A DNA stretch of 64,000 nucleotides from Methanobacteriota archaeon (lineage in GTDB: Archaea > JAADCQ01 > Methanopyri > Methanopyrales > Methanopyraceae), in contig JAMOPO010000052.1 in assembly GCA_027064425.1 (NCBI GenBank), positions 1-64,000 of the forward strand, given 5' to 3'. The notes below the pieces were generated by a model. That model did no database searches, was not told the origin of the DNA, and saw only the letters and a list, made by a program, of their open reading frames with translations. The position numbers and the translations under genes are program-made. Below are positions 1-64,000 of the stretch, in pieces; position 1 is the stretch's first letter; every line of letters starts with the position of its first letter.

Positions 1-849
1 GCCGATCTCGTTGTCGATGTACGTGGTCACGTGGTACTGCAGCAGGTCCCACTGGTCCTCGATGATGGGCTCCGGCGCGCCCGACTCGAGCGACTCCTTC
101 AGCCGCAGGTTGACCCGGACGATGTCTACCAGCTTGTGCGTGAGGTCGTCCTCCGCCCGCTCGCCCGTCTCCAGGATGATCGACGGGCGCATCGTCACCG
201 GTGGGACCGGGAGGACCGTGAGCACCGCCCACTCCGGTCGGGCCCGCTCCGGGTGGAAGCCGAGGATCTCGACGTCACCGTCCGGGATCTTCTCCAGCCA
301 CGACCGGATGTCCACCGGCCACAGCCGCTCGTCGTTCATCAGGATCGTCGTCGGCTTCTGGTACGTGATCTTTGGCGCCTCGGCGCCGCAGTGCGGGCAG
401 GACTCCCGCTCCTCCGCCCGCTCCACCACCTCCGCCGCGATCGACTTGACCGGCCGGATGCCCTCGCGCACCTCGCGCCGGTACTCCTCGATATCGTCCT
501 CCGGCAGCCGGACCCTACCGCACTCCGGGCACGTGGCCCGGAGCACGTCCTTGATCCGCTCGGCGAAGCGCGGGTGGAGGACCGGGCGGGCCAGCTCGAT
601 GTGGCCGAAGTGGCCCGGGCACTTGCCCGCCGGCTGTCCGCACGTCCGGCACCGCAGGCCCGGGTCGATCACGCCCATCCGCGTGTCCATCACGCCGCCC
701 TCGATGGGGTAACCGTCCTCGTCGTACGTCTCCGGCGTGGTCACCTCCACCTTGGACATCTTCCGGATCTTCTCGGGTGGGAGGATGCCGAAGAGGATCC
801 TGCGCACGTACTTCGGAGGATCTTGAACGTGCGGCTCCTCAGCGACCAT
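1..849 (-). CDS. rpoA1: RNA polymerase subunit A' (N-terminal part, cut by window edge)
   Basis: This is the first part of the largest archaeal RNA polymerase subunit; about 283 codons are present and the rest lies beyond position 1. The frame is open to the edge. The ATG at 849 is preceded by GGGAGGTG. Visible family marks are a CxxC pair followed by CPGHFGHIELA (clamp zinc site), a second CPECG motif, a CPHCG motif and a VPPVTMRPS stretch, in the order expected for A'. The gene follows rpoB1 by 14 bases, matching the usual archaeal order H-B''-B'-A'. The identification is secure; the C-terminal half with the catalytic aspartates cannot be seen here. Confidence 0.95.
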   Translation of the reverse strand, partial: MVAEEPHVQDPPKYVRRILFGILPPEKIRKMSKVEVTTPETYDEDGYPIEGGVMDTRMGVIDPGLRCRTCGQPAGKCPGHFGHIELARPVLHPRFAERIKDVLRATCPECGRVRLPEDDIEEYRREVREGIRPVKSIAAEVVERAEERESCPHCGAEAPKITYQKPTTILMNDERLWPVDIRSWLEKIPDGDVEILGFHPERARPEWAVLTVLPVPPVTMRPSIILETGERAEDDLTHKLVDIVRVNLRLKESLESGAPEPIIEDQWDLLQYHVTTYIDNEIG

Positions 850-863
850 GACCACCCACCTCC

Positions 864-2873
864 CTACTCACCCTCCTCCTCTTCCTCCTCACCACCCTCT
901 TGAGCCTCCTCCTTGGACAGCGGGCCGACCTCAAGGACCGCGTCCATGCAGAAGGACTTGAGCTCGTCCAGCAGGATCTTGAACGCGTACGACATCTCGA
1001 CCTTGTCCGCCCTCACCTCGCCGCACACGGGACAGATCGTCTTGCCCGTGGCCGCGTGCACGTAGCACAGCTCGCCGCAGTTCGGACACACGTACGCCTC
1101 GTACCGGTCCGACTCGTCCAACAGTCGTTCCTTGAGGAACATCGACGCGCCCCAGGCCACCAGGTCGTCCCGCTCCATCTCGCCGAACCGTAGTCCGCCC
1201 TCCCGCGCCCGGCCCTCCGTCGGCTGCCTCGTGAGCACCTGGACCGGTCCCCGCGACCGCGCGTGGCACTTGTCCTTGACCAGGTGGTACAGCTTCCGGT
1301 ACAGGCACACGCCGACGAAGACCTCGACCTCGAGCTTCCGACCCGTCCGACCGTCGTACATGACCTCCTTGCCCGTCGGCTCGAAGCCCAGCTCCTTCAG
1401 CAGCTGCTTGATCTCCTCGTACTTGTCCTTCGGCTTGGACGTGAACGCCGAGCCGTCGATCCGCTTCGCCGCCAGCGCCGCCGCCTTACCCGCCAGCATT
1501 TCCAGGATGTGCGCGACCGTCTCACGCGAGGGCAGCGCGTGCGGGTTCAGGATCAGGTCCGGCGTGATGCCATCCTCCGTGAACGGCATGTCCTCCTCCG
1601 GCACGATCATCCCGATGACGCCCTTCTGACCGTGCCGCGACGAGAACTTGTCACCCAGCTCCGGCACGCGCTCGTCCCGGATCCGCACCTTCACCAGCTT
1701 GTGCCCGTCGCTCGTCTCCGTGATGATCACCGAGTCCACGATGCCCGAGTCCGTGTGCCGGATCGCCGTCGACGACTCCCGCCGCTCCTCCGCCGGCAGC
1801 TCCTCCGGCCGCACCTCCTCCAGGAACCGCGGTGGGCTCGTCTTACCGATGATCACCGCCTTACCCTCGACCTTCTCACCCACCTCGGCCAGACCGTCCT
1901 CGCCCAGGTGCTTGTACGCCTCCTTCGACCGGTACCCGCGCACGCCCTTCTCCGGGATGCAGAACTTGTCCTTCAGACCGCCTGGGTACGTCCGGAGCTC
2001 GTCCTCGAACGTCTTGAAGAAGAACGACCGGGCGAGACCCCGCTCGATCGCGGACTCGTTCATGATGATCGCGTCCTCCATGTTGTAGCCCTCGTACGTG
2101 AGCACCGCCACGATCATGTTCTGGCCGGCGGGTCGCTCGTCGTAGTCGAACGCCTCCGTGCCCCGCGTCTTCACCAGCGGCCGGTGCGGGTAGAACAGCA
2201 GGTGACCGCGGGACTCCATCCGGATCGGGTGGTTCGCGGCGTAGAAGCCCAGCGCCTGCCGGGTCATGTTCGTGCCCATCGTGTTACGCGGCGCCGAGTT
2301 CGACTCCGGCCACGGGATGCAGCTGCAGCACGTGCCGAAGATCGCGGCCGGGTCCAGCTCCACGTGCGTGTACTTCTTCCGCTCCTCCTTCGGCTTCGAG
2401 TAGAACTCCTCCAGCGACTCGGCGATGAGCGCGTTCTCCTCCTCCTCGGCGTCCAGGAACTCGATGACGCCCTCCTCCTCCAGGTCCTTCCACGAGATCT
2501 CGCCCTTCCGCAGCTTCTCCAGGTGCTCCTCCGTGAGCTTGACCTCACCGTCCTCCACGACCAGCAGCGGTCGGACGACCCGACCCCGGTCGCAGTTCAC
2601 GTGCACCTCGTCGAGATCCTCGTGGTACGCGATGTTGACCCGCTTGTCCAGCACGCCCTCGCGCCGGAGCTTGCGCGCCTCCTCCACGAACTTCTCCGGG
2701 TCCTCGACGTAGCCCACCAGGCGACCGTTCACGTACACCGGCGTGAGCTCCTCTTCCTCCTCCGCACCCGTCAGCACCTGCTCGACCGCGCGATCCACCC
2801 GGCTCTCGATGTCACCCGCCTCCGAACCCTCGGCCTCAGACCCGGACTCCGGGGACTCGCGCGCCTCGGCCAT
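864..2873 (-). CDS. rpoB1: RNA polymerase subunit B' (C-terminal half of split B)
   Basis: This 669-aa protein corresponds to the C-terminal half of the second-largest polymerase subunit, which is split in most methanogens. Landmarks are EGYNMEDAIIMNESA, the FSSRHGQKG motif of the hybrid-binding region, EDGITPDLILNPHALPSR, and a C-terminal zinc site with C596xxC599 and C614xxC617. The protein begins and ends with Glu-rich tails, and an acidic stretch of about 30 residues precedes the GTCCSCIPWPESN region. It lies 26 bases after rpoB2 and 14 bases before rpoA1, so the three genes are almost certainly co-transcribed. The start ATG at 2873 gives MAEARESPE. Confidence 0.97.
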   Translation of the reverse strand: MAEARESPESGSEAEGSEAGDIESRVDRAVEQVLTGAEEEEELTPVYVNGRLVGYVEDPEKFVEEARKLRREGVLDKRVNIAYHEDLDEVHVNCDRGRVVRPLLVVEDGEVKLTEEHLEKLRKGEISWKDLEEEGVIEFLDAEEEENALIAESLEEFYSKPKEERKKYTHVELDPAAIFGTCCSCIPWPESNSAPRNTMGTNMTRQALGFYAANHPIRMESRGHLLFYPHRPLVKTRGTEAFDYDERPAGQNMIVAVLTYEGYNMEDAIIMNESAIERGLARSFFFKTFEDELRTYPGGLKDKFCIPEKGVRGYRSKEAYKHLGEDGLAEVGEKVEGKAVIIGKTSPPRFLEEVRPEELPAEERRESSTAIRHTDSGIVDSVIITETSDGHKLVKVRIRDERVPELGDKFSSRHGQKGVIGMIVPEEDMPFTEDGITPDLILNPHALPSRETVAHILEMLAGKAAALAAKRIDGSAFTSKPKDKYEEIKQLLKELGFEPTGKEVMYDGRTGRKLEVEVFVGVCLYRKLYHLVKDKCHARSRGPVQVLTRQPTEGRAREGGLRFGEMERDDLVAWGASMFLKERLLDESDRYEAYVCPNCGELCYVHAATGKTICPVCGEVRADKVEMSYAFKILLDELKSFCMDAVLEVGPLSKEEAQEGGEEEEEEGE

Positions 2874-2899
2874 GAGCGTTAGACCCCCAACCCGGGGCC

Positions 2900-4501
2900 T
2901 CAGTCGGCCCGGATCATACCCAGCTCTTCGAGGATCTCGATCACCTCGTCCTCGTCCGCGTCCTCGTGCACGATCTCCGCGTACAGGGCCAGGTTCTTAA
3001 TCGCACCGCAGTTCGCGCCCTCGGGCGTCTCGTTCGGGCACAGCCGGCCCATGTGCGTCGGGTGCAGGTAGCGCGCCTCCTTCGGGATCGACCACTTGCC
3101 CACGCCCAGCTCCGTGGCGGCTCGGATCCGTCGCAGGTGCGACATCGTGGACATCCAGGTGTGCCGCTCCAGGATCTGCGAGACGCCCGTGCGCGGCCGG
3201 TAGTGACCCGTCCGCCAGGTGCCCGTCGCCATGCAGCTCCGGATGTGGTCCGTGACCTTGTCCGGCCGGACGATGTACCGAATCGTCGGCTCCCGACCCC
3301 GGGAGTAGGCGCGCTCGAACTGGTACCTCATCTCCCGCGCCAGCTGCTGGAACGCGTACTCGTACGCCTCGTACAGCAGGTCGCCCGCGAGCTTGATCCG
3401 CTTGTTCGCGTAGTGATCGCGGTCCCGCACGCTCTTCACCTTAACCCGCTTGTACTTCAGCTCCAGCACCTCGCGCACCATCCGCAGGACTTCCTCCGCC
3501 TTCTTCCGGAACGCCTCCTTCAGCTTCTCCTCATCGTCCACGTCGTCGAGCTCCGCGATGTGCGGCAGGAAGTACTTGGCCAGCACCTCCTTACCGCGCT
3601 GAATCCGGTCCTCCCGCGTGTCCTCCGCCCCGGACAGGCGACCGATGTACTCCAGCGCGTCCTCCTGCGTCGCGATCTCCTCCTTCACCAGGATCCGCAG
3701 CTGCTCGGCCATCACCGTCGCGAACTCCGAGCCCACGCCCTCGAGGATCTCCTCCTCGCTCAGACCCAGCGCCCGCAGCAGGATGACGACCGGGAACCGC
3801 CGGTGCACGGCCGGCATGTCGACCACGAGCCGACCCTTCCGGTCGATCACGTCCACCGGGCCGCGGTACCGCTCACCCCGCGAGTACACCCGCGACCGGA
3901 TCTCGTCCAGCACGCCGCGCTCCCGGATCTTCTCGTTCACGCGCCGGTTCGGCGCGATGTCCTCCAGCGACATCAGCACGCGCTCCGAGCCGTTGATGAT
4001 GAAGTAGCCGCCCGGGTCCTTCGGGTCCTCGCCGACCTCGATCAGCTCCTCCTCGGACATCCCGTACGTGTTGCACAGCTTCGACCGCACCATCACCGGG
4101 AGCTCGCCCACGTACACCGTCTCCCGCTCCACCTCCTCCCCGTCCTCGTACATCACGATCTCCGCGTACATCGGCGCGGAGTACATCATGTTCCGCAGCC
4201 GGGCCTCCATCGGGTAGATCCGGCGCCGGGCGCCGTCCGGCTCGATGGAGGAGGGCTCACCGAACTCGATCTTCTCGAACTCGATCCGGTAGCTGGCACC
4301 CTCCACGTCCGGCTCGATCGGCTCCAGGTTCTCGATCAGCTGCTGCAGTCCCTCGTCGATCAGCCAGTGGTAAGACAGGAAGTGGTGAATGATGAGCGGG
4401 TGCGTCTTGACGTCTCCCACCCGCTCCTCGTTCCGCCTGAGGTACCCCTCGAGCAGCGCGTAGTAATCCTCCTCCGACAGGGACCGGACCGGCTCGGCCA
4501 A
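2900..4501 (-). CDS. rpoB2: RNA polymerase subunit B'' (N-terminal half of split B)
   Basis: This 533-aa protein is the N-terminal half of the split second-largest polymerase subunit. It contains YFIINGSERVLMSLEDIAPN near residue 165 and, close to the C-terminus, the CPNETPEGANCG motif that normally sits near the middle of an unsplit B subunit. The protein ends about 35 residues after this motif, which places the split where other methanogens have it. It starts 12 bases after the rpoH stop and ends 26 bases before rpoB1. The function as part of the multisubunit archaeal RNA polymerase is secure. Confidence 0.97.
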   Translation of the reverse strand: MAEPVRSLSEEDYYALLEGYLRRNEERVGDVKTHPLIIHHFLSYHWLIDEGLQQLIENLEPIEPDVEGASYRIEFEKIEFGEPSSIEPDGARRRIYPMEARLRNMMYSAPMYAEIVMYEDGEEVERETVYVGELPVMVRSKLCNTYGMSEEELIEVGEDPKDPGGYFIINGSERVLMSLEDIAPNRRVNEKIRERGVLDEIRSRVYSRGERYRGPVDVIDRKGRLVVDMPAVHRRFPVVILLRALGLSEEEILEGVGSEFATVMAEQLRILVKEEIATQEDALEYIGRLSGAEDTREDRIQRGKEVLAKYFLPHIAELDDVDDEEKLKEAFRKKAEEVLRMVREVLELKYKRVKVKSVRDRDHYANKRIKLAGDLLYEAYEYAFQQLAREMRYQFERAYSRGREPTIRYIVRPDKVTDHIRSCMATGTWRTGHYRPRTGVSQILERHTWMSTMSHLRRIRAATELGVGKWSIPKEARYLHPTHMGRLCPNETPEGANCGAIKNLALYAEIVHEDADEDEVIEILEELGMIRAD

Positions 4502-4513
4502 GCTCCAGTCCCC

Positions 4514-4792
4514 CTACTCGGGCGGGCTCGTCACGACCCGGTACACGACCACCTTGCCCGCGGTCGGGCTCTCGCGCTCGATCCTCACGAGCGCACCCGG
4601 CTTGATCTTCCGACCGAGCTTCTCGCTCAGGGCGACGATCACGGGGTCGTTCGTGTGGATTCTCGGGAGGTCGTCCTTACTCACCCCGAGCTCGTCCAGG
4701 ATCTTCTTGATCTCCTCCTCGTCCTCGATCACCTCGTGCTTCGGAACGAGCTCGTGATTCAGCACCACGTCCGGATCCAGACGCTCCGCCAT
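4514..4792 (-). CDS. rpoH: RNA polymerase subunit H
   Basis: This 92-aa protein matches the archaeal homologue of the Rpb5 C-terminal domain. The middle carries LVPKHEVI and the C-terminal half has LPRIHTNDPV followed by KPGALVRIERESPTAG, which are diagnostic. The ATG at 4792 is chosen because GAAGGAGT stands directly upstream and the family normally starts a few residues before LVPKH; the open frame continues upstream but without similarity. The first 116 bases overlap the 3' end of the polyferredoxin gene in another frame, which is unusual. It heads the H-B''-B'-A' polymerase operon. Confidence 0.95.
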   Translation of the reverse strand: MAERLDPDVVLNHELVPKHEVIEDEEEIKKILDELGVSKDDLPRIHTNDPVIVALSEKLGRKIKPGALVRIERESPTAGKVVVYRVVTSPPE

Positions 4793-5300
4793 ACTCCTTC
4801 CCCCACCCCATCGGGCACGCTTCGATGCACAGTCCACAGTCCACGCACGCGCCCTCCCGGAAGGACAGGAAGGCCTCACGAACGGCCGGCACTGGCGGGA
4901 GCAGGCAGTCCACCCGCGGGCAGGACTCCCAGCACTCCCCACACAGCCGGCACGGGCCCGAGACCACCGCGCGCCCGTCGCGGACCTCGATGACCCCCTC
5001 CTCGCACGCGTCCGCGCACAGCCCACACCCCGCGCACCGCTCCCCGCGCACCCACGGGTGCGGGAGCAGCTCCTCCGCCCAGCGCTGCGTCATCGCGATC
5101 GGGCACACCTCGCCCGCGACCTCCGGCGGCAGACGCTCCACGCTGACCGCGTCGCAGAGCCCGCAGGCCTCGCAGAACAGCCTCTTGACCCGCTCTCGGA
5201 CCCTCAGCGAATCAGTGGGGCACGCCTCAGCGCACCTTCCGCAGGCCACACAGGCCCTGAAGTCCGGCTCCGGCCGGAAGTCCCTGAAATCCCGATACAA
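4677..5300 (-). CDS. Polyferredoxin, at least four [4Fe-4S] motifs
   Basis: This 207-aa cytoplasmic iron-sulfur protein has repeated ferredoxin motifs: CVACGRCAEACP near residue 17, CEACGLC with a separated CP near 43, CAGCGLCADAC near 88, CRLCGECWESCP near 117 and CVDCGLCIEACP near 150. It could carry electrons through four or five clusters; its partner is not visible. The proposed start is TTG at 5300, because the frame is closed by the rad50 stop eight codons upstream and GTG or ATG alternatives would cut into the first cluster motif. The last 39 codons overlap rpoH in another frame and are rich in Gly, Arg and Ser, so the true C-terminus is doubtful. Confidence 0.75.
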   Translation of the reverse strand: MYRDFRDFRPEPDFRACVACGRCAEACPTDSLRVRERVKRLFCEACGLCDAVSVERLPPEVAGEVCPIAMTQRWAEELLPHPWVRGERCAGCGLCADACEEGVIEVRDGRAVVSGPCRLCGECWESCPRVDCLLPPVPAVREAFLSFREGACVDCGLCIEACPMGWGKEYGGASGSGRGAESRARSEARGDRGRGGDQEDPGRARGE

Positions 5301-5324
5301 GGGCTTCGACCCGGAACTCCCCGG

Positions 5325-7958
5325 TTAGGACGGTGTCTCCTTACTTACCTCCGACCTCCCACCCACGTTCTCAATGCGCCATAGCGTGTCCGCGGCCTCC
5401 TCAAGCTCCTCATCGTGGGTCACGACGATCGCCTGCTTGATCCTCCCCTCCTCCCCCAGCCTGAGCTCCCTGAGCGCCTGCGCTAACCGCTCCCTGTGCT
5501 CGGAGTCCAGGTGCTCCGTCGGCTCGTCGAGCATTATAAATGGCGCGAAGCTCGACCCCACCATGGCAAGCGCGAGCCTCAACGCCAACCCAATTATAAC
5601 TTTTTCCCCACCGCTCATCCGCTCCGCGTCCAGCAGGTACCCACCCGGGGTCAGCACCCGAATCCGCTGTCCCTCCTCCTCCAGCTTCAGCGACCCGTAC
5701 CTGTCCGACAGCGCCTCCAGCAGCTCCGACGCCTCCCGCTCCACCACCGGTAACAGCGCCTCCCTCGCCACGTCCCGAGAGTGCTTGAACCCCTCCTTCG
5801 CCAGCTCCAACGCCCCCTTCAGCGACTCGAGCACGCGACACTCCCGCTCCGCCTTGCGAAGCCTCCTGACGTCCCTCCTCAACCTCTCCCGCTCCTTACG
5901 CAGCTCCTCCAGCTGTCCCTTGCACCGCTGAAGCTCACTCTGAACCCGCTCGTAATCCTCCCTAACCCGCTCCCGCCGCTCCTCGATCTCCTCCAGCGAC
6001 CCCCACTCGCTCATCAGCCTCTCCCGCTCCTCCTCCAGCTTCCTCAGCCTCTCCTCCAACTCCGACCGCCTCTCGCGCAGCCTGCGAAGCTCGCTCCGGA
6101 GCTTCTCCTCCCGCTTCACCTCCTCTCTCAGCCGCTCATACTCCCGGACGTCCTCCCGGACCCTCCTCAGCTCCTCCTCCAGCCGATCGCGCCGCTCCTT
6201 CAGCTCCTCGATCATCCGCCTCGCCTCGTCCTCATCCTCCGGGCGCTCACCCAGCGCCTCGCCCAGGCGATGGAGTAGCTCCTCCCTCTCCTCACGCGCC
6301 CTCTCCAGCTCCTCCTCGAGCCGGTCCAGCTCCCGGAGCCAACTCTCAACGGTCCCGACCACCTCGCACGCCCTCCTGATCCGGTCCAGGTCGCCGCCCA
6401 GCAGCGAATAAGCCTCCAGCCCCTTGAGCCGCTCCACCTCCTCCAGCCGCTCCTCCAGCTCGCGAACCCGCTGCCTCAACTCCCCCCGCCGGTCCCGGGC
6501 CCGCTCGAGCTCGGCCTCCACCCGGTCCCGCTCCTCCTTCAGCCCCCGCTCCCGCTCCCTCAACCGCTCCAGCTCCTCCTCGACGCGCCGAAGCTCCTCC
6601 TCGGTCTCTCCGCGCAACCGCTCCGCCTGCTCGGGCGTCAGCCTCCGCAGGCAGACCGGGCACCTACCCTCCGCCTCGCGCAGCTTCTCCAACCGCTCCT
6701 CCAGCTCTCGGCGCTCGGAGCGGAGCCTGGCCCGCTCCTCGCGGACCTCTTCGAGCCTGTCCCGCAGCTCGTTCCACCTCCCCTCCAGCCGTCGAAGCTT
6801 CTCCTCCAGCTCCTCTAACTCCCCCACCAGCTCCTCCCGCCGCTCACGGAGCTCATCCTCCCGCTCGAGCTCCTGGAGCCCACGATTGAGCTCCTCCAGC
6901 TCACCGCGCAGCTCCAGCAGTCGCCGAGGCTCAACGCCCAGCTCTTCCCGAATCTCGTCCAGCCTCTCCCGCCGCCGCTTCAGGTTCTCCCTCAGCGACT
7001 CGATGCGGGCGGTAACCCGCTGCAGCTCGTCCCGAAGCCTCTCAGCCCGAGCGAGCCGCTCCTTCAGCCGGTCCAGCCGCTCCCGCAGCTCCCGGGCCCG
7101 CTCCACGGACTCCTCAAGCTCCTCCAACCGGCGCCGCTTCTCCTCCAGCTCCCCCAGCCGCTCCTCCAGGTCGCGAATGCGCTCCCGGCAGTGCTCCAGG
7201 TCCTTCCTCACCGACTCGATCTCCCGCTCAACCTCACGCAGCCGCTCGTACGCCCGCTCCAGTCGGTCAACCTCCTCCCGGAGCTCGTCCACCCGAGGCT
7301 CGAGCTCCTCGACGCGCCGCTCCAGCTCCTCGATCTCAGACTCAGCCTCCTTGAGCCGCCGCCGGGACCCCCGCAGCTCCTTCACGCGATCCCGAGCGTG
7401 CTCTAGCCTGATCTCCACGTGTCGCAGCAGCTCGTGGGCCTGCTCCCGGGCCTTCCTGTAGTCGGTCATCCCCAGGGTCCTGTCGATGAGCTTCTTCCGC
7501 TCCTCCGGGCTCGCCTCGACCAGCCGAGTGATCTCGCCCTGCCGGATGTACACCGCCTCGCGGAAGACGTCCTTGTCCACACCACCGAGAACCTCCACGA
7601 TTTTCCGGTCGACGTCGCGGGCCCGGTCCTTCGCGATGACCCGCCACCCGTCCCCATCCTCGACCAGCAGCCGCGGCTCCCGCTGCCCCGCACCACGGAC
7701 GAACGTCCTCTCGACCCGGTACCGGCGACCGTCGACGCGGAAGGTGACTCGAACCTCGGCCCGCTTCTCCCCCTCCCGAATCAGGTCGTCGTAGCTGCGG
7801 AAGGTGCGGGCGTCCGGGAAGAGGGCCAGGCAAATGGCCTCAAGCACGGAGGTCTTGCCGGCGCCGTTCGGCCCGACCAGGACGTTGATCCCCTCGGTGA
7901 ACTCCAGAACCGTGCGCTCGTGCGAGCGCAGGTTGAAGATCTCCACGCGCTCGATCAA
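5325..7958 (-). CDS. rad50: DNA double-strand break repair ATPase Rad50
   Basis: This 877-aa protein is the SMC-like ATPase that works with Mre11 in tethering and processing broken DNA ends. The N-terminal ATPase half has the Walker A motif VGPNGAGKTS near residue 30. A long charged coiled coil rich in Glu, Arg and Leu follows, interrupted at residues 433-436 by the zinc hook CPVC, and then a returning coil. The C-terminal half has the MSGGEK signature and Walker B FIMLDEPTEHLD. It starts 18 bases after the mre11 stop and belongs to the nurA-herA-mre11-rad50 unit. Its 3' part contains two TATA-like blocks noted separately. Confidence 0.97.
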   Translation of the reverse strand: MIERVEIFNLRSHERTVLEFTEGINVLVGPNGAGKTSVLEAICLALFPDARTFRSYDDLIREGEKRAEVRVTFRVDGRRYRVERTFVRGAGQREPRLLVEDGDGWRVIAKDRARDVDRKIVEVLGGVDKDVFREAVYIRQGEITRLVEASPEERKKLIDRTLGMTDYRKAREQAHELLRHVEIRLEHARDRVKELRGSRRRLKEAESEIEELERRVEELEPRVDELREEVDRLERAYERLREVEREIESVRKDLEHCRERIRDLEERLGELEEKRRRLEELEESVERARELRERLDRLKERLARAERLRDELQRVTARIESLRENLKRRRERLDEIREELGVEPRRLLELRGELEELNRGLQELEREDELRERREELVGELEELEEKLRRLEGRWNELRDRLEEVREERARLRSERRELEERLEKLREAEGRCPVCLRRLTPEQAERLRGETEEELRRVEEELERLRERERGLKEERDRVEAELERARDRRGELRQRVRELEERLEEVERLKGLEAYSLLGGDLDRIRRACEVVGTVESWLRELDRLEEELERAREEREELLHRLGEALGERPEDEDEARRMIEELKERRDRLEEELRRVREDVREYERLREEVKREEKLRSELRRLRERRSELEERLRKLEEERERLMSEWGSLEEIEERRERVREDYERVQSELQRCKGQLEELRKERERLRRDVRRLRKAERECRVLESLKGALELAKEGFKHSRDVAREALLPVVEREASELLEALSDRYGSLKLEEEGQRIRVLTPGGYLLDAERMSGGEKVIIGLALRLALAMVGSSFAPFIMLDEPTEHLDSEHRERLAQALRELRLGEEGRIKQAIVVTHDEELEEAADTLWRIENVGGRSEVSKETPS
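5533..5543 (-). promoter_or_regulatory. TATA-like box inside rad50
   Basis: On the minus strand this reads CCATTTATAAT, a good archaeal TATA-box core inside the GC-rich rad50 coding region, encoding part of the Walker B segment. It lies upstream of the polyferredoxin and polymerase genes and could serve as an internal promoter. This is an inference from base composition alone. Confidence 0.35.
5592..5607 (-). promoter_or_regulatory. Second TATA-like box inside rad50
   Basis: On the minus strand this reads GGAAAAAGTTATAATT, an A/T-rich block in otherwise GC-rich coding sequence. It encodes the Glu-Lys-Val-Ile-Ile after the Rad50 signature using codons (GTT, ATA, ATT) that are uncommon around it. 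It resembles a purine-rich BRE followed by a TATA element. It is a candidate internal promoter for the polyferredoxin-rpoHBA genes. Confidence 0.35.
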
Positions 7959-7976
7959 CCGGCCGACCCCGCCCCG

Positions 7977-9365
7977 CTACATGAACTGGTCGAGCGAGGA
8001 CTGGCCCGCGGGGCGGGCCGGCCTGGGCCCAGCCCTCCGACTCCTCCCCCGCCGATCCCCGCTCCGCCCTTCGGTCCGCTCCTTTTTCGCCTCGCCCTCC
8101 TCAACCTCCTTCTCGGACTCCTCCGCTTCCTCCTCGACGCCGACGCTCTCCTCCCCCTCTGCCTCCTCGGCTTCCTCCCCGACGATCTCCTCCTCGAACT
8201 CCCGAATCAGCTCGCCTAGATCCAGCTCCTCCCCCTCACGAACCACCCGCAGGACCCTCCTCATCAGGTCGAGCACCAGGTCGTCGTCTACCCCCGAGTC
8301 CCGGAGCGTCGCCCGGCGGGCCCGGCGCAGGGCGCGCCTGAGGATCTCGTCCTCCGTGAGGGCCTCCGACGGTTCCTCCTCAGTGGATTCCTCCCCCGCC
8401 TCCTCCCTCACGTCGACCAAGCACCGCTCGGCCCCCGCTCGCTCCGCGGTCCGCTCGATCTCCTCCGGACTCGCATCCACGCTCGTGGCGACGATCTTCA
8501 CGACGGGACCGCCGTACCGGGTCCGCCGCCTGACCCGCCGGACCTCCCGCTCCAGCTTCTCTCTCCAGTCCTCACCGGAGACTTCCACGGTGGAGAGGCC
8601 GCGGCTCCACTCGATCTCCACGAACTCGTACTCCACCGCCCCGTCCCGGCCCGCTTCCAGCAGGTAGAACCCGCGCCGGTCGCCCCGGGCCTCGGTGAAG
8701 GTGATGGGCTCGGGGCTGCCCGGGTAGCAGGCCGGGCTGCCGTGCAGGGTGAGCTCCAGCCCCGGCGTGTGCACGTGCCCGAGCGCGTAGTAATCGTACC
8801 CCTCGGGTAGGTACGCCTCCTCGACCACCTCCGACTCGGTCGGGATCGTGTTCGGCAGGGCGACGTGCATCAGGGCGATGTTCGCGTCCGCCCCGGGATC
8901 GGGTCGGAAGGTCCGCCGGATGCGCGGTGACTCGTTGATGAAGTCCCGCTTCGGCAGGTACTGGAGCCCGTGCACGCACACGACCGTCCCGTCCGCCTCG
9001 AGCCGGTGCTCGTGCGTGCGCTCCCCGGGCGAGTAGTAAAGGTGCCTGAGGAGCCCGGTCCGCTCCAGGACCCGGAGCGGTGAGACGGCGCCCTCCCGGC
9101 GCCGAACCTCGTGGTTGCCGGAAACGGCGAGGACCTCGACCCCGTCCTCCCGCAGCCGAGAGAGCTCCCGGACGGCCAGGTCGAGCGCCTCGGTCTTGGG
9201 CCGGGCGTGGTCGAAGAGGTCGCCGGCGATGAGCACCGCGTCAACGGAGCACTCCCGGACCTCGCGCATCAGCCGCCTGAACGTCTCCATCACCGCCTCC
9301 TCGCGGGGCTTGAGGTTCATCAGGGCGTGGCCGAGGTGCACGTCGGCGATGTGGGCGAGGCGCAA
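7977..9365 (-). CDS. mre11: DNA repair nuclease Mre11
   Basis: This 462-aa protein is a manganese-dependent nuclease of the calcineurin-like phosphoesterase superfamily and partner of Rad50. The five metal-binding motifs are visible: D8xH10, G48DLFD, G83NHE, a His in the ALMHVALPN region and GHVHTPG. The C-terminal 150 residues are highly acidic and then basic, typical of a low-complexity tail, ending QSSLDQFM, which may be a protein-interaction peptide (a PIP-like Q-x-x-L-D-x-F pattern). The start is TTG at 9365, three bases after the herA stop, giving MRLAHIADVH with no better start upstream. Confidence 0.96.
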   Translation of the reverse strand: MRLAHIADVHLGHALMNLKPREEAVMETFRRLMREVRECSVDAVLIAGDLFDHARPKTEALDLAVRELSRLREDGVEVLAVSGNHEVRRREGAVSPLRVLERTGLLRHLYYSPGERTHEHRLEADGTVVCVHGLQYLPKRDFINESPRIRRTFRPDPGADANIALMHVALPNTIPTESEVVEEAYLPEGYDYYALGHVHTPGLELTLHGSPACYPGSPEPITFTEARGDRRGFYLLEAGRDGAVEYEFVEIEWSRGLSTVEVSGEDWREKLEREVRRVRRRTRYGGPVVKIVATSVDASPEEIERTAERAGAERCLVDVREEAGEESTEEEPSEALTEDEILRRALRRARRATLRDSGVDDDLVLDLMRRVLRVVREGEELDLGELIREFEEEIVGEEAEEAEGEESVGVEEEAEESEKEVEEGEAKKERTEGRSGDRRGRSRRAGPRPARPAGQSSLDQFM

Positions 9366-9368
9366 GGG

Positions 9369-10946
9369 TCAGATCCCCATGGTCGGATCCTCCTCGGCCT
9401 CGTCCTCCTTCCACCGCTCCAGCTCCTCGAGCACGTCCGGGGTCTCGCCACCGTGCTTCGTGCGGCGCGGCCGGATGTCGACGAAGGCGGGGATGTTGAT
9501 CGCGCTCCCGGTGACGAAGGCCGTGCCCGTGGGCAGACCCTTGATCCGCTCTAGAGCCTCCTTGGTGATGCCCTCCCCGCTCTTCCGGATGTTCTCGAGG
9601 TCGTCCGGGTTCGTGGTGCGCAGCACGATCATGGTGTTGCACTGCGAGAGGACGGTCGTGTCCACGCGACCCGGGCGCTGGCTGACCACGCAGAGCCCGG
9701 CCATGAACTTGCGACCCTCTCGGGCGAAGTCGCGGACGACGGAGAGCGCCGTTTTCGAGGTCGTCCGCTCCTCTCCCGCGGGCGCGAAGTTGTGGGCCTC
9801 CTCGAGGACGACGAACACGGGCGGGATCCGGTCCCGCTGGCGCAGCTCGAACAGCCGCCGGAGGAAGTGCGTGACGACGATCTGCTGCGCCCGGTCCGGC
9901 ACGCCCCGGAGGTTCAGGACCACCACCCGGCCCGGCCGGACGTGGCGCTCCAGGTCGGGCGACTCCTGGGTCTTGAAGATGCCGTAGCGGAGCAGCGGCT
10001 TCAGGTCGCGCAGGGCCGCGCGCGCCGCCTGGAACTCGGCCATGTCACCGGCCGCGCGGGCCCGGCTGGCGTGCTGCTCCAGGAGCTCGACCACGTCCTC
10101 CAGCGAGTACTTCTCACCCTCCTCGTTCTGCCGGCGCCGGAGCTCCCGAAGGATCCTGCCGAGGACGTCCGGCGCGGCCCTCCGCTTGGCCAGCTCCGGG
10201 GCCAGAGTCTCGAAGTCGTCCAGCCCGAGCTTCGTCGTATCGATCATGATGGGGTAATCCCGAACGCCCTCCGACCCCTCCGGGGCGAAGATGACGACGT
10301 CGTCCAGCCCCTTCGGCTCCAGCCCCCAGCGCTCCAGGCGCTCCCGGTCCGGGGACGGCTCGCGCAGGCTCGTGTACTCGCCGTGCGGGTCGATGACCAC
10401 GACCGGGATGTCGCGCTCCACCATCTCCTCGATCAGCACGCCCACCGTGTAGCTCTTACCGCTGCCCGTCATCCCCAGGACCGCGCAGTGCAGCGTGAGC
10501 AGCTCGTTTAGGCCCAAGAAGATGCGCGCCCGCGAGTCCTTCAGCCGGCCCAGGAACAGCTCACCCTCCGAGAACAGCTCCTCCAGCTCCGGCTCCGGGA
10601 GCTTGTACACCGGGTCCGTCGGGCGCGCCGGAACCCGAGGGTCCCGCAGGTCACCGTCCTCCAGCGCCCCCACCACCTCGACCTTGGCCACCACCGTCCA
10701 GTCCAGGTTCGGGACGGGCCGGCCGCTCACCATCGAGGCCCGCGCGATCTCACCCTTGATCCCCTCGTGCACGTCCCGGGAGACGTCCTCCACGCGGCCC
10801 AGCAGCTCCCGCCCGTCCGACCCCGGCTCCCGAACGACCACGTAGTCCCCAACGCCCACGTCGCCCGCGTCCCGGCTGACCACGAACGTGAACTCCCGCA
10901 CGGACGGGCTCTCGTAGACGTACCCCACCACCTCCCGCTCGCTCAA
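9369..10946 (-). CDS. herA: HerA bipolar DNA helicase/translocase
   Basis: This 525-aa hexameric ATPase of the FtsK-HerA superfamily partners with NurA in DNA end resection. It has an N-terminal HAS-barrel-like beta region (residues 1-100), Walker A GMTGSGKS at 158-165, Walker B FVVLEEAHNF, and a conserved C-terminal segment with TNPDDLENIRKSGE. The start TTG at 10946 overlaps the nurA stop as TTGA, a translational-coupling arrangement. Its place between nurA and mre11 is the canonical archaeal order for this repair operon. Confidence 0.96.
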   Translation of the reverse strand: MSEREVVGYVYESPSVREFTFVVSRDAGDVGVGDYVVVREPGSDGRELLGRVEDVSRDVHEGIKGEIARASMVSGRPVPNLDWTVVAKVEVVGALEDGDLRDPRVPARPTDPVYKLPEPELEELFSEGELFLGRLKDSRARIFLGLNELLTLHCAVLGMTGSGKSYTVGVLIEEMVERDIPVVVIDPHGEYTSLREPSPDRERLERWGLEPKGLDDVVIFAPEGSEGVRDYPIMIDTTKLGLDDFETLAPELAKRRAAPDVLGRILRELRRRQNEEGEKYSLEDVVELLEQHASRARAAGDMAEFQAARAALRDLKPLLRYGIFKTQESPDLERHVRPGRVVVLNLRGVPDRAQQIVVTHFLRRLFELRQRDRIPPVFVVLEEAHNFAPAGEERTTSKTALSVVRDFAREGRKFMAGLCVVSQRPGRVDTTVLSQCNTMIVLRTTNPDDLENIRKSGEGITKEALERIKGLPTGTAFVTGSAINIPAFVDIRPRRTKHGGETPDVLEELERWKEDEAEEDPTMGI

Positions 10947-12103
10947 CCCGCCTCACCCCCGTGCCGGTGCAGGATCTCCCGGCGCACCTCCTCGCTCGAC
11001 ACCGCCCTCGGCCGCGACTCCCGGCGCAGCCTCCGGAACACGGTGAAGATGACGTCCAGCTCGCCCCGGGAGGCCAGCTCCTCCAGGATCCCCTCCTCCA
11101 GCCAGTCGATCAGCGACCGGGTCACCTTGGCGAACTCGTCCGCCATCACCAGGGGCAGCGGGATCCCGTAGCCGCCGTACTCCACCGACGTGCCCAGCAC
11201 AACCGACGCCGCCTCGTCCGGGTCCACGAACTCGGGGATCTCCACCCGCACCGGGGGCGAGTACTCGGTCGTCCGCACGTAGAACGTGTGCATCTCGTAC
11301 CCCGTCGCGCGCTCGAACTCCCTCACCACCGGGTACTCGCTGCTCGGCAGCCGGAACGCGTGCGTCCGCTCCCCTACCCTCAGCACCGGCTCGCCTCCCA
11401 GCCGCCGCGAGAGCGCCACCGGATCGTTGAGCGCCTTCAGCGAGTCCAGCGAGCCCTCCTCCCCCAGCTCCGCCTCCACGCTCCGCAGCAGGTGCCTCGC
11501 CTTGCAGTCCTCGATCACGCCCATCACCACGACGCCCTCCTCCTCGCACACCTCCAGCAGCCGCCTCCGCGCGCGCAGCAGCTGCCCCCAGTAGTCCTTC
11601 CGGTTCGGACTATCCTCGTTCGCCCCCTTCAGATCATGATGCGGCACGATCGGGCCGTCCAGCATGACCACCTCACCACGCTCCGCCGCCCGCGTCGCCA
11701 CGTCCGACTCCAGCTTCACCCGCCTCGCGGCCACCCGCACCTGCGGCGCCCGCGTTCTCGACAGCGTCCCGAAGTCCCAGGAGGAAAGCACGTCATCCTC
11801 CGACCACGCCGCCGCCCGCGTCACGTACAGAACCACGCCCTGGTACTCCCTCATCCCCTCCCCACCATCCACGCCGAACGTCGAGCTCAGGTCCGGGGTC
11901 CTCGGCTTGACCCGGCGCTTCCGCTCCCGAACGTACTCCAACACCCTCCTCAGCCGAGAGTTCCGCTCGGGCGAGATCCGCTTGTTGACTCCGATCACCT
12001 CCTCTGCCAGCTCGCTGCGGCGGCGCGAGATATCGTCCAGCATCCGGCTGTAATCGCGCCCACGCCGCACGTCGCAGCGCTCAAGGAACCGCTCCAGATC
12101 CAA
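10943..12103 (-). CDS. nurA: NurA 5'-3' nuclease
   Basis: This 386-aa protein is the NurA-domain nuclease that associates with HerA. The first catalytic aspartate lies in FGVDGGEG (D79), and a second motif, VMLDGPIV near residue 150, has the expected spacing. Near the C-terminus YGIPLPLVMADEFAKV fits the family. The start TTG at 12103 is used because an in-frame TGA lies just upstream and no ATG or GTG precedes the first conserved helix. It is the promoter-proximal gene of the repair operon; the space up to tRNA-Asp contains only the tRNA 3' palindrome. Confidence 0.93.
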   Translation of the reverse strand: MDLERFLERCDVRRGRDYSRMLDDISRRRSELAEEVIGVNKRISPERNSRLRRVLEYVRERKRRVKPRTPDLSSTFGVDGGEGMREYQGVVLYVTRAAAWSEDDVLSSWDFGTLSRTRAPQVRVAARRVKLESDVATRAAERGEVVMLDGPIVPHHDLKGANEDSPNRKDYWGQLLRARRRLLEVCEEEGVVVMGVIEDCKARHLLRSVEAELGEEGSLDSLKALNDPVALSRRLGGEPVLRVGERTHAFRLPSSEYPVVREFERATGYEMHTFYVRTTEYSPPVRVEIPEFVDPDEAASVVLGTSVEYGGYGIPLPLVMADEFAKVTRSLIDWLEEGILEELASRGELDVIFTVFRRLRRESRPRAVSSEEVRREILHRHGGEAG

Positions 12104-12165
12104 GGACGGTCACGTCCCCCGCCCCGGCCGCGACCCGAACGATAACAGCCTTGCGGGAAGCGAAA

Positions 12166-12184
12166 CGTTACGAAATTCGTAACG
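12166..12184. repeat. Palindromic hairpin just 3' of tRNA-Asp
   Basis: The sequence has an 8-bp perfect stem, CGTTACGA and TCGTAACG, around a 3-base loop. It lies 10 bases beyond the CCA end of tRNA-Asp, and the same stem plus the flanking GATTCC occurs beside the tRNA-Leu gene at 29366-29384. A role in tRNA 3' processing, termination or protein binding is possible; it has no U tract. Confidence 0.8.
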
Positions 12185-12194
12185 ATTCCTCGTT

Positions 12195-12272
12195 TGGCGC
12201 CCCGGCCGGGATTTGAACCCGGGTCCCGGGCTCGACAGGCCCGGATGATAGACCGGGCTACACCGCCGGGGC
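12195..12272 (-). tRNA. tRNA-Asp (anticodon GUC) with C at position 8
   Basis: The minus strand folds as a complete class I tRNA. Acceptor GCCCCGG pairs with CCGGGGC, the anticodon stem CGGGC/GCCCG encloses loop CTGTCGA (anticodon at 12234-12236), and the T arm CCGGG/CCCGG encloses TTCAAAT. The discriminator is G73 and CCA is encoded (12195-12197). Position 8, normally U, is C (complement of G12265). In Methanopyrus such C8 tRNAs are known to be edited to U8 by a tRNA-specific cytidine deaminase (CDAT8). No intron is present. Confidence 0.97.
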
Positions 12273-12307
12273 GCCCTCGCTCCCATGCCCCGCGCGGTTC
12301 ACCCCCG

Positions 12308-12316
12308 CTTATAAAC
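12308..12316 (-). promoter_or_regulatory. TATA box for tRNA-Asp
   Basis: The minus strand reads GTTTATAAG, centred about 40 bases before the tRNA 5' end and just after the stop of the upstream pilin-like gene. Both its match to the archaeal TATA element and its spacing suggest it drives tRNA-Asp transcription with a short leader. Confidence 0.65.
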
Positions 12317-12323
12317 TTTTCTC

Positions 12324-12761
12324 CTACCGCTCACGGACCACCGTCACCTTCGACCCACTCACGATCACCCGATACCGCGCCCACATCCCCTCAACAGGGT
12401 TCGAGATCTCGCTCACCGACTTGGGCCTGCCGTTGACCGCCACGTAGACGTGGAACAGCACGTTGCGGTACAGCAGCTCCCGCACCGCCTCCCAGTTGGT
12501 GCCGCTAAAACCCAGCTCGAACGTCACCTCGTTATCCGTACAGACCACCCGCCTGACCCAGAGCCGCCCGGACACCGACCCGCCCTGATACGTGATCCCC
12601 ACCGCCACCTCGTCGCACGTCTTAGCCACCGCGTCGGTCGCCGCCTTCTTCACGCAGTACCACTCGTACTCCGGGCCCAGGTACCCGACGGCGAGGGCGC
12701 CGACCAGGCCGACCAGGACCATCGACAGCAGCGCGAACTCGACCGAGATCTGGCCCCGCAC
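12324..12761 (-). CDS. Pilin-like protein with class III signal peptide
   Basis: This 145-aa protein begins MRGQISVEFALLSMVLVG, a short basic leader, the RGQ cleavage motif with Glu at +5 relative to the site, and one hydrophobic helix. This is the class III (archaeal type IV pilin) signature. The remaining 115 residues form a predicted extracellular beta-rich domain with two cysteines and no recognised family. It is the last gene of a minus-strand trio of similar proteins (13780 to 12324), 13 bases after its neighbour. Likely a minor pilin or pseudopilin of the pilus locus that follows. Confidence 0.75.
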   Translation of the reverse strand: MRGQISVEFALLSMVLVGLVGALAVGYLGPEYEWYCVKKAATDAVAKTCDEVAVGITYQGGSVSGRLWVRRVVCTDNEVTFELGFSGTNWEAVRELLYRNVLFHVYVAVNGRPKSVSEISNPVEGMWARYRVIVSGSKVTVVRER

Positions 12762-12774
12762 CGCGTGATTCCCC

Positions 12775-13362
12775 CTACCCGGCCGGGATCACGTAGAACC
12801 CGAAGCTGAACGGCTGACCGGAGGTGGAGCACCACCACTCACTGCCCGGCGGCCACTCGTTGACCTGGACGATGGAACCCCACTGCCGGTAGGCGTTCGG
12901 GTCGATCATCACCACGCCCGGCCTCCACGGGGAGAGCGACCCGAGCAGCACGGGCACGTCGACGACGACCTCCACCTTCCTCTCCCACCGCCCACCCAGC
13001 TGCAGCACCACCTCGATCTCACCTATCGTGAGCCCGCTCACGGAGGCCAGCTCCTTGGCCCGGAGCTTCAGGTAGTACTCACTGTCACCGATGCGCTCGG
13101 GCAGGTAGACCTGGTTGGCCGTGGCCTGCCAGTCCGGCAGCCAGCTGATGGTGCCCGCCACGGCGCTCGCCACGTAGCTCGCGATGCGGTGCGCCTCAAC
13201 CAACGCCGAGATGTCGCCCGTGCGCAGGAAGGTCTCCAGGACGGAGTTGGCGAAGTAAAACCCCACCAACAGCATGACCAGGAAGAGCAGAGAGAACTCC
13301 AGCGTAACCTGACCGCGGCTAAGCGTTGCGCACGACCACGACCTTCCGACCCTTAACCTCAT
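12775..13362 (-). CDS. Pilin-like protein with class III signal peptide
   Basis: This 195-aa frame contains SRGQVTLEFSLLFLVMLLVG, the class III signal motif followed by a hydrophobic helix, and then a 140-residue extracellular part with Trp- and Pro-rich segments. The only in-frame ATG (13362) lies 44 bases inside the upstream gene and leaves 15 residues before the RGQ, longer than in the sister proteins. A closer canonical start is absent, so start choice is uncertain. It sits between two other pilin-like genes on the same strand. Confidence 0.7.
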   Translation of the reverse strand: MRLRVGRSWSCATLSRGQVTLEFSLLFLVMLLVGFYFANSVLETFLRTGDISALVEAHRIASYVASAVAGTISWLPDWQATANQVYLPERIGDSEYYLKLRAKELASVSGLTIGEIEVVLQLGGRWERKVEVVVDVPVLLGSLSPWRPGVVMIDPNAYRQWGSIVQVNEWPPGSEWWCSTSGQPFSFGFYVIPAG

Positions 13363-13780
13363 GGACCTCCACCACCACCAGCCCCGGGACCTTCACCCCG
13401 CTGGTGTCGAAGCTCACCCCGAAGCTCGAGAAGAACCGGGCCTTACCTTGAGCGTTCTCCCCCGAAACGACCACGGTGTACACGTCCTGGCTCCCCGGTG
13501 GCGGCGGCTCCACGGAGACGGAGTACCGGCGCTCCCCGGCGCCCGGCCTCCCCCGAATGTACACCTTGAACGTGGTGCCCTCATCGCACTCGGCCGCCTT
13601 CTCCAGCACGTCGGCCAGCTGCTCCGCCATCGACTTCGCCTCCAGGGCCGACTCCGCGCGCTCCGCGTGCCCGAGGCCCCCCTCCACGTAGGAGAGGACG
13701 ACCGCTAAGAGGCCGACGCAGGCCAGCAGGAGCAGTCCGTACTCAACGGTGACCTGACCGCGGAGAGATTTAATAAGCAC
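13319..13780 (-). CDS. Pilin-like protein with class III signal peptide
   Basis: This 153-aa protein starts MLIKSLRGQVTVEYGLLLLACVG, a textbook class III signal: basic leader, RGQ cleavage site, Glu at the conserved position and a hydrophobic helix. The mature part is short and polar with two cysteines and probably folds outside the cell. The GTG at 13780 faces the divergent large pilin-like gene starting at 13819. An AT-rich block overlapping its first codons may act as the TATA box of that divergent gene. Confidence 0.75.
   Translation of the reverse strand: MLIKSLRGQVTVEYGLLLLACVGLLAVVLSYVEGGLGHAERAESALEAKSMAEQLADVLEKAAECDEGTTFKVYIRGRPGAGERRYSVSVEPPPPGSQDVYTVVVSGENAQGKARFFSSFGVSFDTSGVKVPGLVVVEVHEVKGRKVVVVRNA
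13768..13776 (+). promoter_or_regulatory. TATA-like box for the 13819 gene
   Basis: TTTAATAAG stands about 45 bases before the GTG start of the 862-aa gene, within the opening codons of the opposite-strand gene. It is the only A/T-rich block in this GC-rich divergent interval, so it is the best promoter candidate. Confidence 0.4.
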
Positions 13781-13818
13781 CGACCCTCCCCCCGGACGGG
13801 GGAGAGGGGGCTGGGCGG

Positions 13819-16407
13819 GTGCCCCGCGGGCGCGGCCAGATATTCACTTTGGACGCAGCCGTGGCACTATTATTAGCTTTGGTAGCCATCTCCGCCGCCC
13901 TGAGTTACGTCCACATCGCCCGGCCCACCACGTACTCCGGCCAGGTCCAGGTCTCCACGACCGCCGTGGTCCAACCCGTTAAGTGGGGCTGGGTCGCCAC
14001 CGGCTCGTTCAGAGGCGAGCTTCCCCACCTCGAGGTCAAGGAGGTAAGGATCACCAACTGGCATAGGAAGGGATGGTTCCACCCGAACGTCTACTACTCC
14101 GCGCACGTCGACATCCGCGTCCCACCCAAGAAGAGGATCGTAACAGCCTTCCTAGTTCTCATGATCGGAGACAACCACGTGGTTGAAGCGTTCGACGCTA
14201 AGGATCGAGACCTCGGTGTCTTCGTGACGGTCAACGGGGTCAAGTGTCGCGTTTTCCCGACCGTGCCGATCGACTGGAAGGGGGACGTGGGCTGGAAGCG
14301 TTACAACCTGTACACGACTTACAACGGCCGCATTTGGGAGAAGACCGTCATCGACCTGACCGTGGACCCGTGGGGCAACCCGCTGCTCGCCAAGCGCACC
14401 GACAAGGATCACATCAGCCTTGACATAAAGATCCGCGTTCGGGGGTCTTGGGGAGAGCGGTACCTGAACAGGACGCGCGTGATCATGGTGCTGGCACCCG
14501 ACTGCTACGACGTGGCGGTCCGGACGTGGCTGCCGCAGGGAGAGCAGACGGGCCCGTGCCCGGCCAACAAGAACGGTAACCCCGTTCGCGGACCCATCGC
14601 TCGCAACTTCGATGAGGCGAACGACGGGAGGCACCCCGTGACGAACTTCGCGGACTGGTACGGCCAGGACCTCGATGACGATCCCCAAAACATCACCATC
14701 CGGGACTTGATCAACAAGATCGGGCCGGCGCCGTGGAAGGTGAGCGACGCGCCGGACGTCATCGTGGACAGGCGCTCCTGGTACTACGCCTGGTACCTGA
14801 CCGCCGGGACCGGCGACGCGCAGAGAGCCGACGTCAACATCGACCCGAGGGACCCCAACGGGGACGGTATCGACGGGATCCTGCTCCGCGCCACGGGGGA
14901 CAGGGTTGGCCAGGACTACCGACTGTTCGCCGCCTACGTCATGATGCCCCGGACGTTCTCATCCTGTGTAACGGCGGACGCGCCCCGGCTCGCCCTGACC
15001 CGGGACACGTCCAGCTTCAGCGCCCCACCCGAGTTCGTGGTGCACGCGGGCTTCCGAGACCCCACCTACGTCGACTCCTACTTCCTGTCTGACCCGACCA
15101 AGTCGCTGGGAGGGGACTGTCGGAGCGCCACGCCGATCCGAGGCCGCCTCTACTGGCCGGTATGGAGGCCGTGGTACGAGGTAAACATCTGGAACCTCAC
15201 GCCGGACATGCTGAAAAAAGGAAAGAAGTACGAGGCCAGCGGCGAGTGTCGCGTCCTCGAGGCCTCGGACCGCTGGTACATGAACTACGCCGGGGTACCG
15301 CCAGACTACCCGTTCGGAGCGGCAGGGTACGGCCACCTGGTCATGATCGACCCGCACGCTCGGTGGTCACCCGACACCAACGAGACGGTGGAGGACGTCC
15401 TGCGGACCCACAACACGCTCCGAGCCTACCTGCTGATCCCCAACCGTGGCGGCGGACCGCACATCTACTGGTGGTTGAATTACTACAAGGACGGTCACCG
15501 GAACAACCCGTGGATGAAGTTCCCGGGCGGGTTCGCCGTCCAAGGAGGCCCGCAGCCTCGGCTGGTTACGGTCTGGATCCGCGCTCCGGGATGGCTCTTC
15601 CAGTGGAACCCGTGGACGGATGGGACCAGGACGACCAAGTTCGGCTTCGCCAACACGCGGTTCAAGAACGTGCCCGGCGGCGACCGGCCCGACGAGCTCG
15701 AACTGTCGTTCAAGATCAGCCGGCCTCCCGGGATGCCGAGCTACATCAGGTACTGGAGCGTCCAGGACGTCTACATGTTCGGCAACATGGACGAGGACCC
15801 TGACATGTTCCGGCTGTACATCGACGGCCGGCAGGTGTGGGACGACAAGTGGGCCCCGCCGGTCATCGAGGACCTGAAGGCGCTCTCCGGCGGCGAGGTT
15901 GCGACCCCGGGCCAGCACACGGTCCGGATCTGGGAGTACGAACAACCGTCACCGGAGGCGGTGGAGATCGGCCCGTACAGCGTCCTGGTCCTTTACCGAG
16001 GCATATTCTACGTGACCGTGCCGACGCTCCAGCCGACGAAGCGGGATGCTGTCGAGAAGGCCAGGCAGATGGTGACGAGCATCCTCAACTACCTCGGCAT
16101 CCGGGATCAGAAGTTCATCAACGAGAACCTCCGGATCACCGTCGCGCCCGCCCGGGGCTACGGAAAGCCCCACCAGTTCAAGCTGGTGCTTAAGGGTCCG
16201 CACCCGCCGGACGAGCTGAGGAGAATGGCCACGAGGATCCTATCCCAGATGCAGTCCTCCGGGATCCTGAGCTACATCGCGATGTGCGAAGAACACGGTC
16301 GACCGTTCGACACGAACGCGATCAAGGGCTACATCGAGAGCGTGCTCTGGGGCGACGTGCACTACGAGCTGTACATGGACGGCCGGCTGATACTCAGTGG
16401 CCCGTAA
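13819..16407 (+). CDS. Large surface protein with pilin-like N-terminus
   Basis: This 862-aa protein begins MPRGRGQIFTLDAAVALLLALVAISAALSYV, resembling a class III signal with an Asp in place of the usual Glu, followed by one hydrophobic helix. The remaining 830 residues are rich in Trp, Tyr, Pro, Asp and Arg and contain no recognised catalytic motif. Repeated short Asp-rich turns such as DPNGDGIDG may bind calcium. It is the only plus-strand gene inside an otherwise minus-strand pilus locus. I infer a large pseudopilin or surface adhesin assembled or exported by the neighbouring system; the family is unknown to me. Position 13819 is a GTG. Confidence 0.7.
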   Translation: MPRGRGQIFTLDAAVALLLALVAISAALSYVHIARPTTYSGQVQVSTTAVVQPVKWGWVATGSFRGELPHLEVKEVRITNWHRKGWFHPNVYYSAHVDIRVPPKKRIVTAFLVLMIGDNHVVEAFDAKDRDLGVFVTVNGVKCRVFPTVPIDWKGDVGWKRYNLYTTYNGRIWEKTVIDLTVDPWGNPLLAKRTDKDHISLDIKIRVRGSWGERYLNRTRVIMVLAPDCYDVAVRTWLPQGEQTGPCPANKNGNPVRGPIARNFDEANDGRHPVTNFADWYGQDLDDDPQNITIRDLINKIGPAPWKVSDAPDVIVDRRSWYYAWYLTAGTGDAQRADVNIDPRDPNGDGIDGILLRATGDRVGQDYRLFAAYVMMPRTFSSCVTADAPRLALTRDTSSFSAPPEFVVHAGFRDPTYVDSYFLSDPTKSLGGDCRSATPIRGRLYWPVWRPWYEVNIWNLTPDMLKKGKKYEASGECRVLEASDRWYMNYAGVPPDYPFGAAGYGHLVMIDPHARWSPDTNETVEDVLRTHNTLRAYLLIPNRGGGPHIYWWLNYYKDGHRNNPWMKFPGGFAVQGGPQPRLVTVWIRAPGWLFQWNPWTDGTRTTKFGFANTRFKNVPGGDRPDELELSFKISRPPGMPSYIRYWSVQDVYMFGNMDEDPDMFRLYIDGRQVWDDKWAPPVIEDLKALSGGEVATPGQHTVRIWEYEQPSPEAVEIGPYSVLVLYRGIFYVTVPTLQPTKRDAVEKARQMVTSILNYLGIRDQKFINENLRITVAPARGYGKPHQFKLVLKGPHPPDELRRMATRILSQMQSSGILSYIAMCEEHGRPFDTNAIKGYIESVLWGDVHYELYMDGRLILSGP

Positions 16408-16576
16408 GTGAGCCGAAGCGAGTGGTGATGAGGGGAGCTGAAAGGACGAGGCTCGGGCGGGGTGCGGGAGGGAGCCGGGCCGGAGGCGAGAATCAGGAGA
16501 ACCGGGGCGGGGCGGGTGCCGTCGGCGCGCCTTGACGCCCCTCGGTGCCTCCCGACGCTCTGCTTCTCCCCGCTCT

Positions 16577-18238
16577 CTAGGCCCTGGGCCAGACCTTGAT
16601 CACGTGCCCGTTCTTCTCCACCATGCTCGTGTTCGTGCCGGGCAGTATGAACCAGTTGAGCAGCGAGACTCCGGGCAGCGCGAACCCCTTCGGTTCGGCG
16701 TCGGTCGCCACCTTGATTCCTATGGAGCGCAGTACGGAGACGATCCGCTGAACGGTCCTGTCGCCCGAGTTGAACCCGTACAGCCAGAACAGGTGTACCG
16801 GGTGGTACCACTGGTCGGTGGCCTTGTGGCTCACCCACCTGTACATGGCCCCGCGGAGCCCGGGGGAGCGCGTGCACAGGGCCTCCATCCACGCCATCCA
16901 GTCCACGGTCCCGTGCGGGCCGCCCGGCAGGACGGTCACGTACTGGCTCGGCAGCGCCGGGATGAGCGTCTCCATCCCTACCCTACACCTCCATACGGCG
17001 TCGAAGCCGGACTTGATCCCGTCCACGGACAGCGTGTTCCCGTCCGGCAGCACGTAAAGGATGCCGGCCGCCCGCTCGACGAAGTTGGGCGGTCGGCCGG
17101 TCTCGTCGTTCCACCTTACCGGGAAGTACGGTTGGATCACCCACGGCGGGTCCTCGGGGCGAACGTCAGGGGGCATGCTGACATCGTCCCACGGTAGCGA
17201 CTTGGCCGGGACCGACAGCATGTGAGCCAGCCGGAGCTTGTCGGCGTCGTAGGTGCTGTTCCGCCCCTCCCCGTTGACCCAGTTCAGGTACGCGTGGAAG
17301 AACCGGATGGCGTCCGACTGCTTGATCGGCTCCCCGGCGAGCGTGCCGGCGTTTCCTACCGCGATCTGGTAGTTGCCCGGAACCAGCTGGGGCTTGAACC
17401 TCAGCGGTGGGTTATCGCCCCACCTCGCCTTGGCCGCGTAGTACGCCCAGATCGGGAGCGGGTCCAGGATGGGTCGATGCTCCCAGGCCACGACCGGCGC
17501 GTAGCCCTGAACGGACACCGTCACGGTGGTTTGGCCCAGGTCCATGTAGATGAGCTCCCACCTCGGTGCCTGCACGATGAGCGTTAACTGCACCCGAACG
17601 TAGAGCGTGGACGGGTCGTCCGAGCTTGGAACGATCGGCATGCTGCCGACGGACGACGGGTCCGAGGGGATGTATCGCGGCAGGTAGATGCGCCAGGTCT
17701 TGAGGTCCAGCAGCAGCGCCGGTTCCCCGGTCACGTAGCACCGCGGGATGACCCAGACCTCGGCGTTGGTGTTCCGCTTGATCTTGTCGTGGATGTCAAC
17801 CGCCAGCCGCGCGAACTCGTAGTCGATGTAGTACCTGAGGGACTCGATCACGGTCTTGTACGAGTCGTAGCTGCCGTCCAGGGAGCCCACGTCCACGAGC
17901 CGGTAAGGGGCCGCCAACCCCTCCGGGGTCACCCACTCGATGTTCGATCCGCCGGCGTGGACGGCCACGTACCCGTTCCTGTACCCGTTCGTACCGCCCT
18001 TGGGTAGGTTCACGCCGTTGATGAAGTCCACGACTCCCAGGTACGCGGCGCGGCTGAGCTTCTGATGCGTCATGGCCAGGACGGCCTGATTGACCACCGG
18101 CTTGATGTACTCGGCCCGAACGATGTACCCGCTCTCACGGCCCATGAACGTTAGGTACGACGTGGACAGTAGCAGCAGAAGGATGGCGAAGGCCACGATG
18201 GGGGTGAAGATGAACCCGCGCTCGCGGCGCGCGATCAC
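16577..18238 (-). CDS. Large membrane-anchored protein of the pilus locus
   Basis: This 553-aa protein starts MIARRERGFIFTPIVAFAILLLLLSTSYL, a basic leader and one strongly hydrophobic segment, with RGF instead of RGQ at the possible processing site. The rest is extracellular in character, rich in Trp, Tyr and Pro, with two cysteines early and two near the middle. Composition resembles the 862-aa protein at 13819, with which it is convergent (169 bases between stops, no clear hairpin). The start overlaps the stop of the upstream gene by 4 bases, so the two are coupled. Family unknown. Confidence 0.7.
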   Translation of the reverse strand: MIARRERGFIFTPIVAFAILLLLLSTSYLTFMGRESGYIVRAEYIKPVVNQAVLAMTHQKLSRAAYLGVVDFINGVNLPKGGTNGYRNGYVAVHAGGSNIEWVTPEGLAAPYRLVDVGSLDGSYDSYKTVIESLRYYIDYEFARLAVDIHDKIKRNTNAEVWVIPRCYVTGEPALLLDLKTWRIYLPRYIPSDPSSVGSMPIVPSSDDPSTLYVRVQLTLIVQAPRWELIYMDLGQTTVTVSVQGYAPVVAWEHRPILDPLPIWAYYAAKARWGDNPPLRFKPQLVPGNYQIAVGNAGTLAGEPIKQSDAIRFFHAYLNWVNGEGRNSTYDADKLRLAHMLSVPAKSLPWDDVSMPPDVRPEDPPWVIQPYFPVRWNDETGRPPNFVERAAGILYVLPDGNTLSVDGIKSGFDAVWRCRVGMETLIPALPSQYVTVLPGGPHGTVDWMAWMEALCTRSPGLRGAMYRWVSHKATDQWYHPVHLFWLYGFNSGDRTVQRIVSVLRSIGIKVATDAEPKGFALPGVSLLNWFILPGTNTSMVEKNGHVIKVWPRA

Positions 18239-19215
18239 TCGGGCTTAACCCCCACCTTCAGCCTCACTGGGAACAGCCCGCACGCCCAGGTCAGCGTGCC
18301 CGGAAGCTGCTGGAACTCTCCCAGGCCGACGCCGGCGGGCCGCGAGAGCCGCAGCTGGACGAGGAACCGATCCCCACCGATGGCCAGCACGGTGATCGAC
18401 AGGCCCGAGCAGGTCCCCTCCGAGATCACCTTTCGGATGAAGTCCACGGGGTCCTCCGAGACCCATCCCGTCGAGGAGTAGAACATGATTTTATTGCCAC
18501 CGGAGTCGATCAGGAGCGCCTCCCGGGCCAGCTTCCGGTACGCCTCGTCCTCGGACAGGCCCGACTCCACCAGCTGGTTGAACCGACGGTGCAGGTACAT
18601 CACCCACCAGCGCAGGCCCGCGCCGGACAGCGTCACCCACGCCACCTTCACGCCCGGCACCGTCGCCGGGTAATACAGGACGATCCGCCCCTGGTCCCCA
18701 CTGGTCGACGCCCAAACCTGCGGTAGGTTATCGTCCCACACCCACGTGTCGGCGCGCTTAACCAGCGCCACCCGGTACGATTTTACGATCATCTCTCCGG
18801 GCGCGCCGGCCTGCCCCGCACCGACGTCATCCCGAGGGAAGACCAGGTCCGCCGTGGCGTTACCCACCTTGATCGGGCGATCCAGCCCGCCCGCGCACCG
18901 AACCCACTTGTACGCGTCCACGGCCAGGTACATCCGGTACCCGGAGCGGAGCGGCGCCAGAGCCCAGCTCGGTCCCCACCGGATCGTGGGCTCTCCCGGG
19001 TTCACGAACGACTGCCACGTCAAGTTGGTCCCGACCCAGGACGGAGAGAGCAGGGTCGTCACGAACCGGTCGACCGAGGAGTAGGACTTGTGCACGCTGG
19101 TCAGGTAGAACAGCCCGTGCGACTTGATGATGCCGGCTACGCTCGTCAGGATGAGCAGTATTAGGGCCGAGATCAGCGAGGCCGTGAGCGCGTCCAGCGT
19201 GAGCTGACCCCGCAA
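18235..19215 (-). CDS. Pilin-like protein with large extracellular domain
   Basis: This 326-aa protein starts MRGQLTLDALTASLISALILLILTSVAG, a class III-like signal with RGQ and Asp at the acidic position. A long extracellular domain follows with FYLTSVHKSYSSVDRF near residue 36 and several Trp residues; I recognise no family. It is three bases after the stop of the small pilin at 19219 and overlaps the next gene by 4 bases. With its two neighbours it forms a run of structural or minor-pilin genes downstream of the prepilin peptidase. Confidence 0.72.
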   Translation of the reverse strand: MRGQLTLDALTASLISALILLILTSVAGIIKSHGLFYLTSVHKSYSSVDRFVTTLLSPSWVGTNLTWQSFVNPGEPTIRWGPSWALAPLRSGYRMYLAVDAYKWVRCAGGLDRPIKVGNATADLVFPRDDVGAGQAGAPGEMIVKSYRVALVKRADTWVWDDNLPQVWASTSGDQGRIVLYYPATVPGVKVAWVTLSGAGLRWWVMYLHRRFNQLVESGLSEDEAYRKLAREALLIDSGGNKIMFYSSTGWVSEDPVDFIRKVISEGTCSGLSITVLAIGGDRFLVQLRLSRPAGVGLGEFQQLPGTLTWACGLFPVRLKVGVKPE

Positions 19216-19218
19216 GGC

Positions 19219-19416
19219 TCACGATCCCGCCGAGCTCTCCATGGCCCGTCGGACGACCTCGTCCGCCACCACGCTCATGGCCTGACTCCATCCGGACCCA
19301 ACCGTGTGCACGAACGTCCTCAATCCCATGGCGAACACGGCCACGGTCACGATGACCGCCATCAACAGTAGGGCCATCTCCAGAGATACCTGCCCCTTAC
19401 ACCCACCGGGACGCAC
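19219..19416 (-). CDS. Small pilin-like protein
   Basis: The frame contains CKGQVSLEMALLLMAVIVTV, a class III signal with KGQ, Glu at +5 and a hydrophobic helix, followed by about 30 polar residues. The start is taken as GTG at 19416, giving a 65-aa protein with an eight-residue leader; the frame is open further upstream but would then overlap its neighbour heavily. It overlaps the previous pilin gene by 20 bases. Likely a minor pilin. Confidence 0.65.
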   Translation of the reverse strand: MRPGGCKGQVSLEMALLLMAVIVTVAVFAMGLRTFVHTVGSGWSQAMSVVADEVVRRAMESSAGS

Positions 19417-19642
19417 ACTCGGCGATCGCCCGGGCGGCAGAGCTCTCAGCGCTGCCAACGTCCACCAGCCCCTGACTCGTCGATCCTACGGACGAGGTGA
19501 AGTACCACGCAATGACGGCGGTCAGCCCGATGACGACGATCAGCATCAACAGCGCCTCCACACCCGTCTGACCGCGCTCACAGCTTCTTACTGTTAACGC
19601 TCTCAGCGAACCCCACGAGGCCCTGAGAGACCGTGGAACCAA
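19397..19642 (-). CDS. Small pilin-like protein, start uncertain
   Basis: The frame contains SCERGQTGVEALLMLIVVIGL, a good class III signal, and a 40-residue Ser/Ala-rich mature tail. The first canonical in-frame start is a TTG at 19642, which gives a 24-residue leader and a 65-base overlap with the upstream pilin gene. No ATG, GTG or TTG lies nearer to the cleavage motif. The protein is probably real because the signal motif is intact; the start may be a rare codon or translationally coupled to the upstream stop. Confidence 0.6.
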   Translation of the reverse strand: MVPRSLRASWGSLRALTVRSCERGQTGVEALLMLIVVIGLTAVIAWYFTSSVGSTSQGLVDVGSAESSAARAIAECASRWV

Positions 19643-19772
19643 GGCTTCCGGCCCCCTGTCCCAGCTGCGAGGCCGCCGCGTACACGAAGTACCCTATGAC
19701 GGCGGCCAGCCCCACGAAGGCGGCGAGAATGAGCAGGTTCTCAACACCGCCCTGTCCCCTCACCCCCAGCAT
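19578..19772 (-). CDS. Small pilin-like protein
   Basis: This 64-aa protein starts MLGVRGQGGVENLLILAAFVG, an ideal class III signal peptide (short basic leader, RGQGGVE, hydrophobic helix), with a short Gly/Ser-rich mature region ending in LysLysLeu. It closely resembles the proteins at 21825 and 22129, except for Asn instead of Tyr after the Glu. It overlaps the prepilin peptidase gene by 13 bases, so processing enzyme and substrate are likely made together. Confidence 0.75.
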   Translation of the reverse strand: MLGVRGQGGVENLLILAAFVGLAAVIGYFVYAAASQLGQGAGSLGSTVSQGLVGFAESVNSKKL

Positions 19773-20746
19773 TTCAGGACGCTCCCCCCGAGAAAGTACG
19801 TCACCGCGTAGCCCAGCGCGATCGCGGGGGCGAACGGTGTGGCGTGACCGACCCGGATCCTCCTCACCCCCAGCTCCTTTAACTTCTCGATGTCCCGCGC
19901 GGTGAGGCCCTCACCGGAAGGGACCACCTCCGGAACCGCCCGCCCAGTCACCAGCAGCAGCGCCGCCCTTAACCGCCCCACCTTCCTCACGCGATCGCCC
20001 ACCCGAACGACCACCTCTACCGGGATTTCACCCTCCCTCAGCTCATCCACATCCTTCTCTACGGAGGCCATCCGCGCGGTCGCCATCGTGAGACTCACCA
20101 ACAGCGCCACCGCCGCCCACCACAGCGGCGTCCAAGGGCCCAGGAGCAGCGCGTAGGCCCCCGCGAGCACCGGGCCGAGCAGGACGGCCCGGCCCAGCCC
20201 CCGGCGCCGCACCACCACCCACAGCCCCACCACGACCGGGAGCTCGATCACCGCCGCCTCCAGGGGCGGCAGCACCACCGACAGCGGTCCCACCGCGGCG
20301 TACAGGAGGAGCAGCTCGCAGGCTCCCCTGCCCACGGCCCGCAGGAACCTCACACCGCGCAGCTTCAGCGCTCGCGCGCTGAGGTAGCACAGCCCGAACG
20401 GCGCGTACAGGAGGATCGAGTTGACTAGAACGTCCAGCCCCCACCAGGGCGACCGGCCCCGATGTAGGAACATCGCCAGCGCGGGAAGCAGCTTCACGTC
20501 GCCACCGCCCATCACACCCGCCAGATGAAGGGCCAGCGCCGCGAGGAACGCGACGAGGCCGTCGAGCAGGGCCCAGCCCGTGAACCACCACCCGTTGAGC
20601 GCGCCCAGCGCCAGCGCGTAGGCCACGGCCGCCGCGTTGGCGGGCAGCGTCAGACGGTTCGGGACGAGCCCCGTCTTCAGGTCGGTGTACGCGGCCGCTC
20701 CGGCCACCACCAGTCCCGCCGAGAACCCAACCAGCTCCGCGTCCAA
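19760..20746 (-). CDS. Prepilin peptidase (A24 aspartic protease, EppA/FlaK-like)
   Basis: This 328-aa polytopic membrane protease should cleave class III signal peptides after the RGQ leader. Both catalytic motifs are present: YTDLKTG near residue 20 (first Asp) and GGGDVKL near residue 80 (second Asp in GxGDxK). Several hydrophobic helices surround them; the C-terminal 100 residues form a cytoplasmic tail ahead of a last hydrophobic segment. The start TTG at 20746 gives MDAELVGF. It lies four bases after the 349-aa gene and directly upstream of a chain of pilin-like genes, which are its presumed substrates. Confidence 0.88.
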   Translation of the reverse strand: MDAELVGFSAGLVVAGAAAYTDLKTGLVPNRLTLPANAAAVAYALALGALNGWWFTGWALLDGLVAFLAALALHLAGVMGGGDVKLLPALAMFLHRGRSPWWGLDVLVNSILLYAPFGLCYLSARALKLRGVRFLRAVGRGACELLLLYAAVGPLSVVLPPLEAAVIELPVVVGLWVVVRRRGLGRAVLLGPVLAGAYALLLGPWTPLWWAAVALLVSLTMATARMASVEKDVDELREGEIPVEVVVRVGDRVRKVGRLRAALLLVTGRAVPEVVPSGEGLTARDIEKLKELGVRRIRVGHATPFAPAIALGYAVTYFLGGSVLKCWG

Positions 20747-20750
20747 GCGA

Positions 20751-21800
20751 TCACACCCGAAGCACCTCGATCAACAGCGAGAGGCCCTTGAGCACGTCCC
20801 CCTCACTTAGCCGCTCCAACGCCTTCTTGGACAGCTCTCGCTGAGAGCTGACCCCCGCCGCGACGTCACCCTCCCCCAGCGTCTCCTCCTCCCGCATCTT
20901 CAGCCTGCGATGCAGCTTGCGCACGGCCCCGATGACCGTGGCGGACCTCAGCACGCGCTCTAGCTCCTGCGTGTATTCTTTCCCCAACTCCTCGTGGAGC
21001 CTGGAGCAGACCCGCAGCACTCGGTCCAGGTGACGCACGCTCTCGCTGCTGAGGTGCCCCAGCAGCAGCTCCCGATCCCCGATCTCCCGCACGAGCCGAG
21101 CGTGCAGCGACCACACCTTCGACATGACTCTCAACACGAGCCGCTCAACGTCCGTCAGCACCCCATCCTCACCGAACCTGCACCGGCGAAAGAGGCCCTC
21201 GGACCGCGCCTCCTCACCAACCTCCTTCAGCGCCTCGGAGAGCGGAAGCACCTCGAAGGAGCCGGCGATCGTCTCGAACACCCTCACCGCCCGGGACAGC
21301 GGCAGCTCGTTCCCGGCCCGAAGGACCACCAGGTCGTACCTGTCCGCCCGCTCCACGACCCGCTTGACGCACTCGCCGTCGTGCACGTCGCACGTGATGG
21401 GAACCTCCGTCACGCCGTCGATCTTCAACACGCCACCCTTCGAGTAGAACCCCGTTGAGTCCACGTCGATCACGTCCGACAGGGCGCGGAGGTGCTTGCG
21501 TCCCATAGCCAAGTAAGGGGCCCTGAACGCGTCCCCCAGGCAGCCGCTCGTAGCGCGCGCGTGGTCCAACAAGTCCTCCTTCGGGACGAACGAGGCGGGC
21601 ACGTCGGATACCACGGGGCAGTGGACCTCGCCGGAGAACTTCTCCAGCTCGTCCCTAACTTTCCTCAAAGTAATGTAGTCCGAAAATAACGTGACGCCGT
21701 TGATATCTGCCAGCTCACCGAGCACCTGGCGCGGTAATTCGCCGAACCCATCCACGGTCAAAACAAAAACTGTCAAGGTGCGGGGGGCCCAGGGCGTCAC
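20751..21800 (-). CDS. Unknown protein, possible degenerate polysaccharide-deacetylase domain
   Basis: This 349-aa protein has no signal peptide and no firm family assignment. The first 200 residues read like a NodB-type fold: LTVDGF near residue 15 resembles the LTFDD start motif and FRAPYLAM near 93 resembles the RxPY motif, but the metal-binding His motif is not evident. The C-terminal 130 residues are charged and helical. GTG at 21800 and TTG at 21776 are both possible starts. It stands between a major pilin gene and the prepilin peptidase, so a link to pilus assembly or to glycosylation is likely but unproven. Confidence 0.55.
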   Translation of the reverse strand: MTPWAPRTLTVFVLTVDGFGELPRQVLGELADINGVTLFSDYITLRKVRDELEKFSGEVHCPVVSDVPASFVPKEDLLDHARATSGCLGDAFRAPYLAMGRKHLRALSDVIDVDSTGFYSKGGVLKIDGVTEVPITCDVHDGECVKRVVERADRYDLVVLRAGNELPLSRAVRVFETIAGSFEVLPLSEALKEVGEEARSEGLFRRCRFGEDGVLTDVERLVLRVMSKVWSLHARLVREIGDRELLLGHLSSESVRHLDRVLRVCSRLHEELGKEYTQELERVLRSATVIGAVRKLHRRLKMREEETLGEGDVAAGVSSQRELSKKALERLSEGDVLKGLSLLIEVLRV

Positions 21801-21824
21801 TGGGCCTGCGGTCGCCGCTCTCGC

Positions 21825-22061
21825 TTACCCTCCGCCTCCTCCTGGCTGGTACTGGTTCCACGCCTGGGTGCCTGCCTGCGACGCCTTAGTCGCGGCCTGG
21901 GATGCAGCACCTGACGCGCTCTGACCGGCACCGCTGTACGACGTCAGGAAGTAGTAAGCCACTACTGCCGCGAGACCGATCAGCGCCGCTAGCAGGAGCA
22001 GGTACTCGATACCACCCTGACCGCGCTCCTCCTTGAGCAGCTCCTTGATCCGGGCCAGCAT
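21825..22061 (-). CDS. Candidate major pilin
   Basis: This 78-aa protein starts MLARIKELLKEERGQGGIEYLLLLAALIGLAA, an extended basic leader, RGQGGIEY cleavage motif and a hydrophobic helix. The mature tail is rich in Ser, Ala, Gln and Gly and ends GGGGG. Together with the protein at 22129 it has the most canonical signal in the locus, and a separate AT-rich promoter-like block precedes it, which fits a highly expressed structural pilin. It is short for a globular-headed pilin, so the fibre would be thin. Confidence 0.78.
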   Translation of the reverse strand: MLARIKELLKEERGQGGIEYLLLLAALIGLAAVVAYYFLTSYSGAGQSASGAASQAATKASQAGTQAWNQYQPGGGGG

Positions 22062-22097
22062 CTTCCCGCTCCCCCCGTGACTAGCCGTGTCGGGATC

Positions 22098-22112
22098 CCT
22101 TACAAAATCTTT
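22098..22112 (-). promoter_or_regulatory. Promoter-like block upstream of pilin gene 21825-22061
   Basis: The minus strand reads AAAAGATTTTGTAAG about 40 bases before the ATG at 22061. It is the only A/T-rich block in the 67-base gap between two pilin genes, and suggests that the downstream pilin has its own promoter. Confidence 0.45.
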
Positions 22113-22128
22113 TCTCTACCGCGTTTCC

Positions 22129-22323
22129 TCACGGCTTATAATACTGCCACATTTGGACGCCCTGAGAGGCCTTCGTCGCGGCTTGTTCAGCCTCTCCCGG
22201 TATCGGGTTGCCGGCCTGGAAGTACGACGTGATCACGTAGTAGGCCGCGATGGCCGCTATCCCGATAATCGCTGAGAGCAGGAGCAGGTACTCAACTCCG
22301 CCTTGGCCGCGCGATCCCAGCAT
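22129..22323 (-). CDS. Candidate major pilin
   Basis: This 64-aa protein starts MLGSRGQGGVEYLLLLSAIIGIAAIAAYYV, an ideal class III signal peptide with a hydrophobic helix. A 30-residue mature tail containing AATKASQG is shared with the neighbouring pilin at 21825, suggesting duplication. Its ATG is directly adjacent to the stop of the TadC-like gene with no gap, so it is translated from the same transcript as the secretion machinery. Confidence 0.78.
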   Translation of the reverse strand: MLGSRGQGGVEYLLLLSAIIGIAAIAAYYVITSYFQAGNPIPGEAEQAATKASQGVQMWQYYKP

Positions 22324-23337
22324 TTAGGGCCCCCCACCAACCTGGGCGAGCAACGATGGGAAAACCGTTACGAGTCCCAGGTAGGCCATCGCGGACGCCG
22401 TGGAGATTCCGAAGGCGAACTTCAAACCCTCCCTCGGGTCGCCGTACCTGATGATCCCGATCGCGATCCCGGAGAGGAACCCGACCGTGGCGGGGTAAAT
22501 GACCATGTAGCGGGACAGGAGCTGGTACATGGGTAGGAGCGCGCCCATGGTCGTGGCACCTCCCGACTTGGCTCCGAGTCCCATCACGGCCCCGAGGGCG
22601 ACCCCGACCGGGATGGCGCAGATAACCCCTCCCATGCCCATCGTGAGGCAGGGCATGGTGGTCACGGCCTGGCGCTCGAGCTCGATGCGGCGGACCTCTC
22701 GGATGTCGTTCTCCACGGCCTCGAGCACGTCGGCCAGGGTGCCCCCGCTGATTGAGATCCGCACGGTGAGCCGGATGGCGCGGCGGAGGATCTCGGAGTC
22801 GACGCGCTCGGCCATGTCGAGCATGGCCTCCTCGAACGTCTTGCCCATGTCCATCTCTCGCACGACGATGGAGAACTCCTCGGACAGGGCGCCGTAGTTG
22901 CTCTCAGCCACGCTCTTCACGACCTCGAACACGGAGGAGCCGGCGCGCAGCTCCTCCACCATCTGCCGGAGCGCGTCGGGCAGGTTCTCTTCGATCTCCT
23001 TGATCCTGGCGCGCTGGACGACCTGCGGGTAGAGGATCATCGAGGCGGGTAGCGCGATCGGGGCCAGCGCCAGCGGGTGGTGCAGGAGCTTGAGGAGCAC
23101 GAGTCCCAGGACCGCGGTCACGATGCCGTAGAGCACGACGGCGGCCATGTAAATCTCGTACGGGACGTCGACGTTCGTCACACGCAGGAGGTAGTCGCGG
23201 CGCTTCAGCTCGTCCAGGTCCATCCGCTGAACGATGATCCGGGCTATGGGGAAGGAGACGGGGGCCGCCAGCAGGGCCGCGATGCGGAAGAGTGGGCCGA
23301 AGGCCTTGAGCGCGTCCGGGCCGAGGCTCGGGAGCAT
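22324..23337 (-). CDS. tadC: TadC/GspF-type pilus platform membrane protein
   Basis: This 337-aa integral membrane protein belongs to the type II secretion F family. It has N-terminal helices, a cytoplasmic domain with LPDALRQMVEELRAGSSV and SNYGALSEEFSIVVREM (typical of the F domain), and further C-terminal helices. It should form the inner-membrane platform with the larger F-domain protein encoded just upstream. The start is ATG at 23337, 15 bases after the previous stop. Confidence 0.85.
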   Translation of the reverse strand: MLPSLGPDALKAFGPLFRIAALLAAPVSFPIARIIVQRMDLDELKRRDYLLRVTNVDVPYEIYMAAVVLYGIVTAVLGLVLLKLLHHPLALAPIALPASMILYPQVVQRARIKEIEENLPDALRQMVEELRAGSSVFEVVKSVAESNYGALSEEFSIVVREMDMGKTFEEAMLDMAERVDSEILRRAIRLTVRISISGGTLADVLEAVENDIREVRRIELERQAVTTMPCLTMGMGGVICAIPVGVALGAVMGLGAKSGGATTMGALLPMYQLLSRYMVIYPATVGFLSGIAIGIIRYGDPREGLKFAFGISTASAMAYLGLVTVFPSLLAQVGGGP

Positions 23338-23352
23338 CGTCGCCCCCGCCCG

Positions 23353-24687
23353 CTAGATCTTCGGCTCCATCGCCTTGAACATGTAGAGGAACGCCCCCGC
23401 CAGCATGCCCACCAGCATCGTGACCGCCAGCGCGAACTGGGCTGGCGGGAGCATGAGCGATCCGGACATGTTCGCGGCGATGATCCCGGCGACGAGGAAC
23501 ATCGTGGGCAGGACGATGGTGCACATGATGTACGGGAAGGCCATGGACTGGAGCCGGTGACCGTACTCTCGGTACTTCTGCCGGAGCTCGTGCGCGATCT
23601 CGTCCGCGAGCACCATTAGAGTTTTCGCGATGTTGGCACCCGACTCCATGGCCTGGAGGATGAAGCGGACCGCGGACCTTAGGCCCGGGATGTCCCACCG
23701 GTTGGCCAGCCGTCGGAGCGCCGCCTCGACCGGGGCGCCTCCGTGGATCTCGGCCACCACGCGCTCGAACTCCTCGGATAGGGCGCCGTAGTCTGACTCG
23801 GCGACGCTCTTCATGGACTCGATCAGGGACAGGCCGGCGGAGACCTCGGTGGCCATCTGTCGGATCGCGTACGGGAGCTGCCGGGCGATCTCGTCCTGGC
23901 GCTGCTTGATGCGGATCTGCAGGAAGAGGTTCGGAGCGGCGGCTCCCGAGATGAACCCCACGATCGGCGCCACCGCCTTGAGCAGCGTTGGGAAGGTCAG
24001 GAGGGCCGCGGCCGCCGTCAGTAGTGCGGCCGTGATCGTCGCTGAGAGCCCGATGAGCGATGCGAAGGCGGTCGGGGTGATACCCAGTCCGGCCTTGCGG
24101 AGCTGCTCACGGTTCGGGGCGAACGCTCGGAAGGCCGCGCCGATCCGGGCGGCCATGTCGGACTCCGTGATCGTCTGGATGACCTCCTCGATGGCACCCT
24201 TGCGCTGGGCCTGCAGCCGCCTCAGCCGCTCCTCGAGCTCTCGGGCCTCGCGGTCCCGAGCGGTCTCCGCCTCCTCTTCCTCCTCGGTCTTGAGCACCAG
24301 CTGCTTGATCCGCTCAACGTCCTCGGCGGTTCCGGGTCCTCCGGCGTGGCGCATGGCGCGTGCGCGCTCCGCGACGCTCTCGAACGGTAGGGCCCGGCCA
24401 CCTCCACCTGAGATGCTGCTCAGCGCCTCGGTCACGCGGGCCAGTGGGTTCCCCCCTCCGCCCTCACCTCCCCCGAGCCTGAGCGCGTCGGTCAGTCGCT
24501 CCACCAGGGAGGACAGCGATAGGGAGGCGCCGCCTCCCTCCCGGGTCGAGGTGATCCTGCTGACCTGATGCAGGGCGTACTCCACGTACAGGCCGATCTG
24601 TTCCACGACCCGGAGGCGCGCGGCCAGGAGCAGGACGATCAGGAACGCCGCGGCTGCGGCGAGGAGGAACTGCAGCAGGACGGGCAT
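23353..24687 (-). CDS. TadB/TadC-type pilus platform membrane protein
   Basis: This 444-aa membrane protein has an N-terminal anchor, a 170-residue cytoplasmic linker with a Gly/Ser-rich part and a charged coiled coil, then the F domain with LPYAIRQMATEVSAGLSL and SDYGALSEEFERVVAEI, flanked by hydrophobic helices. It is homologous to the following 337-aa protein, so the pair likely acts as TadB/TadC platform subunits. It begins one base after the ATPase stop. Confidence 0.85.
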   Translation of the reverse strand: MPVLLQFLLAAAAAFLIVLLLAARLRVVEQIGLYVEYALHQVSRITSTREGGGASLSLSSLVERLTDALRLGGGEGGGGNPLARVTEALSSISGGGGRALPFESVAERARAMRHAGGPGTAEDVERIKQLVLKTEEEEEAETARDREARELEERLRRLQAQRKGAIEEVIQTITESDMAARIGAAFRAFAPNREQLRKAGLGITPTAFASLIGLSATITAALLTAAAALLTFPTLLKAVAPIVGFISGAAAPNLFLQIRIKQRQDEIARQLPYAIRQMATEVSAGLSLIESMKSVAESDYGALSEEFERVVAEIHGGAPVEAALRRLANRWDIPGLRSAVRFILQAMESGANIAKTLMVLADEIAHELRQKYREYGHRLQSMAFPYIMCTIVLPTMFLVAGIIAANMSGSLMLPPAQFALAVTMLVGMLAGAFLYMFKAMEPKI

Positions 24688-24688
24688 T

Positions 24689-26485
24689 CTACGTGTACCC
24701 CGAGATGCCCACCTTCTGCAGCACCTCCTCCCGGTTCTTGTAGAACTCGTGGATGAACTCGCCGACCTCCTTGACGTGCCGGATGTTGTTGTCGACCATG
24801 TACTTGAGGATCTGCTTCCTGATCTCCACCTCCTGCATGATCTCGTCCATGCTCATGCCGGTCTTCTCCTGAATCTTCTTGAAAACCATGCTAGGCACGT
24901 CCGTGCTCTCGACCTTGTCCGTCTCCGGCTTCCACTCGAACACGGTGTTCAGCTGGACCGTGTCGCCCTCCATGCCCGCGATCTCTGCGATCTCGGTCAC
25001 GCGGCGGATCGAGCCCGAGCCGCGCTGGATGAAGCGCTGCTGCATGACGATGATGTCGAGGGCCGGGATCATGATCTTCGGCACGTTCATAGGCTCGTTC
25101 GTGAGCCGGGTGATCGTCTCGCGGGCCGTGTTCGCGTGCAGCGTGCCCATGCACCCGTCGTGACCCGTGTTCATGGCGGTGAACAGGGTCCGAGCCTCGG
25201 GACCGCGGACCTCACCCACGATGATCCGGTCGGGCCGCTGGCGCAGGGTGTTCTTGACGAGGTCGTCCATCGTGACCTCGCCCTTCCCTTCCACGTTCGG
25301 CGGCTTGGTGGTGAGCCGCACCCAGTGCTCGTGGGGCAGCTGGAGCTCGAGCGTGTCCTCGATCGTGATGATCCGCTCCTCGGGCGGGATGAAGATGCAC
25401 AGGCAGTTCAGCGTGGTCGTCTTGCCGCTGCTCGTACCGCCCGCGATCAGGATGTTCGCGCCGTGCTCGACGGCGAGCCACAGGTAGGCGGCCGCCTCGT
25501 AGCTGAGCGTCCCGAACTTGATGATGTCCGTGATCGTGAGCGGATCCTCCCGGAACTTTCGGATCGTGATCGTGGGCCCGTCCGGGCTCACGGGCGGGAT
25601 CGTCGCGTTCACGCGGCTGCCGTCCGGCAGGTGCGCGTCCAGCAGCGGGTTCTCCCGGTCGATCCGCCGGCCCGACTCCCTCGAGATCCGCTCGATCACG
25701 GTCCGGGCCGCGCGCGAGGGGATCTTGAAGTTGCACAGGCACATGCCGTGGTCGCGGTCGTACACGTACACGAAGCACTCGCGCGCCTGCCCGCTCAGAA
25801 CGACCTGAGGCACGACCATGATCTCCTCCAGGTTATCGTCCTTGAGCAGCGGGTGGATCTGCTTGTAGCCCACCATCTCGTACACCAGGAGCTGCTTCAG
25901 GTCCTCCTCGATGACCTCCAGCTCCGGGTACTCGTCCAGGACGTTGTCGAAGACCTCCTCAACCTCCTCCTTGAACGCCTTCTCGCGCTCCTCCAGGTTC
26001 GGGTACTCGGTCGGGTCGAAGTCAATGTTCATGGACAGGATGTCCTTCACGTCGTCAAGCACGCGCTCGAACTCCTTGTCGTCGCGCGCGTAGCGGGGCG
26101 CGTTCGCCCCCAGCTTCTTGACGATCTTGTTGCGTAGGTTCTCGAGCTTGTAGTACCGGTTATAGTCCTTCGAGATGTAAATGGGAACGGGCTGATCCGG
26201 GTACTCGATGATCCGGCGCAGCTCGTCGTCGCACAGGACCTTGCCCTCTCCCTCCTCCGCCTTCTCGTGCTTCTCCAGAACCTTCTCCGCCTCCTCCGCC
26301 GGCAGGGGCTTGACCTTACTCTCCTCGGACTCACCCGCCTTCTGAGCCTCCGAGGGCTGGGCCTGAGCTGAGCCAGCCTCTCCCTTTCTCTCCTTCGGCT
26401 TCTCCTCCTCGCCCAGGATGTCCTTCAGGAAATCGTCGTCCTCGAGATCGCCCAGCAGGCCCTTAACGTCCCGCCGCTTGGCCAC
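24689..26485 (-). CDS. tadA: Type IV pilus/secretion ATPase (TadA/GspE/VirB11 family)
   Basis: This 598-aa cytoplasmic hexameric ATPase should power pilus assembly or protein export. The first 80 residues are acidic and disordered in character. The catalytic core has Walker [10 protein letters not shown] near residue 350, an Asp box [11 protein letters not shown], Walker [13 protein letters not shown] and the His box [10 protein letters not shown]. The C-terminal segment continues with helical charged sequence. It sits directly upstream of the two platform proteins, the classical order of a Tad/archaeal pilus operon. Confidence 0.93.
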
Positions 26486-26497
26486 GGGCCGACACCC

Positions 26498-28303
26498 CTA
26501 CTCCAGGTCCTTGAGCAGGTCCTCGACCTCCTCCAGCTCGGAGTCCAGATCCGCCGTCTTTGCCTCCTCGTCGACTCCGGCCCCTTCCTCGACTTTAGCC
26601 GTTTCTTCAGCGGTGGCAGCCTCGCCGGCCTCGGACTCGCCTCCGGACTCGGCCACTTCCTCCACCTCTCCCTCCTCGCCGCCCTCCATGAGCTCCTCCA
26701 TCGCCGTGGCCTCGGCCAGGATCGAGGACTGGAACGTGCCCAGGAACTTCACGTCGGAGAACTCGATGCCCTCGCGTCGTAGGTTCTGGATGAACTGCGT
26801 CGGGGAGAGACCCTCCAGGTCCACGTACACGTCGTCCCCGACGCGGACCGCGCTCCGGACGCCGGGGATGTTCTCGATCCTGTCGGCCTCGTCGCCGGCT
26901 CCCTTGACGAGCACGGTCGTGACCTGGACCTCCGTCTCCTCCGATCCGAACTTGTCCAGGTCCGCCCCGTGCCGCTGCAGCGTTAGCACGATGTGCCGGC
27001 GGAGCGCCTTCTCCACGATCTCCGCGTCGATGACGTCCTTGCCCTCCTGGATGCGGATCGCCTGGGCGATTTGCGCCACGTCGCGCGCGTAAGCGAACGT
27101 TGGCTTGAGACCCCATCCACCCTTCTCCTTCGGCAGGAACGCCTTCCGGTACGTCTCGATGGCGTCCTCCGTGTACTTCTCCCCCATCTCCTCCAGCCGC
27201 TTCCGGAAGAGGTCGACGGCGTCCTCGAGCGGCGGGTGCGTGAGGTGGACGAACAGCGGGGCTCGTCGCAGGTGCGCCTCGTCGAACACGGTGATCGGCA
27301 GGTTGGTCGAGAACGCCGCGATGAAGTCGCAGTAGACCTCCACCGCCGTGCCCGCGACGTGGATGATGTCCTTCTTGTTCTCCATCGGCACGATCAGCCG
27401 GTTCAGGATCGCGATGTGCGAGTCCCGCTGCCGGCCCACGTCGTCCACCAGGAACACGCCACCGTGCGCCTTCACGTGCGGCGGGACCTCGTACACGCCC
27501 TTCTCCGCGTCGTACCGACCCTGCAGGTCGTCCAGCGTCAGCTCGGCGCCCGTGAACACGAACGGGGCGTGGATCTTCACCCAGCGCTCGTCCTCCGGCT
27601 GCTCCCGGCGCGGGCGCGGGTCGTGGAAGTCCGGGTCGTACAGCTGCAGGACGCTGCCCGCCACGTACACGGCCTTCGGGATGACGATCGGCGGCAGGAG
27701 CTTCGCCATCCTGCTCAGCGTGAACGTCTTACCCGTGCCGGGCGGTCCGTACACGATCAGACCGCGACCCGAGGTCGCCGCGATCCGGTAGACCCGCTTC
27801 GCCTCCTCCGCGCCGATCACGTCGTGGAACGCGTACTCGACCACCTCCTCCGGGATCTCGATCGGGTAGCGACCCTCCACCTGCTCGCCGACGATCTCCT
27901 TGTAATCCTCGTACGGAACCGGGCAGACGCCGATGTACGGGTCCTCCTTCATGATGTTCTCGGCCAGATCGCGCCCCTTCGGAGTCACGTCAAAGGTGGT
28001 GTTCTGGAACATCGGGCCGCCACCGGTGTGACCGACCAGTTTCCGGTCCTCCAGCTCGCCCACGATCTCCTCCAGGATGGGGACCGGAATGCGCGTGACC
28101 TCGTAGATCTCCCGGCCCGTGAGCGGGCCCCGGTCCGCGATGACCTTGAGCACGAGGTTCTCCACGTACTCCTCCGGCAGCCCGAGGTCATCGATGGACT
28201 CGGGCTTACGGAGCGACTCCACCAGCTCCACGATCTCAGGCTGGTTGTAATACTCCTCTACCGCCTCGAGCACCTCGCGGGGCAGCCCCTCCTCCTCGGA
28301 CAA
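26498..28303 (-). CDS. AAA-type ATPase associated with pilus genes
   Basis: This 601-aa protein has an N-terminal helical/winged-helix-like region (residues 1-150), an AAA core with Walker A GPPGTGKT near 185, GVFLVDDVGRQ as Walker B, and a sensor region FSTNLP. A small alpha-beta domain with GAGDEADRIENIPGV follows, and the last 90 residues are almost entirely acidic and Ala/Gly-rich. ATPases of this build are found beside Tad-like pilus clusters, where the role is not settled. It is 12 bases upstream of the assembly ATPase, indicating one operon. Confidence 0.75.
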   Translation of the reverse strand: MSEEEGLPREVLEAVEEYYNQPEIVELVESLRKPESIDDLGLPEEYVENLVLKVIADRGPLTGREIYEVTRIPVPILEEIVGELEDRKLVGHTGGGPMFQNTTFDVTPKGRDLAENIMKEDPYIGVCPVPYEDYKEIVGEQVEGRYPIEIPEEVVEYAFHDVIGAEEAKRVYRIAATSGRGLIVYGPPGTGKTFTLSRMAKLLPPIVIPKAVYVAGSVLQLYDPDFHDPRPRREQPEDERWVKIHAPFVFTGAELTLDDLQGRYDAEKGVYEVPPHVKAHGGVFLVDDVGRQRDSHIAILNRLIVPMENKKDIIHVAGTAVEVYCDFIAAFSTNLPITVFDEAHLRRAPLFVHLTHPPLEDAVDLFRKRLEEMGEKYTEDAIETYRKAFLPKEKGGWGLKPTFAYARDVAQIAQAIRIQEGKDVIDAEIVEKALRRHIVLTLQRHGADLDKFGSEETEVQVTTVLVKGAGDEADRIENIPGVRSAVRVGDDVYVDLEGLSPTQFIQNLRREGIEFSDVKFLGTFQSSILAEATAMEELMEGGEEGEVEEVAESGGESEAGEAATAEETAKVEEGAGVDEEAKTADLDSELEEVEDLLKDLE

Positions 28304-28309
28304 CGGCGC

Positions 28310-28915
28310 TCACCCCGGCGCCCTCAGAACCCAGTAACCAGCCCCTCTGGCCGCCACCTCCGCCGAGCCAAAGGTCTCCTCCATGAGCTTAAGCACGCGC
28401 TCGGCACCCATCTTGCGACGGACCACCAGCCAGAGCTCGCCATCATCCTCCAGATGCCCGGGCGCCTCCTCGATTATTTTGCTAACGATCTCCAGACCCT
28501 CCCGCACCGGCGGGTTGGATACGATCAGGTCGAACGACTCGCCCTCCACCGGCTCGTACAGGTCTCCCCTGCGCACCTCCACCACGTCTTCGACCCCGTT
28601 CAGCTCCACGTTCTTCCTCGCCAACCACACCGCCCTCGGGTTAATGTCCGTCATCACGACGCGGCCCTCGCCCATCTCCCGCGCCGCGACGATGCCCAGA
28701 ACCCCGTACCCGCAGCCGAGGTCCATCACGCTCTCGACCCGGTCGAACGGGGCGGTCTCCGCCAGCAGGTGCGTGCCCTTATCCACCCGCCGCCACGAGA
28801 ACACGCCCGGGGCGGTGAGGAACCGGTACTCCTTCCCCCTTATCCTCGCGATGATCATCCCCATCTCGTCCCGGGAGGGTCGACCGCGCCCGGAGTAAGG
28901 TGCCCGCACGCTCAC
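28310..28915 (-). CDS. SAM-dependent methyltransferase (RsmC/HemK-like)
   Basis: This 201-aa class I methyltransferase has the SAM-binding DLGCGYGVLGI motif near residue 65, TDINPRAVWLA as motif II and SNPPVREG as the catalytic NPPY-like motif, which is typical of N-methylation of bases or of RsmC-like rRNA guanine methylases. The substrate is likely RNA or protein but cannot be told from sequence. The GTG at 28915 gives MSVRAPYSG; a later ATG (MGMIIARI) is also possible. The gene lies six bases before the AAA ATPase gene. Confidence 0.75.
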   Translation of the reverse strand: MSVRAPYSGRGRPSRDEMGMIIARIRGKEYRFLTAPGVFSWRRVDKGTHLLAETAPFDRVESVMDLGCGYGVLGIVAAREMGEGRVVMTDINPRAVWLARKNVELNGVEDVVEVRRGDLYEPVEGESFDLIVSNPPVREGLEIVSKIIEEAPGHLEDDGELWLVVRRKMGAERVLKLMEETFGSAEVAARGAGYWVLRAPG

Positions 28916-29041
28916 TCACCCTCGGGCCGCGCGATTGTTTCCGTGCCATCCCACCTCGGCGGCGCAATAACGCTTCCCGCCGCTCGGGGCCGGGTCCCCC
29001 GGGTGAGCCGCGGGGCCGGGCCGGGACCTCCTCGACCCGGG

Positions 29042-29051
29042 TTATATTTTT
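29042..29051 (+). promoter_or_regulatory. TATA-like box in the 28916-29392 non-coding stretch
   Basis: TTATATTTTT is isolated in GC-rich DNA. It may drive the candidate RNA at 29066 on the plus strand; on the minus strand it would read as AAAAATATAA about 125 bases before the methyltransferase start. Confidence 0.45.
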
Positions 29052-29065
29052 CTCCAAGTAAACGA

Positions 29066-29330
29066 GCCGCCGGGGGCTTACGCCTCCCGGCGGCCCCGCG
29101 GTGGAGTACTCTCCGCTCGGTGTGCGCACATCGGATTCACTCTACTGGGTCCGCCGGCAGCGGGCGCTCCGTCAGGGCGCGCGCCGCCCTGACCGTTCGT
29201 CGCTCCCCCTCGGTCGACCCTCCACGGATGGGGGCTACCTCCGAAAGTGTGGATCACGCTGTGACGGTGTGGGAGCCTCGCGCGGGCTGGCCGCTCCGAG
29301 AGCGGCTACAGTGGAACGATTGAGAGGGTG
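29066..29330 (+). ncRNA. Candidate structured RNA of unknown class
   Basis: A TTATATTTTT box at 29042-29051 stands about 25 bases before a long hairpin: nine base pairs (29066-29074 with 29086-29094), a bulge, and three more pairs closed by a four-base loop. Further stems are 29171-29178 with 29186-29193 (eight pairs) and 29290-29295 with 29301-29306. Spacing from the TATA box fits transcription beginning near the first hairpin on the plus strand. The box could instead read on the minus strand toward the methyltransferase. No RNase P or SRP core motif was found. Confidence 0.3.
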
Positions 29331-29365
29331 ATCGGAACGGGGTGCCCCGGCACCGCGGGCCGCAT

Positions 29366-29384
29366 CGTTACGAGACTCGTAACG
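29366..29384. repeat. Palindromic hairpin just 3' of tRNA-Leu
   Basis: The same 8-bp stem as beside tRNA-Asp, CGTTACGA and TCGTAACG, here with loop GAC (which can extend the stem by one pair). It ends eight bases from the CCA terminus of tRNA-Leu and is followed by the same GATTCC. Reading along the tRNA transcript, the shared part is GGAATCGTTACGA, three variable bases, then TCGTAACG. Confidence 0.8.
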
Positions 29385-29392
29385 ATTCCGGC

Positions 29393-29482
29393 TGGTGCGG
29401 GGGCCGGGATTTGAACCCGGGACGGCCCTACGGCCACGGGATCCTAAGTCCCGCCCCTTTGACCAGGCTCGGGCGCCCCCGC
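29393..29482 (-). tRNA. tRNA-Leu (anticodon UAG) with C at position 8
   Basis: The minus strand folds as a class II tRNA with a long variable arm. Acceptor GCGGGGG pairs with CCCCCGC, anticodon stem CGGGA/TCCCG encloses loop CTTAGGA (anticodon at 29444-29446), and the T arm carries TTCAAAT. The discriminator is A73 and CCA is encoded (29393-29395). Position 8 is C (complement of G29475), as in the tRNA-Asp of this window, so U8 would have to be made by C-to-U editing. No intron is seen. Confidence 0.97.
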
Positions 29483-29508
29483 GCCTCCAGGCGGACCCTC
29501 GGCGCGTC

Positions 29509-29520
29509 GGTATTTAACGT
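29509..29520 (-). promoter_or_regulatory. TATA box for tRNA-Leu
   Basis: The minus strand reads ACGTTAAATACC, with core TTAAATA centred about 32 bases upstream of the tRNA 5' end and just after the stop of the upstream gene. Position and sequence fit a tRNA promoter. Confidence 0.65.
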
Positions 29521-29525
29521 TTTCC

Positions 29526-30761
29526 CTACAGCGGCACGTGCGACCGTCTCAGGGGCGGCTCCCACCCCCGCCAGTCCATGTCGTACGGGGTCACCTTGGG
29601 CGGTACGCGGTCCACCTCGTAGTATAACCATGCCTCGAACGGCGGACTCAGGCCCCTCCCCCAGGGCTCACGGTATCGCTTGAGCCGGTTGACGATCACC
29701 GGCTTCATGCTGTTCCAGCCCGGGTACTTCTGCCAGAACTCCTTCCAGTGGAGTGCCTGCGTCATCGTGACGGCGTACAGCGAGGACATCACGCAGCAGG
29801 GGAGCTCCCACCACGCGGGCCCCAGCAGCAGCGCCGAGGCCGTCCCGAACCTGTAGATTACCAGCCCGGAGGACATGCACACTAGGGCCGCCAGGCGCAC
29901 CTTGGTCCACTCTGGCCTTCTCGCCATCAGGGCCCCGGCGATCGGTAAGGCGACGAGGTAGAACCACGTCGGCACCGCGCTCTCGAAGGTCTCCGGCGGG
30001 CTCCACTCCCTTATGTTCCCGATCAGCTTCGGAACCAGGCCGGGGGAGTGGTAGGTCAGCAGCCCGTGGGATGCGGTTCCGGGGATCGCCACGGTGACGC
30101 CCGCGCCCAGCGAGAATCCGGCTAGCACCGCCAGGAGCTTGACCCGGGCGCGCCTCGGGACGTCCGGGACCAGGGCCGTCAGTCCGAAGATCACCGGGAC
30201 CTCGGGCCATCCATCGTAGCATGCCCCGGTGATCGATCCCAGCGCTCCCGCCGTCAGCGCCCGGACTCGAACGCTCCGGCGCGGGGGGTCGTGCAGCAGG
30301 GTGGAGAGTGCCAGGGTGCCGAGGATGGGGTACGTGAGCAGGCAGATCGTGCGCTTGCCGCCCAGGAACCCGGCGTAGTGAAGGTTGTAAACGGCGGTGA
30401 CGAACCACGGTACGACCGTACCCATTCTCGGCTCGATCAGCCAGGAGATCACCGACGCGGTGACGCCGAAGATCAGGGCGAGGATGAATCGGTAGTCGTG
30501 GTGCGGGCCGGCTCGGGGGTCGACGAGCAGGGAGGAGAGCGCGATGATCGGGCTCTTGTAGATGAACGGCGGCTGGTCCTCCCTCCACCAGCTGACCTTC
30601 GGGTAGTCGCCGTGCTTCGCGTAGTACTTCGCGATGAACCCGTAGTAAAACCAGTCCGGAGCGTTCGACGGCCAGAGGTGGGAGAGGTAGGTGGAGAGGG
30701 CGAGCGTGGCCAGGCCGGCGAGGAAGATCGCGAGGCGGAGCCGGGCCTTCCGGTCTCTCAC
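29526..30761 (-). CDS. Polytopic membrane protein, possible GT-C type glycosyltransferase
   Basis: This 411-aa protein has about eight to ten hydrophobic helices. After the first helix comes an outside loop with APDWFYYGFIAKYYAKHGDYP, which resembles the acidic first-loop motif of GT-C glycosyltransferases (mannosyl- or ArnT-like), followed by WWREDQPPFIYKSP. The 70-residue C-terminal tail is hydrophilic and rich in Trp, Pro and Arg. GTG at 30761 starts MRDRKARLRL, a basic inside segment. It lies nine bases after aspS. If it is a glycosyltransferase, surface proteins encoded nearby would be candidate acceptors; this is an inference. Confidence 0.6.
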   Translation of the reverse strand: MRDRKARLRLAIFLAGLATLALSTYLSHLWPSNAPDWFYYGFIAKYYAKHGDYPKVSWWREDQPPFIYKSPIIALSSLLVDPRAGPHHDYRFILALIFGVTASVISWLIEPRMGTVVPWFVTAVYNLHYAGFLGGKRTICLLTYPILGTLALSTLLHDPPRRSVRVRALTAGALGSITGACYDGWPEVPVIFGLTALVPDVPRRARVKLLAVLAGFSLGAGVTVAIPGTASHGLLTYHSPGLVPKLIGNIREWSPPETFESAVPTWFYLVALPIAGALMARRPEWTKVRLAALVCMSSGLVIYRFGTASALLLGPAWWELPCCVMSSLYAVTMTQALHWKEFWQKYPGWNSMKPVIVNRLKRYREPWGRGLSPPFEAWLYYEVDRVPPKVTPYDMDWRGWEPPLRRSHVPL

Positions 30762-30770
30762 GGTACCACC

Positions 30771-32066
30771 TCACGGGTGGAGGCGCTTTCGGTCGCGCGG
30801 GAACAGGGTCACCTCCCTGATGTTCTCCATCCCCGTGATGGTCATCAGCGTGCGCTCGAGGCCGAGGCCCCAGCCTCCGTGAGGCGGCATCCCGTACTTG
30901 AACGCCTCGAGGTAGTGCTTGAAGTCGTCCGGGTTCAGCCCCTGCTCCTTGATCTGATTCACCAGGATCTCGTACCGGTGCTCGCGCTGGGCGCCCGAGG
31001 CCAGCTCCAGGCCCTGGTACATCAGGTCGAAGGCTCGGGTCACCTCGTCGTCCTTGGCCATGGTGTAGAAGGGTCGGGTCTCTCGCGGCCACTCGGTGAT
31101 GAAGATCGGCTCGTCGAAGATCTCTCCCAGCTTGCGCTCGGCCTCCGTGGGCAGGTCCTCGCCCCACTCGACCTCCACGCCGTGCTCCGAGAGCAGGTCC
31201 AACGTCTCCTCGTACGTGAGCCGCTCGAAGGGGGTCTCGAGCTCGGGGAGCTCCACGTCGAGCGTCTTCAGCTCCTCCTCACACTCCTCGGTGACGCGCC
31301 GGAACACGTGCGCGAGCAGCTCCTCGAGGACGCGCATGACGTCCTCCTCGCTCTCGATGAAGGACATCTCGATGTCCACGGAGATGGCCTCGTTCAGGTG
31401 CCGCCGCGTGTTGTGCTCCTCCGCGCGGAAGATGGGGCCGATCTCGTACACGCGCTCGAAGCCGGCCGCCATGAGCATCTGCTTGTACAGCTGCGGGCTC
31501 TGGGCCAGGTACGCGTCCTGCTCGAAGTACACGACCGGGAAGAGCTCGGTGCCGCCCTCCGTGGCGGACGCGATGATCTTCGGCGTGTGCACCTCGATGA
31601 ACCCGCGGTCCTCGAGGAACTCCCGGATCGCCGTCGTCACCACGTCCCGGATCCGGAAGACCGCCCGCGGTTCCTCCCGCCGCAGGTCGAGCACGCGCGC
31701 GTCCAGCCGCGTGTCCAGGTCCGCGTCCACCTTGCCCGTCGGGTCCAGGGGCAGGTGCGTCTCGGACTCGGAGAGCACCTCGAGCTCCTCCGGGATGACC
31801 TCCACCCCACCCGGGGCCTGCTCGTTCGCCTGAACGGTGCCCCTGACCCGAATCACCGACTCCTTCTTCAGCTTCGGGACCTTCTCGAACACCTCCTCCG
31901 GCACCTTCTGCCGCGGGCAGGTGATCTGCACGATGCCGGAGCGGTCGCGGAGCAGCAGGAACTTGATCCCACCCAGGTCCCGGATCTCGTGCACCCAGCC
32001 CGCGAGCGTGACCTCCTCACCGTCCCGATCCGGGGTGACCTCTGCGGCCTGCGTGTCCTTCAGCAC
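30771..32066 (-). CDS. aspS: Aspartyl-tRNA synthetase (archaeal type)
   Basis: This 431-aa class II synthetase has an N-terminal OB-fold anticodon-binding domain (VTLAGWVHEIRDLGG near residue 18), motif 2 FRAEEHNTRRHLNEA, ITEWPRETRPFY, and motif 3 GLGLERT near the C-terminus. The compact length without a bacterial GAD insertion is archaeal/eukaryotic in type; whether it also charges tRNA-Asn is not decidable here. GTG at 32066 overlaps the end of hisD by 7 bases. Confidence 0.96.
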   Translation of the reverse strand: MLKDTQAAEVTPDRDGEEVTLAGWVHEIRDLGGIKFLLLRDRSGIVQITCPRQKVPEEVFEKVPKLKKESVIRVRGTVQANEQAPGGVEVIPEELEVLSESETHLPLDPTGKVDADLDTRLDARVLDLRREEPRAVFRIRDVVTTAIREFLEDRGFIEVHTPKIIASATEGGTELFPVVYFEQDAYLAQSPQLYKQMLMAAGFERVYEIGPIFRAEEHNTRRHLNEAISVDIEMSFIESEEDVMRVLEELLAHVFRRVTEECEEELKTLDVELPELETPFERLTYEETLDLLSEHGVEVEWGEDLPTEAERKLGEIFDEPIFITEWPRETRPFYTMAKDDEVTRAFDLMYQGLELASGAQREHRYEILVNQIKEQGLNPDDFKHYLEAFKYGMPPHGGWGLGLERTLMTITGMENIREVTLFPRDRKRLHP

Positions 32067-33379
32067 GCCCGGTCCCCCCGAGATCGCTCCGATCTGACCC
32101 TCGCGGCCTCGGCGTGGTTCGGCAGGCCCTCCCGCGCGGCCAGCTCCTCCACCACGGGGAGCAGGGCCTCGACGTCCGCCTCGTCGAGCCGCTGGTACAG
32201 GATGAACTTAAGGAAGTCCCAGGGCCCGAGCGCCCCACGCGCCCGGGCGAACCCGCCCGTCGGCAGCACGTGGTTGGGCCCGGCGGCGTAGTCACCGAAC
32301 GGGACGGCGGAGAGGTGACCGACGAAGACCGCGCCCGCGTTCTCGACCCGTGGCAGCAGCTCCTCCGGGCGCTCAACCGAGAGCTGGAGGTGCTCCGGGG
32401 CGTACTCGTTCGCCACCCTCACGCACTCCTCCAGCGAGTCCAGAACCACGATCCAACCGTGCTCGTCCAGCGCGCTCGTGACCACGTCCTTCCGGTCGAT
32501 TCCACCCTTTAGGATCTCTTCCACGCGGTCCTTCACCTCGCGGGCCAGCTCCTCGGAGTCCGTCAGGAGCACGGCGGAGGACTCCGGGTCGTGCTCGGCC
32601 TGCGCGATCAGGTCCCAGGCCAGCCACTCCGGGTCGGCCGACTCGTCCGCGATTATCAGGATCTCCGTGGGCCCGGCCGGCATGTCCACGTCCACGCCGG
32701 CCCGCGTGTAGGCCAGAAGCTTCGCGGCGGTGACGTACACGTTCCCCGGGCCCACGATCTTGTCCACGCGCGGGATCGCGTCGGTCCCCACCGCCAGCGC
32801 GGCCACCGCCTGCGCGCCACCCACCCGGAAGATCGCGTCCGCGCCCGCAATGTCCGCCGCCACGAGCACCTCGGGCGAGGCTCGCACCGCGTTGTCCGCG
32901 GGCGGGGTGCACACGTAGACCCGATCGCATCCCGCCACCTTGGCCGGGATCACCGTCATCAGGGCCGTGGACGGGTACGCGGCCCGCCCCCCTGGGACGT
33001 AGCACCCCACGGTCGGAACCGGCCGGACGAGCACGCCGCACTCGGTTCCCTCCACCGACACCGAGAGGGAGTCCCAGTCCGGGGCGACCTTACGGTGGAA
33101 CTCCTCGATGCGATCCGCCGCGCGCTCGATCGCGTCCAGCGTCGCATCGTCCACGAGCTCCATCGCCCGCTCCACGTCGTCCTCCGACACGCGCAGCTCG
33201 TCCGCCTCGAGCTCGACCCCGTCGAACCGCTCCGTGTACTCCAGCAGCGCCTCGTCACCACGCTCCCGCACGTCCTCGAAGATCTCCTCCACGTCCGGAA
33301 GGACCTCCTCGACGCGCACCTCCGACCGCCTCAGCACCTCCCGGAGCTCCCGCTCGCTAGGATTCACCAGCATCCTCAT
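32060..33379 (-). CDS. hisD: Histidinol dehydrogenase
   Basis: This 439-aa enzyme oxidises L-histidinol to histidine in the last two steps of histidine synthesis. It shows YVPGGRAAYPSTALM near residue 127, KIVGPGNVYVTAAK near 210, PAGPTEILIIAD and AQAEHDPESSA (catalytic and zinc-binding region), and NEYAPEHLQL. The final 12 residues are Arg/Ser-rich and extend past the family core. The gene is between the phosphopantothenate synthetase gene (23-base overlap) and aspS; no other histidine gene is in the window. Confidence 0.95.
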   Translation of the reverse strand: MRMLVNPSERELREVLRRSEVRVEEVLPDVEEIFEDVRERGDEALLEYTERFDGVELEADELRVSEDDVERAMELVDDATLDAIERAADRIEEFHRKVAPDWDSLSVSVEGTECGVLVRPVPTVGCYVPGGRAAYPSTALMTVIPAKVAGCDRVYVCTPPADNAVRASPEVLVAADIAGADAIFRVGGAQAVAALAVGTDAIPRVDKIVGPGNVYVTAAKLLAYTRAGVDVDMPAGPTEILIIADESADPEWLAWDLIAQAEHDPESSAVLLTDSEELAREVKDRVEEILKGGIDRKDVVTSALDEHGWIVVLDSLEECVRVANEYAPEHLQLSVERPEELLPRVENAGAVFVGHLSAVPFGDYAAGPNHVLPTGGFARARGALGPWDFLKFILYQRLDEADVEALLPVVEELAAREGLPNHAEAARVRSERSRGDRAC

Positions 33380-34130
33380 CGGCCAGCACCCTCAGCCGCC
33401 GGGAGATGTGCTCCAACACCTCCGCCAGGACCGCGTCGTTATCGTACGCGTCCAGCACCTCCCGGGCCCTCTCCTTATCCATGTTTTCGTACTCGCGAGC
33501 GATCTTCCTCACGCACCTGACCACGTTGTCCACGATCGTGATGTCCGCGTCCCGGGCCGTCCGGGAGAGCGGGTTCAGGTCGATGGCGGCGACCCGCTTC
33601 CCCAGCTCCTTCAACGCCCGCGTCCGGTCCCCATCCTCCAGCGGCACGAGGACGAAGTCCGCCCGGTAGATCCCGCGCTCGTCCACGATCCCTCGGCGGG
33701 AGGAGAGGTTCGGAAGCCGGGTGAGGTGCTCCCGATCCACCCCGAGCACGTCCCGGGCGCCGGCCTCCTCCAGCACCTCGCGGATCCTGCGCGCCCGCTC
33801 CTCCGTGCGGTGGAACAGGTTCACCTCGAGGGGGGCGCCGGTGACCTCGGACAGCTCCACCAGCTCGTCCGGGCACAGCGCGGCCACGTTCCCGTTCACG
33901 GAGATCACCGGGCGCTCCGCGAGGTGGAACGCGGCCGCGGTGGCACGGATCGCGCGGCGCGCCGGCGGGATCGTCCGCTCCCCGATCAGGTAGTCAAACG
34001 CCTCCCCACGCCCGTGCGCGATCAGCCCCTGCGGGACCACGTAACCCTCCTCGAACCCGCTGACCAGACGCTCCCGGATCCGAAGAACCTCCGCCCGGGG
34101 ATGATCAGGAGGAATCTCCTCCACCACCAT
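33357..34130 (-). CDS. Phosphopantothenate synthetase (archaeal CoA pathway)
   Basis: This 257-aa protein matches the archaeal 4-phosphopantoate--beta-alanine ligase family, which joins 4-phosphopantoate and beta-alanine with ATP after pantoate kinase has acted. Characteristic segments are GEAFDYLIGE near residue 43, ISVNGNVAAL near 76 and KRVAAIDLNPLSRTA near 187, in the order of the family. It overlaps coaBC (26 bases) and hisD (23 bases). With coaBC next to it and pantoate kinase at 52685 the window covers pantoate to 4'-phosphopantetheine. Confidence 0.9.
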   Translation of the reverse strand: MVVEEIPPDHPRAEVLRIRERLVSGFEEGYVVPQGLIAHGRGEAFDYLIGERTIPPARRAIRATAAAFHLAERPVISVNGNVAALCPDELVELSEVTGAPLEVNLFHRTEERARRIREVLEEAGARDVLGVDREHLTRLPNLSSRRGIVDERGIYRADFVLVPLEDGDRTRALKELGKRVAAIDLNPLSRTARDADITIVDNVVRCVRKIAREYENMDKERAREVLDAYDNDAVLAEVLEHISRRLRVLADEDAGES

Positions 34131-35247
34131 CTCCCCCGAGCCGCTCGATGAGCAGGTCCCGGAGGACCCGGGCCAGCTCGGTCTTGGGACCGCGCACGCG
34201 CTCCACGACCTCCCCGTCGCGGTCCAGGATCCACCACTCCGATTCCTCCGCGCCCAGGGTCTCCGGCGGGTTCGCCACCACCAGGTCGCAGGGGACTCTC
34301 TCCAGGAGCCTCCGCGCGCCCTTCACCGGCTCCGGGTCCACCTTGAACGCCACCTTCACACCGTCGAACTCCGGGAAGACCTCCTCGATGATCTTCGGGG
34401 TCGGAACGAGCTCCACCGTGTGGCGCGACCGGGAGTCTAGCTTCCCCCTCGCCCGCTCCCGGGGTCGGAAGTCCGACGGGGCGGCCGCCATCACGATCGC
34501 GTCGACGTCTCCGACCCGCTTCCGAACCTCCTCCAGCATCTCCTCGGTGGTGCGCACCTCCACCCGCTCGTCCGCTCGGGCCTCCTCTCGCATGGGTCCG
34601 TGGACGAGGATGACCTCGGCGCCCGCGGCGCGGAGCTGCTCGCAGATGCGGGCGGCGGTCTCCCCGGAGCTCGGGTTGGTGATCACGCGAACGTCGTCCA
34701 GGGGCTCGAGGGTGGGGCCGCCGGTGACGAGGATCCTCACCCCGGACAGCTCGCCCTCGACGGCGCGAACGAGCTCCTCCAGCTCGGCCAGCTTGGCCTT
34801 GCCCTCCTCGAGCCGGGGCGGGACGACGACCGCGCCCATTTCTTCCAGCCGCCTGAGGGCGCGGCGGGCCGGGGGCGACCGGTACATGTGCTCGGACATG
34901 GCGGGGGCGACGACCAATCGTTTCCCGGCGCCTAACGATGCGAGCGCGGTGAGGGTGACGGGAGTGTCGGCGATCCCGTACGCGAGCTTGGCCAGGGTGT
35001 TCAGGGTGGCCGGGGCGACCAGCACCGCGTCCGCCCACTCGGCGAGCTCCACGTGCTCGGCCCGCTCCGTAAGCTCGGTGATCACCTCCTCGGCGGCGAA
35101 GCCCAGCGCGTCCCTCCCCACGAACCGTAGGGCCTCCTCCGACGCGACGACCCGGACCTCATGACCCCGCCGGGAGAGCTCCAGGCAGAGGTCGGGGACG
35201 CGATAGGCGGCGACGCTGCCCGTGACGCCGACGACGACGTTAGCCAA
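34105..35247 (-). CDS. coaBC: Bifunctional CoaBC (phosphopantothenoylcysteine synthetase/decarboxylase)
   Basis: This 380-aa enzyme couples 4'-phosphopantothenate to cysteine and decarboxylates the product. The N-terminal flavoprotein (CoaC) half has GVTGSVAAYR near residue 8 and LVAPATLNTLAKLAYG near 95. The C-terminal CoaB half has VTGGPTLEPLDDVRVITN near 174 followed by SSGETA, and KVDPEP further on. It begins eight bases inside the end of the KH-protein gene and overlaps the next gene, consistent with one transcript. Confidence 0.94.
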   Translation of the reverse strand: MANVVVGVTGSVAAYRVPDLCLELSRRGHEVRVVASEEALRFVGRDALGFAAEEVITELTERAEHVELAEWADAVLVAPATLNTLAKLAYGIADTPVTLTALASLGAGKRLVVAPAMSEHMYRSPPARRALRRLEEMGAVVVPPRLEEGKAKLAELEELVRAVEGELSGVRILVTGGPTLEPLDDVRVITNPSSGETAARICEQLRAAGAEVILVHGPMREEARADERVEVRTTEEMLEEVRKRVGDVDAIVMAAAPSDFRPRERARGKLDSRSRHTVELVPTPKIIEEVFPEFDGVKVAFKVDPEPVKGARRLLERVPCDLVVANPPETLGAEESEWWILDRDGEVVERVRGPKTELARVLRDLLIERLGGDGGGGDSS

Positions 35248-35761
35248 ACGTGACCTCCACCTCCATCCCCGTCAGCTCCTTGATCGCCTCCTGGATCTCG
35301 TCTACCGGCGCCGGCACCCGATTCCGGTCCCGGTGGTGGATGACCGCCTTGTACCGCTTCTCGTCGGGCTCGAACACGATGTTCACGCTGAGCAGCCGGG
35401 CGGGTAGGATCAGGTCCTGTATCACCTTACGCAGCTGCTTGATGTCCTCCGGGTTCTCCACCTCCTCCACGACCCGCACCTTCTTCTCGAGGTGCTCGGA
35501 CAGCGCCCTGGACACCCGGCCCCCCTTGCCGATCAGCTTGCCCGCCATCCCCGGCTTCGTGACCAGGACCACGAGGCTCCCCGTGTCGATGGTCCTCAGC
35601 AGGACCACGTCCTCCAGCGACGGGTACTCCTCCTTCAGCTCCACCAGCTTCTTCGAGACCTCCACGTCCGTCTCCGTGATCTCCCCTTTCTCCAGCTTCT
35701 CCTCGCATCCCGGACAGAGAAGTCCCGTCTTCGCGCACACCTCGCAGATGGGCAGCTCCAA
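35240..35761 (-). CDS. Zinc-finger/KH-domain RNA-binding protein (archaeal NusA-like)
   Basis: This 173-aa protein has an N-terminal zinc ribbon (C6xxC9 and C16xxC19), then a helical linker and a KH domain with the GMAGKLIGKGG loop near residue 92, and a C-terminal alpha-beta part ending EVEVTFG. Proteins of this build are conserved in archaea as predicted nucleic-acid-binding factors; precise function is not established. The start is TTG at 35761. The gene is first in a minus-strand group with the CoA genes and diverges from alba. Confidence 0.75.
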   Translation of the reverse strand: MELPICEVCAKTGLLCPGCEEKLEKGEITETDVEVSKKLVELKEEYPSLEDVVLLRTIDTGSLVVLVTKPGMAGKLIGKGGRVSRALSEHLEKKVRVVEEVENPEDIKQLRKVIQDLILPARLLSVNIVFEPDEKRYKAVIHHRDRNRVPAPVDEIQEAIKELTGMEVEVTFG

Positions 35762-35812
35762 GCCGATACCCCCGCGGAGAAGAATCAGGTCGTGGGAGGC
35801 CCGGACTGAGTC

Positions 35813-35824
35813 GTTAAAAAGTTG
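35813..35824 (-). promoter_or_regulatory. TATA-like box for the KH-protein operon
   Basis: The minus strand reads CAACTTTTTAAC about 55 bases before the TTG start at 35761; it is one of two A/T-rich blocks in this divergent intergenic region. Confidence 0.5.
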
Positions 35825-35863
35825 ACCCGCGGCGCCCAGGGCCCGCGTACCCCATTCCCGAAA

Positions 35864-35873
35864 GCATTATACC
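35864..35873 (+). promoter_or_regulatory. TATA box for alba
   Basis: GCATTATACC preceded by CCCGAAA (BRE-like) lies about 50 bases before the alba ATG. Spacing predicts a leader of roughly 20 to 25 bases. Confidence 0.6.
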
Positions 35874-35917
35874 GGCTTCCCCCAGGCCCCGGACGGGCGC
35901 GAACGGGGGGTGCGAGG

Positions 35918-36199
35918 ATGGCAGAGGAAGAGAACGTCGTCTACGTCGGCAGCAAGCCGGTAATGAACTACGTTTTGGCCTGTATTACGCAGTTCAACGA
36001 GGGTGCTAACGAGGTCCGAATCAAGGCCAGGGGCCGGGCCATCAGCCGGGCCGTCGACGTCGCCGAGATCGTCAGGAACCGGTTCATGCCGGAGGTAGAG
36101 GTGAAGGACATCAAGATTGGAACCGAGGAGCTGGAGACGGAGGAGGGCGACACGGTTAACGTGTCCACCATCGAGATCGTGCTGGAGAAGTCCGTCTAG
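35918..36199 (+). CDS. albA: Alba family DNA/RNA-binding chromatin protein
   Basis: This 93-aa protein belongs to the Alba family of small dimeric chromatin and RNA-binding proteins. [19 protein letters not shown] at the N-terminus holds the KPxMNYV motif with the lysine at the nucleic-acid-binding position. [20 protein letters not shown] follows, and [12 protein letters not shown] marks the hairpin arm. The ATG at 35918 is chosen over the longer open frame because family members start a few residues before VYVG. A T-rich stretch follows the stop. Confidence 0.95.
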
Positions 36200-36220
36200 C
36201 TCCTCACCGCTCCGCAGCTC

Positions 36221-36232
36221 TTTCTTTCTTCA
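36221..36232 (+). terminator. T-rich terminator after alba
   Basis: TCTTTCTTTCTT occurs 21 bases after the alba stop in otherwise GC-rich DNA, the type of pyrimidine tract that ends archaeal transcripts. No stem is needed or seen. Confidence 0.5.
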
Positions 36233-36281
36233 AGCAACGCCCGGCCCCGACCCCGCCCGGCCGCGCTAATTCTCGACCGAA

Positions 36282-36294
36282 AAACTTATACCAC
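36282..36294 (+). promoter_or_regulatory. TATA box of the CODH/ACS operon
   Basis: AAAAACTTATACC lies about 85 bases before the cdhA ATG, with a CGACCG context upstream. It is the only A/T-rich block in the 143-base interval after the alba terminator, so it probably starts the large plus-strand carbon-fixation transcript with a leader of about 60 bases. Confidence 0.6.
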
Positions 36295-36374
36295 CCCTCG
36301 CGGCGGTCCGCCGGGATCTCCCGAAACACCTTTCGCCTTGCCCCGAAGCCCGGCCGCGGCCCGGGTGGTCGTGA

Positions 36375-38657
36375 ATGGCACGATTCAAGCTCGACTTCGA
36401 GGGCATCAAGATCGAGATCGGGAGCGTCGAGAGCTTCGAACCGGAGGGTGAGGGACCGCACCCCTGCCCCTCCCTGTCGGATCTAAAGGACTGGGACCGG
36501 CGGCTGTTCTCCCGGTACAGGATCGCCGCGTTTCCAGTTTGCGACATGTGTTGTCTCTGCACGTTCGGCCGGTGTAACCTCGCGGAGGGAAGGCGCGGGG
36601 CGTGCGGGATCGATCTCCGCGCCAACGTGGCCCGGATGACCACCATCAAGACGTGCATCGGGGCCGCGTGCCACACCAGCCACGCCCGGCACCTGATCGA
36701 GTACATCCTCGAGAACGTCGGCGACGTGGAGATCGACCTCGGGCCCGAGATCGACGTTAAGATGCCCATCTTCGAGACCCTCCTCGGGTTCGAGCCCGAG
36801 ACGATCTCCGACCTGGAGAAGGGGCTCGAGTACATCGAGCGCGAGCTGACCAAGATCCTCGCCTCCGCCCACATGGGCCAGGAGTCCGACCCGCACGACT
36901 ACGAGTCCAAGGCCCTTCACGCCGGTATGCTCGACAACCTCGCGCTCGAGCTGGCCGACGTGGCCCAGATCGTCGCCTTCGACATGCCCAAGGGCGAGTC
37001 CCCGCTGGTCGAGTTCGGCCCCTTCGCGGCGGACGACTCCAAGCCCTGCATCCTACTCATCGGCCACAACGTCGCGCCCGGTACCGAGGTGCTGGACTAC
37101 CTCGAGGAGCGCGGTCTGGACGAGGAGGTCGAGGTCCTGGGCATCTGCTGCACGGCGTGGGACGCGTCCCGGGTCGAGAAGCGCGCCAAGGTCATCGGGC
37201 CGCTCTCCCGGCAGCTACACTACGTGAGGATGGGCATCGCGGACGTGATCATCCTGGACGAGCAGTGCGTGCGGGCGGACATCGTGGAGGAGGCCAAGGA
37301 GGTGGGCAGCCGCGTTATCACGACGCGGGACGTCCTCATGGGCGGCCTAAGGGACGTCACGGACGAGCCCGCGGACAAGATCGTGGAGAAGATGGCGTCC
37401 GGCGAGTGGATGGCCGTGTACATCGAGGACCTCGAGAAGGCGGCGAAGGTGGCGGTCGAGGTCGCGCTCAGGGTCCACGAGGAGCGTAAAAAGGAGGTCC
37501 CGCGGCCCGACCCGGACGAGATCAAGGGTCACGCGGAGCGCTGCCTGGAGTGCGGTGACTGCGAGCGCGTGTGCCCGAACGACCTCCCGATCGTGGAGGC
37601 GATGCGGAAGGCTCGCGAGGGCGACCTCGAGGACCTGGCCGAGCTCTTCTACCGGTGCGTGGGATGCGCTCGGTGCGAGTCGGAGTGTCCCGCGAGGATC
37701 CCGGTGATGAGGATCATCGAGGACGCCTGGCGCCTGAACGTTCGGAGGGAGCGGTACAAGGTCCGGACGGGTCGCGGTCCGATCAAGGACGTGGAGATCC
37801 GGCAGGTCGGCGGCCCGATCGTCATGGGTGACATCCCGGGAGTCGTCGCGTTCGTCGCCTGCCCGAACTACCCGGATGATATCCGCGAGATCGGTAGGAT
37901 GGTCGAGGAGCTCCTCGAGCGGAACTACATCGTGCTCACCTCCGGCTGCACGGCCATGGCCCTGGGGTACTACACGGACGAGGAGGGTAGGACGCTCTAC
38001 GAGAAGTACGAGGACCGGTTCGACGCCGGCTGCCTCGTGAACACGGGCTCCTGCATCTCGAACGCGCACATCCTCGGCGCCTGCATCAAGATCGCCGCGA
38101 TCTTCGCGAAGAAGCCGCTCAAGGGCAACTTCAAGGAGATCGCGGACTACATCATCAACCGGATCGGCGCGTGCGGCGTGCTCTGGGGCGCCATGAGCCA
38201 GAAGGCCCTCGCGATCTCGACCGGGTTCACGCGCTGGGGCATCCCGATCGTCTACGGGCCGGCCGGGCTCAACTACCAGACCCTGTACATCGGCGACCTG
38301 GACGGCGACTGGACCGTGTACGACGCCCGCACGGGCGAGAAGCGCGAGGAGCACTGCCCGATCCACCTCAAGTACGCGGCCGAGGACTGGCGTGAGGCCC
38401 TCGTCCAGGCCGTGAAGCTGTGCATCCGACCCAACGATACGCCGCAGGGCCGGCAGACCAAGCTGCAGAACTACGTGGAGCTGTACAAGAAGTTCTACAA
38501 CGAGCTCCCGCCCGACCTGCCCCTGTACGTGCGCGACGAGAACGACATCCCGCTCACGCTCAAGGACGAGATCATGGAGTACCTGGAGGAGGTCGGCTGG
38601 GAGCCCCGGGAGCCGATCTCCGAGCCCACGCTCCTGGAGGAGAACGCCCGGGGTTGA
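36375..38657 (+). CDS. cdhA: CODH/ACS alpha subunit (CO dehydrogenase)
   Basis: This 760-aa subunit interconverts CO2 and CO at a Ni-Fe-S C-cluster. The N-terminal Cys group C56, C59, C60, C62, C67, C78 supplies the intersubunit and B-clusters. The expected C-cluster ligands are H231, C259, C298, C525, C560 and C600, with the catalytic lysine at K610. An inserted ferredoxin domain has C390xxC393xxC396xxxC400 and C428xxC431xxC434xxxC438 for two [4Fe-4S] clusters, as in archaeal CdhA. It forms a complex with CdhB and is the first gene of the operon. The ATG at 36375 follows GGTGGTCGTGA. Confidence 0.97.
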   Translation: MARFKLDFEGIKIEIGSVESFEPEGEGPHPCPSLSDLKDWDRRLFSRYRIAAFPVCDMCCLCTFGRCNLAEGRRGACGIDLRANVARMTTIKTCIGAACHTSHARHLIEYILENVGDVEIDLGPEIDVKMPIFETLLGFEPETISDLEKGLEYIERELTKILASAHMGQESDPHDYESKALHAGMLDNLALELADVAQIVAFDMPKGESPLVEFGPFAADDSKPCILLIGHNVAPGTEVLDYLEERGLDEEVEVLGICCTAWDASRVEKRAKVIGPLSRQLHYVRMGIADVIILDEQCVRADIVEEAKEVGSRVITTRDVLMGGLRDVTDEPADKIVEKMASGEWMAVYIEDLEKAAKVAVEVALRVHEERKKEVPRPDPDEIKGHAERCLECGDCERVCPNDLPIVEAMRKAREGDLEDLAELFYRCVGCARCESECPARIPVMRIIEDAWRLNVRRERYKVRTGRGPIKDVEIRQVGGPIVMGDIPGVVAFVACPNYPDDIREIGRMVEELLERNYIVLTSGCTAMALGYYTDEEGRTLYEKYEDRFDAGCLVNTGSCISNAHILGACIKIAAIFAKKPLKGNFKEIADYIINRIGACGVLWGAMSQKALAISTGFTRWGIPIVYGPAGLNYQTLYIGDLDGDWTVYDARTGEKREEHCPIHLKYAAEDWREALVQAVKLCIRPNDTPQGRQTKLQNYVELYKKFYNELPPDLPLYVRDENDIPLTLKDEIMEYLEEVGWEPREPISEPTLLEENARG

Positions 38658-38662
38658 GGCCC

Positions 38663-39142
38663 GTGCCGCTGCCCAAGGACCCGACGCTCATCTACACGAG
38701 CAAGGCCGAGGTCGCCCGGGCCCCGGTCATCCGGAGCCTCCTCTCCCGGGCGGACGAGCCCCTGTTCGTCGTGGGGCCCCGGGCCGTCGAGGACGACGAG
38801 TGGAGGGACCGGGTCGCCCAGCTCATCCGCCGGTTCCGGGCCGGCGCCGTCTGCACGGCCCCGTACGGTGGCGACGACCTGGGCCGCAAGATGGGGATGG
38901 TGGAGCTCGCCACCCTGCTCCAGCGAGACGCCCCCGTCCTCGGCTCGAACCCGGACGTGGTCGTGCTCACGGGCTCCCGAACGGACGTCACGGACCGAGT
39001 ACTCCAGAGCCTTCGGCACGCGCGCCCCGACCTCGTGAAAATCTCGCTGAACCCAGAGTACTGCCCGAGCGCCGACTACTCGCTCCCCACGATGGACATG
39101 GACGACTTCCTCAGGGAGCTGGAGGAGCTCCTGAAGGCGTGA
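38663..39142 (+). CDS. cdhB: CODH/ACS epsilon subunit
   Basis: This 159-aa protein is the small partner of CdhA. It has LIYTSKAEVARAPVIRSLL at the N-terminus, FVVGPRAVEDDEW near residue 32 and a Rossmann-like core with VVVLTGSRTDVTDRVLQSL; the end reads EYCPSADYSLPTMDMDDFL. The GTG at 38663, six bases after the cdhA stop, is the start because upstream in-frame sequence is cdhA coding in another frame. Length fits the family. Confidence 0.92.
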   Translation: MPLPKDPTLIYTSKAEVARAPVIRSLLSRADEPLFVVGPRAVEDDEWRDRVAQLIRRFRAGAVCTAPYGGDDLGRKMGMVELATLLQRDAPVLGSNPDVVVLTGSRTDVTDRVLQSLRHARPDLVKISLNPEYCPSADYSLPTMDMDDFLRELEELLKA

Positions 39143-39146
39143 TCCA

Positions 39147-41072
39147 GTGGTACATGGGGGCCGCGATTCAGTGGAATTGGACGACGTCGAGGTCGAGATC
39201 GGCGAACTCATCGTGGAGGAGAAGCCGGAGGGAGAGGCCGAGGGTCCGACCCACCGCGAGCTTATCCACTGGGATCGAACGCTCACCTCGGTCTACGACC
39301 TGGTCGTCGTCCCGGGCGATTCCGAGGAGGAGCGGCGAGGGACGATCCGCACGATCGCCGAACTCTGCTGCAAGGGAGCGGCGACGCTGATCTCCACCGC
39401 CAAGCTAACGGTGGACCTGCTCCGCCAGACGGGCGGGAGGCTGGAACCCGGATTCGAGGCCGAGACTCCCCTCCCCATCTTCGAGACGCTCCTGGACGAC
39501 GCTCCCGAGCGCGCCGCCGATCTCGAGGCGGGACTCTCCTACGCCGAGCGGGAGCTTACGGCCTCGGTCTCAGAGCTCGCACGCTCCCACTCCGTTGAGG
39601 GTTACGAGGCCGTGGCACTGCACGCCGGCACGATCGGTCTCCTCGCGATGGAGATCGCGGACGCTGCCCTCTCCACGGTGATGGATACCCCGGACGCCGA
39701 GGACGTGTTCGAGATCGGGACCGAAAACCTGCCGAACCGCCCCACGGTCCTGCTGATCGGGCACCTACCCCTCATCGGGAGCGTCATCGTGGAGGAGCTG
39801 GGAACGCTCGCAAGACAGGTGGAATTCGTTGGGCTGACCCACACCGCGTGGCCCGACCGTAGCGACCACGTCAGGGTTGTGGGACCACTCTCGATGTACC
39901 GGGAGTACGTCTCCTCCGGCTTTGCGGACGTTGTGGTCGTGGACGGTGCGTGCCCGGGCGAGGACGTGGTTGAGGCGGCCCGCGGCGCCGGGTCCAAGCT
40001 GGTCGCCACCTTCGGGGCCCGCACAGCGGACCTCCCAGACGTCACCGACCAGCCCGTCGAGGAGGCCGTTGAGACGTTGGTCGCAGAGGAGGACGCGGTC
40101 TACGTCGAGGACCCCATCAAGGCCGTTGAGATCGCCGCGTGGGCGGCACTCCGCGTCGAAGGCTCCCGGGACCGCGGGGAACCGCCCTCGAAGAGCTTCC
40201 GAATCGGCCCACCCACCCGGCTCTCGGACGTGATCATCCGGGACGTGGGCGTACCGGTCGTATCCGGTAACATTCCCGGCATAATCGTGCTGCTATCCTG
40301 CCCCGAGAGGTCGGAGGACGTGGAGGAGCCGGTCAAAATCGCCGAGGCTCTTCTGAAGCGCGGCTACCTCGTGCTGGTCCCCGGCTGCCTGGCCATCGCG
40401 CTGGGCTCTTACCGGGACGAGGACGGGAGGTCCCTGTACGAGCGTTACCCGGACTCGCTCCTCCACGTCGGCCCCTGCACGTCCGCCGCGCACCTGGTCG
40501 GCGCCTGCGTCCGTATCGGAGTGATCTTCGGGAAGCTCTCGATCCGAGGGAAGTTCGCCCGGGTCGCCGACTACGTGCTCAACCGAGTCGGAGCCTGCGT
40601 AGTAGCGTGGGGTAGGGAGTTCTCGGAGCACCTGATCGCGGCCGCCTACGGGGTGACCCGGTGTGGGATTCCGGTGGTGATTGGACCGGACCCGGACGCG
40701 GGGTCCCTGCTAGTCGAAAGGGAGCCGAGGGTTATCGACGCTCGATCGGGTGAGGAGGCGGAAGATCCGACCCCGGAGCATCTCCGGTGCGCGGTCTCTG
40801 ACTGGAAGGAGGCGGCGGTCACGGCCGCGCGGCTCTGCATGCGTCCCAACGACACTCCGGAGTGCCGGCAGAGGAAGGTTGAGGCGTACGTCGAGCTGCA
40901 TCGGGAGCTCTACGGGGAGCTGCCGCCCGACCTTGACCGGCTCATCCGAGACGAGAACGACGTTCCCCCGGCGCTCAAGTCCGAGATCCGGGAGCGGTTG
41001 GAAGAGGCTGGATGGACGCCCGGATCACGCGCGTCCGATCCCACGCTGTTACCAGAGGAAAAGCAGGGGTGA
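39147..41072 (+). CDS. Degenerate CdhA paralog
   Basis: This 641-aa protein aligns with CdhA over nearly its whole length, for example TPLPIFETLLDDAP, VLNRVGACVVAWG and LCMRPNDTPECRQRKVE, but lacks the N-terminal cysteine group and the two-cluster ferredoxin insert. C-cluster ligand positions H206, C269, C414, C444 and C484 are kept. The dangling-iron cysteine pair of CdhA (C258, C259) is replaced by T231-H232, and the catalytic lysine by E494. It is full length without internal stops and sits between cdhB and cdhC. A regulatory, scaffold or modified metal-site function is possible; normal CO dehydrogenase activity is unlikely. Starts GTG at 39147 or 39171. Confidence 0.85.
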   Translation: MVHGGRDSVELDDVEVEIGELIVEEKPEGEAEGPTHRELIHWDRTLTSVYDLVVVPGDSEEERRGTIRTIAELCCKGAATLISTAKLTVDLLRQTGGRLEPGFEAETPLPIFETLLDDAPERAADLEAGLSYAERELTASVSELARSHSVEGYEAVALHAGTIGLLAMEIADAALSTVMDTPDAEDVFEIGTENLPNRPTVLLIGHLPLIGSVIVEELGTLARQVEFVGLTHTAWPDRSDHVRVVGPLSMYREYVSSGFADVVVVDGACPGEDVVEAARGAGSKLVATFGARTADLPDVTDQPVEEAVETLVAEEDAVYVEDPIKAVEIAAWAALRVEGSRDRGEPPSKSFRIGPPTRLSDVIIRDVGVPVVSGNIPGIIVLLSCPERSEDVEEPVKIAEALLKRGYLVLVPGCLAIALGSYRDEDGRSLYERYPDSLLHVGPCTSAAHLVGACVRIGVIFGKLSIRGKFARVADYVLNRVGACVVAWGREFSEHLIAAAYGVTRCGIPVVIGPDPDAGSLLVEREPRVIDARSGEEAEDPTPEHLRCAVSDWKEAAVTAARLCMRPNDTPECRQRKVEAYVELHRELYGELPPDLDRLIRDENDVPPALKSEIRERLEEAGWTPGSRASDPTLLPEEKQG

Positions 41073-41078
41073 GCGCGC

Positions 41079-42485
41079 TTGACGAGCCTCGCGGACCTGC
41101 CCGTGGACGTGAGCCCCCGGCACGAGGGCGAGCGGATCCGCAGCGGGGACATGTACGTGGAGCTCGCCGGCCCGAAGAGCTTCGGCGCCGAGCTCTTCCG
41201 CGTGGTGGACGAGGACGAGATCGAGCCGGACAAGGTCGAGGTGATCGGGCCGGACATTGACGAGATGGAAGAGGGTGAGCGGTACCCGTTCGGCATCCTC
41301 GTCAAGGCGGCCGGGGAGGAGCTGGAGGAGGACGTGGAAGGCGTCCTGGAGCGACGCATCCACGAGTTCTGCAACTACGTGGAGGGGTTCATGCACCTCA
41401 ACCAGCGGGACCAGATCTGGTGCCGCGTGTCCAAGGAGGCGGCCGAGAAGGGCTTCCGGCTCGAGCACCTGGGCATCGCCCTTCGCGAGCTGTTCAAGGA
41501 GGAGTTCGGCAACGTGATCGACGCGATCGAGGTCACTCTGATGACGGACGAGGAGCGCGTGAAGGAGTTCGTGGAGCAGGCTCGAGAGGTGTACAGGGAG
41601 CGGGACGAGCGGGCGCGCGAGCTCTCCGAGGAGGACGTGGACGAGTTCTACGTGTGCCTCATGTGCCAGTCCTTCGCGCCCACGCACGTGTGCGTGATCA
41701 CGCCCGACCGGCCGAGCCTCTGCGGCTCGATCACCTGGCACGACGCCAAGGCGGCGCACAAGATCGACCCGGAGGGCCCGATCTTCCCGATCGAGAAGGG
41801 TGAGTGCCTGGACCCCGAGGCGGGCGAGTACGAGGGCGTGAACGAGGCGGTCAAGGAGCACTCGCAGGGGACGGTGGAGCGGGTTTACCTCCACTCCTGC
41901 CTTGAGTACCCGCACACGAGCTGCGGCTGCTTCCAGGCGATCGTGTTCTACATCCCGGAGGTGGACGGGTTCGGCATCGTCGACCGCGAGTACTCGGGCG
42001 AGACCCCGCTCGGCATGCCCTTCTCCACGATGGCGGGCGAGGCGAGCGGCGGTGAGCAGAAGCCGGGCTTCGTGGGCATCTCGTACGGCTACATGGAGTC
42101 GGACAAGTTCCTCCAGCACGACGGCGGGTGGGAGCGCGTCGTCTGGATGCCCAAGGAGCTGAAAGAGCGGGTGAAGCACGCCATCCCGGACGACCTGTAC
42201 GACAAGATCGCCACGGAGGAGGACGCGACCACGGTCGAGGAGCTCAAGGAGTTCCTGGAGGAGGTCGAGCACCCGGTCGTCGAGCGGTGGGAGGAGGAAG
42301 AGGAGGTTGAGGAGGAGAAGGCCGAGGAGGCGGTCGCCGAGGAGGAAGAGAGGCCGGTGGTGGAGGCGGAGGAGCTGCCCGTCGCGCCCGGTGGTGGTCT
42401 CAACGTGAAGATCGTGCTCAAGAACGCCAAGATCTACGCCGAGAAGGTCATCATCAAGCGCGAGGACAGGGAAGGAAAGAGTTGA
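41079..42485 (+). CDS. cdhC: CODH/ACS beta subunit (acetyl-CoA synthase)
   Basis: This 468-aa subunit builds acetyl-CoA from CO, a methyl group and CoA at the A-cluster. Ligands of its [4Fe-4S] part are C193, C196, C205 and C215, and the distal nickel site is the C282-G283-C284 motif. FSTMAGEASGGEQKPGFVG marks the substrate-binding region. As in archaeal forms it lacks the long N-terminal CODH-binding domain of bacterial AcsB. The C-terminal 90 residues start with a Glu-rich tail (EEEEEVEEEK region) and end in a conserved-looking KIVLKNAKIYAEKVIIK. TTG at 41079 begins the frame. Confidence 0.96.
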   Translation: MTSLADLPVDVSPRHEGERIRSGDMYVELAGPKSFGAELFRVVDEDEIEPDKVEVIGPDIDEMEEGERYPFGILVKAAGEELEEDVEGVLERRIHEFCNYVEGFMHLNQRDQIWCRVSKEAAEKGFRLEHLGIALRELFKEEFGNVIDAIEVTLMTDEERVKEFVEQAREVYRERDERARELSEEDVDEFYVCLMCQSFAPTHVCVITPDRPSLCGSITWHDAKAAHKIDPEGPIFPIEKGECLDPEAGEYEGVNEAVKEHSQGTVERVYLHSCLEYPHTSCGCFQAIVFYIPEVDGFGIVDREYSGETPLGMPFSTMAGEASGGEQKPGFVGISYGYMESDKFLQHDGGWERVVWMPKELKERVKHAIPDDLYDKIATEEDATTVEELKEFLEEVEHPVVERWEEEEEVEEEKAEEAVAEEEERPVVEAEELPVAPGGGLNVKIVLKNAKIYAEKVIIKREDREGKS

Positions 42486-43240
42486 TCCTCGCCTTCACCG
42501 GGAAGGGCGGGACGGGGAAGACCGTCCTCGCCGCCCTCTCCGTCCTCGAGCTCACCGAGCGCGGGCCCGGCGACCTTCTAGTCATCGATGCGGACCCGGA
42601 CGCGAACATGCCGGACGCCCTGGGCGTCGAGCCCGAGACCACGCTGGGCGAGGTTCGGGAGCGGTTCAAGCGCGAGATCGAGGAGGAGCAGCTCCCGCCC
42701 GGCTTTGACAAGCAGGCGTACATGGAGTACCTCGTCATGACCGCCCTCCACGAGACCGAGGACTTCGACCTCCTCGTCATGGGCCGCTCCGAGGGTCGCG
42801 GGTGCTACTGCGCCGTCAATCACTGGCTCCGCCGGGTCATGTCCGACCTGCTCCCCGAGTACGATCTCGTGGTGATGGACTGCGAGGCCGGGCTGGAGCA
42901 CGTCAGCCGCGGCATCATCGACGGCGTCGACCTGGTCCTGATCGTGGTCGATCACTCCCGGAAGGCTCTGCGGACCGCCGCCCGGATCGTGGAGCTCATC
43001 GACGAGCTCGAGTCCGAGGTGGGCGAGGTTCGGGTCGTTGCGAACCGCGTCACGGAGAGGGAGTACCGCGTGATCCGGCGCGAGGGGGAGCGGATGGGGC
43101 TCTCCTTCCTCGGCCGGGTTCGACCGGACGAGGAGCTGGTCGAGCTGGAGCTGCGCGGTCGGCCGCTCACCGAGCTCTCCCCCGACTCCAAGGCCCGGCG
43201 CGACGTCCGGGAGATCCTCTCCCGGGCGGGGGTGGTGTAG
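42482..43240 (+). CDS. cooC: CooC-type nickel insertion ATPase (first copy)
   Basis: This 252-aa MinD/SIMIBI-class ATPase probably helps insert nickel into CODH or ACS. It has the deviant Walker A GKGGTGKT at residues 7-14, VIDADPDANMPDALG, and a C108-Y-C110 motif equivalent to the nickel-binding CxC of CooC dimers. The start TTG overlaps the cdhC stop as TTGA, and cdhD starts directly after its stop, so it is embedded in the operon between ACS and the corrinoid protein genes. Confidence 0.9.
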   Translation: MILAFTGKGGTGKTVLAALSVLELTERGPGDLLVIDADPDANMPDALGVEPETTLGEVRERFKREIEEEQLPPGFDKQAYMEYLVMTALHETEDFDLLVMGRSEGRGCYCAVNHWLRRVMSDLLPEYDLVVMDCEAGLEHVSRGIIDGVDLVLIVVDHSRKALRTAARIVELIDELESEVGEVRVVANRVTEREYRVIRREGERMGLSFLGRVRPDEELVELELRGRPLTELSPDSKARRDVREILSRAGVV

Positions 43241-44446
43241 TTGTCCGAGCGGGAGAGGGTCGACGAGCTCCTGGAGAAGCTGCTGAACCGCGTTCTCGGC
43301 GAGGGCGGGGTCGAGGAGGTCGAGCTCCGGAACGTTTCGATCGAGGTGGAGGAGCTGGAGCTGGACCTGCGCACGGTCGCTCAGGCGCTGCCCCGCGAGG
43401 TCTGGGAGCGGCTGGTCAAGCCCCGGGCGGAGGAGGCTCGGCGGGAGGTGGAGGTACCCGAGTACGAGCCTCCGGTCGAGGAGTACGAGGGGGAGGTGGC
43501 CGAGGTCCAGCTCGGGGCGACGCGCTCCGAGGGTGGCACCCGCGACCGGGTGGTCAAGCTCGGTGGCGAGCGCGCTTACTTCGTCTTCGAGGGCCCGCGA
43601 CCGAACCCGCCCGTCGTCACGTTCGACGTGTTCGACACCCCGGACGTCGGCATTCCCGGCCCCATCCGGGAGGAGCTGGGGGACGTGGTCGAGGACCCCG
43701 TGGACTGGGCTAGGACGGTCGTGAAGCGGTACGACGTGGACGTGATCACGCTCCACCTGGTGAGCACGTCCCCGAAGCTGCACGACGCGCCCGTGGAGGA
43801 GGCGATGAAGACCCTGGAGGACGTGCTCGACGCGGTGAAGGTCCCGGTCATCGTGGGCGGCTCGGGCGACCCGGAGAAGGACGTCGAGCTGTTCGTGAAG
43901 GCGGCCGAGGTGTGCGAGGGCGAGCGGGTGATGCTCTCCTCGATCAACGAGGACATGGACTTCGAGCGGGTGGTCGACGCGGCCAAGGAGTACGGGCACG
44001 TGGTCCTGACCTTCGCACCGGTCGATGTTAACATGATGAAAACCCTGAACAAGAAGGTGCTCAACCGGGGCCTCTCGAAGGAGGACGTGGTGATGGACCC
44101 GACCACGTGCGCGCTCGGCTACGGCATCGAGTACACGGTTGACGTGATGACCCGGATCCGGCTCGCCGCGCTCCGCGGTGACGAGTACCTCCAGATGCCC
44201 ATCTCGAGCGGCTCGACCAACGCGTGGGCGGCCCGAGAGGCCTGGATGAAGGAGGAGTCCTGGGGCCCGCGCGAGTACCGGGGCCCGCTCTGGGAGGCCG
44301 TGACCGCGACCACGGTCGCCCTGTGCGGCGCCGACCTCCTGATGATGTTCCACCCCTGGGCCGTCCGGGTCGTCCAAGAGGCGCTCGAGCACATGGGTCG
44401 CGAGCGGAAGGGTGGGGACGCCTACGTCACGGACTTCATCGCGTAG
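43241..44446 (+). CDS. cdhD: CODH/ACS delta subunit (corrinoid protein small subunit)
   Basis: This 401-aa TIM-barrel subunit pairs with CdhE and carries the corrinoid/methyl group between tetrahydromethanopterin and ACS. Segments VTFDVFDTPDVGIPGPIREELGD (in parts near residue 125), LVSTSPKLHDAP and VGGSGDPEKDVELFVKAAEV are typical. The C-terminal part ends with AALCGADLLMMFHP-like residues. It starts with TTG directly after the cooC stop and ends 11 bases before cdhE. Confidence 0.94.
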   Translation: MSERERVDELLEKLLNRVLGEGGVEEVELRNVSIEVEELELDLRTVAQALPREVWERLVKPRAEEARREVEVPEYEPPVEEYEGEVAEVQLGATRSEGGTRDRVVKLGGERAYFVFEGPRPNPPVVTFDVFDTPDVGIPGPIREELGDVVEDPVDWARTVVKRYDVDVITLHLVSTSPKLHDAPVEEAMKTLEDVLDAVKVPVIVGGSGDPEKDVELFVKAAEVCEGERVMLSSINEDMDFERVVDAAKEYGHVVLTFAPVDVNMMKTLNKKVLNRGLSKEDVVMDPTTCALGYGIEYTVDVMTRIRLAALRGDEYLQMPISSGSTNAWAAREAWMKEESWGPREYRGPLWEAVTATTVALCGADLLMMFHPWAVRVVQEALEHMGRERKGGDAYVTDFIA

Positions 44447-44457
44447 GGGGGCCCGGG

Positions 44458-45852
44458 ATGCCCGAGGTCAGCGCCATGGACGTGTACAAGCTCCTCCCCA
44501 AGTCCAACTGCGGGGCCTGCGGCTGCAAGACCTGCATGGAGTTCGCGACCAAGCTGGTCAACCGGGAGGCCGACCCGGAGGACTGCCCCAACCTGGACGA
44601 GGAGGCCCTGGAGAAGCTCCGCGAGCTGCTCGCCCCGCCCATCCGCGAGGTCTCCATCTGCGAGGGCGATCGGAGGGTGGTCGTCGGAGGCGACGAGGTG
44701 CTCTTCCGGCACGAGCTCTCGTACTTCAACCCGCCCCCCGTCTTCATCGCCGTCTACGACGACATGGAGGAGGACGAGCTGCGCGAGAAGGTGGAGCGCG
44801 CCCAGGAGTTCCAGGTCGAGCGAGTGGGTGAGACCCTCCGGGTGGACGGGCTCGCCGTCGTCTCCCGGACCGGGGACCCCGAGCGCTTCGCAGCGGCCGT
44901 GGAGACGGCCGTCGAGCACTCCGAGGACCTCGCGATCGCCCTCGTGTCCCAGAGCCCCGACGTGCTGGAGTCGGGGCTGGACGTGTTCGACGAGCGCCCG
45001 CTGCTCTACCCGTGCACGGAGGAGAACCGAGACGACATGATCGAGCTCGCGGCGGAGCACGAGTGCCCCCTAGGGCTTCACGCGACCGAGGTCGAGGACC
45101 TGGTGGAGCTCGCGGCTCACGCCCGCGAGCGGGTGGAGGATCTCCTGCTGGACCCGGGGACGGAGCTCGGCCCGCACGACGTGGTCGCCACGACGGACAA
45201 GCTGGCCGAGCTCCGGAAGGCCGCCATCGAGGAGGAGTTCGAGCTCCTCGGGTACCCGACGCTGGTCACGACCTTCCCGTACCGGTTCCTGGAGGATGAT
45301 CCGGTGGAGGCCGCGCGGCGCGAGTCGTACCTGGCGTCCGCGTGCGTGCTCCGCTACGCGGACGCGCTGATCATGGACACCCTCGAGCCCTGGGCGCTGC
45401 TCCCCGTCCTGACCCAGCGCCAGTGCATATACACGGACCCGCGCGAGCCGCAGGAGGTGGACCCGGGCCTCTACAAGATCGGGGACCCGGACGAGCACTC
45501 GCCCGTGCTCGTGACCACGAACTTCACCCTCACGTACCACTGCGTGGCGGACGACCTGGAGAGCGCGGACGTCGACTGCTGGCTCCTCGTGATCGACACG
45601 GGCGGGCTGGCCGTCGACGTCAGCGTGGCGGGTGGGCAGTTCAACGGGCAGGCGGTGAAGGAGGCCCTGGAGGAGTTCAACGTCGAGGAGAAGGTGAATC
45701 ACCGGGTGCTCGTGATCCCGGGCAAGGCCGCGGCGGTAAAGGGGGACGTGGAGGACGCGACCGGTTGGAAGGTCGTGATCGGCACCCAGGACTCCTCCGA
45801 GCTCCCGGAGTTCCTTGAGAAGGAGGGCCTGCTCAGGATAGAGGAGGGATAG
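44458..45852 (+). CDS. cdhE: CODH/ACS gamma subunit (corrinoid iron-sulfur protein)
   Basis: This 464-aa subunit has an N-terminal four-helix [4Fe-4S] domain with C18, C21, C26 and C43 (motif NCGACGCKTC), a central TIM barrel with AIEEEFELLGYPTLVTTFPYRF, and a C-terminal corrinoid-binding Rossmann-like domain with YKIGDPDEHSPVLVTTNFTL and AVKGDVEDATGWKVVIGTQD. The ATG at 44458 follows GGGGGGCCC. It completes the five canonical subunits of the complex. Confidence 0.95.
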   Translation: MPEVSAMDVYKLLPKSNCGACGCKTCMEFATKLVNREADPEDCPNLDEEALEKLRELLAPPIREVSICEGDRRVVVGGDEVLFRHELSYFNPPPVFIAVYDDMEEDELREKVERAQEFQVERVGETLRVDGLAVVSRTGDPERFAAAVETAVEHSEDLAIALVSQSPDVLESGLDVFDERPLLYPCTEENRDDMIELAAEHECPLGLHATEVEDLVELAAHARERVEDLLLDPGTELGPHDVVATTDKLAELRKAAIEEEFELLGYPTLVTTFPYRFLEDDPVEAARRESYLASACVLRYADALIMDTLEPWALLPVLTQRQCIYTDPREPQEVDPGLYKIGDPDEHSPVLVTTNFTLTYHCVADDLESADVDCWLLVIDTGGLAVDVSVAGGQFNGQAVKEALEEFNVEEKVNHRVLVIPGKAAAVKGDVEDATGWKVVIGTQDSSELPEFLEKEGLLRIEEG

Positions 45853-45855
45853 GCC

Positions 45856-46791
45856 GTGACCACCGTGCTGGTGACGGGCGGGGCCGGGTTCATCGGCTCG
45901 CACGTGGTGGAGGAGCTCGTCGAGCGGGACTACAACGTCGGCGTCATCGACTCGCTCGTCTCCGGGGACCTGTCCAACCTGGAGCGCGTGATCGACGAAA
46001 TTGAGTTCTGGCGGGTGGACGTCCAGGACCCGCGCGGCGTCGAGACCGTCTTCTCGGAGTTCGAGCCCGACGTCGTCGTGCACCTGGCCGCGCAGACGAA
46101 CGTCCGGTACTCCATGAGGAACCCCGTCGCCGACGCGAGCGTGAACGTGATGGGCACCCTGAACCTCGCCTCCCTCGCCTCCCGCTACGAGGTGGAGCGC
46201 TTCGTGTACGCCTCCTCGGGCGGGGCCGTGTACGGAGAGCCCCAGTACCTGCCCGTGGACGAGGAGCACCCGACCAGACCCATCTCCAGCTACGGCGCGT
46301 CCAAGCTGGCCGGCGAGCACTACGTCCGCGTGTACGCCGAGGCGGACGGCTTCGACCACGTCATCCTCCGGTACGCGAACGTCTACGGGCCGCGCCAGGA
46401 CCCGCGCGGCGAGGCGGGCGTGATCTCGATCTTCCTCCACCGGGCCGCCCGGGGCGAGCCGCTCCGGGTCTTCGGGGACGGCGAGCAGACGCGCGACTTC
46501 GTCTTCGTCCGGGACGTCGCCCGCGTGACCGCCGACGCGGTGGAGAAGGGCCGCGGCGTCTACAACATCGGCTCCGGCCGCGAGACGTCCGTGAACGAGA
46601 TCGTCGAGCTCGTCCGTAAGGTCACGGGCCGGGACGTGAAGGTCGTGTACGAGGATGCACGGGCGGGCGAGGTGCGTCGCATCTACCTGGACATCACCCG
46701 GGCCCGCAAGGAGCTCGACTTCGAGCCCGAGACGGACCTCGAGGAGGGCGTGAAGATCACCTGGGAGTGGATCAAGTCCAACGTTCCCTGA
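45856..46791 (+). CDS. NAD-dependent nucleotide-sugar epimerase/dehydratase (GalE-like)
   Basis: This 311-aa protein is a short-chain dehydrogenase-fold sugar-nucleotide enzyme. It has the NAD motif TGGAGFIGS near residue 7, HLAAQTNV, the catalytic [10 protein letters not shown] (Tyr and Lys of YxxxK-like region), and [17 protein letters not shown]. Most likely a UDP-glucose 4-epimerase-like enzyme; the substrate is not decidable. GTG at 45856 is 3 bases after cdhE, so it is co-transcribed with carbon-fixation genes although it serves glycosylation. Confidence 0.9.
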
Positions 46792-46802
46792 GGGGATGCC
46801 TC

Positions 46803-47279
46803 GTGCCGGACACACTCGTCCTCGTGGTCGATCCGGACCGGTGCCAGGGCTGCAGCAAGTGCGTGAAGGCCTGCGAGGAGGCCCACGGGCACGCGCGCAT
46901 CTACAAGGTCTCCGAGGACGCGCCCCCGGTGACCTGCCTCCAGTGCGACGATCCACCGTGCGCCACCGCCTGTCCGATCGACGCGATCCGGGAGGAGGGC
47001 GGGGCGCTGGTTATCACCGAGGACTGCATCGGCTGCGGGCTCTGCGCCGTCGCCTGTCCCTTCGGGGCCATCGAGATCGTGAACGGACGGGCCGAGAAGT
47101 GCACCCTGTGCGTGGACGCGCCCAAGAAGGCGCCCGCGTGCGTGGAGGCCTGCGACCGGGGCGCCCTCCGCCTGCTGTCCAAGTCGGAGATCCCGCGCGA
47201 GAAGCGGGAGTGGCTCGCCTCCGAGCTGCAGCGCATCCACCGACTCCTCCCGGAGCGCGAGGGGGAGTCCACCGAGTAG
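46803..47279 (+). CDS. Four-cluster ferredoxin (CooF/HycB-like)
   Basis: This 158-aa iron-sulfur protein has four cysteine motifs: [39 protein letters not shown] and [18 protein letters not shown], the arrangement of CooF/HycB electron-transfer subunits. It could exchange electrons with CO dehydrogenase or with the Kor enzyme. The start is GTG at 46803, preceded by GAGGGGATG. It is followed 33 bases later by a second CooC gene, echoing the bacterial cooF-cooC neighbourhood. Confidence 0.85.
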
Positions 47280-47312
47280 CGCCCGGCAGGCGGCGCAGAG
47301 GGCGGGCGCGCC

Positions 47313-48071
47313 ATGGTCAAACTCGGGATCGTCGGCAAGGGGGGCGTGGGCAAGACCACCGTCGCCGCCACCCTCTCCAAGCTCCTGGCCGAGCGCGGGT
47401 ACGAGGTCCTCGCCGTGGACGCCGACCCCGACCCGGACCTCGCGTACTCCCTGGGACTTGACGAGTGCCCCACCCCGGTCGTTGAGCGCGACGATCTCAT
47501 CGAGGAGCGGACGGGAGCGCCGCCCGGCACGACGCTGGGCGCCGTCTTCAGGGTCAACCCGCGCGTCTCGGACCTCCCGGACCGACTGGCCGTGGAGGTT
47601 GAGCCCGGACTGCGGCTCCTGGTGGTCGGACGGGTGGAGGACGCTGGTGAGGGCTGCTTCTGCCCCGCGGCAGCGCTCGCGCGCCGCCTGATCCGCCACG
47701 TCGTCGCCGACCGGGACGAGGCGATCGTCGTGGACACGGACGCGGGGCTGGAGCACTTCGGCCGGCGGGTGCTCGAGGCGGTCGACTGGGTCGTGATCGT
47801 CTGCGAACCGTCCGTCAAGTCCTTCAAGAACGCGCGTGAGTCCGCCCGACTCGCCCGGCGGCTGGGCATCGACCGGGTAGCCCTCGTGCGGAACAAGTGG
47901 GTCGAGGGCGTGGACGGCCCGGACGTCGACGTGGACGCCTCCGTCACCATCCCCGAGTCCTCCAAGCTGAAGCGGCTCGAGCTCCAGGGTCGACCCGTGT
48001 GGGAGGACGAGACCGTCCGGGAGGCGTGCGAGGAGCTCCTTGATCGGATGCTCGAGCTCCAGCGGGGGTGA
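47313..48071 (+). CDS. cooC: CooC-type nickel insertion ATPase (second copy)
   Basis: This 252-aa ATPase has GKGGVGKT at residues 8-15, VDADPDPDLAYSLGLD and a C115-F-C117 motif matching the nickel-binding CxC of CooC. It is a paralog of the ATPase at 42482 with the same length but clearly different sequence. Its location after a CooF-like ferredoxin and ahead of the kor genes suggests that it services a nickel enzyme; possibly one copy serves the C-cluster and the other the A-cluster. Confidence 0.88.
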   Translation: MVKLGIVGKGGVGKTTVAATLSKLLAERGYEVLAVDADPDPDLAYSLGLDECPTPVVERDDLIEERTGAPPGTTLGAVFRVNPRVSDLPDRLAVEVEPGLRLLVVGRVEDAGEGCFCPAAALARRLIRHVVADRDEAIVVDTDAGLEHFGRRVLEAVDWVVIVCEPSVKSFKNARESARLARRLGIDRVALVRNKWVEGVDGPDVDVDASVTIPESSKLKRLELQGRPVWEDETVREACEELLDRMLELQRG

Positions 48072-48075
48072 ACGC

Positions 48076-48294
48076 GTGGCCGAGGAGTACACGGTAAGGA
48101 TCGACGAGAGCCTGTGCAAGGGCTGCTTCCTCTGCGTCTGGGTGTGCCCCGCGGACGCCCTCCAGGAGTCCGACCGGAGGAACGAGCGCGGCTACCGGCT
48201 GCCCGAGTACGTGGGCGGCTGCCGAGGGTGCAGGCAGTGCGAGCTGATCTGCCCCGACCTGGCCATCGAGGTGAAGGAGGGTGGAGAGGAATGA
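48076..48294 (+). CDS. korD: 2-Oxoglutarate:ferredoxin oxidoreductase, delta subunit
   Basis: This 72-aa two-cluster ferredoxin subunit has CKGCFLCVWVCP and CRGCRQCELICP. The GTG at 48076 gives MAEEYTVRID; the open frame extends upstream only into cooC2 coding. Its stop overlaps the start of korA as ATGA. It feeds electrons from ferredoxin into the Kor complex. Confidence 0.92.
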   Translation: MAEEYTVRIDESLCKGCFLCVWVCPADALQESDRRNERGYRLPEYVGGCRGCRQCELICPDLAIEVKEGGEE

Positions 48295-49412
48295 GCGAGA
48301 AGGTCGAGTTCCTGCAGGGGAACGAGGCCTGCGCGGAGGGAGCGATCGCGGCCGGATGCCGCTTCTTCGCGGGTTACCCGATCACGCCGTCCACCGAGAT
48401 CGCCGAGCGCATGAGCGAGCGGCTGCCGGAGGTCGGCGGCGTCTACGTTCAGATGGAGGACGAGATCGCCTCGCTGGCCGCCGTCATCGGCGCCTCCTGG
48501 GCCGGCGTGAAGGCCATGACGGCCACCGCCGGTCCCGGCTTCTCCCTCATGCAAGAGCACATGGGCTTCGCGGCCATGACCGAGACCCCGTGCGTGATCG
48601 TGAACGTCCAGCGCGGCGGACCGAGCACCGGCCAGCCCACCAAGGCCTCACAGTCCGACGTGATGCAGGCCCGCTGGGGCTCTCACGGTGACTACGAGAT
48701 CGTCGCGCTGTCCCCCTCCACGGTCCAAGAGATGTACGACCTCACCATCGAGTGCTTCAACTGGTCCGAGCGCCTCCGAGTCCCGGCGGTGCTCCTCGCC
48801 GACGAGGTCGTGGGGCACATGCGCGAGCGCGTCGTCCTGCGGGAGGACGTCGAGGTCGTGGACCGCGAGCTGCCGGAGGAGGGGGAGGAGATCGAGGAGC
48901 CGTTCCCACTGGAGCCGGACGACCACGTCCCGCCCATGCCCGTGTTCGGGCGCGGGCACCGCGTGCACGTCACGGGCCTGACCCACGACGAGCGCGGCTA
49001 CCCGGCCACGGACGACCCGGAGGTGCACCGCAAGCTGGTCCGCCGACTCTGCAACAAGGTCCGCAAGCGCGCCCGCGAGATCCACGAGAGTGTCGGGTAC
49101 GACTTCATCGAGCGCGAGTCCGATCTGGCCCTCGTGGCCTACGGCGGCTGCGCTCGGACCGTCCTCGAGGCGGCCGAGGAGCTCGGCGCCACGGTCTTCC
49201 GGCCCAAGGTCATCCACCCGTTCGACGCCGACCTCGTTCGAAAGCTCCTCGACGGGTACGAGGTGCTCGTCGTCGAGATGAACCTCGGCCAGTACGTCGA
49301 GATGGTCGAGCGCGCCCTGGACGCGGAGTGCGTGCACCTGCTGGGTCACCCGGGCGGCTACCCGCCCACCCCAGAGCGCGTGATCAAGGAGGCGGAGCGG
49401 ATCCAGGGGTGA
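48291..49412 (+). CDS. korA: 2-Oxoglutarate:ferredoxin oxidoreductase, alpha subunit
   Basis: This 373-aa subunit has FFAGYPITPSTEIAE near residue 24, the domain I motif of 2-oxoacid:ferredoxin oxidoreductases, EDEIASLAAVIGASWAG, and NVQRGGPSTGQPTKASQSD. Together with KorB it binds thiamine pyrophosphate and 2-oxoglutarate. The ATG at 48291, not the longer open frame, is the start because it overlaps korD by four bases and matches the family N-terminus. Confidence 0.94.
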   Translation: MSEKVEFLQGNEACAEGAIAAGCRFFAGYPITPSTEIAERMSERLPEVGGVYVQMEDEIASLAAVIGASWAGVKAMTATAGPGFSLMQEHMGFAAMTETPCVIVNVQRGGPSTGQPTKASQSDVMQARWGSHGDYEIVALSPSTVQEMYDLTIECFNWSERLRVPAVLLADEVVGHMRERVVLREDVEVVDRELPEEGEEIEEPFPLEPDDHVPPMPVFGRGHRVHVTGLTHDERGYPATDDPEVHRKLVRRLCNKVRKRAREIHESVGYDFIERESDLALVAYGGCARTVLEAAEELGATVFRPKVIHPFDADLVRKLLDGYEVLVVEMNLGQYVEMVERALDAECVHLLGHPGGYPPTPERVIKEAERIQG

Positions 49413-50224
49413 GCGCCGTGGACTGGAGGGAGCTCATCCGGTGGGAGCGAATGCCGCACATCCTCTGCCCCGGCTGCGGGAACGGGACCATCCTGAACGT
49501 CCTCGTCCGCGCCCTCGCCGAGAAGTTCGAGGAGGGCGAGCTCGACCCCGACAAGACCGTGCTCGTCTCCGGCATCGGCTGCTCCTCCCGGCTCCCCGGC
49601 TACGTGAAGCTCGACTCGCTCCACACGACCCACGGGCGACCCATCGCCTTCGCCACCGGGCTCAAGCTGGCCAACCCGGAGCTGGAGGTCATCGTCGTCA
49701 CCGGCAACGGGGACGCGGCCGCGATCGGCGGGAACCACCTGATCCACGCCGCGCGCAGGAACCTGGACATCACCGTGATCTGCTCGAACAACTACGTCTA
49801 CGGCATGACCGGCGGCCAGGCGAGCCCCACCACGCCGCAGGGCGCCAAGTCCACGACGACCCCGTACGGGAACCCGGAGCCACCCTTCGACCTCTGCGAG
49901 CTCGTCATGGGCGCCGGCGCCCCGCACGTCGAGCGGTGGACCACGGCGCACCCGCACCAGCTCAAGCAGGCCATCCACAGAGCCCTCGAGCGGGAGGGGT
50001 TCTCGTTCATCGACGTCCTCTCCCAGTGCCCCACCAACTACGGGCGCCGCAACGACATGAGGAGCCCGAGGGAGATGCTCGAGTGGCTGCGCGAGAACAC
50101 GAGCACCGAGGACGAGCCCGGGAAGATCCGGATCGGAGTCCTCCGGGACGAGGAGCGCAAGCCCTTCCACGAGCGCGTGTACGAGCTCGTGGAGGAGGTG
50201 AGCGGGGATGAAGAGGGAGGTTAG
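49409..50224 (+). CDS. korB: 2-Oxoglutarate:ferredoxin oxidoreductase, beta subunit
   Basis: This 271-aa thiamine-pyrophosphate subunit has HILCPGCGNGTILN near residue 17, GIGCSSRLPGY and the TPP motif VTGNGDAAAIGGNH. The GTG at 49409 overlaps the korA stop; a second GTG at 49418 is equally possible. Lengths and motifs fit the archaeal four-subunit enzyme that reductively carboxylates succinyl-CoA to 2-oxoglutarate. Confidence 0.94.
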   Translation: MSAVDWRELIRWERMPHILCPGCGNGTILNVLVRALAEKFEEGELDPDKTVLVSGIGCSSRLPGYVKLDSLHTTHGRPIAFATGLKLANPELEVIVVTGNGDAAAIGGNHLIHAARRNLDITVICSNNYVYGMTGGQASPTTPQGAKSTTTPYGNPEPPFDLCELVMGAGAPHVERWTTAHPHQLKQAIHRALEREGFSFIDVLSQCPTNYGRRNDMRSPREMLEWLRENTSTEDEPGKIRIGVLRDEERKPFHERVYELVEEVSGDEEGG

Positions 50225-50741
50225 GATCAGCGGCTTCGGTGGCCAGGGCATCGTCCTGGCCGGGGTCGTGCTGGGCCGGGCCGCGGCCGTGTACGAGGAG
50301 TACAACGCCGTGCAGACGCAGTCCTACGGGCCGGAGGCGCGGGGAGGCGCGTCCCGATCGGACGTGATCATCTCGGACGAGGAGATCATGTACCCGTACG
50401 TCCGGGAGCCCGACTACCTCGTCGCGATGTCCCAGGAGGCTTACGACAAGTACGCGCCCGAGGTGAAGGAGGACGGTCTCATCGTCTACGACTCGACCCT
50501 GGTCGAACCGCACCGCGACGACGACGTAGAGCACGTGGGCGTCCCCGCCACCAAGCTCGCCGAGGAGGAACTGGGCCGCCGGATCGTGGCCAACATGGTG
50601 ATCCTCGGCGCCCTGCGAGAGCTCACCGACCTCGTGTCCGAGGAAGCCCTGAAGCGCGCCGTCGAGGACGCCGTTCCGCCCGGCACGGAGGAGATCAACG
50701 TGAAGGCCGTCGAGCTGGGTGCCCGGGGTGTCCGGGAATGA
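50208..50741 (+). CDS. korC: 2-Oxoglutarate:ferredoxin oxidoreductase, gamma subunit
   Basis: This 177-aa gamma subunit has [20 protein letters not shown] near residue 7 and [19 protein letters not shown] near residue 41, both typical of the gamma domain. It overlaps korB by 17 bases and sucC by four (ATGA). It completes the Kor complex. Confidence 0.94.
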
Positions 50742-51814
50742 TCCGGCTGCTCGAGCACGAGGCCAAGAAGCTCCTGGCCGAAAAGGGGATCGAGGTCCCG
50801 GACGGCGACCTCGCCCGGACCCCGGAGGAGGCGGCCCGGATCGCCGAGCGCATCGACGGACCCGTGGCCGTGAAGGCGCAGGTACCCGTCGGCGCCCGGG
50901 GCAAGGCGGGCGGTATCCTGTTCGCCGACGACCCGGAGGAGGCCCGGGAGGCGGCCGAGCGGCTCCTCGGCTCCAAGGTCCGGGGCGAGGTGGTGGAGTG
51001 CGTCCTCGTGGAGGAGAAGGTGGACATTGAGGAGGAGTGGTACGTGTCGATCACCGTGGACCGGGGCGAGCGCGCCCCGGTCCTCCTGATCTCCAGGGAG
51101 GGCGGCGTGGACATCGAGGAGGTCCCGGACGAGAAGATCGCTCGGACCCACTTGGATCCGATCCTGGGCCTGCGCGGGTTCGAGGCGCGGCGGACCGCGC
51201 TCGAGGCCGGGATCCCGCGGCGGTATGCCCGGGAGGTGGAGGAGGTCGCCCTGGCCCTGTACGACGTGTTCGACGAGTACGATGCCCACCTGGTCGAGAT
51301 CAACCCGCTGGTCCTGACCAAGGACGACGAACTCGTCGCCGTCGACGCGGTCGTGAACCTGGACGAAGACGCGGCGCGCATCCGCCACCCGGAGTTCGTC
51401 GACGAGGGCGAGGACTTCCCCTTCGTGAAGCTGGGCGGCAACGTCGGCATCATCGCGAACGGGGCCGGGCTCACCATGGCCACCATCGACCTGGTCCGGG
51501 ACCTCGGCGGTGAGCCCGCCAACTTCCTCGACGTGGGCGGCGGTGCGGACCCCGCCCTGATCAAGCGGGCCATACTCAAGGTCGCCAGCCTGGACGTGGA
51601 CGTCATCCTCCTGAACATCTTCGGCGGGATCACCCGCTGCGACGAGGTCGCGAAGGGCATCGTCTCCGTCCTGGACGAGATCGACGTGCCGCTGGTCGTC
51701 CGCCTGGTGGGCACGAACGAGGAGGAGGGCCAGCGCATCCTCCGCGAGCACGGGATCGAGGCCTTCACCGACCTTGAGGAGGCCGTGAAGAAGGCCGTCG
51801 AGCTCTCGGGGTGA
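50738..51814 (+). CDS. sucC: Succinyl-CoA synthetase beta subunit
   Basis: This 358-aa ATP-grasp subunit activates succinate with Co[17 protein letters not shown] near residue 46, [36 protein letters not shown] and [17 protein letters not shown] are diagnostic. Directly coupled to kor genes, it likely makes succinyl-CoA as the Kor substrate in a reductive partial citric acid cycle. Confidence 0.95.
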
Positions 51815-51821
51815 GTCTCCC

Positions 51822-52684
<863 letters not shown>

Positions 52685-52685
<1 letters not shown>

Positions 52686-53467
52686 TGAAGGTCTCCGTCC
52701 CCGGCTCCATCACCTGCTTCTTTTACCCGCTCCGCCACCGCGACCCGAGGCGCGCCGGCTCCATCGGGCTCGGCATCGCCGTCGAGGACGTCGTAAAGAT
52801 CCGCGCCCGCGTCCTCCGCTCGGACCGCGTCCGCGTGCGCTCGAACTACCCCATCGGCGACGAGATCGCGAGGGCCTGCGCGGAGACGCTCGGCGTGGGG
52901 CTCAGCGTGCGGTACGAGTTCCGCGTCCCGCCCGGCTGCGGGCTCGGAACCAGCGCCGCCTCCGCCCTGGGCACGCTGCTGGCCGCCAAGCTGGAGCTCG
53001 GCGAGCGACCCGACCCCACGTGGATCGCCCGCCGCGCCCACGAGATCGAGGTTCAGCTCGGCACCGGCCTGGGTGACGTCGCCACCATCTGGCACGGCGG
53101 CTCCGTCCTCCGGCTCCGGACCGGCTACCCGGACCGGGTGAAGACCGTGCGCGTGCCGCTCCGGGAGCGCGTCGTCACCCTGGAGGAGCCCGCCCCGATC
53201 GACACCCGGAAGGAGCTACCGCGGCTGAGCGAGCGCCTCCTCGAGCCCGCGCTGGCCTACGCGCAGCGCCTCGCCAGGAACCCGGACCCGAGCCTCGCGC
53301 TCCACCTCTCCCGCCGCTTCGCTCGGAGGCTCGGCCTGAACCCGCCCCGAGATGGCTCCATCGCCATGCTAAGCCGCACCAGATTTAGGCTGGGAGAGCG
53401 GGACGGGGCCCGCCGCCTGCGGGTCTCATCTCGGCCATTCCCGAAAATGATATCGTCCGTAACCTAG
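52685..53467 (+). CDS. Pantoate kinase (GHMP family)
   Basis: This 260-aa GHMP-fold kinase fits the archaeal pantoate kinase family: N-terminal VSVPGSITCFFYP, VPPGCGLGTSAASALGT as the phosphate-binding loop near residue 81, GLGDVATIWHGG, and a C-terminal half with helices. It phosphorylates pantoate before phosphopantothenate synthetase (33357) acts. It overlaps sucD by one base and is probably read from the same transcript. Confidence 0.87.
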
Positions 53468-53490
53468 GCTGGTATTACGGGGCGGTCGGT

Positions 53491-53667
53491 ATGTGTGAAT
53501 TCCGGGTGCGCCTGAACGGCGAGACCGTGGCCGAGGACGTGCTGTACCTGGAGGTCAAAGAGGGCGGAGTGCTCCTGCGCGACGTGATGGGAGAGGAGAA
53601 GTTCATCGAGGGCGTTCGGGTCAAGAAAATCGACATGGACGAGCACGTGGTGGAGCTGGAGCGGTAG
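53491..53667 (+). CDS. cooT: CooT family small nickel-binding protein
   Basis: This 58-aa protein starts MCEFRVRLNGETVAEDV and continues with EVKEGGVLLRDVMGEE and KIDMDEHVVELE. This matches the CooT family of tiny all-beta proteins whose Cys2 in the MC start binds nickel and which act in CODH maturation. The gene is 23 bases after pantoate kinase, downstream of the carbon-fixation genes. The very short frame is supported by its ATG, the conserved second-position Cys and the pattern of hydrophobic strands. Confidence 0.75.
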   Translation: MCEFRVRLNGETVAEDVLYLEVKEGGVLLRDVMGEEKFIEGVRVKKIDMDEHVVELER

Positions 53668-53691
53668 TGGGCTCAGGGCTCATAGGGCTCT

Positions 53692-54354
53692 TCATTCGTC
53701 CCCGTCCGTCGGCCTGGAACTCGTCATCGCCCGGATCAGTTCCTCCGCGGTCCGCTCGGGATCCGAGGCCCGAGTGACCGCACGCCCCACGATTTCGAAG
53801 TCGGCCCCGGCCTCGATAGCCGACCCCGGCTCCGCGCCCTGGGCGCCCACGCCCGGGCTGATTATGACCTTGTCGGTCAGCTCCCGGACCTCTCGCACCC
53901 GGGCCGGGTGCGTGGCCGGGGCGACGAACCCCACCACCTCGTCGATGTGGTTGCAAAATCGGACGATCTCCCGGCACACGTCGTCGTAGAACTGCCTCGC
54001 ACCCGGGTGGCTCATCGTCGCCACGACCACCACCGGAGCCTCTCGAGCGCACTCCCGGACGACGTCCCGACCCACGAACCCGTGCACTATCACGGCGTCC
54101 GCGCCGTGGTCGGCTACGGTGGAGACGATGCGCCGTGAGATCTCCGGAATGTCCGCCACCTTCAGGTCCACCAGGAGGAAGGACTCGTCCACCGCCTCCG
54201 CGACCTCTCGGATCCCCTCCGCACCCGCCTCCAGGACGACGTCGTACCCCAGCTTGAACCCGTCCACCCGGCCGTCCAGCCGCTCAGCCAGCTCCACCGC
54301 CCGCCTCAGCCCCACGTCCAGCGCCACGATCAGGTGCGTGCGCGGCTCGAGCAA
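53692..54354 (-). CDS. pyrF: Orotidine 5'-phosphate decarboxylase
   Basis: This 220-aa TIM-barrel enzyme makes UMP. The catalytic LVDLKVADIP (DxKxxD) is near residue 62, followed by GFVAPATHP and SPGVGAQGAEPGSAIEAGADFEIVGRAV at the phosphate site. The start TTG at 54354 is used because LIVALDV follows at the usual distance; no ATG or GTG serves. The first 71 bases overlap the 3' end of the membrane-protein frame. Confidence 0.94.
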   Translation of the reverse strand: MLEPRTHLIVALDVGLRRAVELAERLDGRVDGFKLGYDVVLEAGAEGIREVAEAVDESFLLVDLKVADIPEISRRIVSTVADHGADAVIVHGFVGRDVVRECAREAPVVVVATMSHPGARQFYDDVCREIVRFCNHIDEVVGFVAPATHPARVREVRELTDKVIISPGVGAQGAEPGSAIEAGADFEIVGRAVTRASDPERTAEELIRAMTSSRPTDGDE

Positions 54355-54832
54355 GCAGCCGCACCCCCACGAGCTCCCCGAGATGGTACCCTAAGTCGAA
54401 GGCCAGGGCGGCCACCGTCACGGCCGCGGTTAGGGCCCCGACCGCCCAGCCGAGCACGACGCCCACCTTTAGGACCGGACGGAGCCCCAGCGGGTCCCGT
54501 GGATGGACCAACTCGTCGACGGCCGCGAGCAGCGCAACGACCAGGAGCGCGGTCACGTCGAGGTCCGGCGCCAGGAGCAGCGTCCCGGCGGCGACCGTGA
54601 CCGCGGCCAGCCCGTGACAGGGCTCGTCGATCTTGCCGACCACCCCGTTCCCCAGGATCAGGCCCAGGTAAAACTCGGGCCTGACTCCCGCTGGGACGGA
54701 GGCGATAGCGGTCGAGGCCGCGAGCGCCCCCGGGACCATCGAGGCGCGGCGCCTCCCGACCCGATCCACCAGGTCGTCAGCCAGCTTGAGCGCCAGCCCG
54801 GAGACCGCGGACAGGAGCGCCCCAATCAGCAT
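54284..54832 (-). CDS. Integral membrane protein, family unknown
   Basis: This 182-aa frame has about five hydrophobic helices: near residues 5-20, 30-50, 72-90, 92-105 and 120-150. A conserved-looking LKLADDLVDRVGRR near residue 15 resembles the acidic DDxxD-type motif of membrane enzymes, but I cannot assign a family. The last 25 residues are Ala/Gly/Arg-rich and overlap pyrF, so the genuine C-terminus may be shorter. It overlaps the end of the deoxyhypusine synthase gene by seven bases. Confidence 0.6.
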   Translation of the reverse strand: MLIGALLSAVSGLALKLADDLVDRVGRRRASMVPGALAASTAIASVPAGVRPEFYLGLILGNGVVGKIDEPCHGLAAVTVAAGTLLLAPDLDVTALLVVALLAAVDELVHPRDPLGLRPVLKVGVVLGWAVGALTAAVTVAALAFDLGYHLGELVGVRLLARAAHAPDRGAGRGAEAGGGAG

Positions 54833-55725
54833 TCGCCGATCCCCAGCCGCTGCAGGACTCCGGTCACGAGGAGCGGGAACAGGACGGTGTAGTCCCCGAT
54901 GACGGTGGCGACCTCCGCCTCCTCGCGCACCTTGTCCCAGGACTTACCCTCCTCGAGCGGGGCCCCGCTGAGGCTTCCGGTCTCTGGCCGGTCCATGGTG
55001 ATCTGGACCGCGTAGTCGAGCCCGCCCCGGAGCATGGCCGCGCCCATCGCGAAGTGCTTGGGGACGCTCCCCCCAAGCATGATCGCGCCCAGCTCCTCCG
55101 CCTCGAACACCAGGTCGGACAGGTGGTGCATGTCGTCCACCAGGTCCAGGTGCAGGTCGTGGTCCTGGGAGTACAGCCACACGTGCAGCCCGACCATCGA
55201 GTCCAGGATGCCCGGGGAGTAGACCGGGACGCCCTCGTCGGCGGCGGCCCTCAAGAACCCGTCATCGAGCCGCCTCCCCATCTCCCAGAGCAGCTCCCGC
55301 CCCGAGACGCGCTCGGGCAGGTCCTCCAGCACCTCGTGCATGAACCGCTCGAAGCGCTCGAACGCCTCCATCGGCACGTGAACGTCGTAGATGCGACCGT
55401 ACCCGTCGACGTTCCTTCTCCCCTTGACAACGTGAACGCCGCCGAGGGACTCCAGCACGTCGTGCACAACGTTCGCTCCGGAGGTGATGATCGCGTCCAC
55501 CAGCCCCTCCCGGATGAGCAGGGCGAACAGGTCCCGGAGCCCGCCCGCGACGGCCGGGCCGGCGACCGTCAGGAGGACGGTCGCATCCGAGCTCCACATC
55601 TCCTCCAGCACCTCGGCGGCGCGCGCCAGCCGGCCCGCCCCGAACGCCCCCACCCTCTCCATCTGCCGCAGGAACTCGTTCACGTCCATGTCCGGATCGT
55701 ACCGGAAGGGCCGGCGCTCGCTCAT
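54826..55725 (-). CDS. dys: Deoxyhypusine synthase
   Basis: This 299-aa enzyme transfers the aminobutyl group of spermidine to a lysine of eIF5A, using NAD. It has TSGANVVHDVLESLGG, VPVYSPGILDSMVG, LHLDLVDDMHHLSD, GGSVPKHFAMGA and EGKSWDKV, the last holding the catalytic lysine. The ATG at 55725 overlaps the speB stop as ATGA; the longer frame reads into speB. Together with speB and eIF5A upstream it forms a hypusine operon. Confidence 0.95.
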   Translation of the reverse strand: MSERRPFRYDPDMDVNEFLRQMERVGAFGAGRLARAAEVLEEMWSSDATVLLTVAGPAVAGGLRDLFALLIREGLVDAIITSGANVVHDVLESLGGVHVVKGRRNVDGYGRIYDVHVPMEAFERFERFMHEVLEDLPERVSGRELLWEMGRRLDDGFLRAAADEGVPVYSPGILDSMVGLHVWLYSQDHDLHLDLVDDMHHLSDLVFEAEELGAIMLGGSVPKHFAMGAAMLRGGLDYAVQITMDRPETGSLSGAPLEEGKSWDKVREEAEVATVIGDYTVLFPLLVTGVLQRLGIGEC

Positions 55726-56495
55726 CCCTCGAGGATCCCCTTGAGGTACTCCCCGATCAGCCGGCAGGCCACGACCGGGGTCACGTGGTCCTCCACCGTC
55801 GGGCACAGCTCCACCACGTCCAGGTGCGCGCCGGCGCGGCCCGCCGCCCGCACGATCCGGGCCACCTCCTCGAACCCCAGCCCACCGGGCTCCGGGGTGG
55901 TCACGCCGGGCGCCAGGGAGGGGTCCAGCACGTCCAGATCCAGCGACACGTAGTCGACGCGGTCCACCACCTCCAGGGCCTCCTCCGGCCGGAGAAGGTG
56001 CAGCCGGTCTGAGCGCTCGAACTCCTCGCGCTCCCGTCGCGACCAGGTCCGGACGCCCACCAGGTACGCCTCCCTGGCGTGATCCAGGCAGGAGCGCAGG
56101 GCTCCGTCATGCCGGTCCGAGGGGAGCAGGTCCGGGTGGGCGTCCAGCCACAGGATGCGACGCGGGCGCAGCCTGGAAGCGACCTCCGGGGCGACGGTGT
56201 GGTCGCCACCCAGGATGAGGAAGGCGTCGGGCCGGGTCTTGGGCTCGAAGGTCTCGGCGTTCCCCTCGTCCACCAGCTCGAGCTCCTCCAGGGGATCCCC
56301 CAGCCCGGGCTCGAAAAAGTCCAGCCCGCGCGCCGTCCTTCGGACCGTGTCGGGGGACCTGGCCTGGCCGCGCGGGTACTCCGGGAGCACGCGCTCCAGC
56401 GGTAGGCCAAGAATGGTTACGTCGGGGGAGCGCACCTCTTCGGGGGGGAACGAGAGGGGGAACCGGGGCCTACTCCTCCTCCTTGATGTCGACAA
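55722..56495 (-). CDS. speB: Agmatinase (arginase/ureohydrolase family)
   Basis: This 257-aa manganese enzyme most likely hydrolyses agmatine to putrescine. The ligands are visible in GGDHTV near residue 95, [10 protein letters not shown] near 116 and [14 protein letters not shown] near 197. Two starts are possible: TTG at 56495, overlapping eIF5A by 26 bases, or GTG at 56435 (237 aa), which leaves a shorter and more usual N-terminus. Its neighbours in polyamine synthesis and use support agmatinase over arginase. Confidence 0.88.
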
Positions 56496-56874
56496 TCTTG
56501 CGCTTACCCGCTGCCTCCATGTACTCCACCGTCACACCCTCCTCCAGCTGCGAGGCCAGCTCCTCGTCGTCCGGCTTCGGCACCTCGAACGTCTCGTAGG
56601 TCTCCGTGTCCATCAGCTGCACCGTGTCGTCCATGACCGAGATCACCTGCGCGGTCTTGCGCTCGACCACCGGCACCTCTACCTTGGCGTCCACCGGCTT
56701 GGTCAGCGTCCGCTTCTTGCCGTCGAAGAGTCCCACCGCGACGATCCTGGCCTTCGCCGACCCGTGCTTGCCCGGCGAGGACGTCGTGTACTCCACGATC
56801 TTGCAGGGCTCGTCGTCGATCATGATGTACTTGCCCTTCTTCAGCTGGCGGACTTCTACCTTCTTGACCGACAT
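56470..56874 (-). CDS. eif5A: Translation factor aIF5A
   Basis: This 134-aa factor helps ribosomes pass difficult peptide sequences. The modification loop [14 protein letters not shown] has the target lysine K36 for deoxyhypusination, and the C-terminal OB-fold runs from about residue 70. It is the first gene of the eIF5A-speB-dys operon, so the protein and its modifying enzyme are co-expressed. The ATG at 56874 is clear. Confidence 0.96.
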
Positions 56875-56881
56875 TCGATAA

Positions 56882-56940
56882 CCCCCCTAGGGGGGCGGTC
56901 CCCCTGGTCGTCGCCTAATAAGCTTAGCCTTGGGGGGACC
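56882..56940. promoter_or_regulatory. Divergent promoter between eIF5A operon and arginine decarboxylase
   Basis: The 69-base gap between ATG codons holds a perfect 14-base palindrome of six C, TA and six G at 56882-56895, an inverted pair GGTCCCCC (56897-56904) and GGGGGACC (56933-56940), and between them an AT-rich core with TAAGCTTA (56919-56926). The self-complementary core may serve as a TATA element in both directions. Regulation by polyamine level is a possibility only. Confidence 0.5.
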
Positions 56941-56943
56941 GGG

Positions 56944-57429
56944 ATGGGATCGACCGCCCGGTACGCCCTGGTGACCGGGTCCGGCAGGGCGGGCACCTCC
57001 CTGGCCGCGTTCGACGCCGCGCTGCTTGACGCGGGCATCGGGGACTGGAACCTGGTGGAGCTCTCCAGCATCCTCCCCCCGGGCGCCGAGGAGTCCGAGC
57101 TGCCGCCTCTACCCCCGGGAACGATCGTCCCCGCGGTCGTGGCCCGGGCGGTGGGCCGGGGCCCGGTGGCCAGCTGCGTGTGCGTGGCCAAGCTCGAGTC
57201 GGGCTTCGGGGTCATCGCCGAGCGGGCCGGCGAGTCGGACCCGGAGACGGTGGAGGAGAAGGCCCGCAGGGACGTGGAGGAGATGGCGAGGGCGCGCGAC
57301 GAGGAGATCGTCGAGGTCAAGACCGCGACCGCCTTCAACGAGCCGGAGGGGGACGAGTGGGCGGCGGCCGTGTCGGCGGTCGTCCTGTGGGGGAGGCTCC
57401 CGCTTGGAGTCCGTGAAGGAGGAGATTAA
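56944..57429 (+). CDS. pdaD: Pyruvoyl-dependent arginine decarboxylase
   Basis: This 161-aa proenzyme converts arginine to agmatine. It should cleave itself between S41 and S42 in NLVELSSILPPGA, making the pyruvoyl group on the new N-terminus. EEIVEVKTATAFNEPEGDEWAAAVSAV in pieces near residues 119-145 is family-like. The ATG at 56944 is chosen because MGSTARYALVTGSG fits the family N-terminus. It is divergent from the eIF5A operon and supplies the agmatine used by SpeB. Confidence 0.93.
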   Translation: MGSTARYALVTGSGRAGTSLAAFDAALLDAGIGDWNLVELSSILPPGAEESELPPLPPGTIVPAVVARAVGRGPVASCVCVAKLESGFGVIAERAGESDPETVEEKARRDVEEMARARDEEIVEVKTATAFNEPEGDEWAAAVSAVVLWGRLPLGVREGGD

Positions 57430-58429
57430 ACGGATCGTGACCGATCGCGTCCTGCCCCGCGTGTCCCGGGTCGAGAGAGGGTGGGAGGAGGTCGGCCGCG
57501 GCGCCGACGGCACGCCGACGATGCGGGTCGACGAGGTCGCGGAGCGGGAGTTCCTGAAGGGACTCGAGGAGCGCGGCCTGGAGGCCAGGGTGATCAGCGA
57601 GGAGGCGGGCGAGGTGATCGTCGGGGAGTCGCCGGAGGTTACCCTGGTCCTGGACCCGCTGGACGGGTCCCACAACGCATCGAAGGGACTGCCGTTTTAC
57701 TGCGTCTCCGTCGGCTTGGCGGACCCGGAGGCCGACTCGCTCTCGGACGTGGAGGACGGGCTCGTGGTCTCGGAGCTGATGACGTTCGAGTCGACGGAGC
57801 CGGTGGAGGAGCGACCGGTCGTTGAGCGACCGGTCGTCGCGGCGTATTACTACGGGACCGACCGCCTGCCCACCGGGCTCCAACGCGAGTTCAAGCTGCG
57901 GTGCCTGGGCTCGGTGGCGCTGGAGCTGGCGATGACCTGCCAGGGGATCCTGGACGGGTTCGTGGACGTCCGCGGGAGCCTCAGGCCGACGGACGTGGCG
58001 GGAGCCTTCGGGCTCGGTCGTGACAGCGCCGCCTTCCTGTTCTTCAGGGAAGGGAGGGAGCTCGGCCCGGAGGACATCCCACTGCGGCCGGACTTCCGCT
58101 TCGAGCTGGCGGCCGCCCGGGACGAGGGCACGGCGAAGAGGCTCTACGACGGGCTGCGGGAGGACGTCGGGATTCGGCACGTCCAGGAGCTGTTCGGGAA
58201 GCACCCGGAGGGACTCACGCGCCACGAGCTCTGCGGCAAGCTGGGAGAGGAGTGCTGCGAACTGGCGCACGCGGTGGGCAAGGGAGAGGGGTACGAGGAG
58301 GAGCTGGCCGACGTGCTCGCCCTGGTGATGAACCTCGCGAACGAGCTCGAGGTGGACGTCCTAGACGCGCTCAAGCGCAAGTTCCGGCGGGTGTTCGAAT
58401 GCCGCGGGCGCCGAGGACGGTCGGGATAA
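57404..58429 (+). CDS. IMPase-family phosphatase fused to a MazG-like domain
   Basis: This 341-aa protein has an inositol monophosphatase/FBPase-fold domain (residues 1-240) with metal motifs ISEEAGE near 66, LDPLDGSHN near 85 and RPTDVAGAFG near 197. A C-terminal segment (about 265-335) has GEECCELAHAVGKGEG and EEELADVLALVMNLA, the EExxE plus ExxD pattern of MazG-type nucleotide pyrophosphohydrolases. The start is TTG at 57404 or GTG at 57413. It overlaps pdaD and the following NAD kinase gene. In some methanogens an IMPase-like NADP phosphatase is fused to NAD kinase, so a role in NADP or nucleotide turnover is plausible. Confidence 0.8.
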   Translation: MESVKEEIKRIVTDRVLPRVSRVERGWEEVGRGADGTPTMRVDEVAEREFLKGLEERGLEARVISEEAGEVIVGESPEVTLVLDPLDGSHNASKGLPFYCVSVGLADPEADSLSDVEDGLVVSELMTFESTEPVEERPVVERPVVAAYYYGTDRLPTGLQREFKLRCLGSVALELAMTCQGILDGFVDVRGSLRPTDVAGAFGLGRDSAAFLFFREGRELGPEDIPLRPDFRFELAAARDEGTAKRLYDGLREDVGIRHVQELFGKHPEGLTRHELCGKLGEECCELAHAVGKGEGYEEELADVLALVMNLANELEVDVLDALKRKFRRVFECRGRRGRSG

Positions 58430-59226
58430 CCGGGCGCACGGACGTGGACGAGGCCACCGAGGTCGCGCGCGAGGTCTGCCGGCTGTGCCGCGATTACGGG
58501 CTCGAGGTCGTCGTGGACGAGTCGCTGGGGATCGAGGGCGTGGAAACGGCGGACGTCCGCTCGCTGGGCGAGACCTCGGACGTGATCATCACCATCGGCG
58601 GCGACGGCACCATCCTCCGCGTCTCTCGCCTCACGTCCGAGCACGAGGTGCCCATCTTGGGGGTCAACCTGGGAAAGTTCGGGTTCCTCACCGAGGTCGG
58701 CAAGGATGAGATCCGGGACGCGGTCCGGAGGCTGGCGGAGGGGGAGTTCGAGGTCGAGGAGCGCAGCAAGCTGCTCGTTGAGGTCGGCGGGGAGGAGCGC
58801 GGAGACGTGCTCAACGAGGTGACCGTGATCACCAGCCGCCCCGCGAAGATGATCCAGTACGGCCTGCTGATCGACGGGTTCGAGGTCGAGCGGGCCTGGG
58901 CCGACGGGGTCCTGATCTCCACCCCCACGGGCTCGACGGCCTACTCCCTGTCCGCCGGTGGCCCGATCGTCGAGCCGGAGGTGGAGTGCACGATCATCAC
59001 GCCGCTCAACCCGTTCAAGCTCGAGGCACGACCGATGGTCGTCTCGATGGATCGCCGGATCGAGGTCGAGGTGCACGACCCGGACCGCGCCGAGGTCGTG
59101 CTCGACGGGCAGAAGTACCTCAAGTTCGACGAGCCCGTGATCGTCAGGCGCTCCCCGAGGAAGGCCCTGTTCGTGCGGTTCGACTCCTCGTACTTCGAGC
59201 GGCTGAGGGAGAAGTTCTTAGGGTAG
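58399..59226 (+). CDS. nadK: NAD kinase
   Basis: This 275-aa enzyme phosphorylates NAD to NADP. It has the GGDGTILR motif near residue 66, NLGKFGFLTEVG near 92 and ADGVLISTPTGSTAYSLSAGG, all diagnostic. The ATG at 58399 overlaps the phosphatase-MazG gene by 31 bases, tightly coupling the two. The adjacency of kinase and IMPase-like phosphatase recalls the fused NAD kinase/NADP phosphatase of other methanogens. Confidence 0.94.
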   Translation: MPRAPRTVGITGRTDVDEATEVAREVCRLCRDYGLEVVVDESLGIEGVETADVRSLGETSDVIITIGGDGTILRVSRLTSEHEVPILGVNLGKFGFLTEVGKDEIRDAVRRLAEGEFEVEERSKLLVEVGGEERGDVLNEVTVITSRPAKMIQYGLLIDGFEVERAWADGVLISTPTGSTAYSLSAGGPIVEPEVECTIITPLNPFKLEARPMVVSMDRRIEVEVHDPDRAEVVLDGQKYLKFDEPVIVRRSPRKALFVRFDSSYFERLREKFLG

Positions 59227-59240
59227 GCGGGTGGCCCCGC

Positions 59241-59384
59241 GTGCGCCGGCTGGCCCGACGGGCCGCCCGAGCGGCCCTCCGAGCCCTGGTGTGCGGACGG
59301 ATCACGCCGGCGCTCTCGCGGGTGTCCTTCATCCTCTGGAGGACCCTCTACCGCGAGGGTCGCAGAGCGAAGACACCACCCTGA
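59241..59384 (+). CDS. Possible small basic protein
   Basis: A GTG-initiated frame of 47 codons follows NAD kinase by 14 bases. It encodes an Arg/Ala-rich start (VRRLARRAARAALRAL) and a hydrophobic middle with SFILWRTLYREGRR. It overlaps the 3' end of the histone-fold gene on the other strand, and no family is recognised. The evidence is only position and amphipathic composition, so it may be a chance frame in GC-rich DNA. Confidence 0.25.
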   Translation: MRRLARRAARAALRALVCGRITPALSRVSFILWRTLYREGRRAKTPP

Positions 59385-59604
59385 GCGCCCGGACGGCCAA
59401 CCGCACGTCCTCCTCGCGCACCGTTTTACGGCCCGCGTGCCGCGCGGCGATCACCGACAGCTCCGCCAGGACCCGCCCGAGCTCGTCGATCAGTCGGTAG
59501 TACTCCTCCTTCGCCTCCATCCGGACGCCCACCACGTCCCCCGCCGAGCGGGCGGACTCCCGCAGAATCCGCTCCAGCACGTTGGTCGGTAAGTCCACGT
59601 CCAT
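59329..59604 (-). CDS. Single histone-fold protein
   Basis: This 91-aa protein has one archaeal histone fold: VDLPTNVLERILRESA (helix 1), a 24-residue central segment with AKEEYYRLIDELGRVLAEL (helix 2) and HAGRKTVREEDVRLAVRAL (loop and helix 3). The ATG at 59604 is preceded by GGAGGTG. Unlike the known two-fold Methanopyrus histone, only one fold is present and the first loop is non-standard, so it may pair with another histone or bind DNA differently. Its start abuts the divergent PIN gene. Confidence 0.75.
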   Translation of the reverse strand: MDVDLPTNVLERILRESARSAGDVVGVRMEAKEEYYRLIDELGRVLAELSVIAARHAGRKTVREEDVRLAVRALRVVSSLCDPRGRGSSRG

Positions 59605-59620
59605 GCCCACCACCTCCGGG

Positions 59621-60019
59621 GTGCCCGGGTTGCGGGCCTACGTCCTAGACACCTCCGCCTTCATCAAGGGTGCCGTCCCGCACCGAGGGCGGCTCTACAC
59701 CGTGCCCGAAGTCGTCGACGAGCTGCGCGACCCGCTCTCCCGAGCCCGGTACGAGTCCTCCGACGTCCGGGTCCGCGAGCCCGCCGAGTGGGCCGTCAAC
59801 CGAGCCCGGAGACGCGCCCAAGTCACCGGCGACGCGGACCGCCTGTCCACCACGGACCTAAAGGTCGTTGCGCTGGCCGTCGAGCTGCACTCCGAGGGGA
59901 AGAAAGTAACCGTGGTCAGCTCCGACTACGCGGTACAGAACGTCGCGAAGTCCCTGGGAATCGACGTCTTCGGCCCCGTGCACGGCGAGATAAGGGAGGT
60001 GAGGGGTCCAAGCCGATGA
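59621..60019 (+). CDS. PIN-domain ribonuclease (Nob1-like, no zinc ribbon)
   Basis: This 132-aa protein has a PIN nuclease fold: YVLDTSAFIKG near residue 7 with the first Asp, a Glu/Asp set in TVPEVVDELRDP, STTDLKVVALAVEL and VVSSDYAVQNVAKSLGI. This is close to Nob1, the rRNA 3'-end processing nuclease, but it ends at the point where Nob1 would have a zinc ribbon. Start GTG at 59621 is preferred; ATG at 59603 would run into the histone start on the opposite strand. Its stop overlaps the following gene as ATGA. Confidence 0.75.
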   Translation: MPGLRAYVLDTSAFIKGAVPHRGRLYTVPEVVDELRDPLSRARYESSDVRVREPAEWAVNRARRRAQVTGDADRLSTTDLKVVALAVELHSEGKKVTVVSSDYAVQNVAKSLGIDVFGPVHGEIREVRGPSR

Positions 60020-60873
60020 GCACCGTCGGCATCACCACCACCGTCACCGTGGCCGGCCTCACCGGGGTCAAGCGGGTCACCGCCCGCGTGGACACCGGCG
60101 CCCGCTACGACTCGCTGGACTACGCCCTCGCCTCCAAGATCGGCGCCGGCCCCATCGTCGACGTCAAGAAGGTCCGCTCCGCCACCGCCTCCCGACTCAA
60201 GGCCGAGCGCCGCCCCGTCGTCCCCATAACCGTCCGACTGGGCGACAAGGTCGTGCACACCCACGCCACCCTCGCAGACCGCCGCAAGATGAGGTACCCC
60301 CTGATCATCGGGCGGGAGACCCTCCGCCGAGCCGGCGTCCTCATCGATCCGAGCCTCGAGTCGGACGGGAAGGACGAGGAGAAGGAGACCGGGCGGCAGG
60401 CGGCCAGCATGCTCAAGCTGCACGCCAAGCTGCGCCGCGTGGTGCCGGAGGAGCGCGCCATCACCCCCGCCATCCTGGCCCTTCAGCACGGTGGGGCCTG
60501 GTCTTACCGGGACGAGGACGTCTCCTCCGTGGCCGTTCCCGTCCGAGAGGAGGAAGACGGGGCCATTCTCGAGCGGCTGTACCTGCTGGTTAACCCTCGG
60601 GTCGAGCGCTCCGAGGACCGCATCATCCGGCTGGAGAAGTGCGGAGAGAAGGAGCTCCGCAGGGTGGCCGAGCGCCCGCGGGTCCTCGAAGTCAGCCACG
60701 AGGGAGGGGCCACGATCCTCGTCGACCCCCGCCGCCGCGTCGTCGAGGTCTCCCGGCTCGAGCCCGGCAAAATCACCTTCCGGGGGACCGCCGCGGCCAA
60801 CGTCCACCACGAGCTCTCCCACCTAACCGAGGAGGAGTCCGGCCCCACCATCCTGGACTTCGAGGTGGAGTAG
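60016..60873 (+). CDS. Retropepsin-like domain fused to a deformylase-like domain
   Basis: This 285-aa protein has an N-terminal aspartic protease-like domain of the RimB/retropepsin type (about residues 1-115), with active-site-like D26-T27-G28-A29 and LIIGRETLRRAG near residue 95. From about residue 130 it aligns with peptide deformylase: Q157 in ALQHGG, LLVNPRV, C209 in EKCGE, and H265-E266xxH269 in HHELSH, all at deformylase-like spacing. I read it as a possible two-protease fusion; archaea do not start proteins with formyl-Met, so the second domain likely acts on another substrate. It overlaps the PIN gene by four bases. Confidence 0.7.
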   Translation: MSTVGITTTVTVAGLTGVKRVTARVDTGARYDSLDYALASKIGAGPIVDVKKVRSATASRLKAERRPVVPITVRLGDKVVHTHATLADRRKMRYPLIIGRETLRRAGVLIDPSLESDGKDEEKETGRQAASMLKLHAKLRRVVPEERAITPAILALQHGGAWSYRDEDVSSVAVPVREEEDGAILERLYLLVNPRVERSEDRIIRLEKCGEKELRRVAERPRVLEVSHEGGATILVDPRRRVVEVSRLEPGKITFRGTAAANVHHELSHLTEEESGPTILDFEVE

Positions 60874-60884
60874 GGTGACCGGCG

Positions 60885-61781
60885 ATGCCCGAGGTGCTCC
60901 GAGTCGCCACCCGGTCCAGCCGGCTGGCGCTCATTCAAACCCGAGAGTTCCTGGAGCACCTCCGCCACGAGCTGCCCCGTGACGTCGAGTTCAAGCTGGT
61001 AAAGGCCCGGTCGAAGGGCGACAGGGTCCGGGATCGCCCACTGCACCGGCTGGGAGAGAAGGGCGTCTTCGTCAAGGCGATCGACCGGCTGGTGCTCAAG
61101 GGCAAGGCGGACTTCGCCGTGCACAGCGCCAAGGACATGCCCTCCGATCCCGGCTACCCCGTCGAGTTCGCGGCCGTGCCGCCCCGTCGGGACCCCCGAG
61201 AGTGCCTCGTCTCGCGCACCGGGGCTCGCCTCAAGGAGCTCCCGAGCGGGTCCACCGTCGGTACCAGCAGCCCGCGCCGCCGCGCCCAAATCCTCCTCGA
61301 GCGTCCGGACCTGGAGGTTAAGCCCCTCCGCGGGAACGTGGACACCAGGGTCAGGAAGGTGAAGAACGGCGAGGTCGACGCGACGGTCCTGGCCAAGGCG
61401 GGGCTCGAGCGCCTCGGGATGGAGTCGCACATCTCGGAGGTGTTTGAGCCGGAGGAGTTCGTCCCACCCGCCGGCCAAGGGGCGCTGCTGGTCACCTGCC
61501 GCCGGGGCGACGACCGCGTCAAGCGGCTGCTGGAGCACGGGGACGACCCGCGGAGCCGAGTTGAGGTGGAGGTGGAGAAGGAGGTGGTGCGACGACTCGG
61601 CGCGGGGTGCGCCGAACCCGTCGGGGTGCACGCCCGCGCGCGGGGCTCCCGGGTTCACGTGATCCTGAAGCTGCTGGACGAGGACGGGGCTCAGGCCAAG
61701 CTGGTCCAAGGCAGGGGAGATCCGGAGGAGGTCGTGGAGGAGGTCGTCTCTCGGGCTCGGGGCGTAGGGTCAGTTGAGTGA
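60885..61781 (+). CDS. hemC: Porphobilinogen deaminase
   Basis: This 298-aa enzyme joins four porphobilinogens to hydroxymethylbilane for the tetrapyrroles of methanogens (F430 and corrinoids). RVATRSSRLALIQT, HSAKDMPS, TSSPRRRAQI and GAGCAEPVGVHAR, the last with the dipyrromethane-binding Cys, are visible. The ATG at 60885 follows GGGTGACCG. Its stop overlaps dphB. Confidence 0.95.
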   Translation: MPEVLRVATRSSRLALIQTREFLEHLRHELPRDVEFKLVKARSKGDRVRDRPLHRLGEKGVFVKAIDRLVLKGKADFAVHSAKDMPSDPGYPVEFAAVPPRRDPRECLVSRTGARLKELPSGSTVGTSSPRRRAQILLERPDLEVKPLRGNVDTRVRKVKNGEVDATVLAKAGLERLGMESHISEVFEPEEFVPPAGQGALLVTCRRGDDRVKRLLEHGDDPRSRVEVEVEKEVVRRLGAGCAEPVGVHARARGSRVHVILKLLDEDGAQAKLVQGRGDPEEVVEEVVSRARGVGSVE

Positions 61782-62583
61782 GCGCACCCTCTACCTCGTC
61801 GGAGCCGGGCTGGCGAACGTGCGCGACCTCACCGTCCGCGCCCTGGAGGTGCTGGCCCGGGTCGACCTGATACTGGTGGACACGTACACCAGCGTGTACG
61901 AGTTCCGAGAGGGGGAGCTCAAGCGCCTGCTGCGCGCGCTCGGCGGTGGGGGCCCGCCCAGGATCAGGCCGTGCTCGCGCGAGGACCTCGAGGACCGGTT
62001 CTTCGAGGTCTGCGGTGACGCGGAGGAGGTGGCCGTCCTGTGCCCGGGCGACCCGATGGTCGCCACCACGCACTCCGCGCTGGCCGTCGAGGCCGCCAAG
62101 CGCGGCTGGAGGGTCGAGATCGTCCACGGGGTCTCGATCCTCACCGCGGGCCCCGCGAGGTCCGGGCTGGAGCTGTACCGGTTCGGCCGCACCGCCACCA
62201 TCCCGCTGCGCGTCCGGTCCGTGTACCCGTACGACGTGCTGGAGGAAAACCTGTCCTCCGACCTCCACACCCTGTTCCTGCTGGAGGCGGTCTCCGAGCG
62301 CGAGTACGTCTCCGTGGCGGACGCGGCGAGGTACCTGCTGAGGCTGGAAGAGGAGGAGGGTCGCGGGGTAGTCTCACCCAATCACGAGGTGGTCGGGGTG
62401 ATCCGCCTGGGCTTCGAGAACGAGCGGCTGGTCCGTGGAACGGTCCAGGAGCTGGCCGACTGGGACCCGCCCGGTCCACCACAAGCTCTTATATACCCCA
62501 GTCCCAGGCTGAGGGAGCCGGAGCGAGAGTTCCTGAACCTGCTAGTACCTCACATCCGAGACGTGGCGAAGCGTGGGGAGTGA
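61774..62583 (+). CDS. dphB: Diphthine synthase
   Basis: This 269-aa SAM-dependent methyltransferase trimethylates the diphthamide precursor on elongation factor 2. [20 protein letters not shown] at the start, [11 protein letters not shown] near residue 90, EIVHGVSIL and [11 protein letters not shown] near 129-140 are typical. TTG at 61774 starts eight bases before the hemC stop. Confidence 0.94.
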
Positions 62584-62942
62584 CCTTGGCCGAAGAGGAG
62601 GGTGGCGACTACCACGTCGTGCTGGAGGCCGCGTGGATAGTGTACAACGTTGATAGCGAGGATGACGCCATCAACATCGCGATCGCGGAGGCCGGTAAGC
62701 GCCTGAACCGTCACGGGCTGGATTACGTGGACATCGATGTCGGGTTCTACGAGTGCCCCGAGTGCGGTGAGGAGGTGGAGGGAGTGTGGATCGTCGCCAA
62801 CACCGCGCTGGTTAGGCTCCTCCTGTCCATGCGCGTGTTCAACGCCGAGAGCGAGGAGCACGCGATCCGGATCGCGAAGTACGAGATCGGTCAGGCCCTC
62901 GAGGACGTACCGCTGGAGGTCGTGGAGGTTACCCCGCTCTGA
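62580..62942 (+). CDS. DUF555-like conserved archaeal protein
   Basis: This 120-aa protein has [19 protein letters not shown] at the start, a single ECPECGEE zinc-type pair near residue 58 and [15 protein letters not shown] near the end. It looks like the DUF555 family of conserved euryarchaeal proteins, whose function is unknown. GTG at 62580 overlaps the dphB stop; TTG at 62586 is an alternative. Confidence 0.75.
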
Positions 62943-62964
62943 GCCTGGTTTCTCCGAGGATCCT

Positions 62965-63987
62965 CTAAAGCCTGGTCCGGATGACCGTGTGGCCCCAGAT
63001 CGCGGCGGACAGGATCGTGAACGTGGCCAGCGCGAACGAGTTCATCGCCCGTGAGAACAGGAAGGCACCGATCAGCGACTGGACGGCGAAGGCGATCAGG
63101 CACCCGAACAGCATAGCCTCCCGGGCCACGATCCGGGAGGAGAACTCACACTGATGCATCTTGATGTATCGGGCCAGGCACCGGGAGCCCACGTACAGCG
63201 TGAGCCCCACCCACAGCGACAGCAGGAGCGAGCCGATGTACCCGAAGTCGAAGGCCCAGACGAAGACGCCGGGGAGCATGTAGTCGAGCAGGTCCTTTCG
63301 CGTGACCAGCGCGCCGTGCAGGGTGGGCACGTCCAGGTTGAACATGACCAGGTATCCCACGGGCAGCGTCACGAACCCGTCACCGAACCCGCGCCAGTGG
63401 TAACCTGCCGGGAGCGGCTTCGTCGAGTGCCCGATCAGGTGCGCGTTCTTCAGGATGAGGTCGAGGCCCGGGACCGTGTACTCGGCGAAGCGCTGGACTC
63501 GGACGACCGGGCTGAGCACGGGCTTGTTCAGCGCGCGGGCCAGTGCCTCCATCATCGCCACGAACCCGACCGCGATCACGGACACCGCGGCGATGGTCCG
63601 ACGGCTCATCCTAGCCGCGCGCATGGCGAGCGCTCCAACCCGCGTCTCCCCCTCCAGGTACCTGGCGATCAGGTACTCCGTGCCGACCCAGCAGAGGAAC
63701 CAGGAGAGCAGGTAGTCACGATGCATTAGCCCGCCAACCATGCCGACGTAAAGCCAGAGCAGGTTCAGCACCGGCCGGGTCCGGCGCGCGGCCGAGATGC
63801 CCCGACTCTCTAGGATTCCCACGAGGTACCGCGCCGAGGCCCAGGCGGCCAGCGTCAGCGGTCCGAAAGGATGGGTGAACTCGTGCCGAGGCATGGGCAG
63901 GAACAGGGACAGCACGTCCACGGAGAACAGCAGGGCCATGACCACCAGGGTGAAGATTGACAGCGAGAGCACGCGCTGGATGGTCAC
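62965..63987 (-). CDS. Polytopic membrane protein (start near window edge)
   Basis: This 340-aa protein has about eight to nine hydrophobic segments and a large outside loop with NAHLIGHSTKPLPAGYHW near residue 195. It might be an oligosaccharide polymerase or glycosyltransferase-like membrane protein, but no family is recognised. The frame starts with GTG at 63987, but it is open up to the window edge at 64000, so the true start may lie beyond. Confidence 0.6.
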   Translation of the reverse strand: MTIQRVLSLSIFTLVVMALLFSVDVLSLFLPMPRHEFTHPFGPLTLAAWASARYLVGILESRGISAARRTRPVLNLLWLYVGMVGGLMHRDYLLSWFLCWVGTEYLIARYLEGETRVGALAMRAARMSRRTIAAVSVIAVGFVAMMEALARALNKPVLSPVVRVQRFAEYTVPGLDLILKNAHLIGHSTKPLPAGYHWRGFGDGFVTLPVGYLVMFNLDVPTLHGALVTRKDLLDYMLPGVFVWAFDFGYIGSLLLSLWVGLTLYVGSRCLARYIKMHQCEFSSRIVAREAMLFGCLIAFAVQSLIGAFLFSRAMNSFALATFTILSAAIWGHTVIRTRL

Positions 63988-64000
63988 CGTGGAGTAGGCC

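Follow-up and report, generated by a model that had tools for sequence, protein, structure and literature searches.

A catalytically degenerate CdhA paralog in the ACDS operon of Methanopyrus, a candidate A1-like docking subunit for ACS

Introduction

The CODH/ACS complex is believed to go back to the last universal common ancestor, and the CODHs form homodimers. In the archaeal complex, ACDS, the CODH subunit is CdhA, a Ni-CODH of clade A (Cdh-type). The way in which archaeal ACS can function with no A1 domain became clear structurally only in 2024, for Methanosarcina, in which Rossmann fold 2 of CdhA substitutes for that domain (PMC11474084). According to the cryo-EM structure of CODH/ACS from M. 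thermophila, residues Arg500, Leu504, Val507 and Phe601 of CODH make up a CO alcove above the A-cluster and a choke point in the channel, and in this way stand in for the A1 domain of bacterial ACS, while the C-terminal extension of CODH contacts ACS (PMC11474084).

Several CODH-like proteins that depart from the canonical enzyme have been described. Ni-CODH groups A-4 and A-6 are bacterial members of clade A that are associated with ACS; they keep Cys2 to Cys5 and have lost Cys1 and the acid-base residues, with the C-cluster His changed to D or N, Cys1 changed to P or S, and the E/F-cluster cysteines kept (F is incomplete in A-6) (PMC6344411). In CooS-V of Carboxydothermus hydrogenoformans, small changes to the CODH scaffold, including the loss of one cluster Cys, have produced a protein that carries an Fe/S/O cluster and is active on hydroxylamine but not on CO (PMC9311411). 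The Ni-CODH classification filtered out sequences with deletions like those of the protein considered here (PMC6344411), and we found no description of a second CdhA in Methanopyrus in the open-access literature.

Results

A second CdhA-like gene in the ACDS operon

The window analyzed is a stretch of 64,000 nucleotides of contig JAMOPO010000052.1 (assembly GCA_027064425.1), and all coordinates refer to its forward strand unless another sequence is named. The ACDS operon in this window is tightly packed. The cdhA gene (36375-38657) encodes a canonical CODH alpha subunit of 760 amino acids with all clusters and catalytic residues, and cdhB (38663-39142; Pfam PF02552), whose start codon is uncertain, encodes the epsilon subunit. 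The gene that we call cdhA2 (39147-41072) follows after a gap of 4 bases, and a further gap of 6 bases separates it from cdhC (41079-42485). The product of cdhC, the ACS beta subunit of 468 amino acids, has the Pfam domains CdhC and ACS_CODH_B_C only and is without the A1 domain. The next gene, which overlaps cdhC, encodes a CooC-type ATPase (42482-43240; CbiA/AAA_31), a kind of protein that acts in nickel insertion; cdhD (43241-44446) and cdhE (44461-45852), both recognized by domain profiles, come after it.

Open frame, homology, profile matches and synteny together identify cdhA2 as the gene for a catalytically degenerate CdhA paralog of 641 amino acids; a search of the source genome found no further CdhA-like gene beyond it and cdhA. 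The frame is open from a GTG start to a stop codon at 41070-41072. The exact start is uncertain (GTG 39147, GTG 39171 or TTG 39177); the first residues vary among the ortholog frames, all of which align from near a conserved EIGEL/EIREL motif that belongs to the CdhA N-terminal extension. The product is 43% identical to the CdhA encoded upstream and falls within the Prismane/CODH superfamily (Pfam PF03063, 74.1 bits, gathering score 27). With the CdhA model TIGR00314 it scores 374 bits, below the curated cut-off of 781 bits, and the adjoining CdhA scores 1014. A first-pass annotation of this DNA had reported a full-length CdhA-like frame between cdhB and cdhC, which we can confirm, since a frame of this kind (641 amino acids here) occupies the same place in four genomes. 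Homology, synteny across the four genomes and dN/dS (see below) rule out a chance open reading frame in GC-rich DNA.

Searches against Pfam and NCBIfam profiles found no DNA-binding, signalling or regulatory domain in CdhA2. It is very unlikely, in our view, that CdhA2 serves as a nickel or CO sensor or as a chaperone in CODH/ACS maturation. The CooC-type ATPase encoded in this operon and the retained set of metal ligands would suit such a role, but the lack of a regulatory domain, the constraint on the ACS face and the presence of canonical CdhA without cdhA2 in one Methanopyrus genome (G003) and in other methanogens argue against it.

Residues and clusters kept or lost

We aligned CdhA2 and its orthologs (n=4) with 55 canonical archaeal CdhA and two CooS proteins. 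The C-cluster sites established by the CODH structures, in CODH-II numbering H261, C294/C295, C333, C446, C476 and C526, served as reference points. Five of the six ligands are kept in all four orthologs, namely His206 (H261; 39762-39764), Cys269 (C333; 39951-39953), Cys385 (C446; 40299-40301), Cys414 (C476; 40386-40388) and the nickel ligand Cys444 (C526; 40476-40478), and the complete set of one His and five Cys is not present. The pair Cys258-Cys259 of CdhA (C294/C295) is replaced in all four by Thr231-His232 (39837-39842); the ligand lost is Cys259, now His232, with Cys258 as its neighbor. The site of the catalytic Lys (K563 in CODH-II, K610 in CdhA) is occupied by His495 (40629-40631), and the active-site histidines H93, H96 and H99 (His100, His103 and His106 of CdhA) have become L81, T84 and L87, again in every ortholog. 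The N-terminal loop with the B- and D-cluster cysteines and the ferredoxin insert that carries the E and F clusters are deleted in all four; the insert, about 100 amino acids long in CdhA, is missing at 40182-40220, and with these deletions the cysteines of the B, D, E and F clusters are all gone.

Most of what the first-pass annotation had said of these residues holds in all four orthologs: the absence of a six-Cys N-terminal group and an eight-Cys ferredoxin insert, the change of C258-C259 to T231-H232, and the ligands H206, C269, C414 and C444. Two of its assignments have to be corrected. It named C484 as a ligand and overlooked C385, the real fourth Cys; C484 equals C600 of CdhA, which is Val in 37 of the 55 canonical sequences, and we rejected it. 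It also placed E494 at catalytic K610, where the alignment gives H495 in all four orthologs, with E494 next to it. We further considered E494 as a Glu ligand of the kind found in the hybrid cluster protein (HCP) and rejected it on the residue spacing of HCP; E494 matches the Ser-Glu of ACS A1. HCP and Fe/S/O enzymes like CooS-V are marked by a non-Ni cluster and by Glu as a ligand where CODH has a Cys; CdhA2 has His232 and not Glu.

From the alignment, a protein that has lost a cluster ligand, its acid-base residues and every part of the B/D/E/F electron wire is predicted to be unable to carry out CdhA-type CO oxidation, which agrees with the earlier view that this is not a normal CODH. These losses set CdhA2 apart from CdhA, its direct ancestor, with which it has the fold family, operon and ACS-binding residues in common. 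CdhA2 resembles groups A-4 and A-6 in belonging to an ACS-associated clade A and in keeping Cys2 to Cys5 without Cys1 and the acid-base residues, but it keeps His206 and has His at Cys1 (PMC6344411). Like CooS-V, it has a CODH scaffold with one cluster Cys missing and is expected to have no CO activity; unlike CdhA2, CooS-V is CooS-type, is not a duplicate within an ACDS operon and is without the ACS-docking features (PMC9311411).

The CooS-V precedent of an altered CODH scaffold (PMC9311411), five of six C-cluster ligands kept throughout, and the conservation of the new His232 and His495 raise the question of whether CdhA2 could be an enzyme whose cluster has been put to a new use, acting like CooS-V on some small substrate that is not CO (e.g. 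hydroxylamine or NO). We consider this unlikely, given that the protein has neither a B nor a D cluster, nor a ferredoxin domain, for electron delivery and that constraint lies on the ACS-facing half and not around the cluster, where degeneration has affected both Rossmann fold 1 and the helical wall of the site.

Distribution, origin and selection

The order cdhB-cdhA2-cdhC is found in four of five Methanopyrus genomes, including the source; these five make up our sample of the class Methanopyri. The G001 ortholog lies at 685719-687617. In G003, cdhC comes immediately after cdhB, and cdhA2 was not found anywhere else in that genome. The two genes lie about 25 bases apart there (contig C51, 5312-5337; locus L018), with no gene remnant between them. 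The absence from G003 means that cdhA2 is not essential to the genus and that the complex works without it there. Outside Methanopyrus, no cdhA2-type protein was present among the matches listed from 36, 151 and 392 genomes of three other archaeal phyla and 297 genomes sampled domain-wide (about 880 archaeal genomes), and on this basis we rejected an ancient second CdhA common to other methanogens. Almost all of those matches lay in CdhA frames of about 730-900 amino acids and were interrupted by the ferredoxin insert; the rest were short fragments.

In a tree of the shared columns, cdhA2 and Methanopyrus CdhA form one clade with support of 100/99. Judged from this tree, cdhA2 is a duplicate of cdhA, its parent, made in the Methanopyrus lineage. 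The cdhA2 stem measures 1.67 substitutions per site and distances within cdhA2 are about 0.3, which indicates a burst of change in the duplicate and then a settling. The duplication may have taken place before the split of G003, with later loss there, or after it (node support 62/87; AU p=0.26).

The dN/dS ratio (YN00) is about 0.15 for cdhA2, 0.06 for cdhA and 0.065 for cdhC, as determined for the G001-G002 pair only, because dS is near saturation in distant pairs. The value for cdhA2 is about 2.4 times that of cdhA, and by this measure the gene is under purifying selection that is looser than that on the cdhA enzyme. The first-pass annotation was right in expecting selection on the open frame, and its expectation that close relatives would have the gene intact holds for four Methanopyrus genomes and fails for G003. 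The idea of a broken or decaying pseudogene found no support, on the same dN/dS and the same intactness.

It is also most improbable that cdhA2 is a relaxed duplicate heading for loss and without a function of its own. Such a reading could draw on the looser selection and on the fact that the gene was lost, or never gained, in G003, but it has largely been refuted already by the low dN/dS. In addition, cdhA2 is intact in four genomes at 68-87% identity with 61% of its sites invariant, and its change is directional, towards ACS A1 (see below).

Elsewhere we observed an apparently decaying second CODH within one genus. In family f34 a second cdhA appears in pieces, as short open frames, in three genomes (G108 C1 938510-940485, G127 C7 31721-33824 and G452 C1 1309268-1309777), and in the f34 genomes G088 and G068 it is intact.

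Constraint on the ACS-binding half

In order to see where constraint falls, the columns that are invariant in the 55 canonical CdhA were scored by region of cdhA2. Rossmann fold 2 and the C-terminus together keep 43 of 61 such columns, compared with 16 of 48 in the helical domain and Rossmann fold 1 (Fisher p=2e-4; p=5e-4 when active-site residues are left out). Taken singly, Rossmann fold 2 keeps 31/48 and Rossmann fold 1 10/21, and the N-terminal helical region (51-200), at 6/27, is the worst kept. The C-terminal extension (40707-41069) keeps 12 of 13 invariant CdhA residues.

The residues of the CO alcove are among those retained. Arg365, Val369 and Val372 of helix alphaA (40239-40262) equal R500, L504 and V507 of M. 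thermophila and R142, I146 and V149 of Moorella ACS, and Phe461 (40527-40529), the Phe of the alcove and channel choke point, equals F601 and F229, respectively; all four residues are present in all four orthologs. In CdhA the counterparts of R365, V372 and F461 are R476, V483 and F577, which occur in 55 of 55 sequences and are not found in CooS. At the position of Leu504, Methanopyrus CdhA has Gly, and cdhA2 and ACS A1 have an aliphatic residue. By alignment, then, CdhA2 has the docking features of CdhA, the alcove Arg/Val/Phe and the C-terminal extension, and these comparisons show an apparent ACS-gripping half of CdhA that has been kept and specialized. Folding needs could explain part of the retention in Rossmann fold 2.

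Apparent convergence of Rossmann fold 2 on the A1 domain

In Rossmann fold 2 (40206-40706), the ACS-facing domain, the CdhA score of cdhA2 has dropped by half and the match to the CooS model is gone. With NCBIfam ACS models, the four cdhA2 score 51-60 bits and five CdhA 39-51.5 bits, and in a direct comparison with the ACS of PDB 6yua, cdhA2 scores 41.2 bits and CdhA 21.5. When each protein is given its own best alignment, local scores against ACS A1 are 144-154 for the four cdhA2 and 84-128 for all 55 CdhA. Two nulls in which CdhA was randomly changed at the same columns gave 66±11 or 82±14, and none of 1000 replicates reached the cdhA2 score. In an alignment fitted to cdhA2, 16 ACS-A1 residues are gained and 3 lost. 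With Methanocaldococcus-type A1 domains as queries, the four cdhA2 score 103-173 in comparison with a CdhA range of 77-155: the G000 protein exceeds this range with every query except one, two others lie near its upper end and that of G004 lies inside it, and the size of the A1-likeness effect therefore depends on the reference.

The alphaA motif of bacterial-type A1, R-x-[LV]-G-V-P-[LV]-V-x-G-x-I-P, is likewise found in cdhA2 along with the alcove Arg/aliphatic/Val/Phe, and the alphaA and alphaB residues of A1 that contact the A-cluster have matches in it at the level of sequence alignment. CdhA2 differs from A1 in being a separate full-length protein that is not fused to the A2-A3 domains of ACS, and in keeping Rossmann fold 1, four cluster Cys and the CdhA C-terminal extension. 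A tree of the Rossmann 2 domain joins A1 and cdhA2 with 100/100 support on very long branches, and the alternative of cdhA2 with Methanopyrus CdhA is not rejected (p=0.34). We found no A1-bearing ACS in the Methanopyrus genomes. Because the whole-protein tree puts cdhA2 with Methanopyrus CdhA and no A1-bearing ACS was found in the genus, we read the A1-likeness as apparent convergence rather than descent.

Some other methanogen genomes have both an A1-bearing ACS (about 740-770 amino acids) and an A1-less CdhC (loci L081-L089 in families f22 and f42, of Methanocaldococcus type). One such ACS is encoded at G216 C1 147347-149368, and in some genomes both forms lie in or near the same cdh cluster. 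These genomes run contrary to the statement in the 2024 cryo-EM paper that no methanogen has the A1 domain (PMC11474084).

A degenerate CdhA with the opposite pattern

A degenerate CdhA of the archaeal family f73, encoded in tandem with cdhA (L050 4940-7669, reverse strand; L051 4360-6288, forward strand), serves as a control. It keeps the B-cluster and ferredoxin cysteines and has lost all C-cluster ligands, the catalytic Lys and the ACS alcove. Its stem branch is 2.2 substitutions per site, its invariant columns are kept without regional bias (24/61 vs 25/48), and its Rossmann fold 2 is less like Clostridium A1 than that of any CdhA. Since its losses are the opposite of those of cdhA2, retention of cluster Cys and A1-likeness are not automatic in a degenerating CdhA. 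The f73 protein is a mirror-image pseudo-CODH and may serve an asymmetric CODH as a partner in electron transfer. A common origin of the two paralogs was tried and rejected (common clade, p=0.001).

The f73 pair has a bearing on whether CdhA2 pairs with CdhA as the inactive half of an alpha-alpha' heterodimer, which would be an asymmetric CODH core with one active site per dimer. The tandem of an intact and a degenerate CdhA recurs there, and cdhA2 is co-encoded with CdhA, a member of a homodimeric family. We nonetheless regard a heterodimer as improbable, because the helical region with the D-cluster dimer contact is the worst kept part of cdhA2, the D/B loop is deleted, and G003 is without cdhA2, so that CdhA must homodimerize there.

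The intact f73 CdhA (L050 1676-4924, reverse strand) has 1082 amino acids and a long insert in the ferredoxin region with extra cysteine motifs, like structural group A-5 (PMC6344411).

Discussion

Selective retention of the ACS-binding half, converging on ACS A1, is the main pattern in cdhA2, and one that the first-pass annotation missed. Of the roles which that annotation proposed, the best match is a scaffold or regulator that has a modified metal site (five of the six ligands kept, with Cys changed to His in all four orthologs); for a Ni or CO sensor we found no specific evidence, such as a DNA-binding or signalling domain. On balance, we are inclined to think that CdhA2 is a non-catalytic, ACS-docking, A1-like structural subunit of the Methanopyrus ACDS, probably with an Fe-S-type cluster. 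The narrow spacing from cdhB and cdhC, the shared position in four genomes and the identical loss of catalytic and electron-transfer residues in every ortholog speak for this reading, and the absence of the gene from G003 speaks against it. CdhA2 would dock on CdhC, the A1-less protein encoded 6 bases downstream, and would cover its A-cluster as A1 does in bacterial ACS, so that ACS would have an additional docking place without CO production. The five kept ligands together with His232 would hold a non-catalytic Fe-S-type cluster that stabilizes the fold. One possible benefit is that ACS could rest there, protected or carrying its methyl group, in the intervals when it is engaged with neither CdhA nor the corrinoid protein; A-cluster protection, CO gating and holding of methyl-ACS are alternatives for the step that may benefit. 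An AlphaFold model of cdhA2 built from the four sequences had a mean pLDDT of 51 and a pTM of 0.42, which is too low to be of use, and the role proposed here rests on sequence.

We put forward a more specific reading tentatively, at somewhat short of even confidence, namely that a stand-alone A1 has been re-invented independently in Methanopyrus. A duplicated CODH would have become a CO-alcove cap for an A1-less ACS, ACS would alternate between CdhA and CdhA2, and the cluster-bearing but unwired site of CdhA2 would protect or gate the A-cluster.

Annotations that count cdhA copies count a non-CODH in Methanopyrus. If the proposed role is correct, a hyperthermophilic methanogen would show that the docking and capping function of CODH is separable from catalysis, and there would be a testable model for how the bacterial A1 domain might have arisen from a CODH.
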